Below are positions 1-64,000 of a stretch of DNA of 64,000 nucleotides, in pieces. Position 1 is the first letter of the stretch. The number at the start of each line of letters is the position of its first letter. A program made the translations under genes and the position numbers. This stretch comes from Sulfitobacter mediterraneus (GTDB taxonomy: Bacteria; Pseudomonadota; Alphaproteobacteria; Rhodobacterales; Rhodobacteraceae), in the NCBI RefSeq assembly GCF_003054325.1, contig NZ_QBKU01000005.1:62001-126000 (forward strand), in the 5' to 3' direction. The notes below the pieces were generated by a model, which was not told the origin of the DNA, did not search any database, and saw only the letters and a list, made by a program, of their open reading frames with translations.

Positions 1-46
1 GTCCACTCTCTTGACTTTGTCAGCGGCCAAGGCGCATCTGTCCGTC

Positions 47-613
47 ATGTCGGAAAACGATGACGCTATCCTAACCCATTTGCCCGCCCGCCTCAAAGAA
101 GCGCGGCAAAGTCAGGGTTTGTCGCTGGATGCAGTGGCGAAACTTTCTGGCGTGTCCCGCTCCATGGTCAGCCAGATCGAACGCGGCGAATCCAGCCCGA
201 CCATTGCGACATTGTGGAACCTCACACGGGCCTTGCAGGTGGATTTTGCCGGATTGCTTGACGGTGCACCGGCGAAAGATCTGATCGAAGTGTTGCGGGC
301 TGCAGATGTCCCGACGATCAATAATCTGGGCAGTGGCTGCCGCATTCGTATCCTGTCCCCGCCCGAAGAGGCCGGGAAACATGAGGTTTATGAACTGTTG
401 ATGGATGCAGGCGGCGTTCTGGACAGCCAGCCGCACACTCGCGGCGCACGCGAACACCTGACTGTCGTCAGCGGTGTTGTCGAAGTGATCAGCGGAGAGG
501 CCAGCAGCCGGTTGGAGCAGGGCGATACCGCTCGCTATGCAGCGGATCTGCATCATAAGATCACCGCACAAGGCGGCGCGGCGCGGGCATTCCTTGTGGT
601 ACAGGACGCCTGA
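47..613 (+). CDS. XRE-family transcriptional regulator with C-terminal cupin domain
   Basis: The protein is 188 residues if translation starts at the ATG at 47; an in-frame ATG at 11 would add 12 residues. Residues about 14-70 form an XRE helix-turn-helix (LSLDAVAKLSGVSRSMVSQI then ERGESSPTIATLWNLTRAL), and residues about 110-185 look like a small cupin beta-barrel (REHLTVVSGVVEV, GDTARYAADLHH). In this family the cupin senses a small ligand, often an amino acid or amine, and tunes DNA binding. The gene lies 94 bp upstream of kbl on the same strand. The gap contains repeated ATTCCRGAAW sites, so control of the threonine operon and of itself is likely but inferred. Confidence 0.85.
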   Translation: MSENDDAILTHLPARLKEARQSQGLSLDAVAKLSGVSRSMVSQIERGESSPTIATLWNLTRALQVDFAGLLDGAPAKDLIEVLRAADVPTINNLGSGCRIRILSPPEEAGKHEVYELLMDAGGVLDSQPHTRGAREHLTVVSGVVEVISGEASSRLEQGDTARYAADLHHKITAQGGAARAFLVVQDA

Positions 614-614
614 C

Positions 615-667
615 ATTCCAGAATGACGGAAAAAATCCGTGATAGTAGATTTCTGCTATTCCGGAAA
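615..667 (+). promoter_or_regulatory. Putative control region upstream of kbl with two ATTCCRGAAW sites and a hairpin
   Basis: Two similar 10-mers lie 43 bp apart (start to start): ATTCCAGAAT at 615-624 and ATTCCGGAAA at 658-667. Between them is a perfect inverted repeat ACGGA-N5-TCCGT at 626-640. The 43-bp spacing is close to four helical turns, which fits a dimer pair bound on one face of DNA. The adjacent XRE-cupin protein is the obvious candidate binder. The function is inferred from position and symmetry only; the hairpin could instead end transcription of the regulator gene. Confidence 0.4.
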
Positions 668-707
668 TGCTTCCGATATGATAGAGGGCCCGCAAAGGAG
701 CCTCATC

Positions 708-1895
708 ATGACCCAAGCCTATCTTGACCATCTCACCGAAACGCTCGCCCAGATTGACGCCGAAGGTATGATGAAACGCGAACGTCTGATCACCTCGCCT
801 CAGGGCGGCGAGATCACCGTGGGCGACCGAAAGGTGATCAACCTTTGTGCCAACAATTACCTCGGTTTGGCCGATCATCCCGACCTCATCCAAGCGGCCG
901 AAGCCGCGATGGACCCCAAAGGGTTCGGCATGGCATCCGTGCGGTTTATCTGCGGCACCCAAGACATTCACCGCGAGCTGGAACAAAAGCTCGCAACGTT
1001 TCTGAACAAGGACGATTCGATCCTGTTTGCCGCTTGTTTTGATGCCAACGGCGGTCTTTTTGAGCCGCTTCTTGGTCCAGAAGATGCCATCGTTTCCGAT
1101 GCGTTGAACCATGCGTCGATCATTGACGGGATCCGGCTCTGCAAGGCGAAACGCTATCGCTATGCCAACAGCGATATGGCCGATCTTGAAGGGCAACTGA
1201 AACAGGCCCGTGAGGACGGCGCAAGATTCATCATGATCGCCACCGACGGTGTGTTCTCGATGGATGGCTATCTGGCCAAGCTGCCGGAGATTGCCGCGCT
1301 AGCGCAAAAGTATGAGGCGCTGGTGATGGTCGATGATTGCCATTCCACCGGCTTCATGGGTCCGCAGGGCGCAGGAACGCCGGCGCATTTTGGCGTCGAT
1401 GTTGACGTGTTGACCGGCACCTTGGGCAAGGCGCTGGGCGGGGCCATTGGCGGGTATATCGCCGGACCGCAACCGGTGATCGATCTGCTGCGCCAAAGGG
1501 CGCGGCCATATCTGTTTTCCAATTCACTGCCCCCGTCCATCGTGGCGGCGGGGATCAAGGCTTTGGAACTGGTGATGCAGGGTGATGATCTGCGGGCCAA
1601 GCTGTTTGAAAACACCGCCTATTGGCGCGCCGGTCTGGAACGGCTTGGCTTTGATCTGCTGCCGGGGGAACATCCGATTGTGCCCGTGATGCTGGGCGAG
1701 GCACAGCTGGCGCAGGACATGGCGGCGCGATTGTTTGAAGAAGGCGTCTATGTATCGGGATTCTTCTTTCCGGTGGTGCCGCGCGGGCAGGCCCGGATCA
1801 GAACCCAGATGAACGCAGCCCTCACTCGCGATGAACTGGACCGCGCCTTGGTTGCATTTGAAACAGCGGGCAAAGCCTGCGGCGTGTTGAAATGA
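708..1895 (+). CDS. kbl: Glycine C-acetyltransferase (2-amino-3-ketobutyrate CoA ligase)
   Basis: Kbl converts 2-amino-3-oxobutanoate and CoA to glycine and acetyl-CoA, the second step of threonine breakdown in the cytosol. The start at 708 follows a good ribosome site (AAAGGAG at 694-700) and gives 395 residues, the usual family length; an in-frame ATG at 639 would add an unconserved tail. This is a fold-type I PLP enzyme of the alpha-oxoamine synthase family: the cofactor aspartate/histidine region is [11 protein letters not shown] (about residues 206-216) and the PLP lysine is K241 in [10 protein letters not shown]. The N-terminal [10 protein letters not shown]-type signature reads [13 protein letters not shown]. 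The stop overlaps the next start (ATGA). Being in one operon with tdh supports the kbl call over bioF or hemA. Confidence 0.95.
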
Positions 1896-2852
1896 CGGAT
1901 ATCAAAGCCTCAGTGATTGACGTGATCGGGAATACCCCGCTTGTCGATCTGAGCCGTATCACCGCGCACCTGGGGCTAGAGGGGCGGATTCTGGCCAAGT
2001 TGGACAACCTGTTGCCCGGCTATTCCAAGAAAGACCGCGCCGCCCGGCAGATCATTGAGGCGGCCCGCGCAGATGGGCGGCTCAAATCCGGTCAGCCGGT
2101 TGTCGAACTGACCTCTGGCAACATGGGTACGGGTCTTGCGATTGTCTGCGGCGTTTTGGGTCATCCGTTTACGGCGGTGATGAGCGCGGGCAATTCCACT
2201 GAACGTGCCCGAATGATGCGCGGGTTGGGCGCCGAGGTGGTGATTGTGCCACAAGCCAGCGGCGGCATTTCCGGTCAGGTGACAGCGGCGGATCTTGAGG
2301 AAGTCGATCAAGAGGTGCGGCGGATCACCGAACAGACGGGTGCCTTTCGCGCCGATCAGTTCGAAGACCCGGGCAATCCCGCAGGCCATGAAACAGGCAC
2401 CGGGCCAGAGCTATGGGCGCAATCTGGCGGTACGGTCACGGCGTTCTGCGATTTTGCCGGATCAGGCGGGACACTGGCCGGCGTGGCGCAGGCGTTGGCG
2501 CCAAAGGGTGTGCGCTGCTATGCGGTTGAGCCTGCTGGCGCCGAGGTGATCGCGGGCCATCCCGTATCTGATCCGAACCACCCCATTCAGGGTGGCGGCT
2601 ATGCCATGGCTGACCTTACCCATCTTGAGGCAACCAATATTGCCGGAACGCTGGCTGTCACCGGACCAGAGGCCCGCGATGCGGCGCGAATGCTGGCGCA
2701 GCTTGAGGGGGTGTTTGGTGGCTATTCCGCGGGCGCAAATCTGGCCGCCGCCATTGCCTTGCTGCGCGGGGCCGAGCGCGGCGGAACCGTTGCGATGATC
2801 GTCTGTGACAGCGGGCTGAAATACCTGTCCACGGATCTGTGGGAGGATCAAA

Positions 2853-2866
<14 letters not shown>
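1892..2866 (+). CDS. Cysteine synthase-like PLP-dependent enzyme (fold type II) inside the kbl-tdh operon
   Basis: This 324-residue protein belongs to the cysteine synthase/cystathionine beta-synthase family of fold-type II PLP enzymes. The Schiff-base lysine is K47 in GYSKKDRAA, the substrate loop is TSGNMGTG at residues 74-81, and the phosphate-binding glycine loop is GSGGTLAG near residue 190. It is not a standard CysK: the usual NPGGSVKDR reads [17 protein letters not shown] reads TSGNMGTG, and PETMSxER reads SAGNSTER. It overlaps kbl by 4 bp and tdh by 14 bp, so it is co-translated with threonine catabolic enzymes. A beta-elimination or replacement on serine, threonine or a derivative is likely; the true substrate is unknown. 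Simple CysK activity remains possible. Confidence 0.8.
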
Positions 2867-3893
<1,027 letters not shown>

Positions 3894-3946
3894 GGTATTG
3901 TCGCGGCTGGAGGGATCCAATCCCCCGGCTGCGGCGTTAGCCTCTT

Positions 3947-4945
3947 ATGATCAAGAAAACACTGCACGCAATTGCATGGCGGGCCGAGCGCCTGCTGGAC
4001 CGGATCAAAGGGCAGCGTGATCCACGGCGGATCATTGAGCCCTACATCGGTTATGCCAATCCCGATCATATCGTGGTGCGGGGCAGGGTGTTGACCGCCT
4101 TGCGCCGCAATGCGCCCACCCCCACCCAATCGCGGTGGGTCAATTTCAAGCAGATGTTCTCGCTGTTTCTGACGGACGAAGTGGCCAACGTTACGGTTCA
4201 ATCAGGCAAGATAAATGCGATCAGCGACGATGAAGGTTATTTCACGTTGCTATTGCCCCGAGACCGGCAAAGCGGCTGGGTGGATATCCCTGTCACCATC
4301 GCAGGGCAGACGGGGCAAACCCTTTGTCCGGTGCTGGTTCCGGACGGGACAGCACGGTTTGGTATCATTTCGGATATTGACGACACGGTTCTCAAAACCG
4401 GTGCCTATTCCCTGATCCGCAATCTGTGGAATTCGCTGACCGGCAATGCGCTGACGCGGCGGATCTTCCCTGATGCAGTCACTTGCCTGCAATTACTTTC
4501 AGAAGGGGGGCGGAACCCGGTCTATTATGTCAACTCAAGTCCGTGGAACCTGCACCACTTTCTTGACCGGATTTTTCATCTGGCTGATCTGGTGAAAGGC
4601 CCAAAATTTCTGCGCGATCTGGGGCTCAGCCAGACCCAATTTGTGACCGGCACCCATGGCGATCACAAAGGCGGCGCGATTGACCTTTTGATGGCGGCCA
4701 ATCCGCAGCTTGGCTATGTCTTGATGGGGGATACGGGCCAGCATGATGCAATGGTCTACCGCGATGCTGTACTGCGCCATCCGGGGCGGGTGATGGCGGT
4801 GGTTCTGCGCGAGCCAGGGCCGGGGCCAGATGCCCAAAGCCGCGCCGCGATGGACGAGATCCGCGGCGCAGGCGTTCCGGTGCTCAGCGCCGTTGATTTT
4901 GCAGGTGTTGCGCCGTCAATCGATGCCATCGCAGCGCAAGATTAG
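3947..4945 (+). CDS. App1-family (DUF2183) phosphatidate phosphatase-like protein
   Basis: The 332-residue protein has an N-terminal beta-rich region (about residues 1-130) and a C-terminal App1 catalytic domain of the HAD-like superfamily. The nucleophile motif DxDxT appears as SDIDDTVLKTG (about residues 141-151). It is followed by YYVNSSPWNLHHFLDRIF and a late acidic motif VLMGDTGQHDAMVYRD. Yeast App1p is a magnesium-dependent phosphatidate phosphatase; bacterial relatives are mostly uncharacterised, so the substrate here is not known. It lies 53 bp after tdh on the same strand and its stop overlaps the stop of the convergent gene at 4942. There is no signal peptide. Confidence 0.8.
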   Translation: MIKKTLHAIAWRAERLLDRIKGQRDPRRIIEPYIGYANPDHIVVRGRVLTALRRNAPTPTQSRWVNFKQMFSLFLTDEVANVTVQSGKINAISDDEGYFTLLLPRDRQSGWVDIPVTIAGQTGQTLCPVLVPDGTARFGIISDIDDTVLKTGAYSLIRNLWNSLTGNALTRRIFPDAVTCLQLLSEGGRNPVYYVNSSPWNLHHFLDRIFHLADLVKGPKFLRDLGLSQTQFVTGTHGDHKGGAIDLLMAANPQLGYVLMGDTGQHDAMVYRDAVLRHPGRVMAVVLREPGPGPDAQSRAAMDEIRGAGVPVLSAVDFAGVAPSIDAIAAQD

Positions 4946-5676
4946 GCGGAAGGCACCAATGACGTGCGGCCCTGATCGGTCAACAGCCAGCAATCAACAC
5001 CCTCAAACACTGCAACGCTCAAGGGTTTGCCAAAACCCGCGCCACTGTCGAGATTGACGCGGTTGCCATAATGCGTGGCCTTGGCCACCGGCGTATGGCC
5101 GTGGACAATCAGCTTTGGATGCTGGCGCGGATCATTGTGAAACTCCTGCCTGATCCAGATCAGATCGTGCTCGGTCTGATCGGCAAGCGGAACACCGGGT
5201 CTGATCCCTGCATGACACAGAAACAACTCTTCGTTCTGATAGGACAGGTCCAATCCGGAAAGAAAATCGACATGCGCCTGCGGCACGGCGGATCGTGCCT
5301 GTTCATGCACCTCCGACTTGCGATCGGTCTCTACAAATTCTACCCCATAGGACGCCAAGGTGGTGTCACCGCCAAGCCGTTGATGAAGCCAATAAAGATT
5401 GATGGGCAAATGTGGGTCGTGCCGCGGCGTTTCTTCCATGAAATGCGTGAACATGCGGTCATGATTGCCAAGAATGAAATGCCAATTCCGGCCCTGTGAC
5501 TGACCGTCAATCAGCAAGTCCAACACCGCTTTGCTGTCTGGGCCTCTATCGGTGTAATCGCCGAGGAACACGATCTTTGCGTCCGGTCCGCCGTCCTGTT
5601 CGACCAGGCCAAGAACCCGCTGCAATTCGGCCAATTGGCCGTGAATATCGCCGATGGCATAAATCTGCTCTGTCAT
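4942..5676 (-). CDS. PPP-family metallophosphoesterase (serine/threonine phosphatase-like)
   Basis: The 244-residue protein shows the full calcineurin-like metal-binding set: GDIHG at residues 9-13, GDYTDRG near residues 40-46, GNHD near 70-73, and later histidines in LCHAGIRPG and LIVHGHTPV. The arrangement matches bacterial PPP phosphatases such as PrpA and diadenosine tetraphosphatase-like enzymes. The in vivo substrate could be a phosphoprotein or a dinucleotide and cannot be decided from sequence. It is convergent with the App1-like gene, sharing TTAG for both stops. It is probably monocistronic, since the LysR gene upstream on the same strand ends 52 bp away. Confidence 0.88.
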   Translation of the reverse strand: MTEQIYAIGDIHGQLAELQRVLGLVEQDGGPDAKIVFLGDYTDRGPDSKAVLDLLIDGQSQGRNWHFILGNHDRMFTHFMEETPRHDPHLPINLYWLHQRLGGDTTLASYGVEFVETDRKSEVHEQARSAVPQAHVDFLSGLDLSYQNEELFLCHAGIRPGVPLADQTEHDLIWIRQEFHNDPRQHPKLIVHGHTPVAKATHYGNRVNLDSGAGFGKPLSVAVFEGVDCWLLTDQGRTSLVPSA

Positions 5677-5728
5677 GAGATCGCTGGTAGCGGACGCGGC
5701 CCGAAATGAAAAGGTTGGTCTGCGGTGT

Positions 5729-6676
5729 CTAAAGCGGCAAACCCCTGCCCGGTTGGTCGAGCGCGGACATCAGATCCGCAATACTGTCGCGCAGCCACTG
5801 GTGGGCTGGTGCTGTGGTATGTTTGCGATGCCAGCTCATCCCGACGAGCGGAACTTCAATCGGCATCGGGGCGGGCCGGATGGCAAGGCCGTGGGTGGCT
5901 GCCATCTTTACCGCCATTTGCAGCGGGATCAGCGCCAGATGATCGGTCTTGGCCACCGTGCTGCACACCCCATGCATGACAGGCAGGCTCATCACGACAC
6001 GGCGGGTTTTACCGATCCGCGACAGGGCGGTATCTCCGGTTCCGGCATAGTTTCCTTCTGGCGAAAACAAGATATGGCCAAGGGTACAGTAGGTCTCAAG
6101 GTCAAGCGCGGAAGAAGGCGGCAGGCCATCAAGGCAAGGGTGGTCACCACGTGCGACCATCACCATGGGAGATTCAAAAATGGGCCGCCAATCCATCCAG
6201 CCGGGGATCTCAAAATGCGGCGCAAGCGCCAGATCTATCTCATGGTTTTCCAGTTTGCCGCCGTGCTGACCTGGCATCAGATCGACCATTTGCACCCGCA
6301 CACCCGGTGCGGTCTGGCACAGAAAAGTGGCCAGATCAGGCATCAACAATTCAGAAAAGAAATCGCTACCGGACACGCGAAAACTGTCCTGCGCCTCCAG
6401 AGGATCAAACGCAGGTGGCCCTGACAATATGGCTTCTGTCTGATCCAGAATACGGCGCAGCGGTTCTGACAGAGTTAGGGCGTAATCTGTGGGCTCCAAC
6501 CGGGGGCCGATCCGCACAAACAGAGGATCTTTCAAATGCTCCCTGAGCCGCCCCAGCGCGGCCGAAACCGCTGGTTGGGACAGACCGATCATCTGCCCCG
6601 CACGGGTGGTGGAATGGGTCTCTAGCAAGGCGCGCAGAACCCGCAGGAGATTGAGATCAAAGGTGCGTAAATCCAT
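5729..6676 (-). CDS. LysR-family transcriptional regulator
   Basis: This is a 315-residue LysR protein with a winged helix-turn-helix at residues about 5-65 (FDLNLLRVLRALLETHSTT, MIGLSQPAVSAALGRLREH) and a periplasmic-binding-protein-like effector domain from about residue 90. The start at 6676 is the first residue of the usual LysR DNA-binding domain. The gene is divergent from the small membrane protein gene at 6797, and an AT-rich dyad (TGTAT-N7-ATACA) lies just upstream, as expected for LysR autoregulation and divergent control. The PSLVR/NodD-like C-terminus gives no reliable clue to the inducer. Confidence 0.92.
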   Translation of the reverse strand: MDLRTFDLNLLRVLRALLETHSTTRAGQMIGLSQPAVSAALGRLREHLKDPLFVRIGPRLEPTDYALTLSEPLRRILDQTEAILSGPPAFDPLEAQDSFRVSGSDFFSELLMPDLATFLCQTAPGVRVQMVDLMPGQHGGKLENHEIDLALAPHFEIPGWMDWRPIFESPMVMVARGDHPCLDGLPPSSALDLETYCTLGHILFSPEGNYAGTGDTALSRIGKTRRVVMSLPVMHGVCSTVAKTDHLALIPLQMAVKMAATHGLAIRPAPMPIEVPLVGMSWHRKHTTAPAHQWLRDSIADLMSALDQPGRGLPL

Positions 6677-6680
6677 ATTC

Positions 6681-6697
6681 TGTATGATGATAATACA
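6681..6697. promoter_or_regulatory. Putative LysR-binding dyad in the divergent intergenic region
   Basis: TGTAT at 6681-6685 and ATACA at 6693-6697 form an inverted repeat with a 7-bp centre in an AT-rich stretch between the LysR gene and the gene at 6797. LysR sites typically contain a T-N11-A dyad near the regulator's start. The role is inferred from location and symmetry. Confidence 0.4.
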
Positions 6698-6796
6698 AAT
6701 AATAAATTTTTGATATGCCGCCGGGTATGCAACCCTGCGCTAGCGACAATCAGCCTGTAGTCACGTGAATTACAAGCATTTCAAACGGGGACCATT

Positions 6797-7165
6797 ATGA
6801 AAGGAATTGCGCTCTATTTCTTGTTGGCCGGCATCGTGTCGGGGATTTGCGGTATGGTTTGGGGCATCCAAATGTCCGCCTCGCAAAACCACGATCTTTC
6901 ACCGGCACATGGACACCTCAACCTGATAGGCTGGGTCGGAATGACGCTGTTTGCGGTGTTTTACCATGTGGTGCCCGCAGCGGCGCAAAATGGCTTGGCT
7001 CGGATTCATTTGATCGTCTCGCTGACAGGGCTGATCCTGATCGTTCCGGGAATTGCAGTGGTGCTATCGGGCGGTACCGATGTGCTGGCCAAGGTCGGAT
7101 CGGTTGTTGCCCTGGTCAGTATGCTGTTGTTTCTGGCGGTGGTGCTGCGGACGCGGCAAAGCTGA
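6797..7165 (+). CDS. Small four-helix membrane protein resembling part of haem-copper oxidase subunit I
   Basis: The 122-residue protein is almost entirely hydrophobic, with about four predicted membrane helices and a probable uncleaved N-terminal helix. Residues 35-60 (SPAHGHLNLIGWVGMTLFAV then FYHVVP) resemble the second helix of the CcoN/NorB subunit I family, where a histidine ligates haem; H38, H40 and H57 are candidate ligands. The protein is far too short to be an oxidase subunit. A haem-binding or sensor role is possible but unproven. It is divergent from the LysR gene, which may regulate it, and a hairpin at 7178-7203 probably ends the transcript. Confidence 0.7.
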   Translation: MKGIALYFLLAGIVSGICGMVWGIQMSASQNHDLSPAHGHLNLIGWVGMTLFAVFYHVVPAAAQNGLARIHLIVSLTGLILIVPGIAVVLSGGTDVLAKVGSVVALVSMLLFLAVVLRTRQS

Positions 7166-7177
7166 AACTTCAAGGGA

Positions 7178-7203
7178 GTTGGCGCAGCCGTTGCCGCGCC
7201 AAC
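7178..7203. terminator. Hairpin between convergent genes
   Basis: GTTGGCGC at 7178-7185 pairs with GCGCCAAC at 7196-7203 across a 10-nt loop. It lies between the end of the small membrane protein gene and the end of serA, and could terminate both. Confidence 0.5.
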
Positions 7204-7211
7204 GATTGATC

Positions 7212-8807
7212 TTAAGCCACTTCAAACGCGAGCGGTTTAACCTGCGTAAACAGACCTGTGCCTTGCAGTTTGTCGATGACAGAGGCTGGCACGACATCAT
7301 CCACATAAAGCAACGCAATTGCCTCGCCCTTTGCCTCGGACCGACCAAGGGTAAAGTTGGCGATGTTCACGCCGTTCTCACCCATGGTCTGACCCAAGGC
7401 ACCGATGATGCCCGGCACGTCTTCGTTGGTGGTGTAGACCATGTGCGCACCGACCTCGGCGTCGATGTTGATGCCCTTGATCTGGATGAACCGCGGCTTG
7501 CCATCAGAGAACACAGTGCCAGCCACGGAACGCTCGCGCTTCTCCGTCACAACGGTGACTTTGACATAGCCGTCAAACACCCCTGATTTGTCCTGATTGG
7601 TTGTGCTGATTTGGATGCCCTTTTCACGGGCGACCACGGGGGCGCTGACCATGTTCACATCCGGGTTGGCGCGTTTCATGATCCCGGCAACCACACCGCA
7701 ATTGAGCGCATCAAGGTTCATTTCGGCCACGGTGCCATCATAAAGGATGTTGATCGCCTTGATCGGCTCATCCGTCATCTGGCCGATGAACGCGCCCAGA
7801 TGCCCGGCCAGTTTGACCCATGGCCCCATCACTTTGGCCTCTTCGGCAGTGACCGACGGCATGTTCAGCGCGTTGGAAACCGCGCCAGTCAGCAGGTAAT
7901 CGGACATCTGCTCTGCCACTTGTAGCGCCACGTTTTCCTGCGCTTCAGATGTGGCCGCGCCAAGGTGCGGCGTGCAAACCACGTTGGGCAGGTTGAACAG
8001 GGGGTTCTCTGTCGCCGGTTCCTTGGCAAACACATCAAAGGCGGCGCCAGCGACGTGACCGGACTTAAGCAGATCGGCCAGTGCCTCTTCATCCACCAGA
8101 CCGCCGCGCGCGCAGTTGATGATCCGAACGCCTTTCTTGGTTTTCTCAAGGTTCTCACGGCTCAGGATATTGGCGGTCGCCTCGGTGAAGGGCACATGCA
8201 GGGTGATGAAATCAGCGCGGTTGAGCAGCTCATCCAGTTCAACCTTTTCAACGCCCATCTTCTCGGCCTTTTCTTCGCCAAGGAAGGGATCATAAGCCAC
8301 GACTTTCATCTTGAGCCCACGTGCCCGGTCACAAACGATGCCGCCAATGTTGCCCGCGCCGATCACACCAAGGGTCTTGCTGGTCAGCTCGACCCCCATG
8401 AACTTGGATTTTTCCCATTTGCCTGCGTGAGTCGACGCGCTGGCCTCAGGGATTTGGCGGGCCACGGCAAACATCATCGCAATCGCGTGTTCGGCTGTGG
8501 TGATCATGTTGCCAAAGGGCGTGTTCATCACGATCACACCCTTCTTGGATGCGGCCTCTTTGTCGATGTTGTCAGTGCCGATCCCGGCGCGGCCAATGAC
8601 CTTGAGATTGTCCGCCGCGGCCAAAATCTTTTCCGTCACCTTGGTGGCAGAGCGGATAGCGAGACCGTCATAATTGCCGATGATCTCGGCCAGCTTTTCT
8701 TTGTCCTTGCCCACATCGGGCTGGAAATCGACGTCAATGCCGCGATCTTTGAAGATTTGCACAGCTGCATCGCTGAGTTTGTCGGAGATGAGAACTTTGG
8801 GAGCCAT
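7212..8807 (-). CDS. serA: D-3-phosphoglycerate dehydrogenase
   Basis: SerA catalyses the first committed step of serine synthesis, oxidising 3-phosphoglycerate to 3-phosphohydroxypyruvate with NAD+. The 531-residue length marks the long form: a substrate/NAD module (residues about 1-315), an intervening ASB domain (about 320-450) and a C-terminal ACT domain (about 455-530) usually linked to serine feedback. The nucleotide loop is GVIGAGNIGG, with a conserved NCARGGLVDEEAL and CTPHLGAATSEAQ near the active site. The start at 8807 is preceded by AAGGA. It is downstream of serC on the same strand, 87 bp apart, with two hairpins in the gap that may reduce read-through. Confidence 0.97.
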   Translation of the reverse strand: MAPKVLISDKLSDAAVQIFKDRGIDVDFQPDVGKDKEKLAEIIGNYDGLAIRSATKVTEKILAAADNLKVIGRAGIGTDNIDKEAASKKGVIVMNTPFGNMITTAEHAIAMMFAVARQIPEASASTHAGKWEKSKFMGVELTSKTLGVIGAGNIGGIVCDRARGLKMKVVAYDPFLGEEKAEKMGVEKVELDELLNRADFITLHVPFTEATANILSRENLEKTKKGVRIINCARGGLVDEEALADLLKSGHVAGAAFDVFAKEPATENPLFNLPNVVCTPHLGAATSEAQENVALQVAEQMSDYLLTGAVSNALNMPSVTAEEAKVMGPWVKLAGHLGAFIGQMTDEPIKAINILYDGTVAEMNLDALNCGVVAGIMKRANPDVNMVSAPVVAREKGIQISTTNQDKSGVFDGYVKVTVVTEKRERSVAGTVFSDGKPRFIQIKGINIDAEVGAHMVYTTNEDVPGIIGALGQTMGENGVNIANFTLGRSEAKGEAIALLYVDDVVPASVIDKLQGTGLFTQVKPLAFEVA

Positions 8808-8839
8808 GGGTCTGGTCCTTTATTGAATGGGGGAGGTGT

Positions 8840-8889
8840 GGCGGGGCAATCCCCGCCGCAAGAATGGGTAGGGCGGGATAGATCCCGCC
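8840..8889. terminator. Two GC hairpins between serC and serA
   Basis: GGCGGGG-CAAT-CCCCGCC forms a perfect hairpin at 8840-8857, and GGCGGGAT-AG-ATCCCGCC forms a second at 8872-8889. Neither has a long T tract, so partial termination, RNA processing or a repeat element are all possible. The second hairpin is 5 bp after the serC stop. Confidence 0.45.
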
Positions 8890-8894
8890 AATGC

Positions 8895-10034
8895 TCAGGC
8901 GTTGATTTCGGCCTCAAACGACCAGGCGAGCCACGGCAACATGGCGGCCACATCTGAGGTTTCCACCGTGCCACCGCACCATATCCGCAGGCCGGGAGGG
9001 GCATCGCGGTAGGCGCCGATATCCAGTGCCACATCCGCATCCGCCAGCCGCTTGGCCACAGCCTTGGCAAAGGCTGCGCCATCGGTGATCCGCTCATCGG
9101 AGAACTTCAGGCAAACCGAGGTGTTGGAGCGGATGACAGGATCAGCCGCCAGAAAATCAATCCAGTCATGAGCTTTGACAAAATCGGCCACGGCCTGCGC
9201 GTTGGTATCGGCACGGGCGATCATGCCCTGCAAGCCGCCAACGGATTTGGCCCAAGTCAGGGCTTGCAAATAATCCTCAACACACAGCATGGAGGGCGTG
9301 TTGATCGTCTCGCCCCGGAAAATACCTTCGTTTAGCTTGCCGCCTTTGGTCATGCGAAAAATTTTGGGCAGGGGCCACGCGGGCGTATAGCTTTCCAGAC
9401 GTTCGACCGCGCGTGGGCTCAGGATCAGCATCCCATGTGCCGCCTCACCGCCCAGAACCTTCTGCCAAGAGAAGGTTGTCACATCCAGCTTGTCCCACGG
9501 CAGATCCATCGCAAAGGCGGCGGATGTTGCATCGCACAGAGTCAAACCCGCGCGGCCCTCTGGGATCGCATCGCCATTGGCCATGCGCACGCCTGAGGTG
9601 GTACCGTTCCAAGTGAAACACACGTCATTGTCATAATTCAGCGTCGTCATATCGACGATCTCGCCATATTCGGCGGTGTGGGTTGTTGCCTCAATCTTGA
9701 GCTGTTTGACCACATCCGTGACCCAGCCCGCGCCGAAGCTTTCCCAAGCGACCATTTGCACCGGCCGTTCGCCCAGCATGGACCACATAGCCATCTCAAA
9801 CGCGCCGGTGTCAGAGGCGGGCACAATGCCGATCCGGTAATCGGCAGGCACGCCAAGGATCTCGCGAGTTGTCTCGATCGCCTCAAGCAGCTTTGCCTTG
9901 CCGACAGCGGCACGGTGCGAGCGGCCAAGCGGGGCGTCCGACAGATTGTTCAGATCGAATGTGGGGATTTTGGCGCAGGGGCCAGAAGAAAAACGCGGAT
10001 TGGCCGGCCGCGTTGCCGGTTGTTCAATAGCCAT
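8895..10034 (-). CDS. serC: Phosphoserine aminotransferase
   Basis: SerC transfers an amino group from glutamate to 3-phosphohydroxypyruvate, the second step of serine synthesis. The start at 10034 ([20 protein letters not shown]) gives 379 residues, matching the SerC type common in alphaproteobacteria and methanogens; the frame stays open upstream but that part looks unlike the family. The PLP lysine is in [15 protein letters not shown], and the N-terminal [10 protein letters not shown] is a family mark. The gene is divergent from serB, with 157 bp between starts that must hold both promoters. Confidence 0.95.
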
Positions 10035-10191
10035 GAATGCTACCCTCTCAGATATGCGCCCTTCGTTGGGGAAGGGTGTCCCACGGATCGAAATACGGGC
10101 AGGCGACCTCTGGCACAAGCCGCAAAACGGGGCTAGAACGCCGCTTGGGTCGCTTTTTGCGACATCATTGGCGCGGATCGGAAACTTCCCC

Positions 10192-11067
10192 ATGTTTACA
10201 GTTGTTTTGCTCACCTCTCCGGAAACAAAGGGGCTTGAGCCTGCCTTGGTTGAAAGCCTGCGCAACGCGTGGGGCGGCGGAGATGCGGTTTGGCTCTCAC
10301 CGGATGAAGCGGCGGAGTTTAACGTGCAGACCGTCCCTGCGAATCTCTGGGAGGTTTGGGAAACCTGTCAGGATATGGGGGTGGATCTTGTGATGGTGCC
10401 CACCGAAGGCAGGCGCAAAAAGATGCTGCTGGCGGACATGGACAGCACGATGATCCAGCAAGAGTGCATTGATGAGCTGGCGGATGAAGCAGGCGTAGGC
10501 GAGCGCGTAAAAGACATCACCGCCCGCGCGATGAACGGCGAATTGGATTTTGACGGGGCGCTCAAGGAACGGGTTGGCCTGATGGCAGGGCTGGACGCTG
10601 CCGTGATCGATAAGGTGCTGGCAGAACGTATCACCCTGATGCCGGGCGGCGCGGCCCTGCTGGCCACCATGAAGGCGCATGGTGCCTATGCGGCATTGGT
10701 TTCTGGCGGATTCACCGCCTTTACAGCCAAGGTCGCAGGCACGCTTGGATTTGACGAAAACCGCGCCAATTCCCTGCTAATCGCAGATGGCAAGCTGACT
10801 GGTGAAGTCGGCATGCCGATCCTCGGCAAACAGGCCAAAGTTGATGCGTTAGAGCAGATCACCGCCCGACTGGGCCTTACCGATGAGGATGTTCTGGCGG
10901 TTGGTGACGGGGCCAACGATCTGGGCATGTTGACCCGCGCAGGGCTTGGCGTTGCACTGCATGCCAAGCCGACTGTTGCCGCGCAATGTGATGTCCGGAT
11001 CAATCACGGCGATCTCACCGCGCTGCTGTTTGTGCAGGGCTTTAGCCGCGACGATTTTGCGACTTAA
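10192..11067 (+). CDS. serB: Phosphoserine phosphatase
   Basis: SerB removes phosphate from phosphoserine, the last step of serine synthesis. Starting at the ATG at 10192 the protein has 291 residues: an N-terminal ACT-like region (about 1-75) and a HAD phosphatase domain. HAD motif I is [19 protein letters not shown] (about residues 81-99), motif II is [10 protein letters not shown], and the late acidic motif is [12 protein letters not shown]. The frame extends upstream to 9898, but that part overlaps serC and looks noncoding. Placing serA, serC and serB together gives the whole pathway in one 4-kb block. Confidence 0.95.
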
Positions 11068-11114
11068 CTTGGCTTTAATACTTAACGGTTTACTTAATTA
11101 ACGAATCTGTTAAG
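11063..11114. promoter_or_regulatory. Putative ArsR-family operator and promoter region
   Basis: The short AT-rich gap before the ArsR gene contains CTTAAC at 11063-11068 and again at 11081-11086, its inverse GTTAAG at 11109-11114, and a central TTAATTAA at 11094-11101. The imperfect dyad just upstream of the regulator start is typical of an autoregulated ArsR operon. This is inferred from symmetry only. Confidence 0.4.
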
Positions 11115-11122
11115 TTGAGGTC

Positions 11123-11455
11123 ATGAACAACATGACCCGCACTTTTGCTGCCCTTGCTGATCCAACCCGCCTGACGGTGGTGGAAGAGCTGATGCAGCGG
11201 GGCGAATTGCCTGCGGGTGATCTTGTTTCACATGTCGGCATGTCGCCGCCCGCGGTCTCGCGGCATCTCAAGGTGCTGCGCGAGGCGGGTGTGGTGACAC
11301 AGCGGGCGGATGGCACCAAACGATATTACCGTGTTGCCCCGGAATCGATGCGCGCAATTGTGGATTGGACAATTGCGCACCGTAGCTTTTGGGAGGCCAG
11401 CCTTGACCGGTTGGATGCGATTTTGGCTGAGGAGGGGGGTGCGCACAATGAGTGA
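11123..11455 (+). CDS. ArsR-family winged-helix transcriptional repressor
   Basis: The 110-residue protein is a single ArsR-type winged helix: TFAALADPTRLTVVEELMQR, SHVGMSPPAVSRHLKVLREA and the wing VTQRADGTKRYYRV. No CxC metal-binding motif is seen in the recognition helix, so it is more like the ArsR proteins that pair with SRPBCC proteins than a metal sensor. Its stop overlaps the start of the SRPBCC gene by 8 bp, which indicates co-transcription and translational coupling. Confidence 0.93.
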   Translation: MNNMTRTFAALADPTRLTVVEELMQRGELPAGDLVSHVGMSPPAVSRHLKVLREAGVVTQRADGTKRYYRVAPESMRAIVDWTIAHRSFWEASLDRLDAILAEEGGAHNE

Positions 11456-11891
11456 CATCAGACTGGAACGGGAATTTCCCGTCACACAGAAACGACTTTT
11501 CGAGGTGCTGACCACCCAGTCCCACATTGTGCAATGGTGGGGGCATGACGGCTGGATCATGATCGAGGAACAACTTGATTTCTCGCGCACCGGACCGTGG
11601 TTTGCCGACATGCGCAGCGAAGAAGGCAACCGGTTCAAACTGTCCGGTCAAGTCACACGGGTTTCACCGCATGACATCATCGGCTTCACTTGGGGCTGGC
11701 ACGACGAAGAGGACCAGCGCGGGCCCGAAAGCCATGTCACCTTTACCATCGCCGAAACCGCCAAAGGGGCGCGGTTGGTGGTGGATCACCGCGAGTTGGT
11801 CTCGGACGATATTGCAGCACAACACGAAAGAGGTTGGGGCGGCCCACTGTCACGGCTTGAGCGCCTGTTGAGCATCGAAACCAAAAATTAG
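11448..11891 (+). CDS. SRPBCC (AHSA1-type) domain protein
   Basis: Starting at the ATG at 11448 the protein is 147 residues, all of it one SRPBCC/AHSA1 lipid-cavity fold (REFPVTQKRLFEVLTTQSHI, QWWGHDGW, GFTWGWHDEE, GARLVVDHRELV). Such proteins are often paired with an ArsR regulator and act as ligand-binding or stress proteins; the ligand is unknown. The frame continues upstream to 11310, but only inside the ArsR gene in another frame. Confidence 0.88.
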   Translation: MSDIRLEREFPVTQKRLFEVLTTQSHIVQWWGHDGWIMIEEQLDFSRTGPWFADMRSEEGNRFKLSGQVTRVSPHDIIGFTWGWHDEEDQRGPESHVTFTIAETAKGARLVVDHRELVSDDIAAQHERGWGGPLSRLERLLSIETKN

Positions 11892-11903
11892 GAGGAGGAA
11901 ATT

Positions 11904-12218
11904 ATGCCAGAGTTTATGTTTGCCTATCACGGCGGGAAAATGCCCGAGACACCCGAAGAGGGCGCCAAGGTAATGGCCGCTTGGGAGGCGTGGTACAAAG
12001 ATCTGGGTGAAAGTGTTGTCCATCCCGGCAATCCCGTCGGCATGTCCAAGACGGTCAGCTCCGGCGGGATCGCTGATGATGGTGGATCAAATCCTTTGTC
12101 GGGTTTTACCATTGTCAAAGCGGACAGCATCGAGGCGGCCTGCAAAATGGCGGCGGCCTGCCCGATGGTCGCAGATGGCAGCGGCACCGCCGAAGTCGCC
12201 CCTATCGTTGAAATGTAA
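11904..12218 (+). CDS. YCII-related (DGPF-type) small protein
   Basis: The 104-residue protein begins after an unusually strong ribosome site (AGGAGGAGG at 11891-11899). The sequence MPEFMFAYHGGKMPETPEEG, a central SGFTIVKADSIEAACKMAAA and a PIVEM ending match the ferredoxin-like YCII/DGPF fold. Family members are small dimers of uncertain function, sometimes fused to sigma factors. It is the third gene of the ArsR operon, 12 bp after the SRPBCC gene. Confidence 0.85.
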   Translation: MPEFMFAYHGGKMPETPEEGAKVMAAWEAWYKDLGESVVHPGNPVGMSKTVSSGGIADDGGSNPLSGFTIVKADSIEAACKMAAACPMVADGSGTAEVAPIVEM

Positions 12219-12226
12219 GACCGGTC

Positions 12227-12250
12227 CGGCGGGTCAGTTCAGGCCCGCCG
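12227..12250. terminator. Bidirectional hairpin terminator
   Basis: CGGCGGG at 12227-12233 pairs with CCCGCCG at 12244-12250. It sits between the end of the YCII gene and the end of the convergent asparaginase gene and includes the latter's stop codon. Confidence 0.5.
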
Positions 12251-13214
12251 CTGGTTTCAGAACACCTGTTTCAATCCCCCGCCAGTTTTTGATCGGCGCA
12301 TTCAGCCGCTTCAACGTGGCGGGGTGATTGGCGTCCAATACCCCCAAACGCACAAGCAAGGCCGCGATGGCACATTCCGCCGCGCGGGTGGTGCCGCAGG
12401 CCGCCTTGAGCGCGATACCCAGTTTCTGCTCGGGCAGGATCGCGATAAAGAACCCTTCGGCACCGGTCTTAAGTGCCACTTTGCCATCCATCGCACGCAT
12501 CAATTCGGTGCAGGCCCGCCCTTCGCCGGCGACCAATTCGGGGTGCAGGCGCATTGCCTGATGCAACCGCGCCTCTGCGCTGCCCTCCGCTGCATTGGCG
12601 AAATGGGCCATGGCGCGGGCCATACCATGCAAGGTGCTGGCGTAATTCGGCGCAGAACAGCCATCAATGCCATAGCCCGGTGATGTTTCCTGCGTAACGG
12701 TCTCAAACGCCTCAAGGCATGCGCGCTGGATCGGGTGGTCGGGGTCAACGTAATCCGCGCCGCCGCCCAGATGCTGGTTCAGCGTCAGGAACCCTGAATG
12801 CTTGCCCGAGCAGTTGTTGTGGATCTGGCAGGGCGTTTCATGAGCCCGGATCAGCGCCTCGCGGGCAGGAGTGTCGCTGGGTTCTTGCGGGCCGCAGCGG
12901 AAATCATCATCGTTCAGCCCAAGTGTCTCAAGCCAGACAGCAACCCGGTCCGTGTGGATCGCCGCGCCCTGATGAGAGGCGCAAGACAGCGCCAATTGTT
13001 CCGTTGTCAGCCCGGCCTTATCAGCCGCACCAGAGGTGATCAAAGGCAAGGCCTGGATCATCTTGGAAGAGCTGCGTGGCAGGATCACCGCCTCTGGATT
13101 GCCCCATGCGTCAACGATCTGGCCAGTGCCGTCGCAAATCACCGCATGCCCCGAATGCACGCTTTCGAGGAAGGGACCGCGCCAAATTTCTGCAAAGGGG
13201 GCCGGATTGGTCAT
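12234..13214 (-). CDS. Asparaginase II-family protein (Rhizobium type)
   Basis: The 326-residue protein belongs to the asparaginase II family typified by the Rhizobium etli enzyme, which is unrelated in sequence to E. coli AnsA/AnsB. Signature stretches are SVHSGHAVICDGTG near the N-terminus, PRSSSKMIQALPLI, ALSCASHQGAAIHTDRV, NNCSGKHSGFL and GIDGCSAPNYAS; the SSSK and SGKHSG motifs match the serine-lysine catalytic groups reported for that family. It would hydrolyse L-asparagine to aspartate and ammonia in the cytosol. No signal peptide is seen. The upstream 175 bp to the IalB-like gene would hold divergent promoters. Confidence 0.88.
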   Translation of the reverse strand: MTNPAPFAEIWRGPFLESVHSGHAVICDGTGQIVDAWGNPEAVILPRSSSKMIQALPLITSGAADKAGLTTEQLALSCASHQGAAIHTDRVAVWLETLGLNDDDFRCGPQEPSDTPAREALIRAHETPCQIHNNCSGKHSGFLTLNQHLGGGADYVDPDHPIQRACLEAFETVTQETSPGYGIDGCSAPNYASTLHGMARAMAHFANAAEGSAEARLHQAMRLHPELVAGEGRACTELMRAMDGKVALKTGAEGFFIAILPEQKLGIALKAACGTTRAAECAIAALLVRLGVLDANHPATLKRLNAPIKNWRGIETGVLKPAAGLN

Positions 13215-13389
13215 GATTTCGTCCTTTTCGTGGGCGAAAACCTGCCAATCAGGCTTTCGTCGGTCGCGTGTTTGGCGTTAATATGCTTGTTGTCGAGAGT
13301 ATAACAGACCCAGCAAAAGAGCGATCCACATTAAGGTTGGCCAAGGGATCTGGATAAATTGAGGTAGAAGTCAGCTGGAGGCTGCACAG

Positions 13390-13920
13390 ATGCGAACTGG
13401 AAGAACACTTGGATATGCGTTTGGGTTTATGGCCCTTGCCGCATTCCCCGCTGCCGCGCAAGAACAAAGCACAAACCGGGTTGCCGCAAAAACCGATTGG
13501 AGCGTTTTTGTCGAAGACAACCCAACGGAATGCTGGGGCGTTTCAACACCTAAGGAATCTGTAAACACCCGCGACGGGCGCGTTGTGGCGGTGAACCGGG
13601 GTCAAACCCTGCTTATGGTTTTTTATCGTCCCTCTGCCGGTGCCAAGGGTCAGGTTGCCTTTACCGGCGGCTATCCGTTTGCGGCCGGTTCCACAGTCAA
13701 CATGGATATCTCCGGTAACACGTTTGAGCTGTTCACCGAAGGCGAATGGGCCTGGCCTGCGACCACCGATGACGATGCCAAGATCATCACGGCGATGAAA
13801 CGCGGCGCGACTGCGATCCTTGCGGGCCGGTCCGGGCGCGGCACCAACACCAAAGATACCTTTTCTCTGCTGGGCTTTACCGCCGCTGTGGAAGACGCGG
13901 GAAAACGCTGCGGCGGGTAA
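13390..13920 (+). CDS. IalB-like (invasion-associated locus B) exported protein
   Basis: The 176-residue protein has a clear signal peptide (MRTGRTLGYAFGFMALAAFP then AAAQ, cleavage near residue 23) followed by one IalB-type domain: TDWSVFVEDNPTECWGVSTP, PFAAGSTVNMDISG and GFTAAVEDAGKRCGG. The two cysteines (in ECWG and RCGG) probably form the family's disulfide. The IalB family is widespread in free-living alphaproteobacteria, so the name does not imply pathogenicity. A good ribosome site (CTGGAGG) precedes the ATG. A terminator follows the stop, so it is probably monocistronic. Confidence 0.85.
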   Translation: MRTGRTLGYAFGFMALAAFPAAAQEQSTNRVAAKTDWSVFVEDNPTECWGVSTPKESVNTRDGRVVAVNRGQTLLMVFYRPSAGAKGQVAFTGGYPFAAGSTVNMDISGNTFELFTEGEWAWPATTDDDAKIITAMKRGATAILAGRSGRGTNTKDTFSLLGFTAAVEDAGKRCGG

Positions 13921-13938
13921 ATCCTGTTGTGGTTTGTC

Positions 13939-13973
13939 AAAACGGCCCTGCCTGCGCGGGGCTGTTTTCTTTT
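13939..13973 (+). terminator. Rho-independent terminator after the IalB-like gene
   Basis: AAAACGGCCC at 13939-13948 pairs with GGGCTGTTTT at 13959-13968 (one G-U pair), and is followed by CTTTT. It sits 19 bp after the stop codon. Confidence 0.7.
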
Positions 13974-14028
13974 GATCCGGGCGCGATCCTCTATATAGAG
14001 GCGCATCACCCCTCATTGGAGATTCGCC

Positions 14029-15213
14029 ATGTCCGGCACTGCACCGATCACACAGGACGTCATGACCATTCCGCGCAAATTGCCGGATGGGCCAATGAAC
14101 CTTGTCGGGCTGACGCGGGAAAAACTGCGCGAAGTTCTGATTGCCAGCGGTACACCTGAAAAACAGGCCAAAATGCGGGTCGGCCAGATCTGGCAGTGGA
14201 TTTATCTCTGGGGCGTGCGCGACTTTGCCGAGATGACCAACCTGTCCAAAGCGTATCGTGCCGAACTGGCGGAACAATTTGTCATTGAGATTCCCGAAGT
14301 GGTCACACGGCAAATCTCCGAAGATGGCACGCGCAAATACTTGGTGAAAATTGCGGGCGGTCACGAGGTCGAGATTGTCTATATCCCCGAGGATTCACGC
14401 GGCACGCTGTGCATCTCCTCTCAAGTGGGTTGCACGTTGACCTGTTCGTTCTGCCATACCGGCACCCAAAAACTGGTTCGCAACCTGACCGCGGCTGAAA
14501 TCATTGGTCAGGTGATGGTGGTACGCGATGACCTGGGCGAATGGCCCGAGATTGGTGCGAAAAACGTCGAAGGGCGGCTTTTGTCGAACATCGTTTTGAT
14601 GGGCATGGGCGAGCCGCTTTATAACTTTGAGAACGTGCGCGACGCGATGAAGATCGCAATGGATGCTGAGGGCATTCAGCTGTCTCGCCGCCGCATTACC
14701 CTGTCCACCTCTGGCGTAGTGCCAGAGATCGCCCGCACCGCCGAAGAGATCGGCTGCCAGCTTGCCGTTTCATTCCATGCCACCACGGATGAGGTGCGCG
14801 ACAAGCTGGTGCCGATCAACAAACGCTGGAACATCGAGACATTGCTGGATGCCCTGCGGGTCTATCCCAAAGTGTCTAACTCTGAACGGATTACATTTGA
14901 ATATGTGATGCTGCACGGGATCAACGACAGCGACGAAGACGCCCGGAGATTGGTGAAATTGATCGATGGCATTCCCGCCAAAATCAACCTGATCCCGTTC
15001 AATGAATGGCCCGGCGCCCCTTACAAACGCTCGTCAAACAACCGCATCCGCGCGTTTTCCGAGATCGTCTACAAGGCCGGCTATGCCAGCCCCGTCCGCA
15101 CCCCGCGCGGCGAAGACATCATGGCCGCCTGCGGACAGCTGAAGTCTGCCACCGAACGCGAACGCAAATCCCGCAAGCAGATCGCCCAAGAGGCGGGCCT
15201 GACAGGAAACTGA
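14029..15213 (+). CDS. rlmN: Dual-specificity 23S rRNA A2503 / tRNA A37 C2-methyltransferase
   Basis: RlmN is a radical-SAM enzyme that methylates C2 of A2503 in 23S rRNA and A37 in some tRNAs. The 394-residue protein has the iron-sulfur CxxxCxxC in [12 protein letters not shown] (about residues 136-146), the SAM-binding GMGEPL, and the catalytic C-terminal cysteine in [11 protein letters not shown] near residue 368. The N-terminal HhH-like domain is visible ([21 protein letters not shown]). The next gene starts 2 bp after the stop, so the two are co-transcribed. Confidence 0.96.
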
Positions 15214-15215
15214 CC

Positions 15216-15692
15216 TTGCCAGAACGGTTTTTGATCGCGGCAGATCTGCCCGGACAGTTGACGATCATGCCTTGCCCAACCGGCGAGAAGTTGCCGGATC
15301 AATTCACAACCTTTGCGAAGGCGGGTATCACACGCATCGTCTCTATGCTGGCCCCGGATGAGGCGGCCTTGCTGGGCGTCGCATCCGAAGCGGCATTATG
15401 CGCCAATGCGGGCATGGTGTTTGAAAACCACCCGATTGTTGATTTTGGATTGCCAGATGAAACCGCCTTTCGCAGGCTGGTAATCCATATCGCGGATCAT
15501 CTGCAAAGCGGCGCACATGTCGCCATTCACTGTCGCGCGGGCATCGGGCGATCCGGCATGGTGGCATCCGCCGTATTGATCCGGCTAGGTCAAACCCCGG
15601 AACAGGCCATTGAACAGGTCAGCACCGGCCGCGGCGTTTCCATTCCAGATACAATCGAACAGCGGCAATTTATTCTCAATTTCGAAGAATAG
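15216..15692 (+). CDS. Dual-specificity protein-tyrosine-phosphatase-like protein
   Basis: The protein carries the Cys-based phosphatase loop HCRAGIGRSG (HCxxGxxRS) and a candidate general-acid aspartate in HPIVDFGLPDE. The start is uncertain: TTG at 15216 gives 158 residues and lies 2 bp after rlmN, while the first ATG is at 15267 and would trim 17 residues. The N-terminal half (FAKAGITRIVSMLAPDEAAL) matches cyclin-dependent-kinase-inhibitor-3/DSP-like phosphatases. The substrate is unknown. A stem-loop terminator at 15705 follows. Confidence 0.82.
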   Translation: MPERFLIAADLPGQLTIMPCPTGEKLPDQFTTFAKAGITRIVSMLAPDEAALLGVASEAALCANAGMVFENHPIVDFGLPDETAFRRLVIHIADHLQSGAHVAIHCRAGIGRSGMVASAVLIRLGQTPEQAIEQVSTGRGVSIPDTIEQRQFILNFEE

Positions 15693-15704
15693 AGCTGCAC
15701 CTGA

Positions 15705-15733
15705 GGTGCGACCCCTTATTTTTAGGGCGCACC
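15705..15733 (+). terminator. Rho-independent-like hairpin after the phosphatase gene
   Basis: GGTGCG at 15705-15710 pairs with CGCACC at 15728-15733, with additional CCCT/AGGG pairing inside and a T-rich loop. It probably ends the rlmN transcript. Confidence 0.55.
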
Positions 15734-15836
15734 GGGCCTAGGAAAATACCTTTATTCTGCCGCAATTCGGTTCAATTACTGCCATGGTCCCGCGCAAAGG
15801 TTGTTTCCAGATTGAAACCAATCAAGGAGCGGACCA

Positions 15837-16037
15837 ATGTCCTTTATCTCTAAGAAAGACCAATTTGACACCAGCAAGGTGTTCGATTTTATCCTGAGCG
15901 AACGCGCCTGCGCCCTGTCGGTTCGGGAATGGAAGCACCGTCTGGCTGGATATGGCTATGCGATCAAAGAAACGCTGCACGGTCAGGTCGTTGAAACCCT
16001 TCCACATCACGTCGAAGTGGGTGTTTTGCCTGCGTAA
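15837..16037 (+). CDS. Small conserved-looking protein of unknown function (66 aa)
   Basis: A strong ribosome site (AAGGAG at 15824-15829) precedes the ATG of this 66-residue protein. It is soluble and mixed in charge (MSFISKKDQFDTSKVFDFIL, VREWKHRLAGYGYAIKETLH), with a C-terminal stretch VVETLPHHVEVGVLPA. I do not recognise a family. It stands alone with its own promoter region and is convergent with the LOG-family gene. The charged, well-ordered sequence and good ribosome site argue that it is real. Confidence 0.65.
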   Translation: MSFISKKDQFDTSKVFDFILSERACALSVREWKHRLAGYGYAIKETLHGQVVETLPHHVEVGVLPA

Positions 16038-16066
16038 CCCGCAGGCAAACTCAATACTTTCACCCG

Positions 16067-16909
16067 CTACCTCCCCGGAATAGCATCCCGTGCTGGGGCA
16101 GTTTCCCAATTTTCGATGAGATCCATAGCCTCTTGCGCCGTTTCGACAAAGCGGAAGAGATCCAGATCCTCGGCAGAGATGGTGCCGGCATCCGCCAGCG
16201 CATCCCAGTTGATGATTTTTTGCCAGAATTCCTTGCCAAACAGCAGGAATGGCACCCGCTGCATCCGGCCCGTCTGGATCAGTGTCAGCGCCTCGAACAA
16301 CTCATCCATGGTGCCAAAGCCGCCAGGGAACACACAAATCGCCTTTGCCCGCATCAGGAAATGCATCTTGCGGATCGCAAAGTAGTGAAAGTTAAAGCAC
16401 AGCTCAGGCGTGACATATTCGTTTGGCGCCTGCTCAAACGGCAACACGATGTTGAGACCAATGGAATGACCGCCTGCGTCAATCGCGCCGCGGTTGCCTG
16501 CCTCCATCACACCCGGCCCGCCGCCGGTGACAATCACATCCTCATGACCGCCACCTTGCATGGATTTCAGGGTCATCAGCCGCGCAAACTCGCGGGTCTC
16601 ATCATAAAACCGTGACAGATCCGCCAGTGTTTGCGTGCGGGCTTTGTCCTTGTCCGCAGGGGCGGGAATGCGTGCGCCACCAAACAGCACAATGGTGCTC
16701 TCGATGCCTTGCTCATCCAGCATCAGCTGAGGTTTTAGCAACTCAAGTTGCAGACGCACGGGTCGCAACTCATCCCGGCACAGGAAATCTTCGTCCGCAA
16801 AGGCCAACCGATATGCAGGGGCGCGGCTTTGCGGTGTATCGGGGACATGTTCCGCAGAATCGCGGTCTGTATGGGCGTCCCTGAACGGGCTGGTACGGTC
16901 GTCTTTCAT
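16067..16909 (-). CDS. LOG-family protein (TIGR00730, nucleotide 5'-monophosphate phosphoribohydrolase type)
   Basis: Starting at 16909, after AGGAAG, the protein is 280 residues. It has the two signatures of the LOG (cytokinin riboside 5'-monophosphate phosphoribohydrolase) family: GGGPGVMEAGNRGAIDAGG and PGGFGTMDELFEALTLIQTG. The N-terminal 80 residues are charged and probably an extra tail, seen in the longer alphaproteobacterial forms. The open frame continues upstream to 17953 but runs antisense to the dehydratase gene and lacks family similarity. It probably hydrolyses AMP or other nucleotide monophosphates; the physiological substrate is unknown. Confidence 0.88.
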   Translation of the reverse strand: MKDDRTSPFRDAHTDRDSAEHVPDTPQSRAPAYRLAFADEDFLCRDELRPVRLQLELLKPQLMLDEQGIESTIVLFGGARIPAPADKDKARTQTLADLSRFYDETREFARLMTLKSMQGGGHEDVIVTGGGPGVMEAGNRGAIDAGGHSIGLNIVLPFEQAPNEYVTPELCFNFHYFAIRKMHFLMRAKAICVFPGGFGTMDELFEALTLIQTGRMQRVPFLLFGKEFWQKIINWDALADAGTISAEDLDLFRFVETAQEAMDLIENWETAPARDAIPGR

Positions 16910-16987
16910 GAGGGTCACTTCCTGCTTGCGCGTTTGATCCAGAGCTATAGGGTTTGCGCTTTGAGCACCAGCAACAGGAGCGTGATC

Positions 16988-17908
16988 ATGGAGTGGAAAG
17001 CTGAGATTGAGGCGGCAAAAGCACGGGTTGCGCCCTATGTTCGCGAAACCCCGGTGATCACAACGCAAAGCTTTGGTTTGTCCCATGCGATCACGATGAA
17101 GCTTGAGCATATGCAGCACACTGGCACATTCAAAGCGCGGGGCGCATTCAACACCTTGTTGTCCACCGATGTGCCAGATGGCGGCGTTGTTGCGGCCAGC
17201 GGCGGCAATCACGGTGCGGCGGTCGCCCATGCGGCCAAGGCGCTGGGCCATGACGCGCATATATTTGTGCCAGAACTGGCCGGGCCGGCAAAAATTGATC
17301 TGATCCGTCGAACGGGTGCCGAACTGACCGTCGTGCCGGGCGAATACGCCAACGCGCTGGCTGCCGCACAGGCCCATGAGGCCAAAACCGGTGCGATGCA
17401 GATCCATGCCTATGATGCGCCGGGCACCGTCGCGGGCCAAGGCACCATGATGGCGGAATGGGAGGCCCAAGGCCTTGATGCCGACACCGTTCTGATCGCC
17501 GTGGGTGGCGGTGGGCTGATCGGCGGTGCGCTGGGTTGGCTTCAGGGCCGCCGCAAGGTGGTGGGCGTTGAACCGCGCCATTGCTGCGCGTTGCACAAGG
17601 CGCTGGAATACGGTGAACCCTGCGATGTTCCTGTTTCGGGTGTCGCGGCCAATGCCCTGGGTGCGCGGCGCATAGGCGAAATTTGTTTTGGTTTGGCGCA
17701 GGCCCATTTGGGCGCTTCCGTTTTGGTGGATGACGATGCGATCACCGCTGCGCAGGTGGCACTTTGGCGCGAATGGCGCATTTTGGTCGAACCTGCCGGT
17801 GCGGCCGCCCTCGCCGCCTTGATGAGCGGCGCCTACCAGCCAGAGCCGGGCGAAAAGGTCGCTGTCTTGCTCTGCGGTGCAAACCCGGCCCCTGATCCGA
17901 TTGCATAA
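16988..17908 (+). CDS. Threonine/serine dehydratase-like PLP-dependent enzyme
   Basis: The 306-residue protein, starting at the ATG at 16988, is a fold-type II PLP enzyme of the threonine dehydratase/serine racemase group. The PLP lysine is in TGTFKARGAFN (about residues 46-56), the substrate loop is ASGGNHGAAVAHAAK and the phosphate loop is AVGGGGLIGG. There is no ACT regulatory domain, so it is the short, catabolic type. It could deaminate threonine or serine, or act on hydroxyaspartate or a related amino acid. The gene is divergent from the LOG gene, 78 bp between starts. Confidence 0.85.
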   Translation: MEWKAEIEAAKARVAPYVRETPVITTQSFGLSHAITMKLEHMQHTGTFKARGAFNTLLSTDVPDGGVVAASGGNHGAAVAHAAKALGHDAHIFVPELAGPAKIDLIRRTGAELTVVPGEYANALAAAQAHEAKTGAMQIHAYDAPGTVAGQGTMMAEWEAQGLDADTVLIAVGGGGLIGGALGWLQGRRKVVGVEPRHCCALHKALEYGEPCDVPVSGVAANALGARRIGEICFGLAQAHLGASVLVDDDAITAAQVALWREWRILVEPAGAAALAALMSGAYQPEPGEKVAVLLCGANPAPDPIA

Positions 17909-18076
17909 CGCGCCAGCCTCGCAATCTGGCCGAATCTGATCTTCATTTGGCAAGAAAAACTCAATCCTGACCTTACCCCAAACCGGGCATTGGCGTTGAT
18001 CCGCAACATCTTTGGCGCTTTTGCGGTGGCGGGCGGCGGTTTTGAAAGCGATGCGGAGCGCGGAATGCCGGATTGA
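17909..18076 (+). other. Open, gene-like stretch after the dehydratase stop, with a dispersed repeat
   Basis: Directly after the TAA of the dehydratase gene the same frame stays open for 55 codons, ending with TGA at 18074-18076. The conceptual product has an ordered look (IFIWQEKLNPDLTPNRALAL and RNIFGAFAVAGGG) but there is no ATG, GTG or TTG at a suitable place upstream of it. It could be a decayed small gene, a sORF with an unusual start, or chance. The stretch also contains a 21-bp sequence (17940-17960) nearly identical to one at 44606-44626. The rest of the gap up to dapD holds no recognised gene. Confidence 0.3.
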
Positions 18077-18139
18077 TCCAAGGGGGGGGAGCGGCTATAG
18101 CCCGCGACAAGCCTGAGAATTGAAATTGGAGATACGGAT

Positions 18140-18967
18140 ATGTCGAACGCGCAGCTGGAAACCGCCATTGAGGCAGCATGGGACGCCCGCGATCAGATCA
18201 CTTCGGCCACCACGGGCGAGGTCCGCGATGCTATCGAAGACACCCTGAACGCGCTGGACAGCGGCAATCTGCGGGTTGCCGAGAAACAGGCAGATGGGTC
18301 ATGGCATGTGAACCAATGGGCCAAAAAGGCGGTTCTGCTTGGCTTCCGCATCAAAGACATGGAACACCAAGAAGGTGGTCCGCAGGGTGCTGGCTGGTGG
18401 GACAAGGTTGACAGCAAGTTCAAGGGTTGGGGCGACAACCAGTGGAAAGCCGCGGGTTTCCGCGCCGTGCCCAACTGTGTTGTGCGCAAATCGGCTTTCA
18501 TCGCGCCTGGCGTGGTGTTGATGCCATCCTTTGTGAACATCGGTGCCTATGTGGACAGCGGCACAATGGTCGACACATGGGCTACTGTCGGGTCTTGCGC
18601 CCAGATCGGTAAGAACGTGCATCTGTCTGGCGGTGTTGGCATTGGCGGCGTGTTGGAGCCGATGCAAGCGGGTCCAACCATCATCGAAGACAACTGCTTT
18701 ATCGGGGCGCGCTCCGAAGTTGTTGAAGGGTGTATCGTCCGTGAAGGCTCCGTTCTGGGCATGGGCGTTTTCATCGGCCAATCAACCAAGATCGTGGATC
18801 GCGAAACCGGCGAAGTCATGTATGGCGAAGTGCCTTCCGGTTCCGTTGTGGTGGCGGGCTCCATGCCATCCAAGAACGGTGTGAACCTTTACTGTGCTGT
18901 GATCGTCAAACGCGTGGATGAAAAGACCCGTTCCAAAACCTCCATCAACGAGCTGCTGCGCGACTGA
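18140..18967 (+). CDS. dapD: 2,3,4,5-tetrahydropyridine-2,6-dicarboxylate N-succinyltransferase
   Basis: DapD succinylates tetrahydrodipicolinate using succinyl-CoA in lysine and meso-diaminopimelate synthesis. The 275-residue length is typical. A left-handed beta-helix of hexapeptide repeats runs through the middle ([55 protein letters not shown]), followed by a C-terminal tail for CoA binding ([20 protein letters not shown]). A clear ribosome site (TTGGAG) precedes the ATG. Its pathway partner dapE lies 3.7 kb downstream. Confidence 0.97.
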
Positions 18968-19000
18968 TCCGCAGCGCGGGAACCAAACCCCGGACTTGTG

Positions 19001-19031
19001 CGTTCTCCTTCTAACAAAGTGAAGGAGAACG
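19001..19031 (+). promoter_or_regulatory. Perfect hairpin that buries the ribosome site of the GlsB-like gene
   Basis: CGTTCTCCTTC at 19001-19011 pairs perfectly (11 bp) with GAAGGAGAACG at 19021-19031, across a 9-nt loop. The right arm includes the Shine-Dalgarno sequence GAAGGAG, 6 bp before the ATG at 19034. Such a structure would block translation until melted or bound. It could act as an RNA thermometer or attenuator, or simply be a terminator of dapD, though no T tract follows. Confidence 0.6.
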
Positions 19032-19033
19032 AC

Positions 19034-19288
19034 ATGACAGGACTTGGATGGTTTGCGGCGCTTGTTGTCGGGGCGCTTGCAGGCTGGATTGCTGAAAAGA
19101 TCATGAAGCGTGACCACGGTTTGCTGCTGAACATCTTTATGGGCATCGTGGGTGCGATGCTGTTCAACGCGATCCTCGGGTTTATTTTTGGCTCGTCTTT
19201 GGGCGGGTGGATCGGACAGCTGTTTGCCGGTGTTGTCGGGGCCTGTATCCTGATTGCGGCGATCAACGCCTTTCGCAGCCGGTCCTGA
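19034..19288 (+). CDS. GlsB/YeaQ/YmgE-family (transglycosylase-associated) stress membrane protein
   Basis: The 84-residue protein has three membrane helices in the family order: TGLGWFAALVVGALAGWIAE, then GLLLNIFMGIVGAMLFNAIL, then LGGWIGQLFAGVVGACILIA. The GWIA and G-rich helices are typical of this family, which responds to envelope, alkaline or starvation stress. The start at 19034 was chosen because the ribosome site is just upstream and hydrophobicity begins there. A perfect hairpin masks that ribosome site (see 19001-19031), suggesting post-transcriptional control. Confidence 0.85.
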   Translation: MTGLGWFAALVVGALAGWIAEKIMKRDHGLLLNIFMGIVGAMLFNAILGFIFGSSLGGWIGQLFAGVVGACILIAAINAFRSRS

Positions 19289-19356
19289 GCCGAGGCTTTT
19301 CAATTCCCACAGATCACGCTAGGGCTGCCTTTCACGCGAAAAAGGTGGCCCTTGTC

Positions 19357-19716
19357 ATGTCTGATCCTAAGAAAGCCAAAAAGAAGTCACGCCAACAGGT
19401 GTTCACCTTGCTGGTGCAGATTGGCCGCAAAGAGGGCGATGGCTTGCCGGACAAGGCAACAGGTGCCGCGCTGATGTGTTTCGCCTCCGGCGTGGATGAG
19501 GCCGAAGCCGTGCGTGAAACCGTCGCTATTCTCAAACAGGCGGACACCAATCCTTTGGATGTGACTGGCTATGGCACCATGGAAGAACGCGAAGCGGACG
19601 GGCAAGACATCAGCGATGAAGAACGCGCCTTGATGCAGCGCGCGCTTGAGGAAAATGCGGTGATCGTGGCGCAAATGACCCCGTTCTTTGACAAGGAATT
19701 GCCGTCACCGGAATGA
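19357..19716 (+). CDS. Small acidic-basic protein of unknown function (119 aa)
   Basis: From the ATG at 19357 the protein is 119 residues: a lysine-rich start (MSDPKKAKKKSRQQVFTLLV), a helical middle (FASGVDEAEAVRETVAILKQ) and an acidic tail. No signal peptide, membrane helix or known motif is visible. The frame is open upstream to 19207 but this overlaps the GlsB-like gene. I do not recognise the family; it looks like a compact single-domain helical protein. The convergent Hint gene ends 47 bp away. Confidence 0.65.
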   Translation: MSDPKKAKKKSRQQVFTLLVQIGRKEGDGLPDKATGAALMCFASGVDEAEAVRETVAILKQADTNPLDVTGYGTMEEREADGQDISDEERALMQRALEENAVIVAQMTPFFDKELPSPE

Positions 19717-19762
19717 GCCAAGGATCGCAAGGTTTGCTATCCTTTGACTTGCCCATTTTACA

Positions 19763-20857
19763 TCAAGCGGCCCGCTGACGCGCCAGATGGATGGCATCAT
19801 ACCAACGCAGAACGTGATGCGCCGGGCGCCCATGTTCGGGCAGGGAACCACGGTCAAATGATTGGAGCAGGCTGTTGGCCAGATGTTGGCCATTGCGCCG
19901 AATGCGTCCGATATAAAGGCTTTCCAGCGTGGTCCCAGCGGCCAGCAAGGTTTCATGAGACGGCAACAGCAACTGGGCATAGCGAATGACGGGTCCGCAG
20001 GGTTCCTCAAGCGCGGCGAACCCGTTGACCAGATGACGTGCGGGCACCAGTACCGCCTCTTGGTTGAACAGATATTCCACTTCCGGCCCGTCGATGATCA
20101 GCCTTTGATCGGGGGAAACGATGATATCTTGTTGCAAGCCAAAGTAGGGCGCGCGCAACCGTACGGGGCGATAACTGCCGCGGGCCGGGACCATTCTACC
20201 CAAGCTATGGAGAACCGGCACGATGCCCGCGTTGCCCGTCAGGACGGTATCACCGCGCTGTAGCTGCCCCACTTCCTTGTACCCGCGCGGCGTCGCAACC
20301 GGTGTACTTGGCAGCAGGCTTGGCATCGGGCCAATTGGTTCGATCTGATCTGACAGCGCGGCAAAGATCATATCGGCAGAAAAGCTGTGATCATTGCGCC
20401 CCAACATCAGGTCGCGAATGTCATCCAGCGATAGCGGTTTTGGCACATCGATATAGGCATGCGAAATTTGCGCGTCTTCCGGCCGCTCCAGCGTCATCCG
20501 GGCCCAGTTTGCGTTGCAATCCCACGAATATGTAATCCTGACTACATCTGTACGCCCGGTTTCGGATCTTTGGATCGCGGCATGGCAGATATCCTGATCT
20601 TGTACCTGAACCATCGCGATCCCACCGCCTGGGATGGCCTGAAAGGTCAGGCTGCGCAACTCGGGATAGGTGGCTTTGTACCCGAACAGAACCTGCGGTT
20701 TGCCATCAGGGGTCAGCCGGGTCTCAAACATGATCGTGCCACGGTTGAGCAAGCTGCCGGGATGATCTGCCAGCAGAGGTTTGTCTTTCTTGTCGGCGCC
20801 AAGACCGCGCAGGGAAAACCGGCGGTCATCGTGATCGCTGAGGGCCAGCCAGGTCAT
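19763..20857 (-). CDS. Hint-domain protein lacking the usual catalytic cysteine
   Basis: The 364-residue protein (start 20857, 1 bp after the upstream stop) has a unique N-terminal half (residues about 1-170; LLNRGTIMFETRLTPDGKPQ, IPGGGIAMVQVQDQD) and a C-terminal Hint (hedgehog/intein) domain from about residue 182 (LLPSTPVATPRGYKEVGQLQ RGDTVLTG in two pieces). The Hint core is clear (RLRAPYFG, DIIVSPDQRLIIDGPEVEYL), but where active Hint domains begin with cysteine this one reads LLPSTPVATP, so autoprocessing is unlikely. It is the second gene of a pair whose first member keeps the cysteine. Confidence 0.78.
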   Translation of the reverse strand: MTWLALSDHDDRRFSLRGLGADKKDKPLLADHPGSLLNRGTIMFETRLTPDGKPQVLFGYKATYPELRSLTFQAIPGGGIAMVQVQDQDICHAAIQRSETGRTDVVRITYSWDCNANWARMTLERPEDAQISHAYIDVPKPLSLDDIRDLMLGRNDHSFSADMIFAALSDQIEPIGPMPSLLPSTPVATPRGYKEVGQLQRGDTVLTGNAGIVPVLHSLGRMVPARGSYRPVRLRAPYFGLQQDIIVSPDQRLIIDGPEVEYLFNQEAVLVPARHLVNGFAALEEPCGPVIRYAQLLLPSHETLLAAGTTLESLYIGRIRRNGQHLANSLLQSFDRGSLPEHGRPAHHVLRWYDAIHLARQRAA

Positions 20858-20858
20858 C

Positions 20859-22442
20859 TTAAGCCACCTGACCAGATCGCAGAAGATCGGCTTCAAACCG
20901 CTTCAAGGTCCGACGTGCCGCGGGGGGATAGCCGATGCCGGTTTCGGGATCAATTTCGGGAAAGAGCGCACAGATCTCGGCGACAACTTCTGTTTCAAAG
21001 CTCTTGTTGGTTTGCGGGCCGGGCAGATAGCTTTCTGTCTCAAGCCCCTCGGAGAACACCACCTGATGACGGTCAAATAGCAGGTGAACATAGGTCACAT
21101 CGCCGCCCGGCCTGCGCCGCACGGACCTGTCGTTGACCAGATCACGCGCCGCGACCAAGACCTCGGCCTCACCAAACAGAAGCTCTGCCAGATTGTCACG
21201 GATCAAGACCCGGTGTAGCGGAGATACCAGCAGGTCGCGGTGATCGCCAAACGTGTTGGCGCGGATATGGATCGGGGCAAACTCGCCCTCGGCCTCAACT
21301 GTGCGTGTCCCGATCCAGCGCAACGGTTGCGGCCCGTCATCTTGGGTCAGCACCAGATCTCCCGGCATCAGGGTCTCGGCAGGGCGCTCACCCTCCGGTG
21401 TATCGATCATTGTCCCAGCGACAAAGCAAGGCACGCCAGTCGCGTTGACAAAGCCGACATCAGTGTTGCTGCCGTTGTCGACAGTATAGGTGAAATTGAA
21501 GTTCTCGACATCGCCGTCACCTGTCACGGTAAAGGTGCCGTTCGGGTTCAGCTTGACTGTCTGGCCCGTGGGCAGGGTGATCGTATCACCGGCAAAAACG
21601 TCTTGTCCGTTGATTTGTGTGATCGTCAGCGTGCTGCCGGGTGCGTTGTTGATGTCATTGGCCAGAACATCAATGTCTTTGTCACCGTCGGGGTAAAGAT
21701 CAATGTCATCCGACACCGCGACAAGGCCGGTCTGAACCGAATTGCCCGCGATCAAGAGATTTGAATCAAATTGGTTGTCCGACACATCCGCAATGGCGAT
21801 CCGCATGGAGTTCACCACATTCGGATTCACGGCCATCGTCAAAGTCATGGTGATGGTAAAGCCGTCCATCTCGGTGTTGTAATCGTCGGACTGGTTGTTG
21901 ACGTACATGTTGATGTTGTTGGTCGTATTGACGTTACCCGGATCGGTATCGCCATTGCCAACATCCATCTCCACCAGATCACCATTGACCCAGACGCCTA
22001 CAAAATCCTGATAGATCGAATTTTGAAACTCGGGGTATTCCTCGGATGAAAACACAAACTGCATCGTCATGGTGGCCGCATCGGGGATGAAATCCACATC
22101 CAGCGTTGAGGCATCATAGGTACGTGCGCCAGCGTGGTTGTTGTACATGCTGACGTTGTTGCTGCCAGAGGTATTGGTGCCGGTGTTCGTACTTTGGTTG
22201 GACTGGCCGCTGGAATTGGTGAAATCCTCAGCCTCGCCCGTGGACATGATCACACCGGTATCAGATGGCGTGACCCCCGGCGCGACGCTGTTGCCGTTGG
22301 AGTAGATGCCTGCGCTGTCGCGATCACCGTAGTATGTGGCGCCAGTGACCGTGACGCCATTGCCAAAGATCGCCTGCGCCATATCAAGCGCAGTTGTGCC
22401 TTCGCGCACCGTTTCAATAGGGAGTTCCGACGCTGCTACCAT
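20859..22442 (-). CDS. Choice-of-anchor-L and Hint domain secreted/surface protein
   Basis: The start at 22442 follows a GAGG ribosome site, giving 527 residues. Residues about 10-240 form a choice-of-anchor-L domain (MAQAIFGNGVTVTGATYYG, FVFSSEEYPEFQNSIYQDFV). Residues about 241-325 form a cadherin-like beta-sandwich (DIDVLANDINNAPGSTLTIT). The C-terminus is a Hint domain starting at the predicted nucleophile C339 (VPCFVAGTMIDTPEGERP), with SPLHRVLIRD later. There is no N-terminal signal peptide, so export is probably by a type I-like C-terminal signal or the product stays at the surface by another route. Hint may cleave the adhesin or attach it to something; that is inference. Confidence 0.85.
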   Translation of the reverse strand: MVAASELPIETVREGTTALDMAQAIFGNGVTVTGATYYGDRDSAGIYSNGNSVAPGVTPSDTGVIMSTGEAEDFTNSSGQSNQSTNTGTNTSGSNNVSMYNNHAGARTYDASTLDVDFIPDAATMTMQFVFSSEEYPEFQNSIYQDFVGVWVNGDLVEMDVGNGDTDPGNVNTTNNINMYVNNQSDDYNTEMDGFTITMTLTMAVNPNVVNSMRIAIADVSDNQFDSNLLIAGNSVQTGLVAVSDDIDLYPDGDKDIDVLANDINNAPGSTLTITQINGQDVFAGDTITLPTGQTVKLNPNGTFTVTGDGDVENFNFTYTVDNGSNTDVGFVNATGVPCFVAGTMIDTPEGERPAETLMPGDLVLTQDDGPQPLRWIGTRTVEAEGEFAPIHIRANTFGDHRDLLVSPLHRVLIRDNLAELLFGEAEVLVAARDLVNDRSVRRRPGGDVTYVHLLFDRHQVVFSEGLETESYLPGPQTNKSFETEVVAEICALFPEIDPETGIGYPPAARRTLKRFEADLLRSGQVA

Positions 22443-22707
22443 GTGCCTCAAACCTCTGGTTCAGACAGAACGTGGCAGCCTGCATGGTATGCCCATGCGA
22501 TTGTTCTTGGATGCAAGCGCGGCCGGATTTTTCCGGTTCCGTCATTTGCGATATGCTGCTGCGCCCTGCCTCGGGTCATATTATTGCCACAAACTTAACA
22601 CGAGGATTTAAGAACTGTTAACCTTTTCTGGGCCATCCCCCTTGGCATCACGTGTTTTTCGCCACAAAACAGGGCAAATTTGACTGACCTAGCCAAAAGG
22701 AACCGCC

Positions 22708-23853
22708 ATGCCCGGTGTTGATCCCGCCGAACTGACCGCGCAACTGGTGCGCTGTGCCTCTGTAACGCCTGCCAATGAAGGTGCTCTGGAAATCCTGCAT
22801 GATCTGCTGAGCGAGGCCGGTTTTGACTGTGCCTGGGCGGATCGGGGCGGCATTCGCAATCTGTTCGCCCGCTGGGGCAACAAGGGCAACACACGCTCCT
22901 TCGGGTTCAATGGTCACACCGATGTCGTGCCGATTGGCAATCCTGAGGATTGGTCCATGCCGCCGTTCGGGGCCGAGATCAAAGACGGCATCATGTTCGG
23001 GCGCGGCACCACGGATATGAAATCCGGCGTTGCCGCTTTTGCCGCCGCAGCCGTGGATTTTGTAAAAGACACCCCGCCCGACGGGTCGATCATTCTGACC
23101 ATTACGGGCGATGAAGAAGGTGACGCGCTGGATGGCACCACTGCGCTGCTTGAGTACATGAAAAACAATGGCGAACGCATGGATGTGTGTTTGGTGGGCG
23201 AGCCGACCTGCCCGGAAACCATGGGCGAGATGATGAAAATCGGGCGCCGCGGGTCGATGAATGCCCGCGTCACGGTCACGGGCGTGCAGGGGCATTCGGC
23301 TTATCCGCACCGCGCCAACAATCCGCTCAATGCGATGGTCCGCCTGATGGACAGGTTGGCCTCGCATGAGCTGGATCAAGGCACAGATCACTTTGACGCC
23401 TCCACACTGGCAATTGTGACCGTTGATACCGGCAACCCGGCTACAAATGTCATTCCGGCAAATTGCACAGCGGGTTTGAACATCCGCTTTAATGATCTTC
23501 ACTCAGGGGCCAGCTTGACCACATGGCTGGAGCAACAAAACGCGCTCATCCGTGACGAATTTGGCGTTGAGATCGAGATGAGCGTCAAAATTTCCGGTGA
23601 AAGCTTCATCACACCGCCTGGACCCCTGTCGGATATGATCGGCAAGGCGGTTGAGGCTGAAACGGGGGTGAAACCTGTGTTGTCCACATCGGGCGGCACA
23701 TCGGATGCGCGGTTTGTCAAACATCACTGCCCGGTGGTGGAATTCGGGTTGGTCGGCCAATCCATGCACAAGGTCGATGAACATGTGAAGGTGGACCATA
23801 TTCACCAGCTCAAAGCGATCTATGGCCGCATTCTGTGGGACTATTTTGCGTGA
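22708..23853 (+). CDS. dapE: Succinyl-diaminopimelate desuccinylase
   Basis: DapE hydrolyses N-succinyl-LL-diaminopimelate in lysine and peptidoglycan precursor synthesis. The 381-residue M20-family metallopeptidase has the zinc motifs [10 protein letters not shown] (about residues 67-76), RGTTDMKSG, the catalytic [12 protein letters not shown] (about residues 132-143) and [12 protein letters not shown] clear ribosome site (AAAGGA at 22697-22702) precedes the ATG. Its stop overlaps the GTG of the following gene, so they are coupled. The 265 bp upstream carry promoters for dapE and the divergent Hint operon; no gene was seen there. Confidence 0.97.
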
Positions 23854-24425
23854 AAAACGCCACCCTCATCGTGATGGTGAAGGAACCGCGACCCGGACGG
23901 GTGAAAACACGGCTGGGACGTGACATTGGAATGACAGCTGCGGCGTGGTGGTTCCGCCATCAAACCCGCCGTCTGTTGCGCCGAATCGAAGATCCGCGCT
24001 GGCAGGTTGTTCTGGCTGTCGCGCCGGATGTTGAAGGCCTGAAAAGCCGCAACTGGCCGTCACATCTCCCCCGCTTTCCTCAAGGCAACGGAAACCTGGG
24101 CGACCGTATGGCGCGGATGCTGCGTCTGTCCGCACCGGGGCCGGCCTGCGTGATTGGCGCCGATATTCCCGGCATCACCCGTCACCACATTGCCGAGGCA
24201 TTTGCCGCGCTGGGCGATCATGATGCGGTTTTTGGCCCCGCGCCAGATGGCGGTTACTGGCTTGTCGGGTTGAAACATCCCGCACGCCAGCCAGCTGGGT
24301 TTTTCGCGGGTGTGCATTGGTCCAGCGCAGATGCACTGTCAGACAGCAAGGCAACGCTTGCGGGCTACCGGATTGCTGAGATTACGCCACTGCGGGACAT
24401 AGACACAGCAGACGATTTGCGATGA
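23850..24425 (+). CDS. TIGR04282-family (DUF2064) glycosyltransferase-like protein
   Basis: This 191-residue protein most likely starts at GTG 23850, overlapping the dapE stop as GTGA; an ATG at 23835 would lie inside dapE. The N-terminal [20 protein letters not shown] is the typical nucleotidyl/sugar-transferase (GT-A-like) signature of the family, followed by [19 protein letters not shown] and [13 protein letters not shown]. Members are annotated as rSAM/selenodomain-associated transferase 1, but no such partner is in the window. The product is cytosolic; the donor and acceptor are unknown. Confidence 0.85.
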
Positions 24426-24456
24426 CGCGCCGCAGGTCGCGTGCTACCTCAGGGAT

Positions 24457-26712
24457 ATGAGCAAAATCCCCTCCAAACCCGAAATTCTCGAATGGATCAC
24501 CCAGAACCCGACCTTGACCGCCAAGCGCGACATCGCCAAGGCGTTCGGGATCAAAGGTGCCGCGCGTATCGACCTCAAGCGGGTGCTGAAAGAGCTGGAA
24601 GCCGAAGGTCATCTGGAAAAGCGCAATCGCAGCTACCAAGACCCTGACCGTTTGCCGCCGGTCTCCGTTTTGGTGGTCACTGGCCCGGACCGCGACGGCG
24701 ACCTTTACGCGAAGCCGATGGAATGGCAGGGCGAAGGGAAGGAACCGCGTGTGCTGGTTTTGCCGCGTGCCACTGATCCGGCGCTGGGCGAGGGGGATCG
24801 CATTCTGGCGCGGCTCACCCTGATCAAGAACGAAGATCATCATTATGAGGCGCGGCTTATCCGGCGCATCGGGACCAATCCCAAGAAAGTCTTGGGTATT
24901 TTCCGCAAACGGACTGAAGGCGGCCGGATTATTCCCATCGACAAAGGCTCTGACAAAGAGTGGATCGTCGCCGATGATGCCACCTTCGGAGCCAAGGACG
25001 GTGAGCTGGTCGAAGGGGAATTGGCCGGCCCGAAAGGTCGGATGGGCCTGCCGCGTGCGCGCATCGTTGACCGGTTGGGCGATCCATCAGCGCCCAAAGC
25101 CGTGTCACTGATTGCGATCCATCAACACGGTATTCCCGATCAGTTTCCCGATGATGTGATCGCGCAAGCGGATGCGGCCAAACCGATGGGTTTGAAAGGG
25201 CGGGAGGATCTGCGCGAAATGCCGTTGATCACAATTGATCCCTCCGATGCGCGGGATCATGATGATGCCTGTTATGCCCATGCCGATGACGATCCCAAGA
25301 ACGAAGGCGGACATGTCGTCTGGGTCGCGATTGCGGATGTGGCCGCCTATGTCACACCCGGATCGCCGCTGGACCAAGAGGCGCGCCGGCGGGGCAATTC
25401 GACCTATTTTCCGGACCGCGTTGTTCCGATGTTGCCGGACCGCCTTTCTGGGGATTTGTGCAGCCTGCATGAAGGCGTGCCGCGGGCCTGTATTGCTGTG
25501 CGCATGGTGCTTGATTCCAAAGGCAACAAACTGCGCCACAGCTTTCATCGGGGGCTGATGAAATCTCCGGCATCGCTGCATTATCAAGAAGTGCAGGACG
25601 CGATCGACGGACAGCCCAACGACCGGACCGAAGCTTTGCTGGAGCCGGTGCTAAGGCCGCTTTATGCCGCTTACGAGGCGCTAAAACTGGCCCGCGCTGA
25701 GCGGCAACCGCTAGATCTCGACTTGCCAGAGCGGCGCATCGAACTTGAGGCTGACGGAACTGTTAAATCGGTGAATTTCAAGGAACGGCTGGACGCGCAT
25801 CGGCTGATTGAGGAATTCATGGTGTTGGCCAATGTCGCGGCGGCAGAAACGCTATTGGCAAAGAAGGTTGATCTGCTGTTTCGGGTCCACGAGGAACCTT
25901 CACCCGAAAAGTTGGAAAGCCTTCGGGAGACCGCGCAAGCGGCAGGGTTCAAGCTGGCCAAGGGTCAAGTTTTGCAAACTGCACATCTGAACCGGTTGCT
26001 CAATGATGCGGCGGGCAGTGATGAGGCCGAGCTGATCAACATCTCGACCCTGCGGTCAATGACACAGGCCTATTATGCGCCGCAACATCTGGGTCACTTT
26101 GGTTTGGCGCTGCGGTCCTACGCACATTTCACCTCGCCCATCCGCCGCTATGCCGATCTGATCGTGCACCGTGCATTGATCACGGCGCATGGCTGGGGCA
26201 AAGACGGGCTCAGCCCCGAAGAAACCGAGCGGCTGGAACAAACCGCGGCGCATATTTCGGACACTGAACGCCGGTCGATGATGGCGGAGCGTGACACGAC
26301 GGATCGTTATCTTGCGTCCTATTTGTCAGAACGTGTTGGCAATGAAATGACTGGCCGGACCAGCGGCATTGCCCGGTTCGGAGTGTTTGTGAAGCTGGAC
26401 GAGACCGGCGCGGACGGTCTTATTCCGATGCGCAATCTGGGGCGTGAATACTTCCACCACGATGCGGATAGCCAGACCCTGATGGGGTCTGACACTGGCA
26501 TGATCATTGGTTTGGGCCAGCGGGTCAAAGTGAGGCTTTCGGAGGCCGTTCCTGTCACTGGTGGCATCGCACTTGAGCTGCTTGAGATCGAGGATCAGAA
26601 GATAAAACAAGGCTCGCGCAGCCCCGCAGGCCGAAGCCCGCGTGGCAAGGCGCATAAAGCCAAACGCAAGAAGGACAAGATCAAGCGCAAAGTGACGCGG
26701 AGCCGTCGGTGA
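24457..26712 (+). CDS. rnr: Ribonuclease R
   Basis: RNase R is a processive 3'-5' exoribonuclease that degrades structured RNA. The 751-residue protein has an N-terminal helix-turn-helix-like and cold-shock region (about residues 1-240), the RNB catalytic domain with ITIDPSDARDHDDACYA (about residues 253-269) supplying the magnesium-binding aspartates, and a C-terminal S1 domain (about 620-710, GRTSGIARFGVFVKLDETGA). A lysine-rich basic tail ends the protein, as in E. coli RNase R. The 3' end overlaps the convergent GST gene by 32 bp. Confidence 0.97.
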   Translation: MSKIPSKPEILEWITQNPTLTAKRDIAKAFGIKGAARIDLKRVLKELEAEGHLEKRNRSYQDPDRLPPVSVLVVTGPDRDGDLYAKPMEWQGEGKEPRVLVLPRATDPALGEGDRILARLTLIKNEDHHYEARLIRRIGTNPKKVLGIFRKRTEGGRIIPIDKGSDKEWIVADDATFGAKDGELVEGELAGPKGRMGLPRARIVDRLGDPSAPKAVSLIAIHQHGIPDQFPDDVIAQADAAKPMGLKGREDLREMPLITIDPSDARDHDDACYAHADDDPKNEGGHVVWVAIADVAAYVTPGSPLDQEARRRGNSTYFPDRVVPMLPDRLSGDLCSLHEGVPRACIAVRMVLDSKGNKLRHSFHRGLMKSPASLHYQEVQDAIDGQPNDRTEALLEPVLRPLYAAYEALKLARAERQPLDLDLPERRIELEADGTVKSVNFKERLDAHRLIEEFMVLANVAAAETLLAKKVDLLFRVHEEPSPEKLESLRETAQAAGFKLAKGQVLQTAHLNRLLNDAAGSDEAELINISTLRSMTQAYYAPQHLGHFGLALRSYAHFTSPIRRYADLIVHRALITAHGWGKDGLSPEETERLEQTAAHISDTERRSMMAERDTTDRYLASYLSERVGNEMTGRTSGIARFGVFVKLDETGADGLIPMRNLGREYFHHDADSQTLMGSDTGMIIGLGQRVKVRLSEAVPVTGGIALELLEIEDQKIKQGSRSPAGRSPRGKAHKAKRKKDKIKRKVTRSRR

Positions 26713-27412
26713 CCCATTGTTTGCCCAAGGCGTCACTGACCCGGTCGATATAACGGCACAGCACTTCGTCTTCGGCAACGCGTGTCTTGAGCAGGGTTTT
26801 GCCCGGCGTGGCCCGCATATTGGTCAGCATCGCCGCGACCGAAGCATCAGCCGCTGTGGGCCTGTCGCCGAACAGGTAGGCGCCAAGCCAAAGCCGCGTC
26901 AAAATGGCTTGCAGGTCTGGCTCAAGCCTAGCGAGGCGTTCTTCGTCGGACCATCGGCCAAGGCCTTGAAATTGCGTGCCCTGAATGACTGACTTGCGCA
27001 ATTTGTTGGTGATCAATTTGCGCAACATCTTGGGAATGCTGTCAAAATAGGTTTCTCGGATCACTGGCCAAACTGCATCGTTGCACCACCTGTCCGCGAC
27101 GATGTGGAAATACATATGCTCTTCCGCCATGCGGATGAATGCACGCGACGTGGCCTTTTCCATATCGGACAACCCTGGATCAAACTCCGCGCCCAGACCT
27201 TCAAGATGGCTGCGGATATTGTCGCTGTCATGGATCAGCTGGCCGTCCGTTTGGATTGCGGGTAGTTTTTGATTGGGCATCTTGCGCGGATCAGCAAGGT
27301 CTTCACGTTGCCAAGCCTGCCCTGACATATTCAAAAGCCAGATGGCCTTTGTACAAAATGGGCTTGCGGCGGGTTCGCCAAAGGCGGGTTTGTAAGTGTA
27401 GAGGGTGATCAT
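26681..27412 (-). CDS. Glutathione S-transferase family protein
   Basis: The start at 27412 follows CAGGAGA and gives 243 residues. A thioredoxin-like N-terminal domain (MITLYTYKPAFGEPAASPFC, KLPAIQTDGQLIHDSDNIRS) is followed by an all-helical C-terminal domain (LGAYLFGDRPTAADASVAAM). This resembles the Faxc/GST-like group. The substrate is unknown. The divergent gene encodes a YafY-type WYL regulator, and an operator-like palindrome lies between them, so the GST is probably its target. Confidence 0.85.
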   Translation of the reverse strand: MITLYTYKPAFGEPAASPFCTKAIWLLNMSGQAWQREDLADPRKMPNQKLPAIQTDGQLIHDSDNIRSHLEGLGAEFDPGLSDMEKATSRAFIRMAEEHMYFHIVADRWCNDAVWPVIRETYFDSIPKMLRKLITNKLRKSVIQGTQFQGLGRWSDEERLARLEPDLQAILTRLWLGAYLFGDRPTAADASVAAMLTNMRATPGKTLLKTRVAEDEVLCRYIDRVSDALGKQWVTDGSASLCA

Positions 27413-27451
27413 CAGTGTCTCCTGTTTCTGAAGCTGGAGTAACATTCGATA

Positions 27452-27468
27452 CTGTCAATTTCTGACAG
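27452..27468. promoter_or_regulatory. Perfect palindrome between GST and YafY-type regulator
   Basis: CTGTCA-ATTTC-TGACAG at 27452-27468 is a perfect inverted repeat with a 5-bp centre, in the 75-bp divergent promoter region. YafY-family regulators typically bind a site of this kind upstream of their target. Assignment to this regulator is inferred from position. Confidence 0.55.
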
Positions 27469-27487
27469 GATAGAGTATGATCTTAGG

Positions 27488-28231
27488 ATGAACCGCACCC
27501 ATCGCCTTTTTCAGATGATGACAACCTTGCGCCGCCTGCCTGCGCCCGTTCGGGCAGTGCAGTTGGCAAATGAAATGGACGTGTCCCTGCGCACTGTCTA
27601 TCGCGATATTGACGCGTTGCGCGGGCTTGGAGCCGTGATTGATGGCGAGGCCGGATTTGGCTACACCTTGATCGAGGACGCCGCATTGCCGCCGCTTGGG
27701 TTCGAAGACGACGAGCTGGAGGCGTTGGTCTTGGGCCTGCGCGATGTGGCGGTGATTGGCGATCCGGCCCTGTCCCGCGCTGCGGAATCTGCGCTTGCCA
27801 AGCTGACTGCGCGGGTGCCGCCCCGGCAGGCCCATCGCCTGCAACACGCCATTCTAGATGCCCGCCGTTTCTTTCGCCCCGATCCACCTCGCATTGATGT
27901 GGCGGATTTGCGAGCCGCCACATGGGCCGAAGAAACAGTTGCGTTCTCTTATGTTGATGCCAAAGGCGCCCCGTCGATGCGCGAGGTTGATCCACTGGGT
28001 ATCGTCTATATGCAAGACACCAATATGCTAATGGCATGGTGTCATTTACGCCGTGATTTCAGGGTGTTCCGCCTTGACCGGATGGATGATCTGCGGCGCA
28101 CCGGGCAAAGTTTTCGGCCACGCAGGGTGCCAATGCTTCGAGAATACACAAAGCAATTGCGGGCCGAAGCCGAAGAGCGGGCAAGATGCCGCCCAAGCGC
28201 AACCGGCCCTTCTGCGGATGGCAAAACCTGA
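27488..28231 (+). CDS. YafY-type transcriptional regulator (HTH-11 plus WYL domain)
   Basis: The 247-residue protein has an N-terminal winged helix (residues about 3-65: RTHRLFQMMTTLRRLPAPVR, VSLRTVYRDIDALRGLGAVI) and a WYL ligand-binding domain from about 135 (TVAFSYVDAKGAPSMREVDP, MAWCHLRRDFRVFRLDRMDD). It is divergent from a GST-family gene with a perfect palindrome between them, so it probably represses or activates that gene. The inducer is unknown. Confidence 0.9.
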   Translation: MNRTHRLFQMMTTLRRLPAPVRAVQLANEMDVSLRTVYRDIDALRGLGAVIDGEAGFGYTLIEDAALPPLGFEDDELEALVLGLRDVAVIGDPALSRAAESALAKLTARVPPRQAHRLQHAILDARRFFRPDPPRIDVADLRAATWAEETVAFSYVDAKGAPSMREVDPLGIVYMQDTNMLMAWCHLRRDFRVFRLDRMDDLRRTGQSFRPRRVPMLREYTKQLRAEAEERARCRPSATGPSADGKT

Positions 28232-28261
28232 TAAGATGGCCTTGCAGGCAACAGGTAAAAA

Positions 28262-29527
28262 ATGATGCGGATGAGCAGTCTTCTATGTGCGATGTCATTG
28301 GCTATTGCACCGGTTCTGGCACTGGCGGCAGGGCCGGAAATATCGTCTCGGCCACCGGGTCAGCGCAGCGCTTTGGCTGCCGTTGCGGGCGTGGCCGCAC
28401 AAGAGCCTGCAGGGCTGAGAAATTGGATTGCGGGTTTTCGCAAACGCGCTCTGTCGCAAGGCATTTCGGCACAGACCTTTGACACTGCAATGACTGGTCT
28501 TCGCTATGATGCGCAGGTGATTAAACGCGATCGGAACCAATCGGAATTTACCAAAACGATTTGGGATTATCTGGACACTGCCGTATCTGATCTGCGCATT
28601 GCGAACGGGCGCAAGGCCTTGGCCAAATGGCAAGGCACGCTGACCAATATCGAAGCGCGTTATGGGGTAGAGAAGGAAGTTGTCACCGCAATCTGGGGGC
28701 TTGAAAGCGCATATGGCACCTTTCGCGGCAGTGACAACGTCATCCGCTCACTGGCCACGTTGGCCTATGATGCACGCCGCGCCGCGTTCTTTGAGGCGGA
28801 GCTGATCCATGCGCTGACCATTTTGCAATCGGGGGACACCGACCGGTCCCGGATGCGCGGAAGCTGGGCCGGTGCGATGGGGCATACACAGTTTATGCCG
28901 TCATCATTTCAGGCACATGCGGTCGATTATGACGGCGATGGTCGGCGCAATATTTGGGAGGATGATCCAAAGGATGCTTTGGCGTCAACCGCTGCCTATC
29001 TGAAACATTTTGGCTGGACCAAAGGACAACCGTGGGGTGTTGAGGTCTCGTTGCCCGAGGGGTTTGATTACACGACCGCCCGCCGCGATCTGGTGAAACT
29101 GCCAAGCGCATGGGCCGCCCAAGGCGTAACGGGCACGAATGGTCCGATCGCCGACCACGGCACGGCATCGGTGCTGTTGCCGGGCGGTGCGGAGGGTGCC
29201 GCGTTCTTGGTGTTCGATAACTTTGAAGTGCTGGAAAGGTACAACACCGCAGATGCCTATGTAATCGGTGTCGGGCATCTTAGCGACCGGATCAAAGGCG
29301 GCGGGCCGATTCGCCATGATTGGCCGCGCGGCGACCGCGCCCTGACATTTGATGAGCGGATAGAATTGCAAAAGCGGCTGACGGCGGCGGGCTTTGATAC
29401 CATCAAGATCGACGCCAAAATGGGGCCTTTGACCATCAACGCCGTGCGTAATTTCCAGAAAGCCAGAGGGCTCTTGCCAGATGGTTATCCGTCATTGCGG
29501 TTGTTGGAGCGTTTGAGAGCGCTATAG
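28262..29527 (+). CDS. Lytic murein transglycosylase (MltB type) with C-terminal peptidoglycan-binding domain
   Basis: The 421-residue protein has an N-terminal signal peptide (hydrophobic 7-23, likely cleavage after LALAAG). A transglycosylase SLT_2 domain follows, with the catalytic glutamate in TAIWGLESAYGTF (about residue 148) and GAMGHTQFMPSSF. The C-terminus (about 355-420) is a PG_binding_1 repeat (DERIELQKRLTAAGFDTIKI, GPLTINAVRNFQKARGLLPD). It cleaves the glycan of peptidoglycan in the periplasm. It starts 30 bp after the YafY gene and may share its transcript. A bidirectional terminator overlaps the stop. Confidence 0.93.
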   Translation: MMRMSSLLCAMSLAIAPVLALAAGPEISSRPPGQRSALAAVAGVAAQEPAGLRNWIAGFRKRALSQGISAQTFDTAMTGLRYDAQVIKRDRNQSEFTKTIWDYLDTAVSDLRIANGRKALAKWQGTLTNIEARYGVEKEVVTAIWGLESAYGTFRGSDNVIRSLATLAYDARRAAFFEAELIHALTILQSGDTDRSRMRGSWAGAMGHTQFMPSSFQAHAVDYDGDGRRNIWEDDPKDALASTAAYLKHFGWTKGQPWGVEVSLPEGFDYTTARRDLVKLPSAWAAQGVTGTNGPIADHGTASVLLPGGAEGAAFLVFDNFEVLERYNTADAYVIGVGHLSDRIKGGGPIRHDWPRGDRALTFDERIELQKRLTAAGFDTIKIDAKMGPLTINAVRNFQKARGLLPDGYPSLRLLERLRAL

Positions 29528-29550
29528 GCCGGTATAAATCCGGCCTATAG
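29522..29550. terminator. Bidirectional hairpin terminator
   Basis: CTATAGGCCGG at 29522-29532 pairs perfectly with CCGGCCTATAG at 29540-29550 (11 bp, 7-nt loop). It includes the stop of the transglycosylase and lies just before the end of the convergent aminotransferase. Confidence 0.7.
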
Positions 29551-29559
29551 AGATGTTGT

Positions 29560-30957
29560 TTAAGATGCCGCTTTGAGCATGTCTTTTTCCTGAAGCTCCG
29601 CATAGGTCGCATCCAAGGCGGCTTTGGCCCGAGTTGCCAATTCTTCGATTTCTGCAAGGGTGATGACCAACGGCGGCGATACGATCATCCGGTCGCCCAC
29701 ATGACGCATCACGAGGTTCTGGGCAAAGCAGTTCTCGCGGCAGATATAGCCCACTGCGCCTTGCTCTCCGGCAAAGGGTGCGCGGCTGCCCTTGATGGGG
29801 GCCAATTGAATGGAAGCCATCAGACCAGACATATTGATCGTCCCAACCAAGGGATGTTCTTCAAGCGCTTCAAAGGCGGCTTTTAAGGCAGGGGCTGCAA
29901 CATTGCGCACGTGATCGACGATGTTTTCTTCTTCGATGATCCGAAGGTTTTCCAGCGCGACAGCGGCACAAACAGGATGACCCGAATAGGTATAACCGTG
30001 GTTAAACTCACAGGCACTGATCACAGAGGCCACTTCATCACTGACGATCGACCCGCCAATGGGCGCATAGCCGGAGCTGAGCCCCTTGGCGATGGTCATG
30101 ATGTCTGGGCTGATCCCAAATGTCTGAGATCCAAACATATTGCCGGTTCGTCCAAACCCGCAGATCACTTCATCGGCGATCAGCAAAACATCATGCTTTT
30201 TGCAGATCCGCTGAATTTCGGGCCAATAGGTGCTGGGGGGCACAACCACACCGCCTGCACCCTGAACAGGTTCACCAATAAAGGCTGCAACCTTATCCGC
30301 ACCCAGCTCAAGGATTTTGGTTTCCAGTTCCTGCGCACAGGCCAGACCAAAGTCTTCGGGTGTTTGATCTCCGCCCTCGGCCCACCAGTCGGGCTGTGCG
30401 ATGTGGTGAATGCCGGGAATGGGCATGCCGCCCTGTTCGTGCATGTAGGTCATGCCGCCCAGTGACCCAGACCCAACCGAGGAGCCGTGATAAGCGTTCT
30501 TGCGGCTGATCACATGGCTTTTCTCTGGCTGACCCTTTTGCGCCCAATAGGTCCGCACCATCCGGAGGTTGGTGTCATTGGCCTCAGAGCCGGAACCGGC
30601 GAAAAACACATGGTTCAGATCGCCGGGGGCGAGTTCGGCCAGTTTTGCCGCCAATGCGATCACCGGCACATGGGTCGTCTGGAAGAAGGTGTTGTAATAC
30701 GGCAGCTCAAGCATCTGGCGAGCGGCGACCTGGCTCATCTCTTCGCGGCCATATCCGATGTTGACGCACCACAGACCCGCCATTGCATCCAGAATTTCGT
30801 GGCCCTCGCTGTCTGTGAGATAGACGCCCTTGGCCCGCGTGATGACCCGCGCACCCTTTTTGCCCAGCGCCTCGTTCTCCGAAAAAGGGTGAAGGTGATG
30901 CGCGGCATCCAATGCCTGCAATTCATCAGTCGGAAGGTGGTTTGAGATGATAGACAT
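29560..30957 (-). CDS. Class III aminotransferase, probably for polyamines (putrescine/spermidine-pyruvate type)
   Basis: The 465-residue protein is a fold-type I class III aminotransferase. The PLP aspartate lies in LLIADEVICGFGR (D262) and the PLP lysine is K291 in TIAKGLSSGYAPIGG. The VFFAGSGSEANDTNLRMVRT block and LWCVNIGYGREEM are typical of omega-amino-acid/putrescine-pyruvate aminotransferases such as SpuC. The polyamine role is inferred from the neighbouring potFGHI and PuuB-like oxidase. It lies downstream of the GntR gene on the same strand, with a candidate operator in the 72-bp gap. Beta-alanine or taurine as substrate cannot be excluded. Confidence 0.88.
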   Translation of the reverse strand: MSIISNHLPTDELQALDAAHHLHPFSENEALGKKGARVITRAKGVYLTDSEGHEILDAMAGLWCVNIGYGREEMSQVAARQMLELPYYNTFFQTTHVPVIALAAKLAELAPGDLNHVFFAGSGSEANDTNLRMVRTYWAQKGQPEKSHVISRKNAYHGSSVGSGSLGGMTYMHEQGGMPIPGIHHIAQPDWWAEGGDQTPEDFGLACAQELETKILELGADKVAAFIGEPVQGAGGVVVPPSTYWPEIQRICKKHDVLLIADEVICGFGRTGNMFGSQTFGISPDIMTIAKGLSSGYAPIGGSIVSDEVASVISACEFNHGYTYSGHPVCAAVALENLRIIEEENIVDHVRNVAAPALKAAFEALEEHPLVGTINMSGLMASIQLAPIKGSRAPFAGEQGAVGYICRENCFAQNLVMRHVGDRMIVSPPLVITLAEIEELATRAKAALDATYAELQEKDMLKAAS

Positions 30958-31002
30958 GATTCTGCGCCTTTCAATATGGCCTAACGGAGTGAGCGCAGAA
31001 TA

Positions 31003-31013
31003 TGATCAAATTA
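31003..31013. promoter_or_regulatory. Candidate GntR operator upstream of the aminotransferase
   Basis: TGATCAAATTA at 31003-31013 is identical to 31824-31834 in the GntR/potF intergenic region. The core TGATCA is palindromic. These are the only two positions where I noticed the exact 11-mer, and both are in control regions of the polyamine genes. Confidence 0.5.
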
Positions 31014-31029
31014 TCCGAAGTCAATCGAA

Positions 31030-31731
31030 TCAGTTGGCTTGCTGACCTTCTTCAAAGGCGGCCTGTACCTGAAGCATACCTTGCTCTACGTCCTCTGCCA
31101 TGGCTGCAACCGCGGCTTCGATATTGTTCGCGGCCAGGGCCTCAAGCAGGTCTTTGTGTTTGTCCGGCAGATTGCTGGTTCCGAACCGCCCGCAAATGAC
31201 CCGCAACGAGGGTCCAAAGCGCAGCCAAAGCCTGTCAACTGTTGCGCTCATGATCGGGGCATCGGCGCCATCATAAATCAGGCTGTGAAACCGGTAATTG
31301 TGCGTCAAATATCCACCCACATCCCCCAGTGCAATTGCTTGATTAAGATCCCTGTCACAGGATTGCAGCGCCGCAAGCCGATCCGGTGTCATGCGTTCTG
31401 CAGCCCTACGTGTGAGTTCACTTTCGAGGGTTTTTCTCATAAAATAAAGCTCGTTGGCGCAGCTTTCGGTCAACTCCGGGACGCTAACGCGGCGGTTGCC
31501 TTGATGGGTGAGCGCCCCTTCAGAGATCAATCTGCGCAAGGCCTCGCGCACCGGGGTCATCCCTGCGCCCAACTGCTTGGTCAGGCCCTGGATGGTCACC
31601 GCTTGGCCGGGGGCCAGATCGCCAAAAAGAATCATCTGGCGCAGCTCTTCGTAGACATGTTGGTGCGCGGGCGTTTTTACGGATTGTTCCCCCCCGTTTT
31701 CCCTATTGGATGAAATCACGTCTGTCGCCAT
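31030..31731 (-). CDS. GntR-family regulator (FCD subfamily) of the polyamine genes
   Basis: From the ATG at 31731 the protein is 233 residues; the frame stays open up to 31830 but that part has no family similarity. Residues about 20-85 are the GntR winged helix (HQHVYEELRQMILFGDLAPG, GAGMTPVREALRRLISEGAL). Residues about 95-215 are the all-helical FCD effector domain with metal/ligand histidines (YLTHNYRFHSLIYDGA). It is divergent from potF and upstream of the aminotransferase. The shared TGATCAAATTA sites suggest it regulates both. The inducer could be a polyamine or its aldehyde or acid product. Confidence 0.9.
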   Translation of the reverse strand: MATDVISSNRENGGEQSVKTPAHQHVYEELRQMILFGDLAPGQAVTIQGLTKQLGAGMTPVREALRRLISEGALTHQGNRRVSVPELTESCANELYFMRKTLESELTRRAAERMTPDRLAALQSCDRDLNQAIALGDVGGYLTHNYRFHSLIYDGADAPIMSATVDRLWLRFGPSLRVICGRFGTSNLPDKHKDLLEALAANNIEAAVAAMAEDVEQGMLQVQAAFEEGQQAN

Positions 31732-31823
31732 TTTCTGCCGCCCAAATTCTACGCTGTTACGGTACCTTGCACCAATGCGTTGTGCGTGAAACCATAAATC
31801 ATCTTGCCCGAAGAGGCAAAACT

Positions 31824-31834
31824 TGATCAAATTA
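31824..31834. promoter_or_regulatory. Candidate GntR operator between the GntR gene and potF
   Basis: TGATCAAATTA at 31824-31834, extended by one base on the left to TTGATCAA, lies 44 bp before the start of potF and about 92 bp before that of the GntR gene. It matches 31003-31013 exactly. Confidence 0.5.
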
Positions 31835-31877
31835 ACGTAAGGCCGGGGTCAACCCGGTCACCTGATGGGAGCTTACT

Positions 31878-32963
31878 ATGAAGAACCGAATTCTTGGCGG
31901 CGTTGCCGCGACAGCCCTGACCGCGGTCAGCGCCATGGCCGACGAAGTACGTGTGTACAACTGGTCGGACTATATCGACGAAAGCCTGCTGGAAAAGTTC
32001 GAGGCGGAAACCGGCATCGAATTGATCTATGACGTGTTTGACAGCAACGAAGTTCTGGAAACCAAAATGCTGGCCGGTGGGTCCGGTTATGATGTTGTGG
32101 TGCCCTCCGGCACGTTCTTGCAACGCCAGATCAGCGCGGGTGCGTTTCAGAAGCTGGATATGTCCAAGCTGTCCAACAACGGCAACCTTTGGGACGTCAT
32201 CGAAGATCGCCTGAAGAAATATGACCCAAGCAACGAATACGCCATCAACTACATGTGGGGCACCACAGGTATCGGCGTGAACATTGGCAAGGTCAAAGAG
32301 GCACTGGGCGAGGATGCCCCTGTCGGCTCTCTCGCGTTGCTGTTTGATCCTGCCAATATGGAAAAGCTGGCCGGTTGCGGCGTGCATTTCCTCGACGCTC
32401 CTGCTGAAATGATCCCGGCGGCACTGGCCTACATCGGTGAGGATCCCGACAGCCAGGACAAAGACGTGATCGCAAAGGCCGAGGGCGTCTTGACCCCCGT
32501 CGCGCCGTTTGTGCAGAAATTCCACAGCTCGGAATACATCAACGCGCTGGCCAATGGCGATATCTGCGTCGCATTCGGTTGGTCGGGTGATATCCTTCAG
32601 GCGCGTGATCGTGCGGCAGAGGCGGAAAATGGTGTTGAGATCGAATATTACGCGCCGTCCGAAGGCGCGCTGATGTGGTTTGACAACATGGCAATCCCAG
32701 TTGACGCACCAAACCCCGATGCCGCGCATAAATTCCTGAACTTTATCATGGATGCGCAGAACATGGCTGCGGCCTCCAACTATGTCTACTACGCCAACGG
32801 CAATCTGGCGTCTCAGGAATTTCTTGAGGAAGACGTGATCGGCGATACCGCGATTTATCCAGACGCCGCGACACTGGAAAATCTTTATACGACATCGCCT
32901 TACGGGCCAAAAACCCAACGTTTGGTGACGCGTATGTGGACCAAGATTAAGTCCGGTACCTAA
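31878..32963 (+). CDS. potF: Putrescine/spermidine ABC transporter, periplasmic binding protein
   Basis: The 361-residue protein has a signal peptide (MKNRILGGVAATALTAVSAM A then DEVR, cleavage near residue 21). The mature N-terminus VRVYNWSDYIDESLLEKFE is the PotD/PotF signature and is followed by KMLAGGSGYDVVVPSG. It captures putrescine or spermidine in the periplasm and delivers it to the PotHI channel. It is the first gene of potFGHI-oxidase; a GGAGC ribosome site precedes the ATG. PotF versus PotD specificity cannot be settled by eye. Confidence 0.92.
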   Translation: MKNRILGGVAATALTAVSAMADEVRVYNWSDYIDESLLEKFEAETGIELIYDVFDSNEVLETKMLAGGSGYDVVVPSGTFLQRQISAGAFQKLDMSKLSNNGNLWDVIEDRLKKYDPSNEYAINYMWGTTGIGVNIGKVKEALGEDAPVGSLALLFDPANMEKLAGCGVHFLDAPAEMIPAALAYIGEDPDSQDKDVIAKAEGVLTPVAPFVQKFHSSEYINALANGDICVAFGWSGDILQARDRAAEAENGVEIEYYAPSEGALMWFDNMAIPVDAPNPDAAHKFLNFIMDAQNMAAASNYVYYANGNLASQEFLEEDVIGDTAIYPDAATLENLYTTSPYGPKTQRLVTRMWTKIKSGT

Positions 32964-33041
32964 AATTGATTGGGGCAAGGCAGCGATGCCTTGCCCTTTT
33001 TACATGCCCGATCAATTGGGCCGAGCGAAGGATTGCCAGCC

Positions 33042-34169
33042 GTGAGCCAAACCGTTTTTGCGCCTTGGGATGATCCCAAAGAAAAACCCCTCATCCGCTT
33101 TCAAAATGTAACCAAGAAGTTTGGTGAATTTGTCGCGATTGACGATCTGACGCTGGATATTTTTGAACAGGAATTCTTTGCCCTGCTTGGCCCGTCTGGC
33201 TGCGGCAAAACCACGATGATGCGCATGTTGGCCGGGTTCGAAACGCCCAGCGAAGGCCGGATCGAACTGGCCGGTCAGGATATCGGTCCGGTGCCGCCAA
33301 ACAAGCGGGCGGTGAACATGATGTTCCAGTCTTATGCTCTGTTTCCGCATCTTTCGATCTGGGAAAATATTGCATTTGGCCTCCGCCGTGATCGCAAATC
33401 CAAAGACGAGATCAATGCACGGGTTGAGGAAATGCTCAAACTCACCCGGCTTGAAAAATTTGCCCAACGCAAGCCGCATCAGATCTCTGGTGGTCAGAGA
33501 CAACGTGTGGCGCTGGCGCGATCCTTGGCCAAGGCACCCAAACTATTGTTGCTGGATGAACCTTTGGGCGCGTTGGACAAAAAGCTGCGTCAAGACACAC
33601 AGTTTGAGCTGATGGACATTCAGGAAACCACCGGTACGACCTTTGTGATCGTGACCCACGACCAAGAAGAGGCCATGACAGTTGCCTCCCGCGTGGCTGT
33701 CATGGACGAAGGCCGGATCATTCAAGTGTCCACGCCCGCCGCGATCTATGAGTATCCCAATTCGGTCTATGTGGCGGATTTCATTGGGGATGTGAACATC
33801 ATCGAAGCGACGGCAAAGGCGTCCGGCGAAGAGATGTATGATCTCAACTGGGCTGATGGTCAGCCCCCGATCAAGGCAACCTCGACCAAGCCATTCACCG
33901 AAGGGCAGCAGGCCCATTTGGCCATTCGCCCCGAGAAAATCCGCATTTCGACCGAGAAGCCGGAAGATGCGCCAAACGCCATGCAGGGCAAGGTTCTTGA
34001 TATCGCTTATCTGGGCAATCTCAGCACCTATCATGTTGAATTGCCCGGCGGTCAGATTATCAAAACCCAGACCGCCAACACCCGCCGCCTCGCACGCCGA
34101 GACATCACATGGGAAGATCCCGTCTGGATCTCATGGAGCGCCACCGCCGGCGTTTTGCTAGACCAATGA
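33042..34169 (+). CDS. potG: Putrescine/spermidine ABC transporter, ATP-binding protein
   Basis: From the probable GTG start at 33042 (after GAAGGA) the protein is 375 residues; an ATG at 32970 would add 24 residues of nondescript sequence. The ABC domain has Walker A GPSGCGKTT, the signature ISGGQRQRVALARSLA, Walker B LLLLDEP and the H-loop VTHDQEEAM. A C-terminal TOBE domain (about residues 290-370, HLAIRPEKIRI) follows, as in PotA/PotG. It energises polyamine uptake at the inner face of the membrane. The stop overlaps the start of potH by ATGA. Confidence 0.94.
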   Translation: MSQTVFAPWDDPKEKPLIRFQNVTKKFGEFVAIDDLTLDIFEQEFFALLGPSGCGKTTMMRMLAGFETPSEGRIELAGQDIGPVPPNKRAVNMMFQSYALFPHLSIWENIAFGLRRDRKSKDEINARVEEMLKLTRLEKFAQRKPHQISGGQRQRVALARSLAKAPKLLLLDEPLGALDKKLRQDTQFELMDIQETTGTTFVIVTHDQEEAMTVASRVAVMDEGRIIQVSTPAAIYEYPNSVYVADFIGDVNIIEATAKASGEEMYDLNWADGQPPIKATSTKPFTEGQQAHLAIRPEKIRISTEKPEDAPNAMQGKVLDIAYLGNLSTYHVELPGGQIIKTQTANTRRLARRDITWEDPVWISWSATAGVLLDQ

Positions 34170-35044
34170 TGCGCCGCGCCGCCCTGATCACGGTGCCTTA
34201 TCTGTGGCTTTTGCTGCTGTTCTTGGTGCCGTTTCTGATCGTTTTCAAAATCTCGCTATCTGATACCGCGCTTGCGATCCCGCCCTACGCGCCGACGATG
34301 CGCGACGGGTTATTTGCCCTCTTGGCGGAATTGGATTTTGAAAATTTTGTCTTTCTGACCGAAGATGATCTTTACTGGAAGGCTTATCTCAGCTCTCTCA
34401 AGATCGCTGTTATCTCTACGGTGTTGACCTTGTTGGTCGGCTACCCCATCGCCTATGGCATGGCCCGCGCCCCCGAAGAATGGCGGCCGACCTTGATGAT
34501 GTTGGTGATCCTGCCGTTCTGGACCTCCTTTCTGATCCGCGTTTATGCGTGGATGGGTATTCTGAGCAACGAAGGACTGTTGAACCAATTCCTTCAGTGG
34601 CTCGGGCTGATCAATGATCCGCTGACCATTCTGAACACGACCACCGCTGTCTATATCGGTATCGTTTATACCTATCTGCCGTTTATGATCCTGCCAATTT
34701 ATGCAGCGCTGGATCGGCTTGACGATTCATTGAACGAAGCCGCCGAAGATCTGGGATGTTCGCGCATGCAGGCGTTTTGGTTGGTGACCATTCCTCTGTC
34801 CAAAAACGGAATCATTGCAGGCTCATTCCTTGTGTTCATCCCGGCGTTGGGCGAATTTGTGATCCCGTCTCTGCTTGGTGGATCAGGCACGCTGATGATC
34901 GGCAAAGTGCTTTGGGAAGAATTCTTTAACAACCGCGATTGGCCGGTCGCCAGCGCGGTTGCGGTGATCTTGCTGCTGATCCTCGTGATCCCGATTGTGC
35001 TGTTCCAGCGCAATCAGCAAAAACAGGCGGAGGCAGAGCAATGA
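34166..35044 (+). CDS. potH: Putrescine/spermidine ABC transporter, permease PotH
   Basis: The 292-residue permease starts at the ATG at 34166, overlapping the potG stop. It has six predicted membrane helices, with the EAA loop (NEAAEDLGCSRMQAFWLVTI) between helices 4 and 5, where the ATPase docks. The opening helix (TVPYLWLLLLFLVPFLIVFK) matches the PotH/PotB family. The stop overlaps potI by ATGA, so potFGHI is one transcript. Confidence 0.93.
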   Translation: MMRRAALITVPYLWLLLLFLVPFLIVFKISLSDTALAIPPYAPTMRDGLFALLAELDFENFVFLTEDDLYWKAYLSSLKIAVISTVLTLLVGYPIAYGMARAPEEWRPTLMMLVILPFWTSFLIRVYAWMGILSNEGLLNQFLQWLGLINDPLTILNTTTAVYIGIVYTYLPFMILPIYAALDRLDDSLNEAAEDLGCSRMQAFWLVTIPLSKNGIIAGSFLVFIPALGEFVIPSLLGGSGTLMIGKVLWEEFFNNRDWPVASAVAVILLLILVIPIVLFQRNQQKQAEAEQ

Positions 35045-35862
35045 GGCGCTTAAGCTGGTTCAATGTCACGTCGCTGACGCTGGGATTTGCCTTTCTATAC
35101 CTGCCGATGGTCATTCTGGTGATCTACAGTTTCAACGCATCAAAACTGGTCACGGTTTGGGCCGGGTTCTCCACCAAATGGTACGGCGAATTGATCCAGA
35201 ACGAGGCGTTTCTGGATGCGGCTTGGGTTACACTCAAGGTTGCGGTTATATCCTCAACCTTTGCGACCATTCTGGGCACGATGGCCGCCTATGTATTGGT
35301 GCGTGGCGGGCGCTTTCTGGGTCGGACATTGTTCTCTGGCATGATCTACGCCCCGCTGGTGATGCCCGAAGTGATCACCGGTCTGTCGTTGCTGCTTTTG
35401 TTTATCGGGATTGGGCTGGATCGCGGTGTTCTGACCATCGTTCTGGCGCATACGACCTTTTCCATGTGCTATGTCTCGGTGGTTGTCTCATCGCGGCTGG
35501 TCTCCTTTGACCGGTCGTTGGAAGAGGCCGCGCTTGATTTGGGATCCTCCCCATGGGAGGCGTTTCGCCTTGTGACCTTGCCGATCATTGCGCCAGCTGT
35601 GATTTCCGGTTGGCTTCTGGCGTTTACACTCAGCTTGGATGATCTGGTGATTGCGTCATTCACCTCTGGCCCCTCTGCCACGACATTGCCGATCAAGATC
35701 TTCAGCGCGGTGCGCTTGGGCGTCTCTCCCGAGATTAACGCGCTTTCCACGATTATGATCGCCATTGTGACCGTGGGCGTGATCAGCGCCTCTTTGGTCA
35801 GCAAACGCAATTCGCTTCGCGCCCAAAAGGATGCGCAGGCGGCGGAACGTGCCAACGGATGA
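35041..35862 (+). CDS. potI: Putrescine/spermidine ABC transporter, permease PotI
   Basis: The 273-residue permease starts at the ATG at 35041. It has about six membrane helices and an EAA loop (LEEAALDLGSSPWEAFRLVT) typical of PotI/PotC, with the later FTLSLDDLVIASFTSGPSAT conserved in the family. It pairs with PotH to form the channel. The stop is overlapped by the start of the oxidase gene, so uptake and degradation are co-transcribed. Confidence 0.93.
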   Translation: MRRLSWFNVTSLTLGFAFLYLPMVILVIYSFNASKLVTVWAGFSTKWYGELIQNEAFLDAAWVTLKVAVISSTFATILGTMAAYVLVRGGRFLGRTLFSGMIYAPLVMPEVITGLSLLLLFIGIGLDRGVLTIVLAHTTFSMCYVSVVVSSRLVSFDRSLEEAALDLGSSPWEAFRLVTLPIIAPAVISGWLLAFTLSLDDLVIASFTSGPSATTLPIKIFSAVRLGVSPEINALSTIMIAIVTVGVISASLVSKRNSLRAQKDAQAAERANG

Positions 35863-37187
35863 CACGGATCTATCCTGACTTTGCCTATGGTGATGGACCC
35901 CGCGCGGGGTGTTGGTGGGATGAAACCTGCGCGGCGCCAGATCGGCCAGAACTGATCGGGGATCACCGGTGTGACGTTGCCATTATCGGTGGCGGGTTCA
36001 CGGGGATTTCTGCGGCGCTTCATCTGGCGCAAACAGGCGTTTCTGCCACTGTTCTTGAAAGCCGATATGTTGGTTGGGGGGCGTCCGGGCGCAATGGCGG
36101 ATTCTGCTGCCTGGGTGGTGGCATGATGGAAGACGCCTCGCTCGACAAAGCGTTTGGTCGCCGAGGCCGGGCGGATTGGCGCAGCGCAGAGGTGGCTGCA
36201 GTCAAGTTGGTCGAAGACCTGATTGCGCGTTTTGGCATGGACGTGGACCGCCATTCAAACGGCGAAACCATGTTTGTCCATCGTGCGCGGCATTTCGAGG
36301 CCCTCAAGAACGCTCGGGCCTATTACGCTGAAAACTACGGCGTAGAGACGGAACTTACCGGTCCGCAAGACCTGCAGGATGCCGGGATGAACGCGGGGTA
36401 TCACGGGGCACTGACCATTCCGATTGGGTTTGGGTTGAACCCGCGTAAATACATCACCGGATTGGCATCCGCTGCCGAAGCGGCGGGCGCCAACATCTAC
36501 CACGAAAGCCCGGTGACTTCGGTGCGCAGAACAGCAAGTGGATTCTCTGTCGCAACGCCCAATGGCACCGTGACAGCAGACAAAGTCATTGTTGCGACCA
36601 ACGGGTATTCCTCCGAAGACCTGCCGCCTTGGCTGGCCGGGCGGTATATGCCGACGCAATCCAGCATCATCGTGACGCGGCCCCTTACCCAAGAGGAACT
36701 GTCCGCGCAAAACTGGACCAGCAGGCAAGCTTGCTATGACACCCGCAGTTTGCTGCATTACTTTCGCCTGATGCCCGACAATCGCATGTTGTTTGGGGTG
36801 CGCGGCGGCTTGATGGCGACAGCCGGATCAGAGGCCCGCGCGATGAAACGGGCCCGTGCGGATTTTGACCGTATGTTCCCGGCATGGCGGCATGTGGAAA
36901 CCCCGCATGCCTGGTCCGGTATGGTCTGCATCGCCCGCAGCATGATGCCATTTGTTGGCGAAGTTCCAGACCAGCCGGGGATGTTTGCAGGCCTGTGTTA
37001 CCATGGCAATGGTGTCGCAATGGCGAGCTTTTCTGGCGCGTTGCTGGCCGATCTGGTTCAGGGCAAGCAGACGCAACACATCTATCCCGAAGCCGTCCAG
37101 CGCCCCTTGGCCAAGTTTGAATTGGGCCGTTATCGCCGGGCTGTTATGCCTCTTGCCTATGCCGGTTTTGCCTTGACGGATCTTTGA
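35859..37187 (+). CDS. FAD-dependent oxidoreductase, gamma-glutamylputrescine oxidase-like
   Basis: The 442-residue protein is a DAO-family flavoprotein with an N-terminal Rossmann FAD loop CDVAIIGGGFTGISAALHLA (about residues 37-56) and an ATNGY block typical of PuuB (VIVATNGYSSEDLPPWLAGR). It may oxidise gamma-glutamyl-putrescine or a related amine, with the aminotransferase taking the free polyamine route. The gene overlaps potI by 4 bp, which strongly suggests a polyamine substrate. Only puuB-like and aminotransferase genes are here; no puuA or puuC is in the window. Confidence 0.85.
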   Translation: MTRIYPDFAYGDGPRAGCWWDETCAAPDRPELIGDHRCDVAIIGGGFTGISAALHLAQTGVSATVLESRYVGWGASGRNGGFCCLGGGMMEDASLDKAFGRRGRADWRSAEVAAVKLVEDLIARFGMDVDRHSNGETMFVHRARHFEALKNARAYYAENYGVETELTGPQDLQDAGMNAGYHGALTIPIGFGLNPRKYITGLASAAEAAGANIYHESPVTSVRRTASGFSVATPNGTVTADKVIVATNGYSSEDLPPWLAGRYMPTQSSIIVTRPLTQEELSAQNWTSRQACYDTRSLLHYFRLMPDNRMLFGVRGGLMATAGSEARAMKRARADFDRMFPAWRHVETPHAWSGMVCIARSMMPFVGEVPDQPGMFAGLCYHGNGVAMASFSGALLADLVQGKQTQHIYPEAVQRPLAKFELGRYRRAVMPLAYAGFALTDL

Positions 37188-37853
37188 TCACAGCGGCGTT
37201 GGGCTGCGCAAACCTGTCACCGTATCGGCCGCTACTGTTGATCCACCTTCCAAAACCAAGAGCGTTTGGCCGGAAATTATCTGTGCTTCTGTGACTTTTC
37301 CGTAGGTTTCGGCCGGCTCTGACAAGACTAACGCACCCTGAGCGCGGCTTTCGACTTCAAAACGGTAAAGGCCGGGCGGAAAGGGTGCGCCACCAGACGT
37401 GACGCCTGCCCACTGCACCGGTTCGGTGGAGTTGGGAATTGTGAGGCGCTGCACCTCGGCCCCGGCGGCGTCATAGACTACCAACTGCACATTGTCGGCC
37501 ACTGCTGCGGGAGTTGGCGAGATTGTCAGCGGCGCCCCGTCAAAGTGTACAGCCGCTGTTGTGCGGGCTTCCATCCCGATCCAACTGGACATCTGCGCCA
37601 TGTTGCTGGCCCCCAATTGGGCGGTGAGAGCCGTGAGCAAATCATTGGATTTGACCTGCTGTTCCACCATGGAAAACTGCGCCAGTTGGGCGGCATATTC
37701 CGAAGAATCGATGGGTTCTAGCGGATCTTGATACTTGGCCTGCGCGGTGAGCATTTGCAGAAACGTTTCAAAGTCGGATGAAAGAACTGCGTTGGTCTGT
37801 GGCGGTGGGGCCGGGGCGCCAGATGTTGGCGAGGTGGCGGCGGTGACGTCCAT
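37188..37853 (-). CDS. flgD: Flagellar hook assembly scaffold protein FlgD
   Basis: FlgD caps the growing hook and is needed to assemble FlgE. The 221-residue protein has the conserved N-terminal segment DFETFLQMLTAQAKYQDPLE and EYAAQLAQFSMVEQQVKSND, then a FlgD Ig-like/tudor region (GAPFPPGLYRFEVESRAQGA). It lies 11 bp after fliK on the same strand, as in many Rhodobacterales flagellar clusters. Its last codon is directly next to the end of the oxidase gene. Confidence 0.93.
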   Translation of the reverse strand: MDVTAATSPTSGAPAPPPQTNAVLSSDFETFLQMLTAQAKYQDPLEPIDSSEYAAQLAQFSMVEQQVKSNDLLTALTAQLGASNMAQMSSWIGMEARTTAAVHFDGAPLTISPTPAAVADNVQLVVYDAAGAEVQRLTIPNSTEPVQWAGVTSGGAPFPPGLYRFEVESRAQGALVLSEPAETYGKVTEAQIISGQTLLVLEGGSTVAADTVTGLRSPTPL

Positions 37854-37864
37854 GACGTTCCTTT

Positions 37865-39832
37865 CTATAGGCGCAAATCAAGACCACCGCCGCGCTGCGG
37901 CGGTGCGGTGGCCTGTACGGTGTTCGTTGGTGGCGGCAGATCTGGATTGCCTGTTTGTTGATCCGAGGTTTGATCCTTGGATGCGTCTGCTTGATCTTGG
38001 GGCGTTTGCCCCCCGGCGAAGGAGAAGGCGACGTCTTCAAACCCTAGCTTCAGGAACTCCTGATCCAGAATGCCGATATGGCGGCGCAGCAAATCCATTG
38101 TCTCGGGCCGTTCTGCAGTGACATGGACGGCGAGCCCTCCATCAGCGGAGACGAGATGTAATTTCAGGCGTCCCAACTCTTCGGGGTTCAGTGTGATTTC
38201 AACTGGTCGATTGGGAAGGGATTGCATCGCATCGGCAATCTGTTGCGCGACATGGCTGGCCAGCTCTGGACGGGCCATAACTGGGGTCATAACCGTGGGG
38301 CTGGCCGCCAGTTCTGTGCGAAAGGACAGGGCAAAGTCAGCCCCGGATGACAAATTGTTTCGCCCCTCGGTCCGTTGATCGACTTGCAGCTTGGCCATGG
38401 GTGCAGCGGCTGTTGTTGCGCCGATTTGCGATGTGGTTTGAGGGCTCGCTTGCATTTGGGCCTGCGGTTGCAATTGCGAGGCTTGCCGCGGTTCAATCTT
38501 GGAGGATTGCGCGGCGGCTGCCTTGGGAGGCGCTGGCAGATGCTCGACGTGTGCTTGAGAGAGGCGCGGTATTGGTTTGCGTGGAGGTGCAATTGGGCTT
38601 TGCTCAACATAGGAATGGCGCCGCCCGAGATCATTGAAACGATCAGCGGTCGAGGGTGTTTGGGCGCCCGTCTGGGTCTGCCACGTTACAGGCTGGATAG
38701 GACTTCGGAGTGCCGGCGCGACATTTGATGCGGGGAGCTCTGATGCTCGCGCAGTTTTGGTGCCTGCCGCATCGGGCTTTAGAGGATCGGCAAAACGGGC
38801 AGTTGGCAAAGGGTGCCGGATCTGCGGCTGGATCTTGTCATTGGGTACTGCGGGGGTTTCGCGATTGACGATTGGGGGCGGAGCCACATCATCCACGAAT
38901 GTTGTCATCGAACGAACCGGCGTTTTGTTCGTTGCGCGAACCTCAGGAGCCGCAGGTAGATCAGGCACTTGGTCTTGGACTTTTGGGGCCAGTGGTTGCA
39001 CTTGATTTTGCGTCAGAATTGGCCGGCCCGGCTTGCCGAATTCAGGAACTTCTTGCGGCATGTGTTGCACAGGTCTTATTTGCGTTTCGGAAGGATTTAC
39101 CTGCAAAGACCGTGCGTTTTCAGGTGTAGTCGTCGCCTCTCCTGCCGTCACCAAGGCTGGTTCGACCGGGCGCGGCTGAGTTGCGACAGCCGAAGGCTGT
39201 GATTGAGCTGGTGTTGGGGCATGCGCTGGCATTTGGAGTGATGTTTTTTGCCCATCCGCTTGCGTCGAGGGTCGTAGAATGATCCGTTGAACAATTGGTA
39301 GGGGCCGCACTTCATCTTTTGACACTACGCCGGTGTTGCCCCGAACCGGGGTCATGTTGGGGCGGTCTGGATCGAGATTTGTCTCCGGCACTGCGGAGCT
39401 GGCGGGGGTAGGCGTCGCGAGTTTCTTGCCATGATGCATCGCCGCCCATTCCTCCACCCCGGCCTGCGGAAACGTCGATTTTTCCCTTATTTCGGTTGGT
39501 TGGGATGACGTCGTCAGTGCCTGCTTTGGATTGCCCTGATCCGGGGTGTCCACCTGTTGGGCATCCAATATCTCACCCTCAATAGACTGCGCCTCAGGAT
39601 CATCTGCAGCATCGACGTGAGACGCGGGATCATTCTCAACAACCTTGGGGGCAGGTTCTGGAGCCGCTTTCTGCACCGGAACTTCAGCTGGCAACATGGC
39701 CGAAAACAGATCGCTGAATGCAATTCCCTCAGCATTTGCTGGCACCTCCGCAGGCGCCAACTGACCCAGCGCGCCCTGTTTTGCCACATCTGCGGTGCCC
39801 GTGCCCGTCAATAGACCTACCAATGATTGCAT
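37865..39832 (-). CDS. fliK: Flagellar hook-length control protein FliK
   Basis: The 655-residue protein is rich in Pro, Ala, Gln and Thr over its first 500 residues, as expected for the FliK ruler. The C-terminal Flg_hook domain is clear: NRPVEITLNPEELGRLKLHL, then ADGGLAVHVTAERPETMDLL, then RRHIGILDQEFLKLGFEDVA. FliK measures hook length and switches the export specificity from hook to filament. The start at 39832 is divergent from the flgJ-like gene by 115 bp. The gene appears intact even though its partner flgE is disrupted. Confidence 0.92.
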   Translation of the reverse strand: MQSLVGLLTGTGTADVAKQGALGQLAPAEVPANAEGIAFSDLFSAMLPAEVPVQKAAPEPAPKVVENDPASHVDAADDPEAQSIEGEILDAQQVDTPDQGNPKQALTTSSQPTEIREKSTFPQAGVEEWAAMHHGKKLATPTPASSAVPETNLDPDRPNMTPVRGNTGVVSKDEVRPLPIVQRIILRPSTQADGQKTSLQMPAHAPTPAQSQPSAVATQPRPVEPALVTAGEATTTPENARSLQVNPSETQIRPVQHMPQEVPEFGKPGRPILTQNQVQPLAPKVQDQVPDLPAAPEVRATNKTPVRSMTTFVDDVAPPPIVNRETPAVPNDKIQPQIRHPLPTARFADPLKPDAAGTKTARASELPASNVAPALRSPIQPVTWQTQTGAQTPSTADRFNDLGRRHSYVEQSPIAPPRKPIPRLSQAHVEHLPAPPKAAAAQSSKIEPRQASQLQPQAQMQASPQTTSQIGATTAAAPMAKLQVDQRTEGRNNLSSGADFALSFRTELAASPTVMTPVMARPELASHVAQQIADAMQSLPNRPVEITLNPEELGRLKLHLVSADGGLAVHVTAERPETMDLLRRHIGILDQEFLKLGFEDVAFSFAGGQTPQDQADASKDQTSDQQTGNPDLPPPTNTVQATAPPQRGGGLDLRL

Positions 39833-39947
39833 CGCATCCTCCGGAAGTTTCTGCCCGTGGCTGCTGGTATGCGCGATCGTCCTTACCTGTTGTTTACCGA
39901 AACAACGGATAACCGAGAAATATACGCAGCAATTTAAGGATCACACG

Positions 39948-40232
39948 ATGCAGATTGTGCCCGTCATCCCCCCTGAAGCCGCCGCGCATAGGGACCAGCA
40001 ATTACGGACTGCCGCGCAAGACCTTGAAACGACGTTTCTGGCAGAAATGCTCAAGTCAGCAGGGCTGGGGGAAACCCGTGGGGCCTTTGGCGGAGGTGCG
40101 GGCGAGGATCAGTTCGCCTCATTTCTGTTGCGTGAACAGGCGGCTGCAATGGTGCGTGCTGGTGGTATCGGACTAAGCGAAACAATTTTTGAATCCCTAA
40201 AGGAGAGAAATGATGCAACCCCAATCGACTGA
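39948..40232 (+). CDS. FlgJ-like rod-binding protein (short form)
   Basis: The 94-residue protein (ATG at 39948; the upstream-open frame crosses fliK) has the rod-binding domain of FlgJ: AAQDLETTFLAEMLKSAGLG, then GGGAGEDQFASFLLREQAAA. It lacks the C-terminal muramidase domain of enterobacterial FlgJ, as is normal in alphaproteobacteria. It is divergent from fliK and overlaps the flgN-like gene by 23 bp. Confidence 0.85.
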   Translation: MQIVPVIPPEAAAHRDQQLRTAAQDLETTFLAEMLKSAGLGETRGAFGGGAGEDQFASFLLREQAAAMVRAGGIGLSETIFESLKERNDATPID

Positions 40233-40575
40233 CCTAGCCTTGGACGACCTGAGCGCGTTGTTGGATGCGGAACGCGAGGCGCTCATTGGTGGCGATCTGG
40301 AAAGTTTGGCGGACATGTATTCGACCAAAGAAGCCCTGATCGGATCGGTGAACCAAAACCCCGAGAAACACGATCTGAAATCGCTGGAGGCCTTGGATCG
40401 TAAGGTGCGACGCAATCAGCTTTTGCTGGACGGGGCACTGGAAGGTATTCGCGAAGTCGCACGGCGCATGGCCGCCCTGCGAGAGACCAAAGGTTCATTG
40501 GAAACCTATGGTGCAGACGGCCGTAAACACAGCATCGAAATGAACGCCGAAACCTCGGTCGAAAAACGCGCCTAG
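40210..40575 (+). CDS. FlgN-like flagellar export chaperone
   Basis: The 121-residue helical protein begins at ATG 40210 after AAAGGAG, with another ATG at 40213. Its all-helical charged sequence (DDLSALLDAEREALIGGDLE, LEALDRKVRRNQLLLDGALE, REVARRMAALRETKGSLETY) matches FlgN-type chaperones that escort hook-filament junction proteins FlgK and FlgL. It lies between the flgJ-like gene and the flagellin start, the usual place. Its clients are not in the window. Confidence 0.78.
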   Translation: MMQPQSTDLALDDLSALLDAEREALIGGDLESLADMYSTKEALIGSVNQNPEKHDLKSLEALDRKVRRNQLLLDGALEGIREVARRMAALRETKGSLETYGADGRKHSIEMNAETSVEKRA

Positions 40576-40693
40576 AAGTCGGGTTTGGAGGTTTAAATAA
40601 AAATCGGGCTACTCAGTCACAACGCATTTAGGAGGTGTTAAGGCTCCACGCGGCAAGTTGTCCCTGCATCCGAGGTCGGATGGCGCAGCCTTT

Positions 40694-42187
40694 TCAGACA
40701 AGGCGCTTGCACATGTCAGAACGACATTTCGTCCAGCCCCAGGGGGGTGGGACCTCACGGACGCAAAGCGTCAATGACTGAAGGAACGTGCTTATGTCGA
40801 GCATTCTTACAAACAATTCCGCAATGGTTGCGCTGCAAACGCTGCGGTCGATCAACAAAGATCTGGCGATGACGCAAAACGCGATCTCGACGGGTAAAGA
40901 CATCGGATCAGCCAAAGATAATTCCACGGTCTGGATCACCTTGGCGTTGGAGGTATAGGCCCGCTGGGTCTGGATCATCGAGGTCAACTCGCCCGCGACA
41001 TCAGTAGCGGATTCCTCAAGCGCAAAGGCCAGTACGTCCCCCGTTGGGCCATCGGACGCGTCCCATAAAAAGAAAGATCCACTGTCCACGGATGGTTGAA
41101 AGGTCTGGTGGTCAAGCGCGACCATCCCGTTGGGGTTTGGCAAATCGACCAGTGGCACCTGATAAATCCGGCTGGTGATCCCGGTGTCGAAATAGGCATA
41201 GACATAGCCGTTGGCGTCCACCTCAACGGAGGTCATATTGCCCACGGGCGATCCGTCTTTGGCAATCGACACCGGCGCAAAGTTGTCAGACAGCTGTGTG
41301 ATCCCGTCGCTTTCCCCGATTTGCCCAATGTCGATCTCAATCGGGCCTCCTGCGACATTGACGATCAGGCTGCCGGTCAGGGGATCATACGCCCCGCCGG
41401 ACACCGTGGTCACCGTTGCCAGGGTGCCGCCCGATGTTCGATCATCGGCAAAGGTCAAAGTGTATTCGCCGATCGTGGTAAGCGGATCGACAGAATCGGT
41501 CAGCGTCATCGTCCATTCGTTCGAAGATCCCGTCGCTGGAACCGTTGGTGTGAATGTAATGTTGACGCTTTCTGATGTACCGAGATTGCCGAAGTATTCG
41601 ATCGACAATTGCTGTGTGTCGCCGCTGGCTGATGCTTCGGTTTCCGTGGCAGGAAGGTTGATGCCCAAGGTCATATTTGTGGTCGGTTCACCCGAGAACA
41701 GATTGACGTTGATTTGCACCGGTTCCAGCCCGTCAGCAGTGTCGCGCGGATAGGTTGGGATTGTACCATCCGTATTTGCGGGCCATCCAAGCAGGACCAG
41801 TCCGGAGCTGGTGCGCAGATACCCTTCTGCATCGGTGCGGAACGAACCGGTTGTTGTCAAAAACAGCGAGGTATCGCCATTGGCCACCTCAACCTCTGTG
41901 GCTTGTGCCACCGGCAAAAAGCCTCGCCCTCGGATCGCCAGATCAGTGGCATTGTTGGTGGACACGAGCGGCCCACGTTCGTCGACCAACCGCTGGGTGT
42001 CTGCCCGTACGCCGCCAGCAGAATACGTGCCGCCCCGAGACGAGACGACTAGAGATTCAAAGTCGGTTTGCACCCGCTTGTATCCGTAGGTCGACGAATT
42101 TGCGATATTGTCAGAGATAGAGGCAAGGCGGGTTGCATTGGCCTGCAACCCAGCCACACCAGCGTTCAGGGAAGATGAGATTGTCAT
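40694..42187 (-). pseudogene. flgE: Flagellar hook protein gene flgE, 3' end lost and replaced by antisense flagellin DNA
   Basis: Residues 1 to about 421 (from the ATG at 42187) are FlgE: MTISSSLNAGVAGLQANATR, then LASISDNIANSSTYGYKRVQ, through to TSMIQTQRAYTSNAKVIQTV. An intact FlgE continues after QTV with roughly 15 residues of the D0 helix (a DxMLDxLxNLKR-like end). Here the frame instead runs into the reverse complement of the flagellin start and on to 40694, adding 76 unrelated residues (ELSLADPMSLPVEIAFCVIA and onward). The last D0 helix is thus lost, so the hook is probably not functional. Upstream of the junction the gene looks undamaged. Confidence 0.85.
40794..40958 (+). pseudogene. 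fliC: 5' fragment of flagellin gene, joined to flgE antisense
   Basis: From the ATG at 40794, after AAGGAACG, the first 47 codons are alphaproteobacterial flagellin: MSSILTNNSAMVALQTLRSI, NKDLAMTQNAISTGKDIGSA, KDNSTVW. After W47 (codon at 40932-40934) the sequence is the reverse complement of flgE, and the frame stops at 40956-40958 (ITLALEV, TAG). All of the D0/D1/D2 region and the C-terminus are missing. The 218 bp before it (40576-40793) hold the flagellin promoter and leader with no other gene. Confidence 0.88.
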
Positions 42188-42294
42188 GGAAGCGCCTTTC
42201 TGCGGTGGCAATCAACGTTGCCCCAACCCATAGCCGCCATGGACTTAAGGGCAGGCTAACAGATAAAATGCGTCTTATTCCGCCACCCTTTTGA

Positions 42295-43149
42295 TCAATT
42301 CCGCTTGGTATCCCGCAGCAAGATCACCTCGATCCTGTTGTTGCGCCGCGCCATTGGATCACGCACCGCCAAAGATCGGTCGGCATGTCCTGTCACACGC
42401 TGGACCCGCTTGGCATCGATCGACACCTCTTCAAGCAGGTGACGCATCTGATCGGCGCGATTGGCAGACCGTTCCCAAACAACACTTTGCGCCAACACCA
42501 CGGGGTCTGATCGTACATGCCCGCCAATGGCAATGCGGTTCGTCACGGTCTTGGCCAACTCTGCAATCACCGCCGCCAGATCCCTAAGCAGTTGCGCAGG
42601 TTCATCATCCTCCGCTTTAAACAGAGGGACATCCTCAAGCTCGAACAGCTCGATCACCAACCCCTCGTCGGTGATCCGCGTGACAATATGCTTGAGAGCG
42701 TTTTCCATCACCATGGTTTCCCCGCCACGGCCCATCAACATAGCCTCAACCGCCTCAACCGCCTCAACCGCCTCCTGCTCGGCGTTCTTTTCGCCCTCGG
42801 ACGTGCCACTGGCCCCGCGCGCCTGATCCTCCATCGAGGAATGCGGTGCAGTCGCGCCAGTGCCGTTTTTCGGCAAGGTCATTTCCGAAAAAATACTCTC
42901 GCCGCCAAAGGCGCCATTGCCACCACCGGAGACCCGATTAATCGGAATCGTCGGTGAAAAATAATCCGCGATCCCTTTGCGTTGTTGTTCGGTTGTTGCA
43001 TTCAGCAGCCACATCAACATGAAAAACGCCATCATCGCTGTCACGAAATCCGCATAGGCAACTTTCCAGGCACCCCCATGGTGCCCGCCGCCTGCGATGA
43101 CCTTTTTCTTCTTGATGATGACTGGCGCTGCATTTGCTTGCGCACTCAT
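42295..43149 (-). CDS. motB: Flagellar motor protein MotB
   Basis: The 284-residue protein (ATG at 43149; GTG at 43158 is an alternative) has a basic N-terminus, one membrane helix GGAWKVAYADFVTAMMAFFM with the proton-carrying aspartate in YADF, and a C-terminal OmpA/MotB domain (GHVRSDP, ANRADQMRHLLEEVSIDAKR, RNNRIEVILL). It anchors the stator to peptidoglycan. The linker contains a tandem VEA repeat. It is 107 bp upstream of the damaged flgE on the same strand. No motA is in the window. Confidence 0.9.
   Translation of the reverse strand: MSAQANAAPVIIKKKKVIAGGGHHGGAWKVAYADFVTAMMAFFMLMWLLNATTEQQRKGIADYFSPTIPINRVSGGGNGAFGGESIFSEMTLPKNGTGATAPHSSMEDQARGASGTSEGEKNAEQEAVEAVEAVEAMLMGRGGETMVMENALKHIVTRITDEGLVIELFELEDVPLFKAEDDEPAQLLRDLAAVIAELAKTVTNRIAIGGHVRSDPVVLAQSVVWERSANRADQMRHLLEEVSIDAKRVQRVTGHADRSLAVRDPMARRNNRIEVILLRDTKRN
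42743..42774 (-). repeat. In-frame 9-bp tandem repeat inside motB
   Basis: GCCTCAACC is repeated three times plus a partial fourth copy (on the plus strand; GGTTGAGGC on the gene strand), coding for Glu-Ala-Val repeats in the linker between membrane helix and OmpA domain. Copy changes would keep frame and alter linker length. Confidence 0.85.
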
Positions 43150-43293
43150 CTCCACCACCTCTTTTCACCCGACAACAGGTTTACGGCAGCAGGGCTTACC
43201 GCCTGCTTAACAAGTTCAATTGTCACGATTTGATTGTGGCTCTTGCGCTTTGCCCGGACCTGACGCCAGATGGCAGCGAACGGAGAGCCTTGC

Positions 43294-44514
43294 ATGCAAA
43301 CCATCGAAACGGACAGCAGATATTCCTGGTTCAGATTGGTCCTGACCCTGCTGGTGGCAACCATTGCAAACGCGGGGATGTGGGCGATCATCGTGATCAT
43401 GCCAGCGGTTGAGGCCGAGTTTGGTACCACCCGGGCCGAAGCATCCTTGCCCTATACGCTGACGATGATCGGCTTTGCGCTTGGCAACTTTTACCTCGGC
43501 CGGGCGGTCGACCGGTTTGGGGTAGCCCTGTCACTGATTTTTGCAGCGTTGACGGTGGCGCTCGGGCTTGTGCTGGCGATCATGTCACATTCCATTGTGC
43601 TGCTGTCAGCGGCGCAGCTGATCATCGGCTTTGCGTCAGCCATCGGCTTTGGCCCGCTCATTGCTGACATATCCCACTGGTTTGTGCGTCGCCGCGGCAT
43701 TGCGGTGGCGCTGGTTGCAAGCGGCAATTATCTCAGTGGGGCAATCTGGCCAATGCTGCTGGCGGGCGTCTTGCAAGACAGCGGCTGGCGGGCGGTGTAT
43801 CAAGTGATGGCGGTCGTGACGCTTGTCGGGGTGATCCCGCTGGCCCTTGCCCTGCGCCGGCAGGTTTCGGATGCTGCCCATGAGGCGGCGCAGTTGGCCT
43901 CCTCTTTGAATGCGCAGTCTTCCGGGCTCAGCCCGCGCGCCTTGCAATATCTTCTGGGACTTGCCGGGATCGGTTGCTGTGTGGCGATGTCCATGCCGCA
44001 GGTCCATATCGTGTCTTATTGCGTTGATCTCGGGTTCGGCCCTGTGGTTGGCGCCGAAATGCTGTCGCTGATGTTGCTTGGCGGGGTTGGCTCGCGCGTG
44101 GTCTCTGGCTTGCTGGCGGATCGGCTTGGGGGCGTGCGAACGCTGTTGATCGGGTCTACCCTACAATGTTTGGCACTGTTTCTTTACCTGCCCGCAGGCG
44201 GGCTGGTCTCGCTCTATGTGGTCAGTTTGGTTTTCGGTCTGTCACAAGGCGGCATCGTGCCAAGCTACGCTTTGATCGTACGCGAATACATGCCCGCGCG
44301 AGAGGCAGGTGCGCGGGTCGGCTTTGTGATGATGGCGACCATCATGGGCATGGCGCTGGGCGGATGGCTGTCTGGCCAGATCTATGACCTCAGCGGGTCT
44401 TACCATCTGGCCTTTATCAACGGCATTTTCTGGAATGGGCTGAACATCGCAATCATGCTCTGGCTCTTGCTGCGCAGCAAGCCACGTGCGCCGCGCGGCG
44501 CAGTAACGGCCTAG
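43294..44514 (+). CDS. MFS transporter (organic anion type)
   Basis: The ATG at 43294 follows CGGAGAG and gives 406 residues; an ATG at 43270 would add 8. About 12 membrane helices are visible, with the MFS A-motif-like GRAVDRFGVALSL after helix 2 and an inverted pair in the second half (GLLADRLGGVRTLL). The family resembles oxalate/formate or monocarboxylate carriers, but the substrate cannot be assigned. It stands alone and is divergent from motB by 144 bp. Confidence 0.82.
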   Translation: MQTIETDSRYSWFRLVLTLLVATIANAGMWAIIVIMPAVEAEFGTTRAEASLPYTLTMIGFALGNFYLGRAVDRFGVALSLIFAALTVALGLVLAIMSHSIVLLSAAQLIIGFASAIGFGPLIADISHWFVRRRGIAVALVASGNYLSGAIWPMLLAGVLQDSGWRAVYQVMAVVTLVGVIPLALALRRQVSDAAHEAAQLASSLNAQSSGLSPRALQYLLGLAGIGCCVAMSMPQVHIVSYCVDLGFGPVVGAEMLSLMLLGGVGSRVVSGLLADRLGGVRTLLIGSTLQCLALFLYLPAGGLVSLYVVSLVFGLSQGGIVPSYALIVREYMPAREAGARVGFVMMATIMGMALGGWLSGQIYDLSGSYHLAFINGIFWNGLNIAIMLWLLLRSKPRAPRGAVTA

Positions 44515-44545
44515 ATATCCAACCAATTGAGCCTGCAGCAGACAC

Positions 44546-44654
44546 CCGGGGCTTTGCCCCGGACCCCAGAGGTTTAAGGGCCAAATGAAGAAAAAGGCGT
44601 CCTTGTCTTCATTTGGCCAGAAAAACCTCCGGGGGAATCGCCGCGCAGCGGCGA
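44546..44654. repeat. Compound palindromic intergenic repeat
   Basis: Three perfect stem-loops follow the MFS stop: CCGGGGC-TTT-GCCCCGG (44546-44562), a 13-bp stem with arms at 44579-44591 and 44606-44618, and TCGCCGC-GCA-GCGGCGA (44638-44654). An outer pair GAGGTTT (44569-44575) and AAACCTC (44623-44629) encloses the 13-bp stem. The right arm is shared with 17940-17960. It may end transcription from both flanking genes, but the nested design suggests a dispersed repeat. Confidence 0.6.
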
Positions 44655-44703
44655 TGGGGGCTGGCCCCTTCTTTCGCTGGAAATTGAGTGATGATGCCGC
44701 CGT

Positions 44704-45597
44704 TCAGGCCAGTTCGCCGCGTTCCTGGGCCAGTCGGATCTGTTTTTGCCGCTCGCGGAACCGCTCCTTGTCCCAGTCCGACGTTTTGTCATGGCACTTG
44801 TGACAGCTCACGCCCATCTCGTATTCCGGCCGTTTCATGTCTTCTGGCAGAATTGGCTGGCGGCATCCGTGGCACAGGACATGCGGGCCTTCCGCCAAGC
44901 CGTGTCCAACACTCACCCGGTTGTCAAAAACAAAACATTCGCCGCTCCAGGTGCTGTCATCCTGGGGCACCTCTTCGAGATATTTCAGGATGCCGCCCTT
45001 GAGGTGATAAACATCCTCGACGCCTTGGCCGAGCAGGTAGTTGGTGGATTTCTCACAGCGAATCCCGCCTGTACAGAACATCGCAACTTTCTTGTTGTGG
45101 AACCTGTGTTTGTTGGCTTCCCACCAAGCCGGGAACTCACCAAAGGTTTTGGTTTCAGGATCAACCGCGCCATCAAATGTGCCAATAGCCACTTCATAGT
45201 CGTTCCGGGTGTCGATCACGGCGACGTCGGGGCTTTGGATCAAGGCGTTCCAGTCTTGCGGATCGACATAGTGGCCGACACTTGCCCGCGGATCGACATC
45301 GGGCTGGCCCATTGTCACGATCTCTTTTTTCAGCCGCACTTTCATTTTGCCAAAGGGTGCGCGATCGCTGGTCGCCTCTTTCCACTCCAGATCGGCGCAT
45401 CCCGGCAGGGCCTTGAGATGGGCAAGCACTGCATCAATGCCTGCACGCGGGCCGGCGATGGTGCCGTTTACCCCCTCACGGGCCAACAACAGGGAACCTG
45501 AGACATCCTGCGCGAGGCACAGCTCCAGCAAAGCAGGTTTCACGGCAGCCGGATCATCGAACCGGGTGAAATGGTAGAGTGCAGCGATAATATACAT
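44704..45597 (-). CDS. trhO: tRNA uridine-34 hydroxylase (rhodanese-related)
   Basis: The 297-residue protein (start 45597, MYIIAALYHFTRFDDPAAVK) is the YceA/TrhO family. An N-terminal domain (GVNGTIAGPRAGIDAVLAHL) is followed by a rhodanese domain with the active cysteine loop MFCTGGIRCEKS (about residues 178-189) and a C-terminal zinc-ribbon-like cysteine set (CHGCRQPILPED, CHKCHDK). TrhO uses oxygen to form 5-hydroxyuridine at the wobble position of tRNA. It is divergent from pncA. Confidence 0.94.
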   Translation of the reverse strand: MYIIAALYHFTRFDDPAAVKPALLELCLAQDVSGSLLLAREGVNGTIAGPRAGIDAVLAHLKALPGCADLEWKEATSDRAPFGKMKVRLKKEIVTMGQPDVDPRASVGHYVDPQDWNALIQSPDVAVIDTRNDYEVAIGTFDGAVDPETKTFGEFPAWWEANKHRFHNKKVAMFCTGGIRCEKSTNYLLGQGVEDVYHLKGGILKYLEEVPQDDSTWSGECFVFDNRVSVGHGLAEGPHVLCHGCRQPILPEDMKRPEYEMGVSCHKCHDKTSDWDKERFRERQKQIRLAQERGELA

Positions 45598-45687
45598 GGC
45601 CTGCAATTACGGCTTTGGGGGGCTGTTCTGCAAGAGGGGGCTGGGCTAGTTTCCCTTGAGAACGGCCCAAAAACAAAGGAATTCACC

Positions 45688-46281
45688 ATGAAAGCCCTGA
45701 TCGTGATCGACCAGCAAAACGATTTTTGCCCTGGTGGCGCCCTTGCCGTGCCAGAAGGGGACCAGATCGTGCAGGGGATCAATGCTTTGATGGCGGATTT
45801 TGATGCGGTGATTCTCACGCAAGATTGGCATCCGGCGGGGCATTCATCCTTTGCCTCAAGTCACGATGGCAAGAGCCCTTATGACGTGATCGACATGCCT
45901 TACGGGCCACAGGTGCTTTGGCCGGACCATTGCATTCAGGGCAGTATAGGCGCGAAGTTCCACATGGAATTGCAGCAAGACCGCGCCGATCTGATCATTC
46001 GCAAAGGCTACAACCCGGCCATCGACAGCTATTCCGCGTTCTTCGAGAACGATCACAAGACCGCAACGGGTCTCGAAGGCTATCTGCGCACGCGGGGCAT
46101 CACGGAGCTGACGATGGTGGGTCTTGCGCTGGATTTTTGTGTGAACTTTTCAGCGGTGGATGCCGCCAATCTGGGGTTTGACGTGACAGTGCGCCGCGAT
46201 CTATGCCGCGCGATTGATCTTGATGGCTCATTGGCCGCCGCGCTTGAAGGCATGGAAAAGGCTGGTGTGACGCTGGCTTAA
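45688..46281 (+). CDS. pncA: Nicotinamidase
   Basis: PncA hydrolyses nicotinamide to nicotinate. From the ATG at 45688 (after AAAGGA) the protein is 197 residues. The catalytic triad is visible: D8 in VIDQQNDF, a lysine in IIRKGYNP and the nucleophile cysteine in ALDFCVNFSA; the metal-binding DWHPAGHSSFA is present. It supplies nicotinate to PncB encoded at 47165. Its stop overlaps that of the convergent NYN gene (TTAA). Confidence 0.94.
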   Translation: MKALIVIDQQNDFCPGGALAVPEGDQIVQGINALMADFDAVILTQDWHPAGHSSFASSHDGKSPYDVIDMPYGPQVLWPDHCIQGSIGAKFHMELQQDRADLIIRKGYNPAIDSYSAFFENDHKTATGLEGYLRTRGITELTMVGLALDFCVNFSAVDAANLGFDVTVRRDLCRAIDLDGSLAAALEGMEKAGVTLA

Positions 46282-46934
46282 AGCCCGTCAAAGATCGGCC
46301 TGCCCCGCGCAATGATCCCTTTCACCAGTTTGAGACCGCGGGTTTGTTGGTGGCGATCGCCAAAGCGGTCGTTCGATACCACGGGCAGGGTCTGCTCTCG
46401 GGCGAACTTCAGGATAAATGCATCTGCCTCGGTTTTGGCCGGGCAAACCCGCACGCGGGCCTGCGGCAGGCCCAGAGCCTTGGCAAAGCTCTTTTCGGTC
46501 AGGGATGTGTCGTTCAAATGATGCCGCGACGAGGCGTCGAGAAACACAAACGGCGCATAGCCGCGGCGGCGCAGGTCATCGACAACGATACACAATGTCG
46601 ACAGTTCGGCTTGTTCGCCATCCCAATACAGGACGTTGGTGCCGTCGATGACGATCTCCTTGCTGTCAGGCTGTGGATCCTGCGGCGCGGTTCGGTCTTG
46701 TGCCGGAGGGCGGGATTTGCCCAGCCGCGCACCAAGGGCGAGGATCAGGACAAACAGGGCCGCACCGATCCAATAGGGTTGATAGATCCCAGTCAGTGGA
46801 TAAAACCGGGACAGATACACACCGAACAACGCTGTCAAAACCAAGGTGATTAAACCAAAGCGGGCAAGGCAGGCGAAAAAACCGACGAAGGCCAGAATTA
46901 CCGTGCCGAGACGAATAACATCAAACTGATCCAT
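46278..46934 (-). CDS. Membrane-anchored NYN/PIN-like ribonuclease domain protein
   Basis: Starting at 46934 (MDQFDVIRLGTVILAFVGFF) the protein is 218 residues. Two or three N-terminal membrane helices (about residues 7-75) are followed by a linker rich in Pro, Asp and Gln, then a cytosolic NYN/Zc3h12a-like nuclease domain beginning EIVIDGTNVLYWDGEQ (about residue 94). It retains further acidic residues (VVDDLRRRGYAPFVFLDASS, KTEADAFILKFA, VSNDRFGDRH), the usual metal site. It is probably an RNase tethered to the inner membrane. Its target is unknown, and it sits between the NAD-salvage genes. Confidence 0.82.
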   Translation of the reverse strand: MDQFDVIRLGTVILAFVGFFACLARFGLITLVLTALFGVYLSRFYPLTGIYQPYWIGAALFVLILALGARLGKSRPPAQDRTAPQDPQPDSKEIVIDGTNVLYWDGEQAELSTLCIVVDDLRRRGYAPFVFLDASSRHHLNDTSLTEKSFAKALGLPQARVRVCPAKTEADAFILKFAREQTLPVVSNDRFGDRHQQTRGLKLVKGIIARGRPIFDGL

Positions 46935-47068
46935 GAACCTGCCTTTCAAACCACACCGCTGGCATTTGAATATCCGCATTCTGCCGGATCAATGGGTGAA
47001 TAATGTGGCAGGCCTATCACCGTGAGTTGAAAAAGTGCAATGCCCGACAGAACGGGTTTTTGCCGGTC

Positions 47069-47087
47069 CGCACTGCGCAGCAGTGCG
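47069..47087. promoter_or_regulatory. Perfect hairpin upstream of pncB
   Basis: CGCACTGC-GCA-GCAGTGCG (8-bp stem) lies about 78 bp before pncB, within the 230 bp between the NYN gene and pncB. No protein-coding gene was seen in the gap. The hairpin could be a leader element or part of a palindromic repeat. Confidence 0.35.
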
Positions 47088-47164
47088 TGACAGCTGGGCT
47101 GAGCCTGCTTGCCAGTGCCGCCCGGCTTTGCTTTAACCGACGAACCTAATTGCCGGAGCCTCTC

Positions 47165-48457
47165 ATGGTCGATATCGCAACCCGCGTCTGGAACCACAAA
47201 TGGAAGATTGACCCGATTGTCCGGTCCCTGATCGATACCGACTTTTACAAGCTGTTGATGTGCCAGTCGATTTTCCGCAACAAGCCGGACACGCAGGTCA
47301 CCTTCAGCCTGATCAACCGGTCCAAACATGTGCCGCTGGCCAAACTGATTGACGAGGCCGAACTGCGCGAGCAATTGGACCATGTGCGCACCCTTTCGCT
47401 GAGCCGGGGCGAAAGCACCTGGCTGCGCGGCAATACCTTCTACGGTAAGCGCCAGATGTTCAGCCCCGAATTTATGGAGTGGTTCGAGGGTTTGCGCCTG
47501 CCGCCCTATCAATTGGAACGGCGCGGCGATCAATATGAGCTGACCTTTGAGGGCAAATGGCACGAGGTCATGCTGTGGGAAATTCCCGCCCTTGCCATTC
47601 TGATGGAACTGCGCGGCCGTGCTGTGCTGGATCAAATGGGCCGCTTTGAATTACAGGTGCTTTATGCCCGGTCGATGACCCGCGTCTGGGAAAAAATCGA
47701 GGTGCTGCGTGATATCCCAGACCTGTCGATTGCCGATTTCGGCACGCGGCGGCGGCATTCCTATCTGTGGCAGGACTGGTGTGTGCAGGCCATGCACGAA
47801 GGTCTCGGAGATGCGTTCACCGGCACGTCAAACTGCAAGATTGCCAAAAGCCGCGAGGTTGAGGCGATCGGCACCAATGCCCATGAGCTGCCGATGGTTT
47901 ACGCGGCCTTGGCCAAAGATGACGCCGCGCTGGCCCAAGCGCCTTATGACGTTTTGTCCGATTGGCATGATGAGCACGAAGGCAACCTGCGCATCATTCT
48001 GCCTGACACCTACGGCACAAAGGGTTTTCTCGACAATGCGCCTGATTGGCTTGCTGGTTGGACCGGCATCCGCATCGACAGCGGCGATCCTGCAACCGGT
48101 GCCCAAACGGCGATTGATTGGTGGAAGTCACGCGGCGAAGATCCGCTTGAGAAACGGGTGATCTTTTCAGACGGATTGGACGTCGAAAAGATTCGCACCT
48201 TGCACGCGCAATTTGCCGACAAGGTCAAAGTGTCCTTTGGCTGGGGTACGTTGCTGACCAATGATTTTCGCGGTCTGGTGCCCAATGACGCGCTTGCGCC
48301 ATTCTCATTGGTCTGCAAGGCGGTGTCGGCTAATGGGCATCCTACGGTCAAGTTGTCGGACAACCCGAACAAGGCGATGGGACCGCAAGACCAGATCGAC
48401 CGTTACAAGCACGTTTTTGGCGTTGGCGATCAGGCCGCAGAAGAGGTGGTGGTTTAA
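47165..48457 (+). CDS. pncB: Nicotinate phosphoribosyltransferase
   Basis: PncB converts nicotinate and PRPP to nicotinate mononucleotide with ATP. From the ATG at 47165 (after CCGGAGC) the protein is 430 residues, as in the alphaproteobacterial family; TTG at 47150 is less likely. The N-terminus VRSLIDTDFYKLLMCQSIFR is conserved, with RRRHSYLWQDWC and FSDGLDVEKI plus GWGTLLTND. Together with pncA it salvages nicotinamide into NAD. The stop is shared with the convergent DMT gene. Confidence 0.95.
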   Translation: MVDIATRVWNHKWKIDPIVRSLIDTDFYKLLMCQSIFRNKPDTQVTFSLINRSKHVPLAKLIDEAELREQLDHVRTLSLSRGESTWLRGNTFYGKRQMFSPEFMEWFEGLRLPPYQLERRGDQYELTFEGKWHEVMLWEIPALAILMELRGRAVLDQMGRFELQVLYARSMTRVWEKIEVLRDIPDLSIADFGTRRRHSYLWQDWCVQAMHEGLGDAFTGTSNCKIAKSREVEAIGTNAHELPMVYAALAKDDAALAQAPYDVLSDWHDEHEGNLRIILPDTYGTKGFLDNAPDWLAGWTGIRIDSGDPATGAQTAIDWWKSRGEDPLEKRVIFSDGLDVEKIRTLHAQFADKVKVSFGWGTLLTNDFRGLVPNDALAPFSLVCKAVSANGHPTVKLSDNPNKAMGPQDQIDRYKHVFGVGDQAAEEVVV

Positions 48458-49350
48458 GCGCGTTCTGCCCGCCTCAACCGCCGTTCGCGCCAGATGATCA
48501 GCAACCCGCCAACGATGATCAACAACGCACCGGGGAAAAGTTCGCCCCATGGGGCCTCATCAAAGAACGCCCAGCCAAAGACAAAGGCGATGGGGATGCC
48601 GAAATAGCTGAACGGGGCCAGATCGCTTTGTTCGGCCATGCGGTAGGCGGCGATCAGCAACAAAACGGCGGTACCGCCAAAGGCGCCCATCCCGCCGATC
48701 CAGATCAGATCACCAGTGTCTCTGATCGGTGAAAAACCCGTTGTCAGCACTGCAAGCAAAAGTGCTCCGATGGCTGCGAGGGCCGATGAATAGAGGTTGA
48801 TCAAACCTGTCGGCACTTCGGCGTCCATCATCCGCGCGGTCACGCCGGTCAGCGCATAGCAGGCCGCCGCGGCTAGGGGCAAAAGCGCCGCTGGCGTAAA
48901 GGTATCCCGCCCCGGACCAACCACCAAGATCACCCCGACAAAGCCGACCAGAACAGCCGCCCAACGGACCGGCCCAACCTTTTCACCCAGCAGTACGGCC
49001 GCCAATGCGACCATAAACAACGCATTGGCATAAGTGATGGTCGATGCGGTGGCAAAACTAAGTAACCCGAGGGAAAGATAGAAGAAATATTGCGCAAAGG
49101 TCAGTATGAACCCGCGCAACAACGCCAGCTTCCATTGCCGCAGATACCAGCGCCGTCCCGCCTGATGCCAAGCCCGCGACGACCAAAGCGCAATCGCGGC
49201 CGGGATCAGGCCAAAGAGGTTGCGATAGGCCGACAATTCCGCCGCGCCGTAAGCGCCGGACAGGTGTTTGATGATCAATCCCATGGAATCGAACAAGACA
49301 AGCGCGATCATTGAATAACATATCGCTAGGGTCGTTCGGCTGAGGTGCAT
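48454..49350 (-). CDS. DMT-superfamily (EamA) transporter
   Basis: Starting at 49350, after GGAG, the protein is 298 residues with ten predicted membrane helices in two EamA repeats (helices 1-5 and 6-10). The second repeat is marked by FGGTAVLLLIAAYRMAEQSD and FSYFGIPIAFVFGWAFFDE. EamA proteins export amino acids, metabolites or drugs; the substrate is unknown. The region from 49351 to about 49500 upstream of it contains no gene and probably holds promoters for this gene and the riboswitch. Confidence 0.85.
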   Translation of the reverse strand: MHLSRTTLAICYSMIALVLFDSMGLIIKHLSGAYGAAELSAYRNLFGLIPAAIALWSSRAWHQAGRRWYLRQWKLALLRGFILTFAQYFFYLSLGLLSFATASTITYANALFMVALAAVLLGEKVGPVRWAAVLVGFVGVILVVGPGRDTFTPAALLPLAAAACYALTGVTARMMDAEVPTGLINLYSSALAAIGALLLAVLTTGFSPIRDTGDLIWIGGMGAFGGTAVLLLIAAYRMAEQSDLAPFSYFGIPIAFVFGWAFFDEAPWGELFPGALLIIVGGLLIIWRERRLRRAERA

Positions 49351-49500
49351 AAGGCTCCGTTCTGGCGGGCACGATTCGCGCGGCGCTGCGCCCATGCGAT
49401 GATTTATCTGCACATTCCTCAGATAAGGCCAGCAAAGATGCGTTTTAGGCGCTTTGCCTGTCGCAAAACAACCTTGCCAACATTCTGGTCAAATGCGACA

Positions 49501-49702
49501 TTTGCCGGGCTTGGTGTTCCGAAGCGCATCCAATCTGGGTGTGGAACCGAACAGGGAATTCAGTAAGGATCGTCCGCGATCCGAAGCCGAAGCCGCCCCC
49601 GCGACTGTAAGCGGTGAGCCTGCGCCCACTATGCCACTCGTCCTCGGACGGGGAAGGCGGGCAAAGGCCACGACCCGCGAGCCAGGAGACCTGCCAAGCA
49701 AA
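49501..49702 (+). promoter_or_regulatory. Cobalamin riboswitch upstream of cbtB
   Basis: The B12 box GCGAGCCAGGAGACCTGCC is at 49677-49695. Upstream are GCCACTC (49633-49639), GGGAAGG (49651-49657), and CCGCGACTGTAAGCGG (49599-49614). The order and spacing match cobalamin riboswitches. Flanking TTTGC...TTGG and CCAAGCAAA (49694-49702) may form the P1 stem. It should lower expression of the downstream cobalt/cobalamin genes when cobalamin is abundant. Confidence 0.93.
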
Positions 49703-49748
49703 TGAAACGCAATATGCCGTCGGGTGTGACGGTAAGGAGAAAAAGAAG

Positions 49749-49919
49749 ATGACAACAACAACCAAGACACGCGCAATCAGCACATCCCGTTTTGTTCCTG
49801 CGGTTTTCGCAGTGGCACTGGGTGCGGCACTGATCACCCTGACCGGCCACGTTCAGGCAGCGGCCCTGCACGATGCGGCACATGATGTCCGCCACGCCAC
49901 AGGCTTTCCCTGCCACTAA
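49749..49919 (+). CDS. cbtB: Cobalt transporter subunit CbtB
   Basis: The 56-residue protein (ATG at 49749 after AAGGAG) has one membrane helix (FVPAVFAVALGAALITLTGH) and a histidine-rich C-terminus (LHDAAHDVRHATGFPCH), the mark of CbtB. It forms a cobalt uptake system with CbtA. It lies immediately after the cobalamin riboswitch. Confidence 0.92.
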   Translation: MTTTTKTRAISTSRFVPAVFAVALGAALITLTGHVQAAALHDAAHDVRHATGFPCH

Positions 49920-49942
49920 GCGCGATTGCGTTTAGGTTTTCT

Positions 49943-49969
49943 GCGGCCTCACCTTGTTGGGTGAGCCGC
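49943..49969 (+). promoter_or_regulatory. Hairpin between cbtB and cbtA
   Basis: GCGG-C-CTCACC pairs with GGTGAG-CCGC (10 pairs with one bulge) in the 208-bp gap between cbtB and cbtA. No gene is seen in the gap. It could regulate the ratio of CbtB to CbtA transcript or be an RNA processing site. Confidence 0.35.
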
Positions 49970-50127
49970 TGAAATAGTCTTCCCTTCGCGGGGTTTTTGG
50001 CGTTTCCGTATTCTGATTGCTTGGAGTGGCGGCCGGTTATCGGCTGCTTTCTTTGCGTTATGGCATCCGCTTTTTTAAATCCCGCATCTCGCGCCACAGG
50101 CGCAGTACCACAAGGATTTGGATTTCC

Positions 50128-50805
50128 ATGTTGTCCCGTTTTACCATCAGCGCCGTTTTTGCCGGTGCCGCCGCTGGTCTGTTGACCGGTCTACTACAGC
50201 TTGTTTTTGTACAACCTGTCCTCTTGCACGCCGAACTTTACGAAGGCGGCGATCTTGTCCACTTTGGCGCCGAAGCCGTCAGCGCCCATCCGGAACTGCC
50301 CGGATTTGACCTGATGCGCGACGGCCTTAGCGTGATTTTCACCATGCTCACGTATACGGGCTATGCCTTGATCCTCATCGGCGCGATGAGTTTTGCCGAA
50401 GAGCGCGGCACACCCATCACGGCCCGTTGGGGTATCCTGTGGGGGATTGCGGGGTTTGTTGCATTCCACCTCGCTCCCGGATTTACCCTTGCACCCGAAG
50501 TGCCGGGTGTTGCTGCCGCTGACGTGACCGCCCGGCAAGTCTGGTGGTTTGCCACCGTGGCAGCAGCGGTTGTGGCGCTCTGGCTGATCGCTTTTGGCCG
50601 GTCGCCGATCATGATCTTGATCGCAGCGGTTCTGTTGGCCGCGCCCCACCTGATCGGTGCGCCCGAACCTGATACCTTTGCCGGGCCTGTCCCAACCGAA
50701 ATCGGGGCCCTGTTTGCCGCCCGCGCCTTTGGCGTTGGCCTTGCCGCTTGGGTGATGCTTGGTGCCTTCGCGGCCTATTTCTGGCAGCGTGAAGGGGAGC
50801 AGTGA
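50128..50805 (+). CDS. cbtA: Cobalt transporter subunit CbtA
   Basis: The 225-residue protein (ATG at 50128 after AAGGA) has five to six predicted membrane helices. It starts with FAGAAAGLLTGLLQLVFVQP, typical of CbtA, and later has WGILWGIAGFVAFHLAPGF. CbtA and CbtB are predicted to import cobalt for cobalamin synthesis. An ATG in frame at 50017 would add an unlikely upstream tail. Confidence 0.92.
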   Translation: MLSRFTISAVFAGAAAGLLTGLLQLVFVQPVLLHAELYEGGDLVHFGAEAVSAHPELPGFDLMRDGLSVIFTMLTYTGYALILIGAMSFAEERGTPITARWGILWGIAGFVAFHLAPGFTLAPEVPGVAAADVTARQVWWFATVAAAVVALWLIAFGRSPIMILIAAVLLAAPHLIGAPEPDTFAGPVPTEIGALFAARAFGVGLAAWVMLGAFAAYFWQREGEQ

Positions 50806-50806
50806 C

Positions 50807-51319
50807 ATGAACCGGACGCTTTCTCTTTTTGTGATTGGTCTGGTGTTTGGCGGCGGTCTTGGCTTTGCCATTGCGGCCGGAAATGGCGTCACATTTGATG
50901 GCCATGACCACGCCGATCCATCCGCCCACGGCGGTGCAATGGATCACGCCGCAATGGGCCATGGCAGCGATCACGAGATGATGCACGACACGCCCATCGA
51001 CCTGCCTGCAGCAAATGCGCCGACAGTCGCGATGGAGTTGACCGACGATCCGATGGCAGGTCACAACCTGCACATCATCACCAGCAACTTTGCCTATGCC
51101 CCGCAGCAGGCCAGCCTTGCCCACACGCCGGGTGAAGGCCACGCGCATGTCTATATCAACGGAGAAAAGCTGGGCCGCGTTTATGGGCCTTGGTTGCACA
51201 TCGCCAGCCTGCCCAAGGGCGAGGTCACAGTTGAGGTCACATTGAACAGCAACGATCACCGGCCCTTGTCGGTGAACGGCACCGCCATTTCCGCCAGCAC
51301 CACGCTGACGGTGGACTAG
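50807..51319 (+). CDS. Histidine-rich exported protein in the cobalt operon
   Basis: The 170-residue protein starts 1 bp after the cbtA stop. Its N-terminus is a membrane helix/signal (LSLFVIGLVFGGGLGFAIAA) followed by a histidine- and methionine-rich segment (DGHDHADPSAHGGAMDHAAM, HGSDHEMMHD), then a soluble beta-rich domain (GHNLHIITSNFAYAPQQASL, EGHAHVYINGEKLGRVYGPW). I do not recognise the family. Position between cbtA and cobW, with His/Met clusters, suggests periplasmic cobalt binding or delivery to CbtA. Confidence 0.72.
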   Translation: MNRTLSLFVIGLVFGGGLGFAIAAGNGVTFDGHDHADPSAHGGAMDHAAMGHGSDHEMMHDTPIDLPAANAPTVAMELTDDPMAGHNLHIITSNFAYAPQQASLAHTPGEGHAHVYINGEKLGRVYGPWLHIASLPKGEVTVEVTLNSNDHRPLSVNGTAISASTTLTVD

Positions 51320-51367
51320 GGGCCGCTTGCCCCGATCACATCGGTGGGCTAGGCCCTGCGCCAGCCC
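51319..51367 (+). promoter_or_regulatory. Cluster of three short hairpins within the cob operon
   Basis: GGGGC-CGCTT-GCCCC (51319-51333), CCGAT-CAC-ATCGG (51332-51344) and GGGCT...AGCCC (51346-51367) lie in the 72 bp between the His-rich protein and the DUF1636 gene. They could mark an RNA processing or partial termination point separating cobalt uptake from synthesis genes. Confidence 0.35.
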
Positions 51368-51391
51368 GCCGAAATCTGAAAGGTCAAACCC

Positions 51392-51766
51392 ATGACCACA
51401 ACATTGCATGTTTGCACCACCTGCCGCGCCGGTGAAGTGCTCGAAGAAGACGCCCCGCGCCCCGGTGCGCAGCTCTATGCGGCCCTCACCGAAACTGGCG
51501 CGCCGGATGGTGTGCAAATCATCGGCGTTGAATGCCTGTCGGCCTGTTCCCAAGGCGCGGCGATTGCCCTGTCTGAGCCCGGCAAATGGAGCTACGTCTA
51601 TGGCCGTCTGACCAAGGCGGATGTGGACGACATCCTTGCCGGTGCTGCCGCCTATGCCGCGACCGATGATGGCCTTGTCCCATGGCGCGAGCGCCCCGTT
51701 ATTTTCCGCAAGCAAAGCCTTGCGCGTATCCCATCTCTGACCTTCCCCGAGGAGCCCAAAACATGA
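51392..51766 (+). CDS. DUF1636-family protein
   Basis: The 124-residue protein has two cysteine pairs, LHVCTTCRAG (C8, C11) and ECLSACSQG (about C49, C53), resembling thioredoxin-like [2Fe-2S] proteins. DUF1636 genes are regularly found next to cobW and cobN in alphaproteobacteria. An iron-sulfur or metal-handling role is inferred. The stop overlaps the cobW start (ATGA). Confidence 0.85.
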   Translation: MTTTLHVCTTCRAGEVLEEDAPRPGAQLYAALTETGAPDGVQIIGVECLSACSQGAAIALSEPGKWSYVYGRLTKADVDDILAGAAAYAATDDGLVPWRERPVIFRKQSLARIPSLTFPEEPKT

Positions 51767-52797
51767 ACGACCTGTCCAAAATTCCCGTCACTGTGATCAC
51801 CGGCTTTCTCGGGTCCGGCAAAACCACGCTGATCCGCCACTTGATGACCAATGCAGGCGGTCGCCGCCTTGCGGTGTTGGTCAACGAGTTTGGCACCGTT
51901 GGCGTGGATGGTGATATCCTCAAATCCTGTGCGATCCCTGATTGCCCGGAAGAAAACATCGTAGAGCTGGCAAATGGCTGTATCTGCTGCACCGTGGCTG
52001 ACGATTTTATCCCGACCATCGAGGCGCTGATGGACCTGCCGACGCGCCCTGACCACATCCTGATCGAAACCTCCGGTTTGGCGCTGCCCAAGCCGTTGCT
52101 CAAGGCGTTTGACTGGCCTGCGATCCGGTCCAAGATCACCGTTGATGGCGTGATCGCGCTGGCCGATGCCGAAGCGGTGGCGGCTGGCCGTTTTGCCGCT
52201 GACGAACATGCGGTGGACGAACAGCGCAAGGCGGACGAATCCCTGGATCACGAAACGCCGCTGTCCGAGGTGTTCGAAGATCAGATTTCCTGTGCCGACA
52301 TTATCCTGATGTCCAAGGCCGACCTCGCCGGTGACGATGGCCTGTCCAAAGCCCGCAGCGTGATCGAAGCCGAAAGCCCGCGCCAGATCCCGATCCTGCC
52401 GATGAGCGAAGGTGTGATTGATCCAAACGTTGTTCTGGGCCTCAACGCCAAAGCCGAAGACGATCTTGCCGCACGTCCATCGCACCACGATGGCCACGAT
52501 GATCACGAACATGACGATTTCGAAACCATCGTTGTGCCAATGCCCGAAGTGGACGATGTGGATGCCTTGGTTGCCGCTATCGAAAAGCTGGCCAACGAAC
52601 AGCATATTCTGCGCGTCAAAGGTTATGTCGCTGTCACCGGCAAGCCGATGCGCTTGTTGGTGCAGGCTGTGGGCGCACGGGTGCGTCAACAGTTTGACCG
52701 CCCTTGGGGCAGTGACGCGCGGCAGGGCCATTTGGTGGTGATTGCAGAACACGATCACATCGACACCGCAGCCATTCGCGGCGTTTTGGGGGCCTGA
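51763..52797 (+). CDS. cobW: CobW GTPase (cobalt metallochaperone)
   Basis: The 344-residue G3E GTPase has Walker A TGFLGSGKTTLIRHLM (about residues 14-29), the metal-binding CxCC in NGCICCT, and a His/Asp-rich tail (SHHDGHDDHEHDD near residue 245). CobW is thought to deliver cobalt to the CobNST chelatase. It is directly upstream of cobN (3 bp gap). The ATG at 51763 overlaps the DUF1636 stop. Confidence 0.95.
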   Translation: MNDLSKIPVTVITGFLGSGKTTLIRHLMTNAGGRRLAVLVNEFGTVGVDGDILKSCAIPDCPEENIVELANGCICCTVADDFIPTIEALMDLPTRPDHILIETSGLALPKPLLKAFDWPAIRSKITVDGVIALADAEAVAAGRFAADEHAVDEQRKADESLDHETPLSEVFEDQISCADIILMSKADLAGDDGLSKARSVIEAESPRQIPILPMSEGVIDPNVVLGLNAKAEDDLAARPSHHDGHDDHEHDDFETIVVPMPEVDDVDALVAAIEKLANEQHILRVKGYVAVTGKPMRLLVQAVGARVRQQFDRPWGSDARQGHLVVIAEHDHIDTAAIRGVLGA

Positions 52798-52800
52798 TCC

Positions 52801-55800
52801 ATGCATGTGGTCTTCCGCGAAAGCCATGGGCTGGAGGATACCGAAACTCCGTTTGATCCGGGGCAAACCCCTGCGGATCTGGTGGTGCTTTCGTTTTCCG
52901 ACAGTGACCTCGGCGCTTTCGCGGCAGGCTGGCACCGCGGCGGCGGCGTTGAGGGCAAATTGCCCACGCTGCGCCTATGCAATCTGGTGGCTTTGCGCCA
53001 TCCCGCTTCGGTCGATAACTACGTAGAACAGACCCTAACAGGGGCCAAAGGCATCTTGATCCGTCTGATTGGCGGAGAAAACTATTGGCCCTATGGCATC
53101 ATGCAGGTGCAGGATTTTGCCCGCCGCAATGACATCGCCTTGGCGATCCTGCCGGCCGATGGCCGCGAAGATCCGGCGCTTGATGCCCATTCGACCTTGC
53201 CTGTGTCGACCCTGCGACGGTTGCAGCACCTGTGCGACACCGGCGGGACCGTGGCAGCACAGGCCGCATTGGCGCAACTGGCACTCGCGGCGGGGTTCTA
53301 TGCCGGACCAGTCAAAGGCACCAAAACCGTGCCGCCCTGCGGTGCCTATGATCCCGATTTAGGGGTCATACCCTTGCCCGAACCGGCGACGAATGTGGTC
53401 GCTGTCACCTTTTACCGCAGTTATCTTACAGCTGCTGATACCGCGCCCATTGACCAGTTGATCCAAACCCTCCGCGATCGGGGCTTTGCCGCTGTGGGGC
53501 TTTTTGCACCGTCGTTGAAGGATGAAACGGGCCGCGCCTTTTTACACGATGCCTTGGCCCATCTGAGGCCCACAGCCATTATCAATGCCACGGCATTTTC
53601 CGGGCGTGGCGGCGATGGCACGTCGCCCCTTGATGGCACCGGATGCCCGGTGTTTCAGGTCGCGCTGTCCACTGCGCGGCGCAAGGATTGGGACACATCC
53701 GAACGCGGGTTGTCCCCTGCCGATCTGGCCATGCATGTGGTGCTTCCCGAAGTGGACGGTCGCATCTTTACCGGTGTTGTCAGCTTCAAAGCGCCGGACA
53801 AGAAAGACCCACACCTGCAATATTCGCGCTTTGCCCATAGGGTAGAGATGGACCGGATCGAGGCCGTTGTTGATCGCCTTGAAGGCTGGCACCGGTTGGC
53901 CCGCACCCCAGTGCAAGACCGGAAACTTGCGCTGGTTTTGTCCACTTACCCCGGACGCGCCGATCAGATCGCCCATGCTGTCGGTCTTGATGCGCTTGCC
54001 TCAACCGAGGCGACGCTGGCCGCGCTGGGGGGTGCTGGCTACAGTGTGACGCAGGCAGAGCGCTTTGGTGAGATCCTGACACAGGAAACGCTTGCGTGGG
54101 ATGCGGCGGATTACACCGCGGCGCTTGCCAAATTGCCTCAAAACTTGCGTGATGATTTGGCCACCGCGTGGGGTGATCCTCAGGATGATCCATTGTTCCG
54201 GGAGGGCGCATTCCATTTCCCCGCGCGGGCCTGCGGCAATGCATTGGTGGCGCTGCAACCAGAACGCGGCAGCATTGATGCCCGCGACGCAGATTATCAC
54301 GATCTCGAACGGGTGCCGCGCCATTCCTATGTTGCTTTTTACCTCTGGCTGCGGGCGCAAGGCCAGCAGGCGCTGGTGCATATCGGCGCACATGGCACCC
54401 TCGAATGGCTGCCGGGCAAGGCCGTGGCCCTGTCTGATGAGTGCTGGCCCGAGGCGCTGACCGGCGATTTGCCGGTGATCTATCCGTTTATCGTCAACGA
54501 TCCCGGTGAAGCCGCGCAGGCCAAGCGGCGCATTGGCGCGGTGACATTGGGCCACCTTCCGCCCCCGATGAAAGACAGCGAAACACCTGATGGACTGCTG
54601 CAATTGGAACGACTGCTGGATGAATATTCCACCGCCGATGGTCTTGATCCAGCCCGGCGCGACCGTCTGATTGATACGATCCGGTCCGAGGCGCAGGCGG
54701 CGGGTGTGGAAAAGGATCTGGGGCTGGATGACGATGCCAGCGCCGCCGAAGCGATCACCCGCATTGACCGCTTTGTCTGTGACATCAAAGAAAGCCAATA
54801 TGGCGACGGCCTGCATATTTATGGTGCGGGGCAGGGCGAATTTGACGGGCTTCTGACCGCGCTTGATGGCAAACGGGTCACCTCCGGCCCGTCCGGCTCT
54901 CCCTATCGTGGGCGGTCCGATGTTTTGCCAACCGGGCGTAACCTTTACGCCGTGGACCCGCGCAGCGTGCCCAGCCGCGCCGCTCATGCCCAGGGGGTCA
55001 AACTGGCCGAAGAGCTGATCCGCCGGCATTTGCAGGACGAAGGGGATTATCCCAAAGGATTGGTGATTGATCTTTGGGGCTCTGCCACTATGCGCACCGC
55101 TGGTGAAGAGGTTGCCATGGCGCTGCACCTTGCCGGACTGTCACCCAAATGGGATGCAGGCAGCGAACGGGTCAGCGGCTTTGAAATCCTCCCATTGGCC
55201 CTGTTGAACCGCCCACGCATTGACGTGACATTGCGGGTGTCCGGCCTGTTCCGCGATATCTTTCCAGGTCTGTCGCAATTGTTTGAATCCGGTGCCGCCG
55301 CCTTGGCAGACCGTGAAGAGGCGGCGGATATGAACCCCTATCTGGAACGCAGTCCGCGTGTTTTTGGCCCCAAACCGGGGCTTTACGGTATGAACATGGA
55401 AACGGCTCTGCACGACTATTCCGACGACGGGCGCACTGCCGCTGGGCAGGCGTGGCTCAAAGGCTCCGAATGGGCGATCAACGCCAAGGGTGAGGCCCAT
55501 CAGGATCGTGCCGCGCTGGAACGGCGTTTGCACAAGGCGGATGGTTTTGCCCATGTGCAGGATCTGCTGGAAAGCGATGTTCTGCTGGCCTCTGACTATG
55601 CCGGTCACGAGGGCGGTTTTGCCGCCGCGATGGCGCATCTGGGCGCGGCCAAGCCCGCGATGTATCATGTGGACAGCACTCGACTGGACGCACCCAAAGC
55701 CCGCACCATGCCCGAAGAGATTGCCCGCGTTGTCCGCGCCCGCGCTGCCAATCCGGCTTGGGCCAGCGGTATGATGCGGCACGGGTTCAGAGGCGCAGCT

Positions 55801-56043
55801 GAGGTTGCGGCGACCCTCGACAATCTGGCGGCTTTCGCACATCTGACCCGCGACGTGCCGGGGCATCTGTTTGATCTTTACTACGACGCTACGTTGGGAC
55901 GTGATGATCTTGTGGCCTTTATGCAGGACGAGAACCCCCTCGCACTTGAAGAGATGCGCAATCGCTTTGCTGCCCTGCGCGATGCCGGGCTTTGGGTGAC
56001 CCGTCGCAATTCGATCAATGCTGAAATGGACGGTGTAGAATGA
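52801..56043 (+). CDS. cobN: Aerobic cobaltochelatase subunit CobN
   Basis: CobN is the large subunit that inserts cobalt into hydrogenobyrinic acid a,c-diamide, with CobS and CobT. The 1080-residue protein fits the family; conserved stretches include HIGAHGTLEWLPGKAVALSD, IKESQYGDGLHIYG, GLVIDLWGSATMRTAGEEVA and ASDYAGHEGGFAAAMAHLG. CobS and CobT are not in this window. It is followed by cobG with a 4-bp overlap. Confidence 0.95.
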   Translation: MHVVFRESHGLEDTETPFDPGQTPADLVVLSFSDSDLGAFAAGWHRGGGVEGKLPTLRLCNLVALRHPASVDNYVEQTLTGAKGILIRLIGGENYWPYGIMQVQDFARRNDIALAILPADGREDPALDAHSTLPVSTLRRLQHLCDTGGTVAAQAALAQLALAAGFYAGPVKGTKTVPPCGAYDPDLGVIPLPEPATNVVAVTFYRSYLTAADTAPIDQLIQTLRDRGFAAVGLFAPSLKDETGRAFLHDALAHLRPTAIINATAFSGRGGDGTSPLDGTGCPVFQVALSTARRKDWDTSERGLSPADLAMHVVLPEVDGRIFTGVVSFKAPDKKDPHLQYSRFAHRVEMDRIEAVVDRLEGWHRLARTPVQDRKLALVLSTYPGRADQIAHAVGLDALASTEATLAALGGAGYSVTQAERFGEILTQETLAWDAADYTAALAKLPQNLRDDLATAWGDPQDDPLFREGAFHFPARACGNALVALQPERGSIDARDADYHDLERVPRHSYVAFYLWLRAQGQQALVHIGAHGTLEWLPGKAVALSDECWPEALTGDLPVIYPFIVNDPGEAAQAKRRIGAVTLGHLPPPMKDSETPDGLLQLERLLDEYSTADGLDPARRDRLIDTIRSEAQAAGVEKDLGLDDDASAAEAITRIDRFVCDIKESQYGDGLHIYGAGQGEFDGLLTALDGKRVTSGPSGSPYRGRSDVLPTGRNLYAVDPRSVPSRAAHAQGVKLAEELIRRHLQDEGDYPKGLVIDLWGSATMRTAGEEVAMALHLAGLSPKWDAGSERVSGFEILPLALLNRPRIDVTLRVSGLFRDIFPGLSQLFESGAAALADREEAADMNPYLERSPRVFGPKPGLYGMNMETALHDYSDDGRTAAGQAWLKGSEWAINAKGEAHQDRAALERRLHKADGFAHVQDLLESDVLLASDYAGHEGGFAAAMAHLGAAKPAMYHVDSTRLDAPKARTMPEEIARVVRARAANPAWASGMMRHGFRGAAEVAATLDNLAAFAHLTRDVPGHLFDLYYDATLGRDDLVAFMQDENPLALEEMRNRFAALRDAGLWVTRRNSINAEMDGVE

Positions 56044-57185
56044 CAAACGCCGCCCGCCCCGATGACCCACTGATCAAAGGTTGGTGCCCCGGTGCCCTGC
56101 GCCCGATGCTGTCGGGCGATGGTTTGGTGGTGCGGGTGCGCCCCTTTGGCGGGCGATTGCGCCGCGCACAAGTGGACGGTCTGGCGTCCTTGGCGGCGGC
56201 GCATGGCAACGGGATGGTGGACCTGTCGAGCCGGGGCAATCTGCAACTGCGCGGTGTGCGTGAAGACAGCTTTGGCGCTTTGATCGAGGGCCTGCGCGGG
56301 TTGAGCCTTCTGGATGTAAATGCCGAAGTTGAAGGCCGCCGCAACATCCTAATCACACCGTTCTGGACCGCTGGCGATGAAACCGAATACCTAAGCGCCG
56401 CGCTGGGCGATGCACTGGCCAAAGCCAACGCGCCGGACCCGCCGGTCAAATTCGGCTTTGCGGTGGATACCGGCGATTTGCCTGTCTTGCAAAGCGCCTC
56501 TGCCGACATTCGGCTGGAACGCGATGCACAAGGTGTTTTGATCCTGCGGCCGGATGGCGCGGCGTATGGCAAACAGGTAGATGTTCAAACCGCGATAAGC
56601 GAAGCGATACAGCTGGCCCATTGGTTTGTTGCCCATCGCGGTGAACACAATCGCATGGCCAAGCTGCTGGCAACGGGCCAGCCGCTTCCGGTTGGATTCA
56701 ACCGGCCCATACAGACACAGACCTATCAACCCGCACCGGGCCTGTCCGAACAGGGAGTTCTGACTGGCCTTGCCTTTGGACAGCTCACCGCGCAAACCCT
56801 CGCTGGCCTCGCCAAACACGGCGCGTTGCGCATGACGCCGTGGCGTATGGTCCTGATCGAAGGCGCCGAACAGATGCCGCCAATGCCGGACCTGATCGCA
56901 TCTCAGGATGACCCGTTGTTGCGGATCGCGGCCTGCACCGGTGCACCCGGATGCCCGCAAGCGCTGATTGAAACGCGCCCTTTGGCCCGCGCTTTGGCGC
57001 GGCAGCTTCAGCCAGATCAAACCCTGCATGTCTCCGGCTGTGCCAAGGGCTGCGCCCACCCCAAACCCGCCGCTTTGACCATCACGGGCACCGCCCAAGG
57101 TCTCAGCCTCATTCACAATGGCCGCGCCTCGGATGATCCGGCGCAAACCGGTCATTCCCCGCACTCCATCCTTAAGGCGATCTGA
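56040..57185 (+). CDS. cobG: Precorrin-3B synthase (CobG)
   Basis: CobG is the oxygen-dependent enzyme that prepares the ring for contraction, so its presence indicates the aerobic pathway. The 381-residue protein is of the nitrite/sulfite reductase fold with a [4Fe-4S] cysteine set: CTGAPGCPQ (about residues 301-309) and GCAKGCAHP (about residues 337-345). The N-terminal DLSSRGNLQLRGV is characteristic of the siroheme-type fold. It overlaps cobN and cobH. Confidence 0.93.
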   Translation: MTNAARPDDPLIKGWCPGALRPMLSGDGLVVRVRPFGGRLRRAQVDGLASLAAAHGNGMVDLSSRGNLQLRGVREDSFGALIEGLRGLSLLDVNAEVEGRRNILITPFWTAGDETEYLSAALGDALAKANAPDPPVKFGFAVDTGDLPVLQSASADIRLERDAQGVLILRPDGAAYGKQVDVQTAISEAIQLAHWFVAHRGEHNRMAKLLATGQPLPVGFNRPIQTQTYQPAPGLSEQGVLTGLAFGQLTAQTLAGLAKHGALRMTPWRMVLIEGAEQMPPMPDLIASQDDPLLRIAACTGAPGCPQALIETRPLARALARQLQPDQTLHVSGCAKGCAHPKPAALTITGTAQGLSLIHNGRASDDPAQTGHSPHSILKAI

Positions 57186-57814
57186 TGCCCCATACCTACA
57201 TCACCGACGGCGCGGAAATTTACCGCCAGTCCTTTGCCACCATCCGTGCCGAAGCGGATCTGGCCCGCTTCACCCCTGAAGAAGAAATCGTGACCGTGCG
57301 CATGATCCATGCCGCGGGCATGGTCGGGCTGGAACAGCATGTGCAGTTTTCCCCCGACATGGCCATCGCCGCCCGCGCAGCGCTGGAAGACGGCGCACCA
57401 ATCCTGTGTGACGCCTATATGGTCAGCGAGGGGATTACCCGCAAACGCCTGCCGCGCGAGAATGAGGTGATCTGCACCCTGCGTGACGCACGTGTGCCGG
57501 GCATGGCCAAGGAAATGGCCAACACCCGCTCTGCCGCCGCGCTGGAACTGTGGCGTCCAAATCTGGCCGGTGCGGTTGTGGCGATTGGCAATGCGCCAAC
57601 GGCGTTGTTTCACCTTCTCAACATGCTCGAAGATCCGGAATGCCCGCGCCCTGCAGCAATCATCGGCTGTCCTGTCGGCTTTATCGGCGCGGCAGAAAGC
57701 AAAGAGGCCTTGATGCAGGATTTGCCGGTGCCGTCGATGATCGTAAAAGGGCGGCTGGGCGGATCGGCCATAACAGTGGCGGCGGTCAATGCCCTCGCCA
57801 GCCGGGTGGAGTAA
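57185..57814 (+). CDS. cobH: Precorrin-8X methylmutase (CobH)
   Basis: CobH moves a methyl group to form hydrogenobyrinate. The 209-residue protein has the family's histidine in VTVRMIHAAGMVGL (about residue 43). The conserved GNAPTALFHLL and PVGFIGAAESKEAL are present. It starts by a 1-nt overlap with cobG (TGATG) and ends 3 bp before cobI. Confidence 0.96.
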   Translation: MPHTYITDGAEIYRQSFATIRAEADLARFTPEEEIVTVRMIHAAGMVGLEQHVQFSPDMAIAARAALEDGAPILCDAYMVSEGITRKRLPRENEVICTLRDARVPGMAKEMANTRSAAALELWRPNLAGAVVAIGNAPTALFHLLNMLEDPECPRPAAIIGCPVGFIGAAESKEALMQDLPVPSMIVKGRLGGSAITVAAVNALASRVE

Positions 57815-57817
57815 ATC

Positions 57818-58549
57818 ATGGGCAAAGTGATCTGCGCGGGCCTCGGCCCCGGCGACCCGGACTTGATGAGCGTCAAATCAGACCGCACCATTCGCGGCGC
57901 AAAACATCTGGCTTTTTTCCGCAAGAAAGGCCGCGCCGGACAAGCCCGGACTATTGTCAAAGACATGCTGCGCGAGGACGTGATCGAATATCCAATGGAA
58001 TATCCGGTCACCACCGAGCTGCGATTTGACAGTGATGAATACCGTCAGCTGATGGTCGATTTCTATGCCGAATGGGCGGACCGGCTGGCCGAACTGGCAC
58101 AGGATCACGATGTTGTCGTGCTGTGCGAGGGTGATCCGTTTTTCTATGGATCCTTCATGCATCTGCACACCCGTCTGCAAGGCCGCGCCGAGGTTGAGGT
58201 TCTGCCCGCAATCCCCGGCATGGTCGGCTGCTGGAACGCGCTGGATACGCCTTTCACATGGGGCGATGACGTTATGACCGTCCTGATGGCGACCCTGCCG
58301 GATGACGAACTGGTGGCGCATATGGACCGCGCCGATGCGTTGGTTGTGATGAAAACCGGCCGCAACATGCCCCGCGTCCGCGCCGCGCTGGAACAGGTGG
58401 GCCGTCTGGATGATGCATGGCTGGTCGAGAAAGGCACCATGCCCGGTCAACGCGTCGCCAAACTGGCCGATGTGGATGTGGAGGATTGCCCCTATTTCGC
58501 GATTGTTCTGGTCCATGGCCAAGGCCGCCGTCCGGAGGCAGACACATGA
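57818..58549 (+). CDS. cobI: Precorrin-2 C20-methyltransferase (CobI)
   Basis: CobI methylates C20 of precorrin-2 with SAM, starting the committed corrin route. The 243-residue tetrapyrrole methylase has the N-terminal loop GLGPGDPDLMSVKSDRTI and the GDPFFYGSFMHLH motif in the SAM pocket. The next start lies within its last 4 bp. Confidence 0.95.
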   Translation: MGKVICAGLGPGDPDLMSVKSDRTIRGAKHLAFFRKKGRAGQARTIVKDMLREDVIEYPMEYPVTTELRFDSDEYRQLMVDFYAEWADRLAELAQDHDVVVLCEGDPFFYGSFMHLHTRLQGRAEVEVLPAIPGMVGCWNALDTPFTWGDDVMTVLMATLPDDELVAHMDRADALVVMKTGRNMPRVRAALEQVGRLDDAWLVEKGTMPGQRVAKLADVDVEDCPYFAIVLVHGQGRRPEADT

Positions 58550-59280
58550 GCGGCTGGATCGCCATCGCCGGTTTGGGACCGGGGGATGAGGCTTTGGTCA
58601 CACCTGAGGTAACCGATGTTCTGGGCCAAGCCACCGATGTGATCGGCTATATCCCCTACGTTGCCCGTGTTGCGCCGCGTGAGGGGCTGAACCTGCATCC
58701 GACCGATAATCGCGTTGAATTAGATCGCGCTTTGCATGCGCTGCAACTGGCGGCGGATGGGGCGCGGGTGGTTGTGGTTTCTTCGGGTGATCCGGGTGTG
58801 TTTGCAATGGCCTCTGCCGTTTTCGAAGCGCTGGAAAAACACCCCGAATATCAAGACACGGACATTCGTGTATTGCCCGGCATCACCGCAATGCTGGCCG
58901 CCGCCGCCCATGCCGGGGCGCCTTTGGGGCATGATTTTTGCGCCATCAACCTTAGCGATAATCTCAAACCTTGGGATATGGTTGAACACCGTCTGCGCAT
59001 GGCCGCGCGGGGCGATTTTGCGATGGCGTTTTACAACCCCCGCTCCAAATCCCGCCCGCATCAGTTTGAGCGCACCCTTGAGATTTTGCTAGACGAATGC
59101 GGGCCAGACCGCCTGATCATCTTTGCCCGCGCAGTCAGCACCAAGGACGAGGTGATCAGAACCGTGCCCTTGGGCGAGGCGACACCGGACATGGCGGATA
59201 TGCGTACGGTTGTTCTGGTCGGAAATTCCGCGACCAAACGCATTGGCCGCTATGTCTACACTCCGCGCAGCGCCACCTGA
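58546..59280 (+). CDS. cobJ: Precorrin-3B C17-methyltransferase (CobJ)
   Basis: CobJ contracts the ring and methylates C17. From ATG 58546 (ATGA overlap with cobI) the protein is 244 residues. SAM-site motifs are GLGPGDEALVTPEVTDVLG, SSGDPGVFAMAS, PGITAMLAAAAHAGAPLGHD and DFAMAFYNPRSKSR. Its 3' end overlaps by 25 bp the end of cobK, encoded on the opposite strand. Confidence 0.95.
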   Translation: MSGWIAIAGLGPGDEALVTPEVTDVLGQATDVIGYIPYVARVAPREGLNLHPTDNRVELDRALHALQLAADGARVVVVSSGDPGVFAMASAVFEALEKHPEYQDTDIRVLPGITAMLAAAAHAGAPLGHDFCAINLSDNLKPWDMVEHRLRMAARGDFAMAFYNPRSKSRPHQFERTLEILLDECGPDRLIIFARAVSTKDEVIRTVPLGEATPDMADMRTVVLVGNSATKRIGRYVYTPRSAT

Positions 59281-60008
59281 TCATGGCCAAGCCACGCCAT
59301 CACCGCGCCGATGTCGGCGGCGATGTTTTGCCCCGGCAAAGCGGGGCGATCCGCGAGGATGACAGGCAGGCCCAATTGCCGTGCGGCGGTCAACTTGGCC
59401 TCCGCACCGCGCCCGCCCGCGTTCTTGGCAACGATATGGGTGATCTCGTGATCTTGGAGCAGCGCAAGGTCTTGTGCCACGTCAAACGGGCCACGGGCGA
59501 TCACGACAGCGGTATAGGGCAGCGGCAAATCCCCTACAGGGACGTCCACCAAACGCAGCAGGTAATGATGCTGCGGCTTGGTCGCAAAAAGACCGATATG
59601 CTGCTTCCCGATCGCCAGAAACACCCGCGCCGGTTCGTCGGGCAGGGCAGCAACTGTATCTTCCAACGTCGGGACAAAGGTCCAGTCGTCCCCGGATTGC
59701 GCTTGCCATGCCGGCCGTTCCAAGCGGATCAGTGGCGTGGCGGTTTGAGTGCAGGCCGCATATGCATTGCGGCTCATCCCCGCCGCAAAAGGATGTGTGG
59801 CGTCAATGACATGTGTGATAGCCTCACGGCGCAAATAGGCCGCCAATCCTGCCACACCGCCAAAGCCGCCGACCCGTGTCGGCAAGGGTTGTGGCACAGG
59901 GGCATTGGTGCGCCCGGCATAGGAAAATACGCTGTTTACAGCGGCTTGGGACAGAGCCTTGGCCATCTGGCTGGCTTCACTGGTGCCACCCAACAAAAGG
60001 ACGCGCAT
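59256..60008 (-). CDS. cobK: Precorrin-6A reductase (CobK), opposite strand
   Basis: CobK reduces precorrin-6A with NADPH. From the ATG at 60008 the protein is 250 residues: a nucleotide loop LLLGGTSEASQMAKAL at the N-terminus, then THVIDATHPFAAGMSRNAY and HIVAKNAGGRGAEAKL. It is encoded on the minus strand inside an otherwise plus-strand operon, its 3' end overlapping cobJ and its start abutting cobL. A promoter for it would have to lie inside cobL. Operon transcripts crossing this region are antisense to it. Confidence 0.94.
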   Translation of the reverse strand: MRVLLLGGTSEASQMAKALSQAAVNSVFSYAGRTNAPVPQPLPTRVGGFGGVAGLAAYLRREAITHVIDATHPFAAGMSRNAYAACTQTATPLIRLERPAWQAQSGDDWTFVPTLEDTVAALPDEPARVFLAIGKQHIGLFATKPQHHYLLRLVDVPVGDLPLPYTAVVIARGPFDVAQDLALLQDHEITHIVAKNAGGRGAEAKLTAARQLGLPVILADRPALPGQNIAADIGAVMAWLGHDQVALRGV

Positions 60009-60009
60009 G

Positions 60010-61191
60010 ATGGGTGATCCCTGGCTTGATATTATCGGAATGACAGACGATAGCGCGGCGGCGCTGCCCTCTGCAAGCCGTGCCGCGATTGATGCTGCGG
60101 ATGTCATCATTGGCGGGCCGCGCCATCTGGAGCGAGTGGGTGCTGGCGAACGCGGGCAACCTTGGCCCGTGCCGTTTTCCGTCGATCCAGTGCTGGCCCT
60201 GCGCGGGCAAAAGGTGGTTGTGCTTGCCTCGGGTGATCCGTTCTGGTTCGGGGCCGGAGGGAGCCTTTCTGCCCATCTGAAACCGGGAGAATGGCGGGTG
60301 CTGCCTGCGCCCTCCACCTTTGCCCTGATCGCGGGCCATCTGGGCTGGCGCATGGAAGAGATCACCTGCCACGGCTTGCACGCTGCACCGCTTGCCCGGT
60401 TGCGGGTGGTGCTGTCGCCAAACGGGCGCATGATCTGCTTGCTGCGCGATGCTGATGCCCCTGCAATGCTGGCCGCATGGCTGGCTGATCAGGGCGCAGG
60501 AGAGGCCACGCTCTGGGTCTGCGAACGGATGGGCGGCCCGGATCAGCGGGTTCGCCAAACCACAGCGCAGGGGTTTGACCTCAAGGATGTGGCGGCCCCC
60601 GTTGCGGTTGCCGTGGCGCTGCCCAAAAACGTTGGTTTGTCCCGTGCCTCTGGCCTGCGGGATGACAGCTTTGCCCATGATGGCCAGATCACCAAACGGC
60701 CCGTGCGGGCCTTGACCCTTTCTGCCTTAGCGCCCCGACCCGGTGAAACCCTTTGGGACATCGGTGCGGGATCAGGATCGATTTCGGTTGAATGGTGCCT
60801 CGCGGGGGGCCGCGCCACCGCGTTTGAGATCAAGCCAGCCCGCGTCCTGAATATCCGCCAGAACATCAACGATTTTGGCATCGATCACCGGATGCAGGTG
60901 ATTGAAGGGGCTTCCATTGACCAGATCGCGGACCAGCCTGCGCCCGATGCGGTGTTTGTGGGCGGCGGTGGTTCCGCGGCGCTTTTCAATCGCTTGTTTG
61001 AGATCCTACCCAAAGGCACACGTCTGGTTGCCAATGGCGTCACGCTGGAAGCGGAAGCGCTTTTGATGCGGCTGCATGCGGCCAAGAGCGGTGATCTGCT
61101 GCGCGTTGATCTGTCACGCCCCGAACCTCTGGGCCGAATGCGCGGCTGGCACGCCGCCCGTCCCGTCCTGCAATGGAGTGTGGTTCTATGA
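60010..61191 (+). CDS. cobL: Precorrin-6Y C5,15-methyltransferase (decarboxylating), CobL
   Basis: CobL methylates C5 and C15 and decarboxylates the acetate chain. The start is at 60010 (393 residues, 8 bp after AGGA), with an alternative at 60007. The N-terminal methylase domain (GDPWLDIIGMTDDS, LASGDPFWFGAGGS) and the C-terminal CbiT-like SAM domain (ETLWDIGAGSGSISVEWCLA, NINDFGIDHRMQVIEGAS) are fused, as in Pseudomonas denitrificans. The stop overlaps cobE by ATGA. Confidence 0.95.
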   Translation: MGDPWLDIIGMTDDSAAALPSASRAAIDAADVIIGGPRHLERVGAGERGQPWPVPFSVDPVLALRGQKVVVLASGDPFWFGAGGSLSAHLKPGEWRVLPAPSTFALIAGHLGWRMEEITCHGLHAAPLARLRVVLSPNGRMICLLRDADAPAMLAAWLADQGAGEATLWVCERMGGPDQRVRQTTAQGFDLKDVAAPVAVAVALPKNVGLSRASGLRDDSFAHDGQITKRPVRALTLSALAPRPGETLWDIGAGSGSISVEWCLAGGRATAFEIKPARVLNIRQNINDFGIDHRMQVIEGASIDQIADQPAPDAVFVGGGGSAALFNRLFEILPKGTRLVANGVTLEAEALLMRLHAAKSGDLLRVDLSRPEPLGRMRGWHAARPVLQWSVVL

Positions 61192-61556
61192 GGGTCGCCG
61201 GTATCGGATTTCGCGGCGCGGCCGGTTTGGCCAGCCTGCAAGACGCCCTGCAACGCGCCTTGGATGCGGCGGGCGGCGGCACGCTTGACGCATTGGTCAG
61301 CGAGGCGGCCAAATCCCGCGAACCTGCATTTCGCGAACTGGCGCAACTGCTGCATCTGCCCGGCTTAGGGGTCACCCAGTCCGATCTGGAGCAGATGATC
61401 ACCCCCACACAATCTCAGCGCATCCAAGATCGTTTTGGCACCGGATCACTGGCTGAAGCCGCCGCGCTTGCCGCCGCTGGTCCAAAAGCGCAGTTGGTTG
61501 TACAGCGTGTTATCTCGGGCGATGGTATGGCCACCGCCGCTATCGCCGAAAGCTAA
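61188..61556 (+). CDS. cobE: CobE / CbiG C-terminal-domain protein
   Basis: The 122-residue protein (ATG at 61188) has the CbiG C-terminal fold ([47 protein letters not shown]). In the aerobic pathway this is called CobE; it binds corrin intermediates and is genetically linked to the synthesis, though its catalytic role is uncertain. It lies between cobL and cobM. Confidence 0.9.
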
Positions 61557-61570
61557 AGGAATCACTTCCC

Positions 61571-62356
61571 ATGACCGTTCATTTCATTGGCGCAGGCCCC
61601 GGCGCGCCGGATCTTATCACCCTTCGCGGGCGCGACCTGATCGCGGCTTGCCCGGTCTGCCTTTATGCCGGATCACTGGTGCCGGAGGCGCTGCTGGGCC
61701 ACTGCCCCGAGGGCGCAAAGATCGTGAACACCGCACGCATGTCGCTGGACGAGATCATGGCGGAAATCAGTGCTGCCCACGCAGAGGGGCATGACGTTGC
61801 ACGGCTGCACTCGGGCGACCTTTCTGTCTGGTCCGCGATGGGAGAACAGCTGCGCCGTCTACGAGCCTTGGACATTCCTTATGACGTAACGCCGGGTGTC
61901 CCGTCATTTGCCGCCGCCGCTGCTGCGTTAAACGCCGAACTGACCTTGCCGGGTGTGGTCCAATCGGTTGTCCTGACCCGCACCTCTGGCCGCGCCACCG
62001 CGATGCCGGAAACCGAAGCCTTGGAAAACTTTGCCAAAACCGGCGCGACCTTGGCAATCCACCTGTCTGTGCATGTGCTGGACAAAGTCGTAGCAAACTT
62101 GACACCCCATTATGGCGCGGACTGCCCCGTCGCCGTGGTCTGGCGGGCCAGTTGGCCGGATCAGCGCATTGTCAAAGCCACCCTCGCCACCCTAAAAACC
62201 GCCATCGGCGCAGAGATGGAGCGCACCGCGCTCATCCTCGTCGGCCATGCCATCGGCGCAGAAGACTTTGGCGAAAGCCGCCTTTACGCGGGCGATTATG
62301 ACCGCCGCTTTCGCCCTGTCGGCACCGACCCCCGCTTTCCGGAGACCGCAGAATGA
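61571..62356 (+). CDS. cobM: Precorrin-4 C11-methyltransferase (CobM)
   Basis: CobM methylates C11 of precorrin-4. The 261-residue methylase begins [20 protein letters not shown] and has [20 protein letters not shown] with the SAM motif, then [21 protein letters not shown] start-stop overlap with cobB (ATGA at 62353) couples the two genes. Confidence 0.95.
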
Positions 62357-63678
62357 TCCCCCCCGGCCTGCTGATCTCCGCGCCGTCCTCCGGCACTGGC
62401 AAAACCACCTTGATGTTGGGCCTGCTGGCCGCATTGCGCGGGCAGGGCGTGAACGTGCAACCCTTCAAAAGCGGCCCCGATTATATTGATCCGGCGTTCC
62501 ACACAGCCGCCTCTGGCCGCGCGTCCTTTAACCTCGACAGCTGGTCCATGGACCGCGCGATGATCGACGGTTTGGTCGGCAATGCGGATGGCGCGGATCT
62601 GATCCTTGCCGAAGGGTCGATGGGTCTGTTCGACGGCGTCGCAGTGCCCGGTGCCTGCGGCAACGGAGCCAGCGCGGATACCGCAGCCCTGATGGGATGG
62701 CCCGTTGTGCTGGTGCTTGACGTCTCGGGCGCTGCGCAATCCGTGGCCGCCACGGCGTTGGGCTTCAAACAGATGCGCCCGGATGTGACCCTTGCAGGTG
62801 TAGTGCTGAACCGCGTTGCATCCCCGCGTCACGAAACCTTGGTGCGGGTCGGCATGGATCAGGTGGGCGTGTGCGTTTTGGGGTCACTGCCGCGCCGCAA
62901 AGAGATCGAAATGCCAGAACGTCACCTTGGTCTGGTGCAAGCGGGCGAACAGGAAAACCTGCCCGAGCTTTTGGCAGAAGCAGCGGCTTTTGTCGCGGAA
63001 CACGTCGATCTGGACGCCCTGCGTGTTGCGGCGGCGGGCACGTTGGATACAGCGCCGACACCCAAAAAGATCACCCCTCCCGGTCAACGGATCGCGCTGG
63101 CCCGCGACGATGCTTTTGCCTTTGTCTATCCACATCTGCTGGCGGGATGGCGTGCCGCCGGCGCCGAAGTGCTGCCATTCTCGCCGCTCGGCAATGAGGC
63201 ACCGGACGGCAGTGCCGATGTTTGCTGGTTGCCCGGCGGCTATCCCGAATTGCATGCGGGCAAACTGGCGGCGGCCGAGACGTTCCGAACAGGTATCCAA
63301 GCCTTTGCCCAAACAAAACCCGTGCATGGCGAATGCGGTGGCTACATGGCCATGGGCGCGGGGCTGGTGGATAAAGAAGGCAACCGGCACCAGATGACCG
63401 GGCTTTTGGGCCTTGAGACCTCCTTTGAGAAACGCAAATTCCACCTCGGTTATCGCAAGGCCGATCTGAACGCCGCCATCCCCGGCCATAGCGCCCGAAG
63501 CCAGCTGCGCGGGCATGAGTTTCATTATGCGACCATCCTGAACGAACCCGATGCCCCTCTCGCCGCGATCACCGACAGCAACGATCTGGCGGTTCCGGAA
63601 ACCGGCTCGGTCCGGCAGTTCGAGGGCGGCGGTGTGGCCACCGGTACATTCTTTCACATGATCGCGGAGGCCACATGA
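62353..63678 (+). CDS. cobB: Hydrogenobyrinate a,c-diamide synthase (CobB)
   Basis: CobB amidates two carboxylates of the ring using glutamine and ATP. The 441-residue protein has an N-terminal P-loop [20 protein letters not shown] and a C-terminal glutaminase domain with the catalytic cysteine in [15 protein letters not shown] (about residues 327-341). The route is aerobic, so hydrogenobyrinic acid rather than cobyrinic acid is the likely substrate. The stop overlaps cobA by ATGA. Confidence 0.95.
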
Positions 63679-64000
63679 CCGGCTTTGTCTCCTTTGTGTC
63701 TTCGGGCCCCGGTGATCCTGATCTGCTGACGGTCAAAGCGGTGGATCGGCTGCAAAAGGCCGAGGTGATCCTGTTTGACGACCTCAGCGCCGGACCGATC
63801 TTGGAACATGCGCAACCGGATGCAGATCTGATCGGCGTCGGCAAACGCGCCGGACGGGCCTCCCCCAAACAAGACCACGTGAGCCGCGTATTGGTAGATC
63901 ACGCCGAAGCGGGCCTGCGGGTTGTGCGGCTCAAATCCGGCGACAGCGGCATGTTCGGTCGGCTCGAAGAAGAGATTACCGCACTACAGGCGGCGCGTAT
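63675..64000 (+). CDS. cobA: Uroporphyrinogen-III C-methyltransferase (CobA), 5' part
   Basis: This gene runs off the window after 108 codons. The N-terminus [20 protein letters not shown] is the SAM-binding loop of SUMT (usually GAGPGDP; here SSGPGDP), and the conserved VGKRAGRASPKQ (about residues 51-62) and LKSGDSGMFGRLEEE follow. CobA makes precorrin-2, the first step. The alternative is a CysG-type fusion, which cannot be excluded because the 3' end is outside the window. Confidence 0.92.
   Translation, partial: MTGFVSFVSSGPGDPDLLTVKAVDRLQKAEVILFDDLSAGPILEHAQPDADLIGVGKRAGRASPKQDHVSRVLVDHAEAGLRVVRLKSGDSGMFGRLEEEITALQAAR

Follow-up and report, generated by a model that had tools for sequence, protein, structure and literature searches.

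The closest described system is the fla1-type flagellar gene cluster of Rhodobacterales (Tomasch et al., 2025; PMC12363192), whose order, motB-flgE-K-L-I ... fliC ... flgD, is also that of the intact relatives studied here. In the accessible part of that paper, fla1 is reported to be lost sporadically and independently, in 7/50, 8/35 and 3/50 genomes of three clades, and fla2 clusters, often plasmid-borne, are described in Sulfitobacter. Loss of fla1 is presented there as plain absence, whereas exact joints were found in the present analysis; joints common to several genomes are not mentioned in that part of the text, nor does the accessible part of the preprint text (PMC11974857) mention remnants, pseudogenes or truncation. 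A literature search, with most subscription papers outside its reach, found nothing on recurrent exact fla1 joints.

Two other types of event resemble those reported below. Short direct repeats can be hot spots of deletion and likewise give recurrent identical deletions in which no mobile element takes part, and programmed or site-specific excision likewise has constant end points and arises anew in many lineages. When a large gene cluster is lost independently on several occasions, the end points are expected to differ.

The window analysed here is a stretch of 64,000 nucleotides from Sulfitobacter mediterraneus. As judged by comparison with intact relatives, its flagellar locus is the remnant of a fla1-type cluster after a deletion of ~26 kb between fliC and flgE. 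Flanks and gene order agree with those of the relatives (DAO, flgD, fliK, flgJ, flgN, fliC ... flgE, motB, trhO, pncB), in which 26,157 bp (G019) and 25,911 bp (G059) separate the two halves. A first-pass annotation of the window had proposed that fliC and flgE are joined head-on and that the genes between them are deleted. The joint is real, with matches to Flagellin_N on the plus strand and to FlgE domains on the minus strand, and the distance of about 26 kb in intact relatives bears out the deletion. Genes retained on the fliC side are flgD (37188..37853, minus strand) and fliK (37865..39832, minus strand), both open frames, a flgJ-like gene of the Rod-binding type (39795..40232, plus strand), the true start of which is probably within the ORF, and a flgN-like gene (40210..40575, plus strand), which scores 29.1 bits against Pfam FlgN, slightly below the 30.5 cut-off. 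On the flgE side, motB (42295..43158, minus strand) is an open frame, retained in genomes with this joint. All five neighbours had been described as intact, and they are indeed open in the window. The window fliK is 38.5% identical to that of G022; the flanking genes are 87-99% identical.

The joint, hereafter joint A, lies at 40923..40927, where the TC(C) of fliC Ser44 abuts CAC, the reverse complement of the final retained flgE codon (Val). To its left, fliC codons 1-44 (40794..40925, plus strand), the retained 5' end of flagellin, match positions 1-44 of the 139 of the Pfam Flagellin_N profile. The fragment reads MSSILTNNSAMVALQTLRSINKDLAMTQNAISTGKDIGSAKDNS from 40794, and its open frame continues across antisense flgE as TVWITLALEV up to a stop at 40958. 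To the right, flgE (40925..42187, minus strand) keeps 421 codons from an ATG at 42187 and has lost its 3' end at the joint, namely the last 12 codons, which intact relatives read as DEMLQETTNIKR after AKVIQTV. The flgE frame extends through antisense fliC as far as 40694, and the minus-strand ORF (40694-42211) has Pfam matches to Flg_bb_rod, the FlgE/F/G D1 domain and Flg_bbr_C, the last ending early, at profile position 36 of 46. The 47 fliC codons initially counted are reduced to 44, codons 45-47 (TVW) being flgE read backwards, and of the range first given for the junction, 40923-40934, the part 40923-40927 contains the joint and the remainder does not. Microhomology had also been proposed at CCACGGTCTGG. 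These 11 bases are derived from flgE, because the fliC codons of intact relatives read TCN-GCN-ATC/GTC-TGG at this place; the protein reads DNSAIW or similar in intact Sulfitobacter fliC and DN(S/A)AVW in 16 genes from other genera, and TVW occurs in neither. The bases common to both genes are TC(N), within an imperfect repeat, TCNRCNRTCTGG, that matches at 9/12 positions in both G019 and G059.

In G019, a Pfam scan of 20 proteins from the missing interval (2 of them gave no match) identified the rest of fliC, FlaF, FlbT, a DUF1217 protein, a T3SS-type ATPase (fliI), flgF/flgG-like genes, ChapFlgA, FlgH, FlhB, FHIPEP (flhA), MotA, FliL, FliF, FliP, FlgI, a Flagellin_C protein (flgL by position) and FlgK. 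FlhA alone served as the genome-wide test for core genes elsewhere. Its fla1-type form (74-100% identity) is present in 25/62 Sulfitobacter genomes and in 0/14 of those carrying joint A or the second joint, B, described below. The first-pass annotation had advised a search for the remaining flagellar genes in the rest of the assembly; this genome contains no fla1-type FlhA, which speaks against a move of the fla1 core to another place in it. The further prediction, that the strain makes no normal hook or filament, does not follow. Loss of motility need not result from joint A, because contig C14 of the same genome carries another, divergent flagellar cluster, in which most G019 core proteins have homologues (about 28-52% identity) and which has an FlhA at 39%. 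Of the 14 A or B carriers of Sulfitobacter, 7 have a divergent FlhA and 7 have none; outside the genus, the check covered 18 carriers (12 A, 6 B) and gave an FlhA at 36-39% in 4 and none in the other 14. The 7/14 and 14/18 carriers with no detectable FlhA would therefore have no flagellar export.

Joint A is spanned by one alignment in 7 of the 62 Sulfitobacter genomes (the window genome G000, and G015, G076, G001, G052, G061 and G067), and is therefore not due to chance. Its register is identical in all seven, the six others having 65-75% DNA identity to the window. A family sample of 394 genomes, about one per genus, comprised 392 from genera other than Sulfitobacter, of which at least 12 have joint A in the same register, confirmed base by base; three of these are one-contig assemblies (G217, G445 and G345). 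One of the carriers is a metagenome contig, JAEPNQ010000015.1. The size of this contig, 61,053, agrees with the figure in the record title, therefore nothing was excised after assembly. A chimeric assembly had been put forward as the main alternative to a deletion; the presence of the same joint in six further Sulfitobacter and 12 other-genus genomes, three of them in one contig, speaks against it. A single strain-private event is rejected on the same six Sulfitobacter genomes. Acquisition of the finished joint from a mobile source (plasmid, phage or virus) was also considered, and no such sequence was found: joint A was spanned by none of the 15 plasmid records listed among 16 matching, by no phage sequence and by no viral contig of IMG/VR.

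Joint B is another head-on fusion, with a larger loss, about 28 kb. Here the fliC leader and the AT of the fliC ATG are fused to the reverse complement of motB codons 1-34, the only motB codons kept. In window coordinates, the left point of these other genomes is at 40794..40796 (plus strand), between the AT and the G of the fliC start codon, and the right point at 43056..43057 (minus strand), between motB codons 34 (Ala of WKVA) and 35 (Tyr), codon 34 being counted from 43158 and equal to codon 31 counted from the ATG. Joint B was found in one register in 7/62 Sulfitobacter genomes (G007, G008, G014, G022, G041, G062 and G063), including a one-contig assembly (G014). It was also found in 7 of the 8 other-genus candidates with short motB frames that were fetched, hence in at least 7 other genera; the eighth candidate, L271, gave no readable match. 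By eye, a Shine-Dalgarno-like GGA is present in 14/14 joint B sequences read, and the ATG is gone in 9 of them. The fliC leader (40701..40793, plus strand) is conserved, also in genomes that have no fliC. Over 40701-40796 of the window, its conservation exceeds that of the surrounding coding sequence (95% over 96 bases to G022, 86% to G014), and it contains a GGACGCAAAGCGTC-like inverted repeat and persists in joint B genomes devoid of fliC. It is perhaps a regulatory RNA element.

The 62 Sulfitobacter genomes comprise 25 with fla1-type FlhA, 7 with joint A, 7 with joint B, 16 from which the locus is cleanly absent, and 7 others. The last group consists of G002 (a flgF-fliF deletion), G060 (a fliC insertion), and G005, G017, G021, G066 and G072, left untyped where contigs end or sequence is missing. 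Of the 16 loci that are partly broken and of assignable type, 14 are thus A or B. In contig C1 of G002 (L276, about 3898-4800), flgF is joined near codon 117, out of frame, to fliF near codon 355, and the fla1 cluster of this genome is divided between two distant places. In G060 (contig C190, L279), an insertion breaks fliC after about codon 34, and flgE lies at the contig end; the inserted sequence looks like an IS3-type element, as judged by eye from the protein. In six of the clean-absence genomes (G012, G013, G042, G047, G057 and G064; loci L083, L080, L082, L087, L088 and L103), the site of the flagellar genes is occupied by an ORF beginning MKIAMIGTGYVGLVSG, which we take to be UDP-glucose dehydrogenase.

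Sequences at the joints were compared in the two intact genomes G019 and G059, and no direct repeat better than chance was found at the end points of either A or B. At joint B, 5-6/12 bases are in common. Other pairs of 12-mers drawn from the same regions match at 10/12 positions or more, 163 of them in G019 and 211 in G059; homology alone therefore cannot pick out the points used at A and B, since these other pairs match better. No motif common to all four joint points was seen by eye, and a core sequence common to both ends, as for site-specific excision, was not found. The flgE copy of the imperfect repeat is kept in all 19 joint A sequences read (7 + 12). The antisense frame of flagellin (fliC codons 30-50, family-wide) resembles the FlgE C-terminus (AELS / TVELS), and chimeric FlgE-antisense queries match intact flagellins in about 300 genomes.

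A tree of the flanks was built from pncB, pncA and trhO of 60 genomes, and is a tree of the locus, not of whole genomes. It contains no A-A and no B-B sister tips. Both joints occur in species scattered among intact relatives, and sit at the original place, bordered by the same flanking genes. Joint B carriers are sisters of intact genomes in the pairs G007-G058, G041-G059 and G008-G019 (support 100 each), joint A carriers in the pairs G061-G048 (100), G001-G040 (98) and G015-G050 (96), and an A carrier is sister to a B carrier in G000-G022 (100). The flgE tree again gives the pair G001-G040, and places intact G020 beside G061 (99 each). By eye, the flanks of joint B follow the carrier's own intact sister up to 6-12 bases from the joint. 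Identical end points are therefore present, for A and for B, in lineages that are separate in the trees, from which we infer that the events were independent; the sample holds one genome per species.

The genes left over at these loci are mostly undecayed. Sequence on both sides of the joint is available for 13 carriers, and in all of them flgD, fliK, flgJ and flgN are open frames; in G052 fliK is short (241 aa) and flgE and motB have frame breaks, and the flgJ alignment of G076 has a stop at column 93 of 96. N/S changes were alike on loss and intact sister branches, with 22/229 versus 28/254 for flgE, 31/131 versus 35/130 for motB, and, for flgN, 8/25 versus 15/28 at A and 12/63 versus 9/51 at B. 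An opposite trend, with small numbers, was observed between joint A loss and intact branches for the fliK C-terminus (16/28 versus 7/32) and flgD (5/18 versus 2/17). For fliC codons 1-43, three triples gave 6/23 on loss and 2/23 on intact branches, which is no clear difference. CheW is present in 12/14 A or B carriers, 14/25 intact genomes and 1/16 clean-absence genomes. Given so little decay in the left-over genes, and CheW in most carriers, each fla1 loss is probably recent. The first-pass annotation had called the event recent, which fits each carrier, with its open left-overs and CheW, and fails for one event private to the strain.

We tentatively favour, with a probability of about 0.42, a recurrent, sequence-directed deletion of the fla1 core at fixed points over old deletion alleles that have been reshuffled. 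Cells of Rhodobacteraceae would repeatedly lose the fla1 core, the sequence-directed deletion joining the same points every time, and non-fla1 forms would arise continually and seldom last until decay or speciation. At joint A, template switching in the weak imperfect repeat TCNRCNRTCTGG may help. Two coding motifs that are conserved, DNS-A-V/I-W in fliC and VIQTV in antisense flgE, have this repeat in common, and the constant presence of its flgE copy in the product would fit a switch after flgE had been copied first. For joint B, no homology was found on which a template-switch account could be based. We know of no enzyme or recognition site for these deletions. Site-specific recombinases normally require a shared core, and joint B sits badly with such an enzyme because it has none (5-6/12 bases). 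The fixed points are not the sole route of fla1 breakage either, as G002 has an unrelated deletion and G060 an insertion in fliC.

The main rival explanation, which we hold to be somewhat unlikely, is that A and B are old, each going back to one or a few origins, and that the deletion alleles persist within species beside intact ones, recombination keeping their flanks native and their left-overs fresh. Short deletion alleles would transfer as small fragments more easily than the 26-kb intact segment. Identical joints devoid of homology would then require just one founding event each, and undecayed left-over genes would be accounted for. Three A carriers (G015, G052 and G076) have, beside the joint, a fliC tract unlike that of intact Sulfitobacter, with values of 0.795 among themselves versus 0.659 (max-trio permutation p 0.048), and a Ser after GK in fliC is found in 3/7 A carriers versus 0/21 intact genomes; this hints at shared descent of the allele in the trio. 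However, when all 7 A carriers were considered, in a fliC tract ending at nt 131 so that flgE-derived bases were excluded, no clustering was detected (p 0.57), and neither was it for B carriers on the motB side (p 0.51 and 0.39). Recent spread between species is not seen, because near-identical flanks do not occur in any pair of A or B loci: the best value, 0.85 (fliC nt 61-131), is with an intact genome. The B carriers of other genera have leader sequences unrelated right up to the joint, and the polymorphism would have to persist across the whole family.

A bolder proposal, quite unlikely in our opinion, is that Rhodobacterales possess a programmed, sequence-directed excision of the 26-28 kb fla1 core at fixed points, which would repeatedly yield a non-swimming (or fla2-only) form and act as a genetic swim-or-stick switch. 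In contrast with known programmed excision, there is no shared core at B, no known recombinase, and the excised genes were not seen elsewhere, by the FlhA test only.

Ordinary slippage between short repeats, in which similar bases in fliC and flgE would make a mutational hot spot, has little likelihood as an account of both joints. It fits the imperfect repeat TCNRCNRTCTGG at A (9/12 in G019 and G059), the resemblance of antisense fliC to the FlgE C-terminus in protein searches, and the presence of the flgE repeat copy in all 7 + 12 A products, as template switching predicts, but the 163 (G019) and 211 (G059) 12-mer pairs matching at 10/12 or more were not seen to be used, and B has no such repeat. 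Compared with the usual repeat hot spots, A has a weak repeat and B has none, the deleted segment measures 26-28 kb, and the event recurs across genera.

It is decidedly improbable that a new function has been taken on by the left-overs (flgD, fliK, flgJ and flgN, and in A also truncated flgE and motB), A and B being stable working states. Frames are open in most carriers, flgE is open up to the joint in 12/13 other-genus loci checked, and dN/dS between G000 (A) and G022 (B) is 0.08 for flgD and 0.04 for flgN, at a flank dS of 0.4-0.9. Against this, FlhA is not detectable in 7/14 Sulfitobacter and 14/18 checked other-genus carriers, the locus is wholly absent from 16/62 genomes, flgE and motB have frame breaks in G052, and the fliC leader and start region are kept where flagellin is not, for which youth of the losses is the simpler account. 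An assembly or database artefact uniting the two halves is highly improbable: exact, undecayed joints found at tips only do resemble the product of a cutting artefact, but they occur in isolates, in one-contig assemblies (A in G217, G445 and G345; B in G014) and in a metagenome contig of title-matching size, and the bases on either side of the joint diverge with the species.

Two exact joints, one of which has no detectable homology, in many species and genera would imply an unfamiliar process of sequence-directed deletion or else deletion alleles with a longer life than species. In either case, the interpretation of flagellar loss in this ecologically important marine family would alter.
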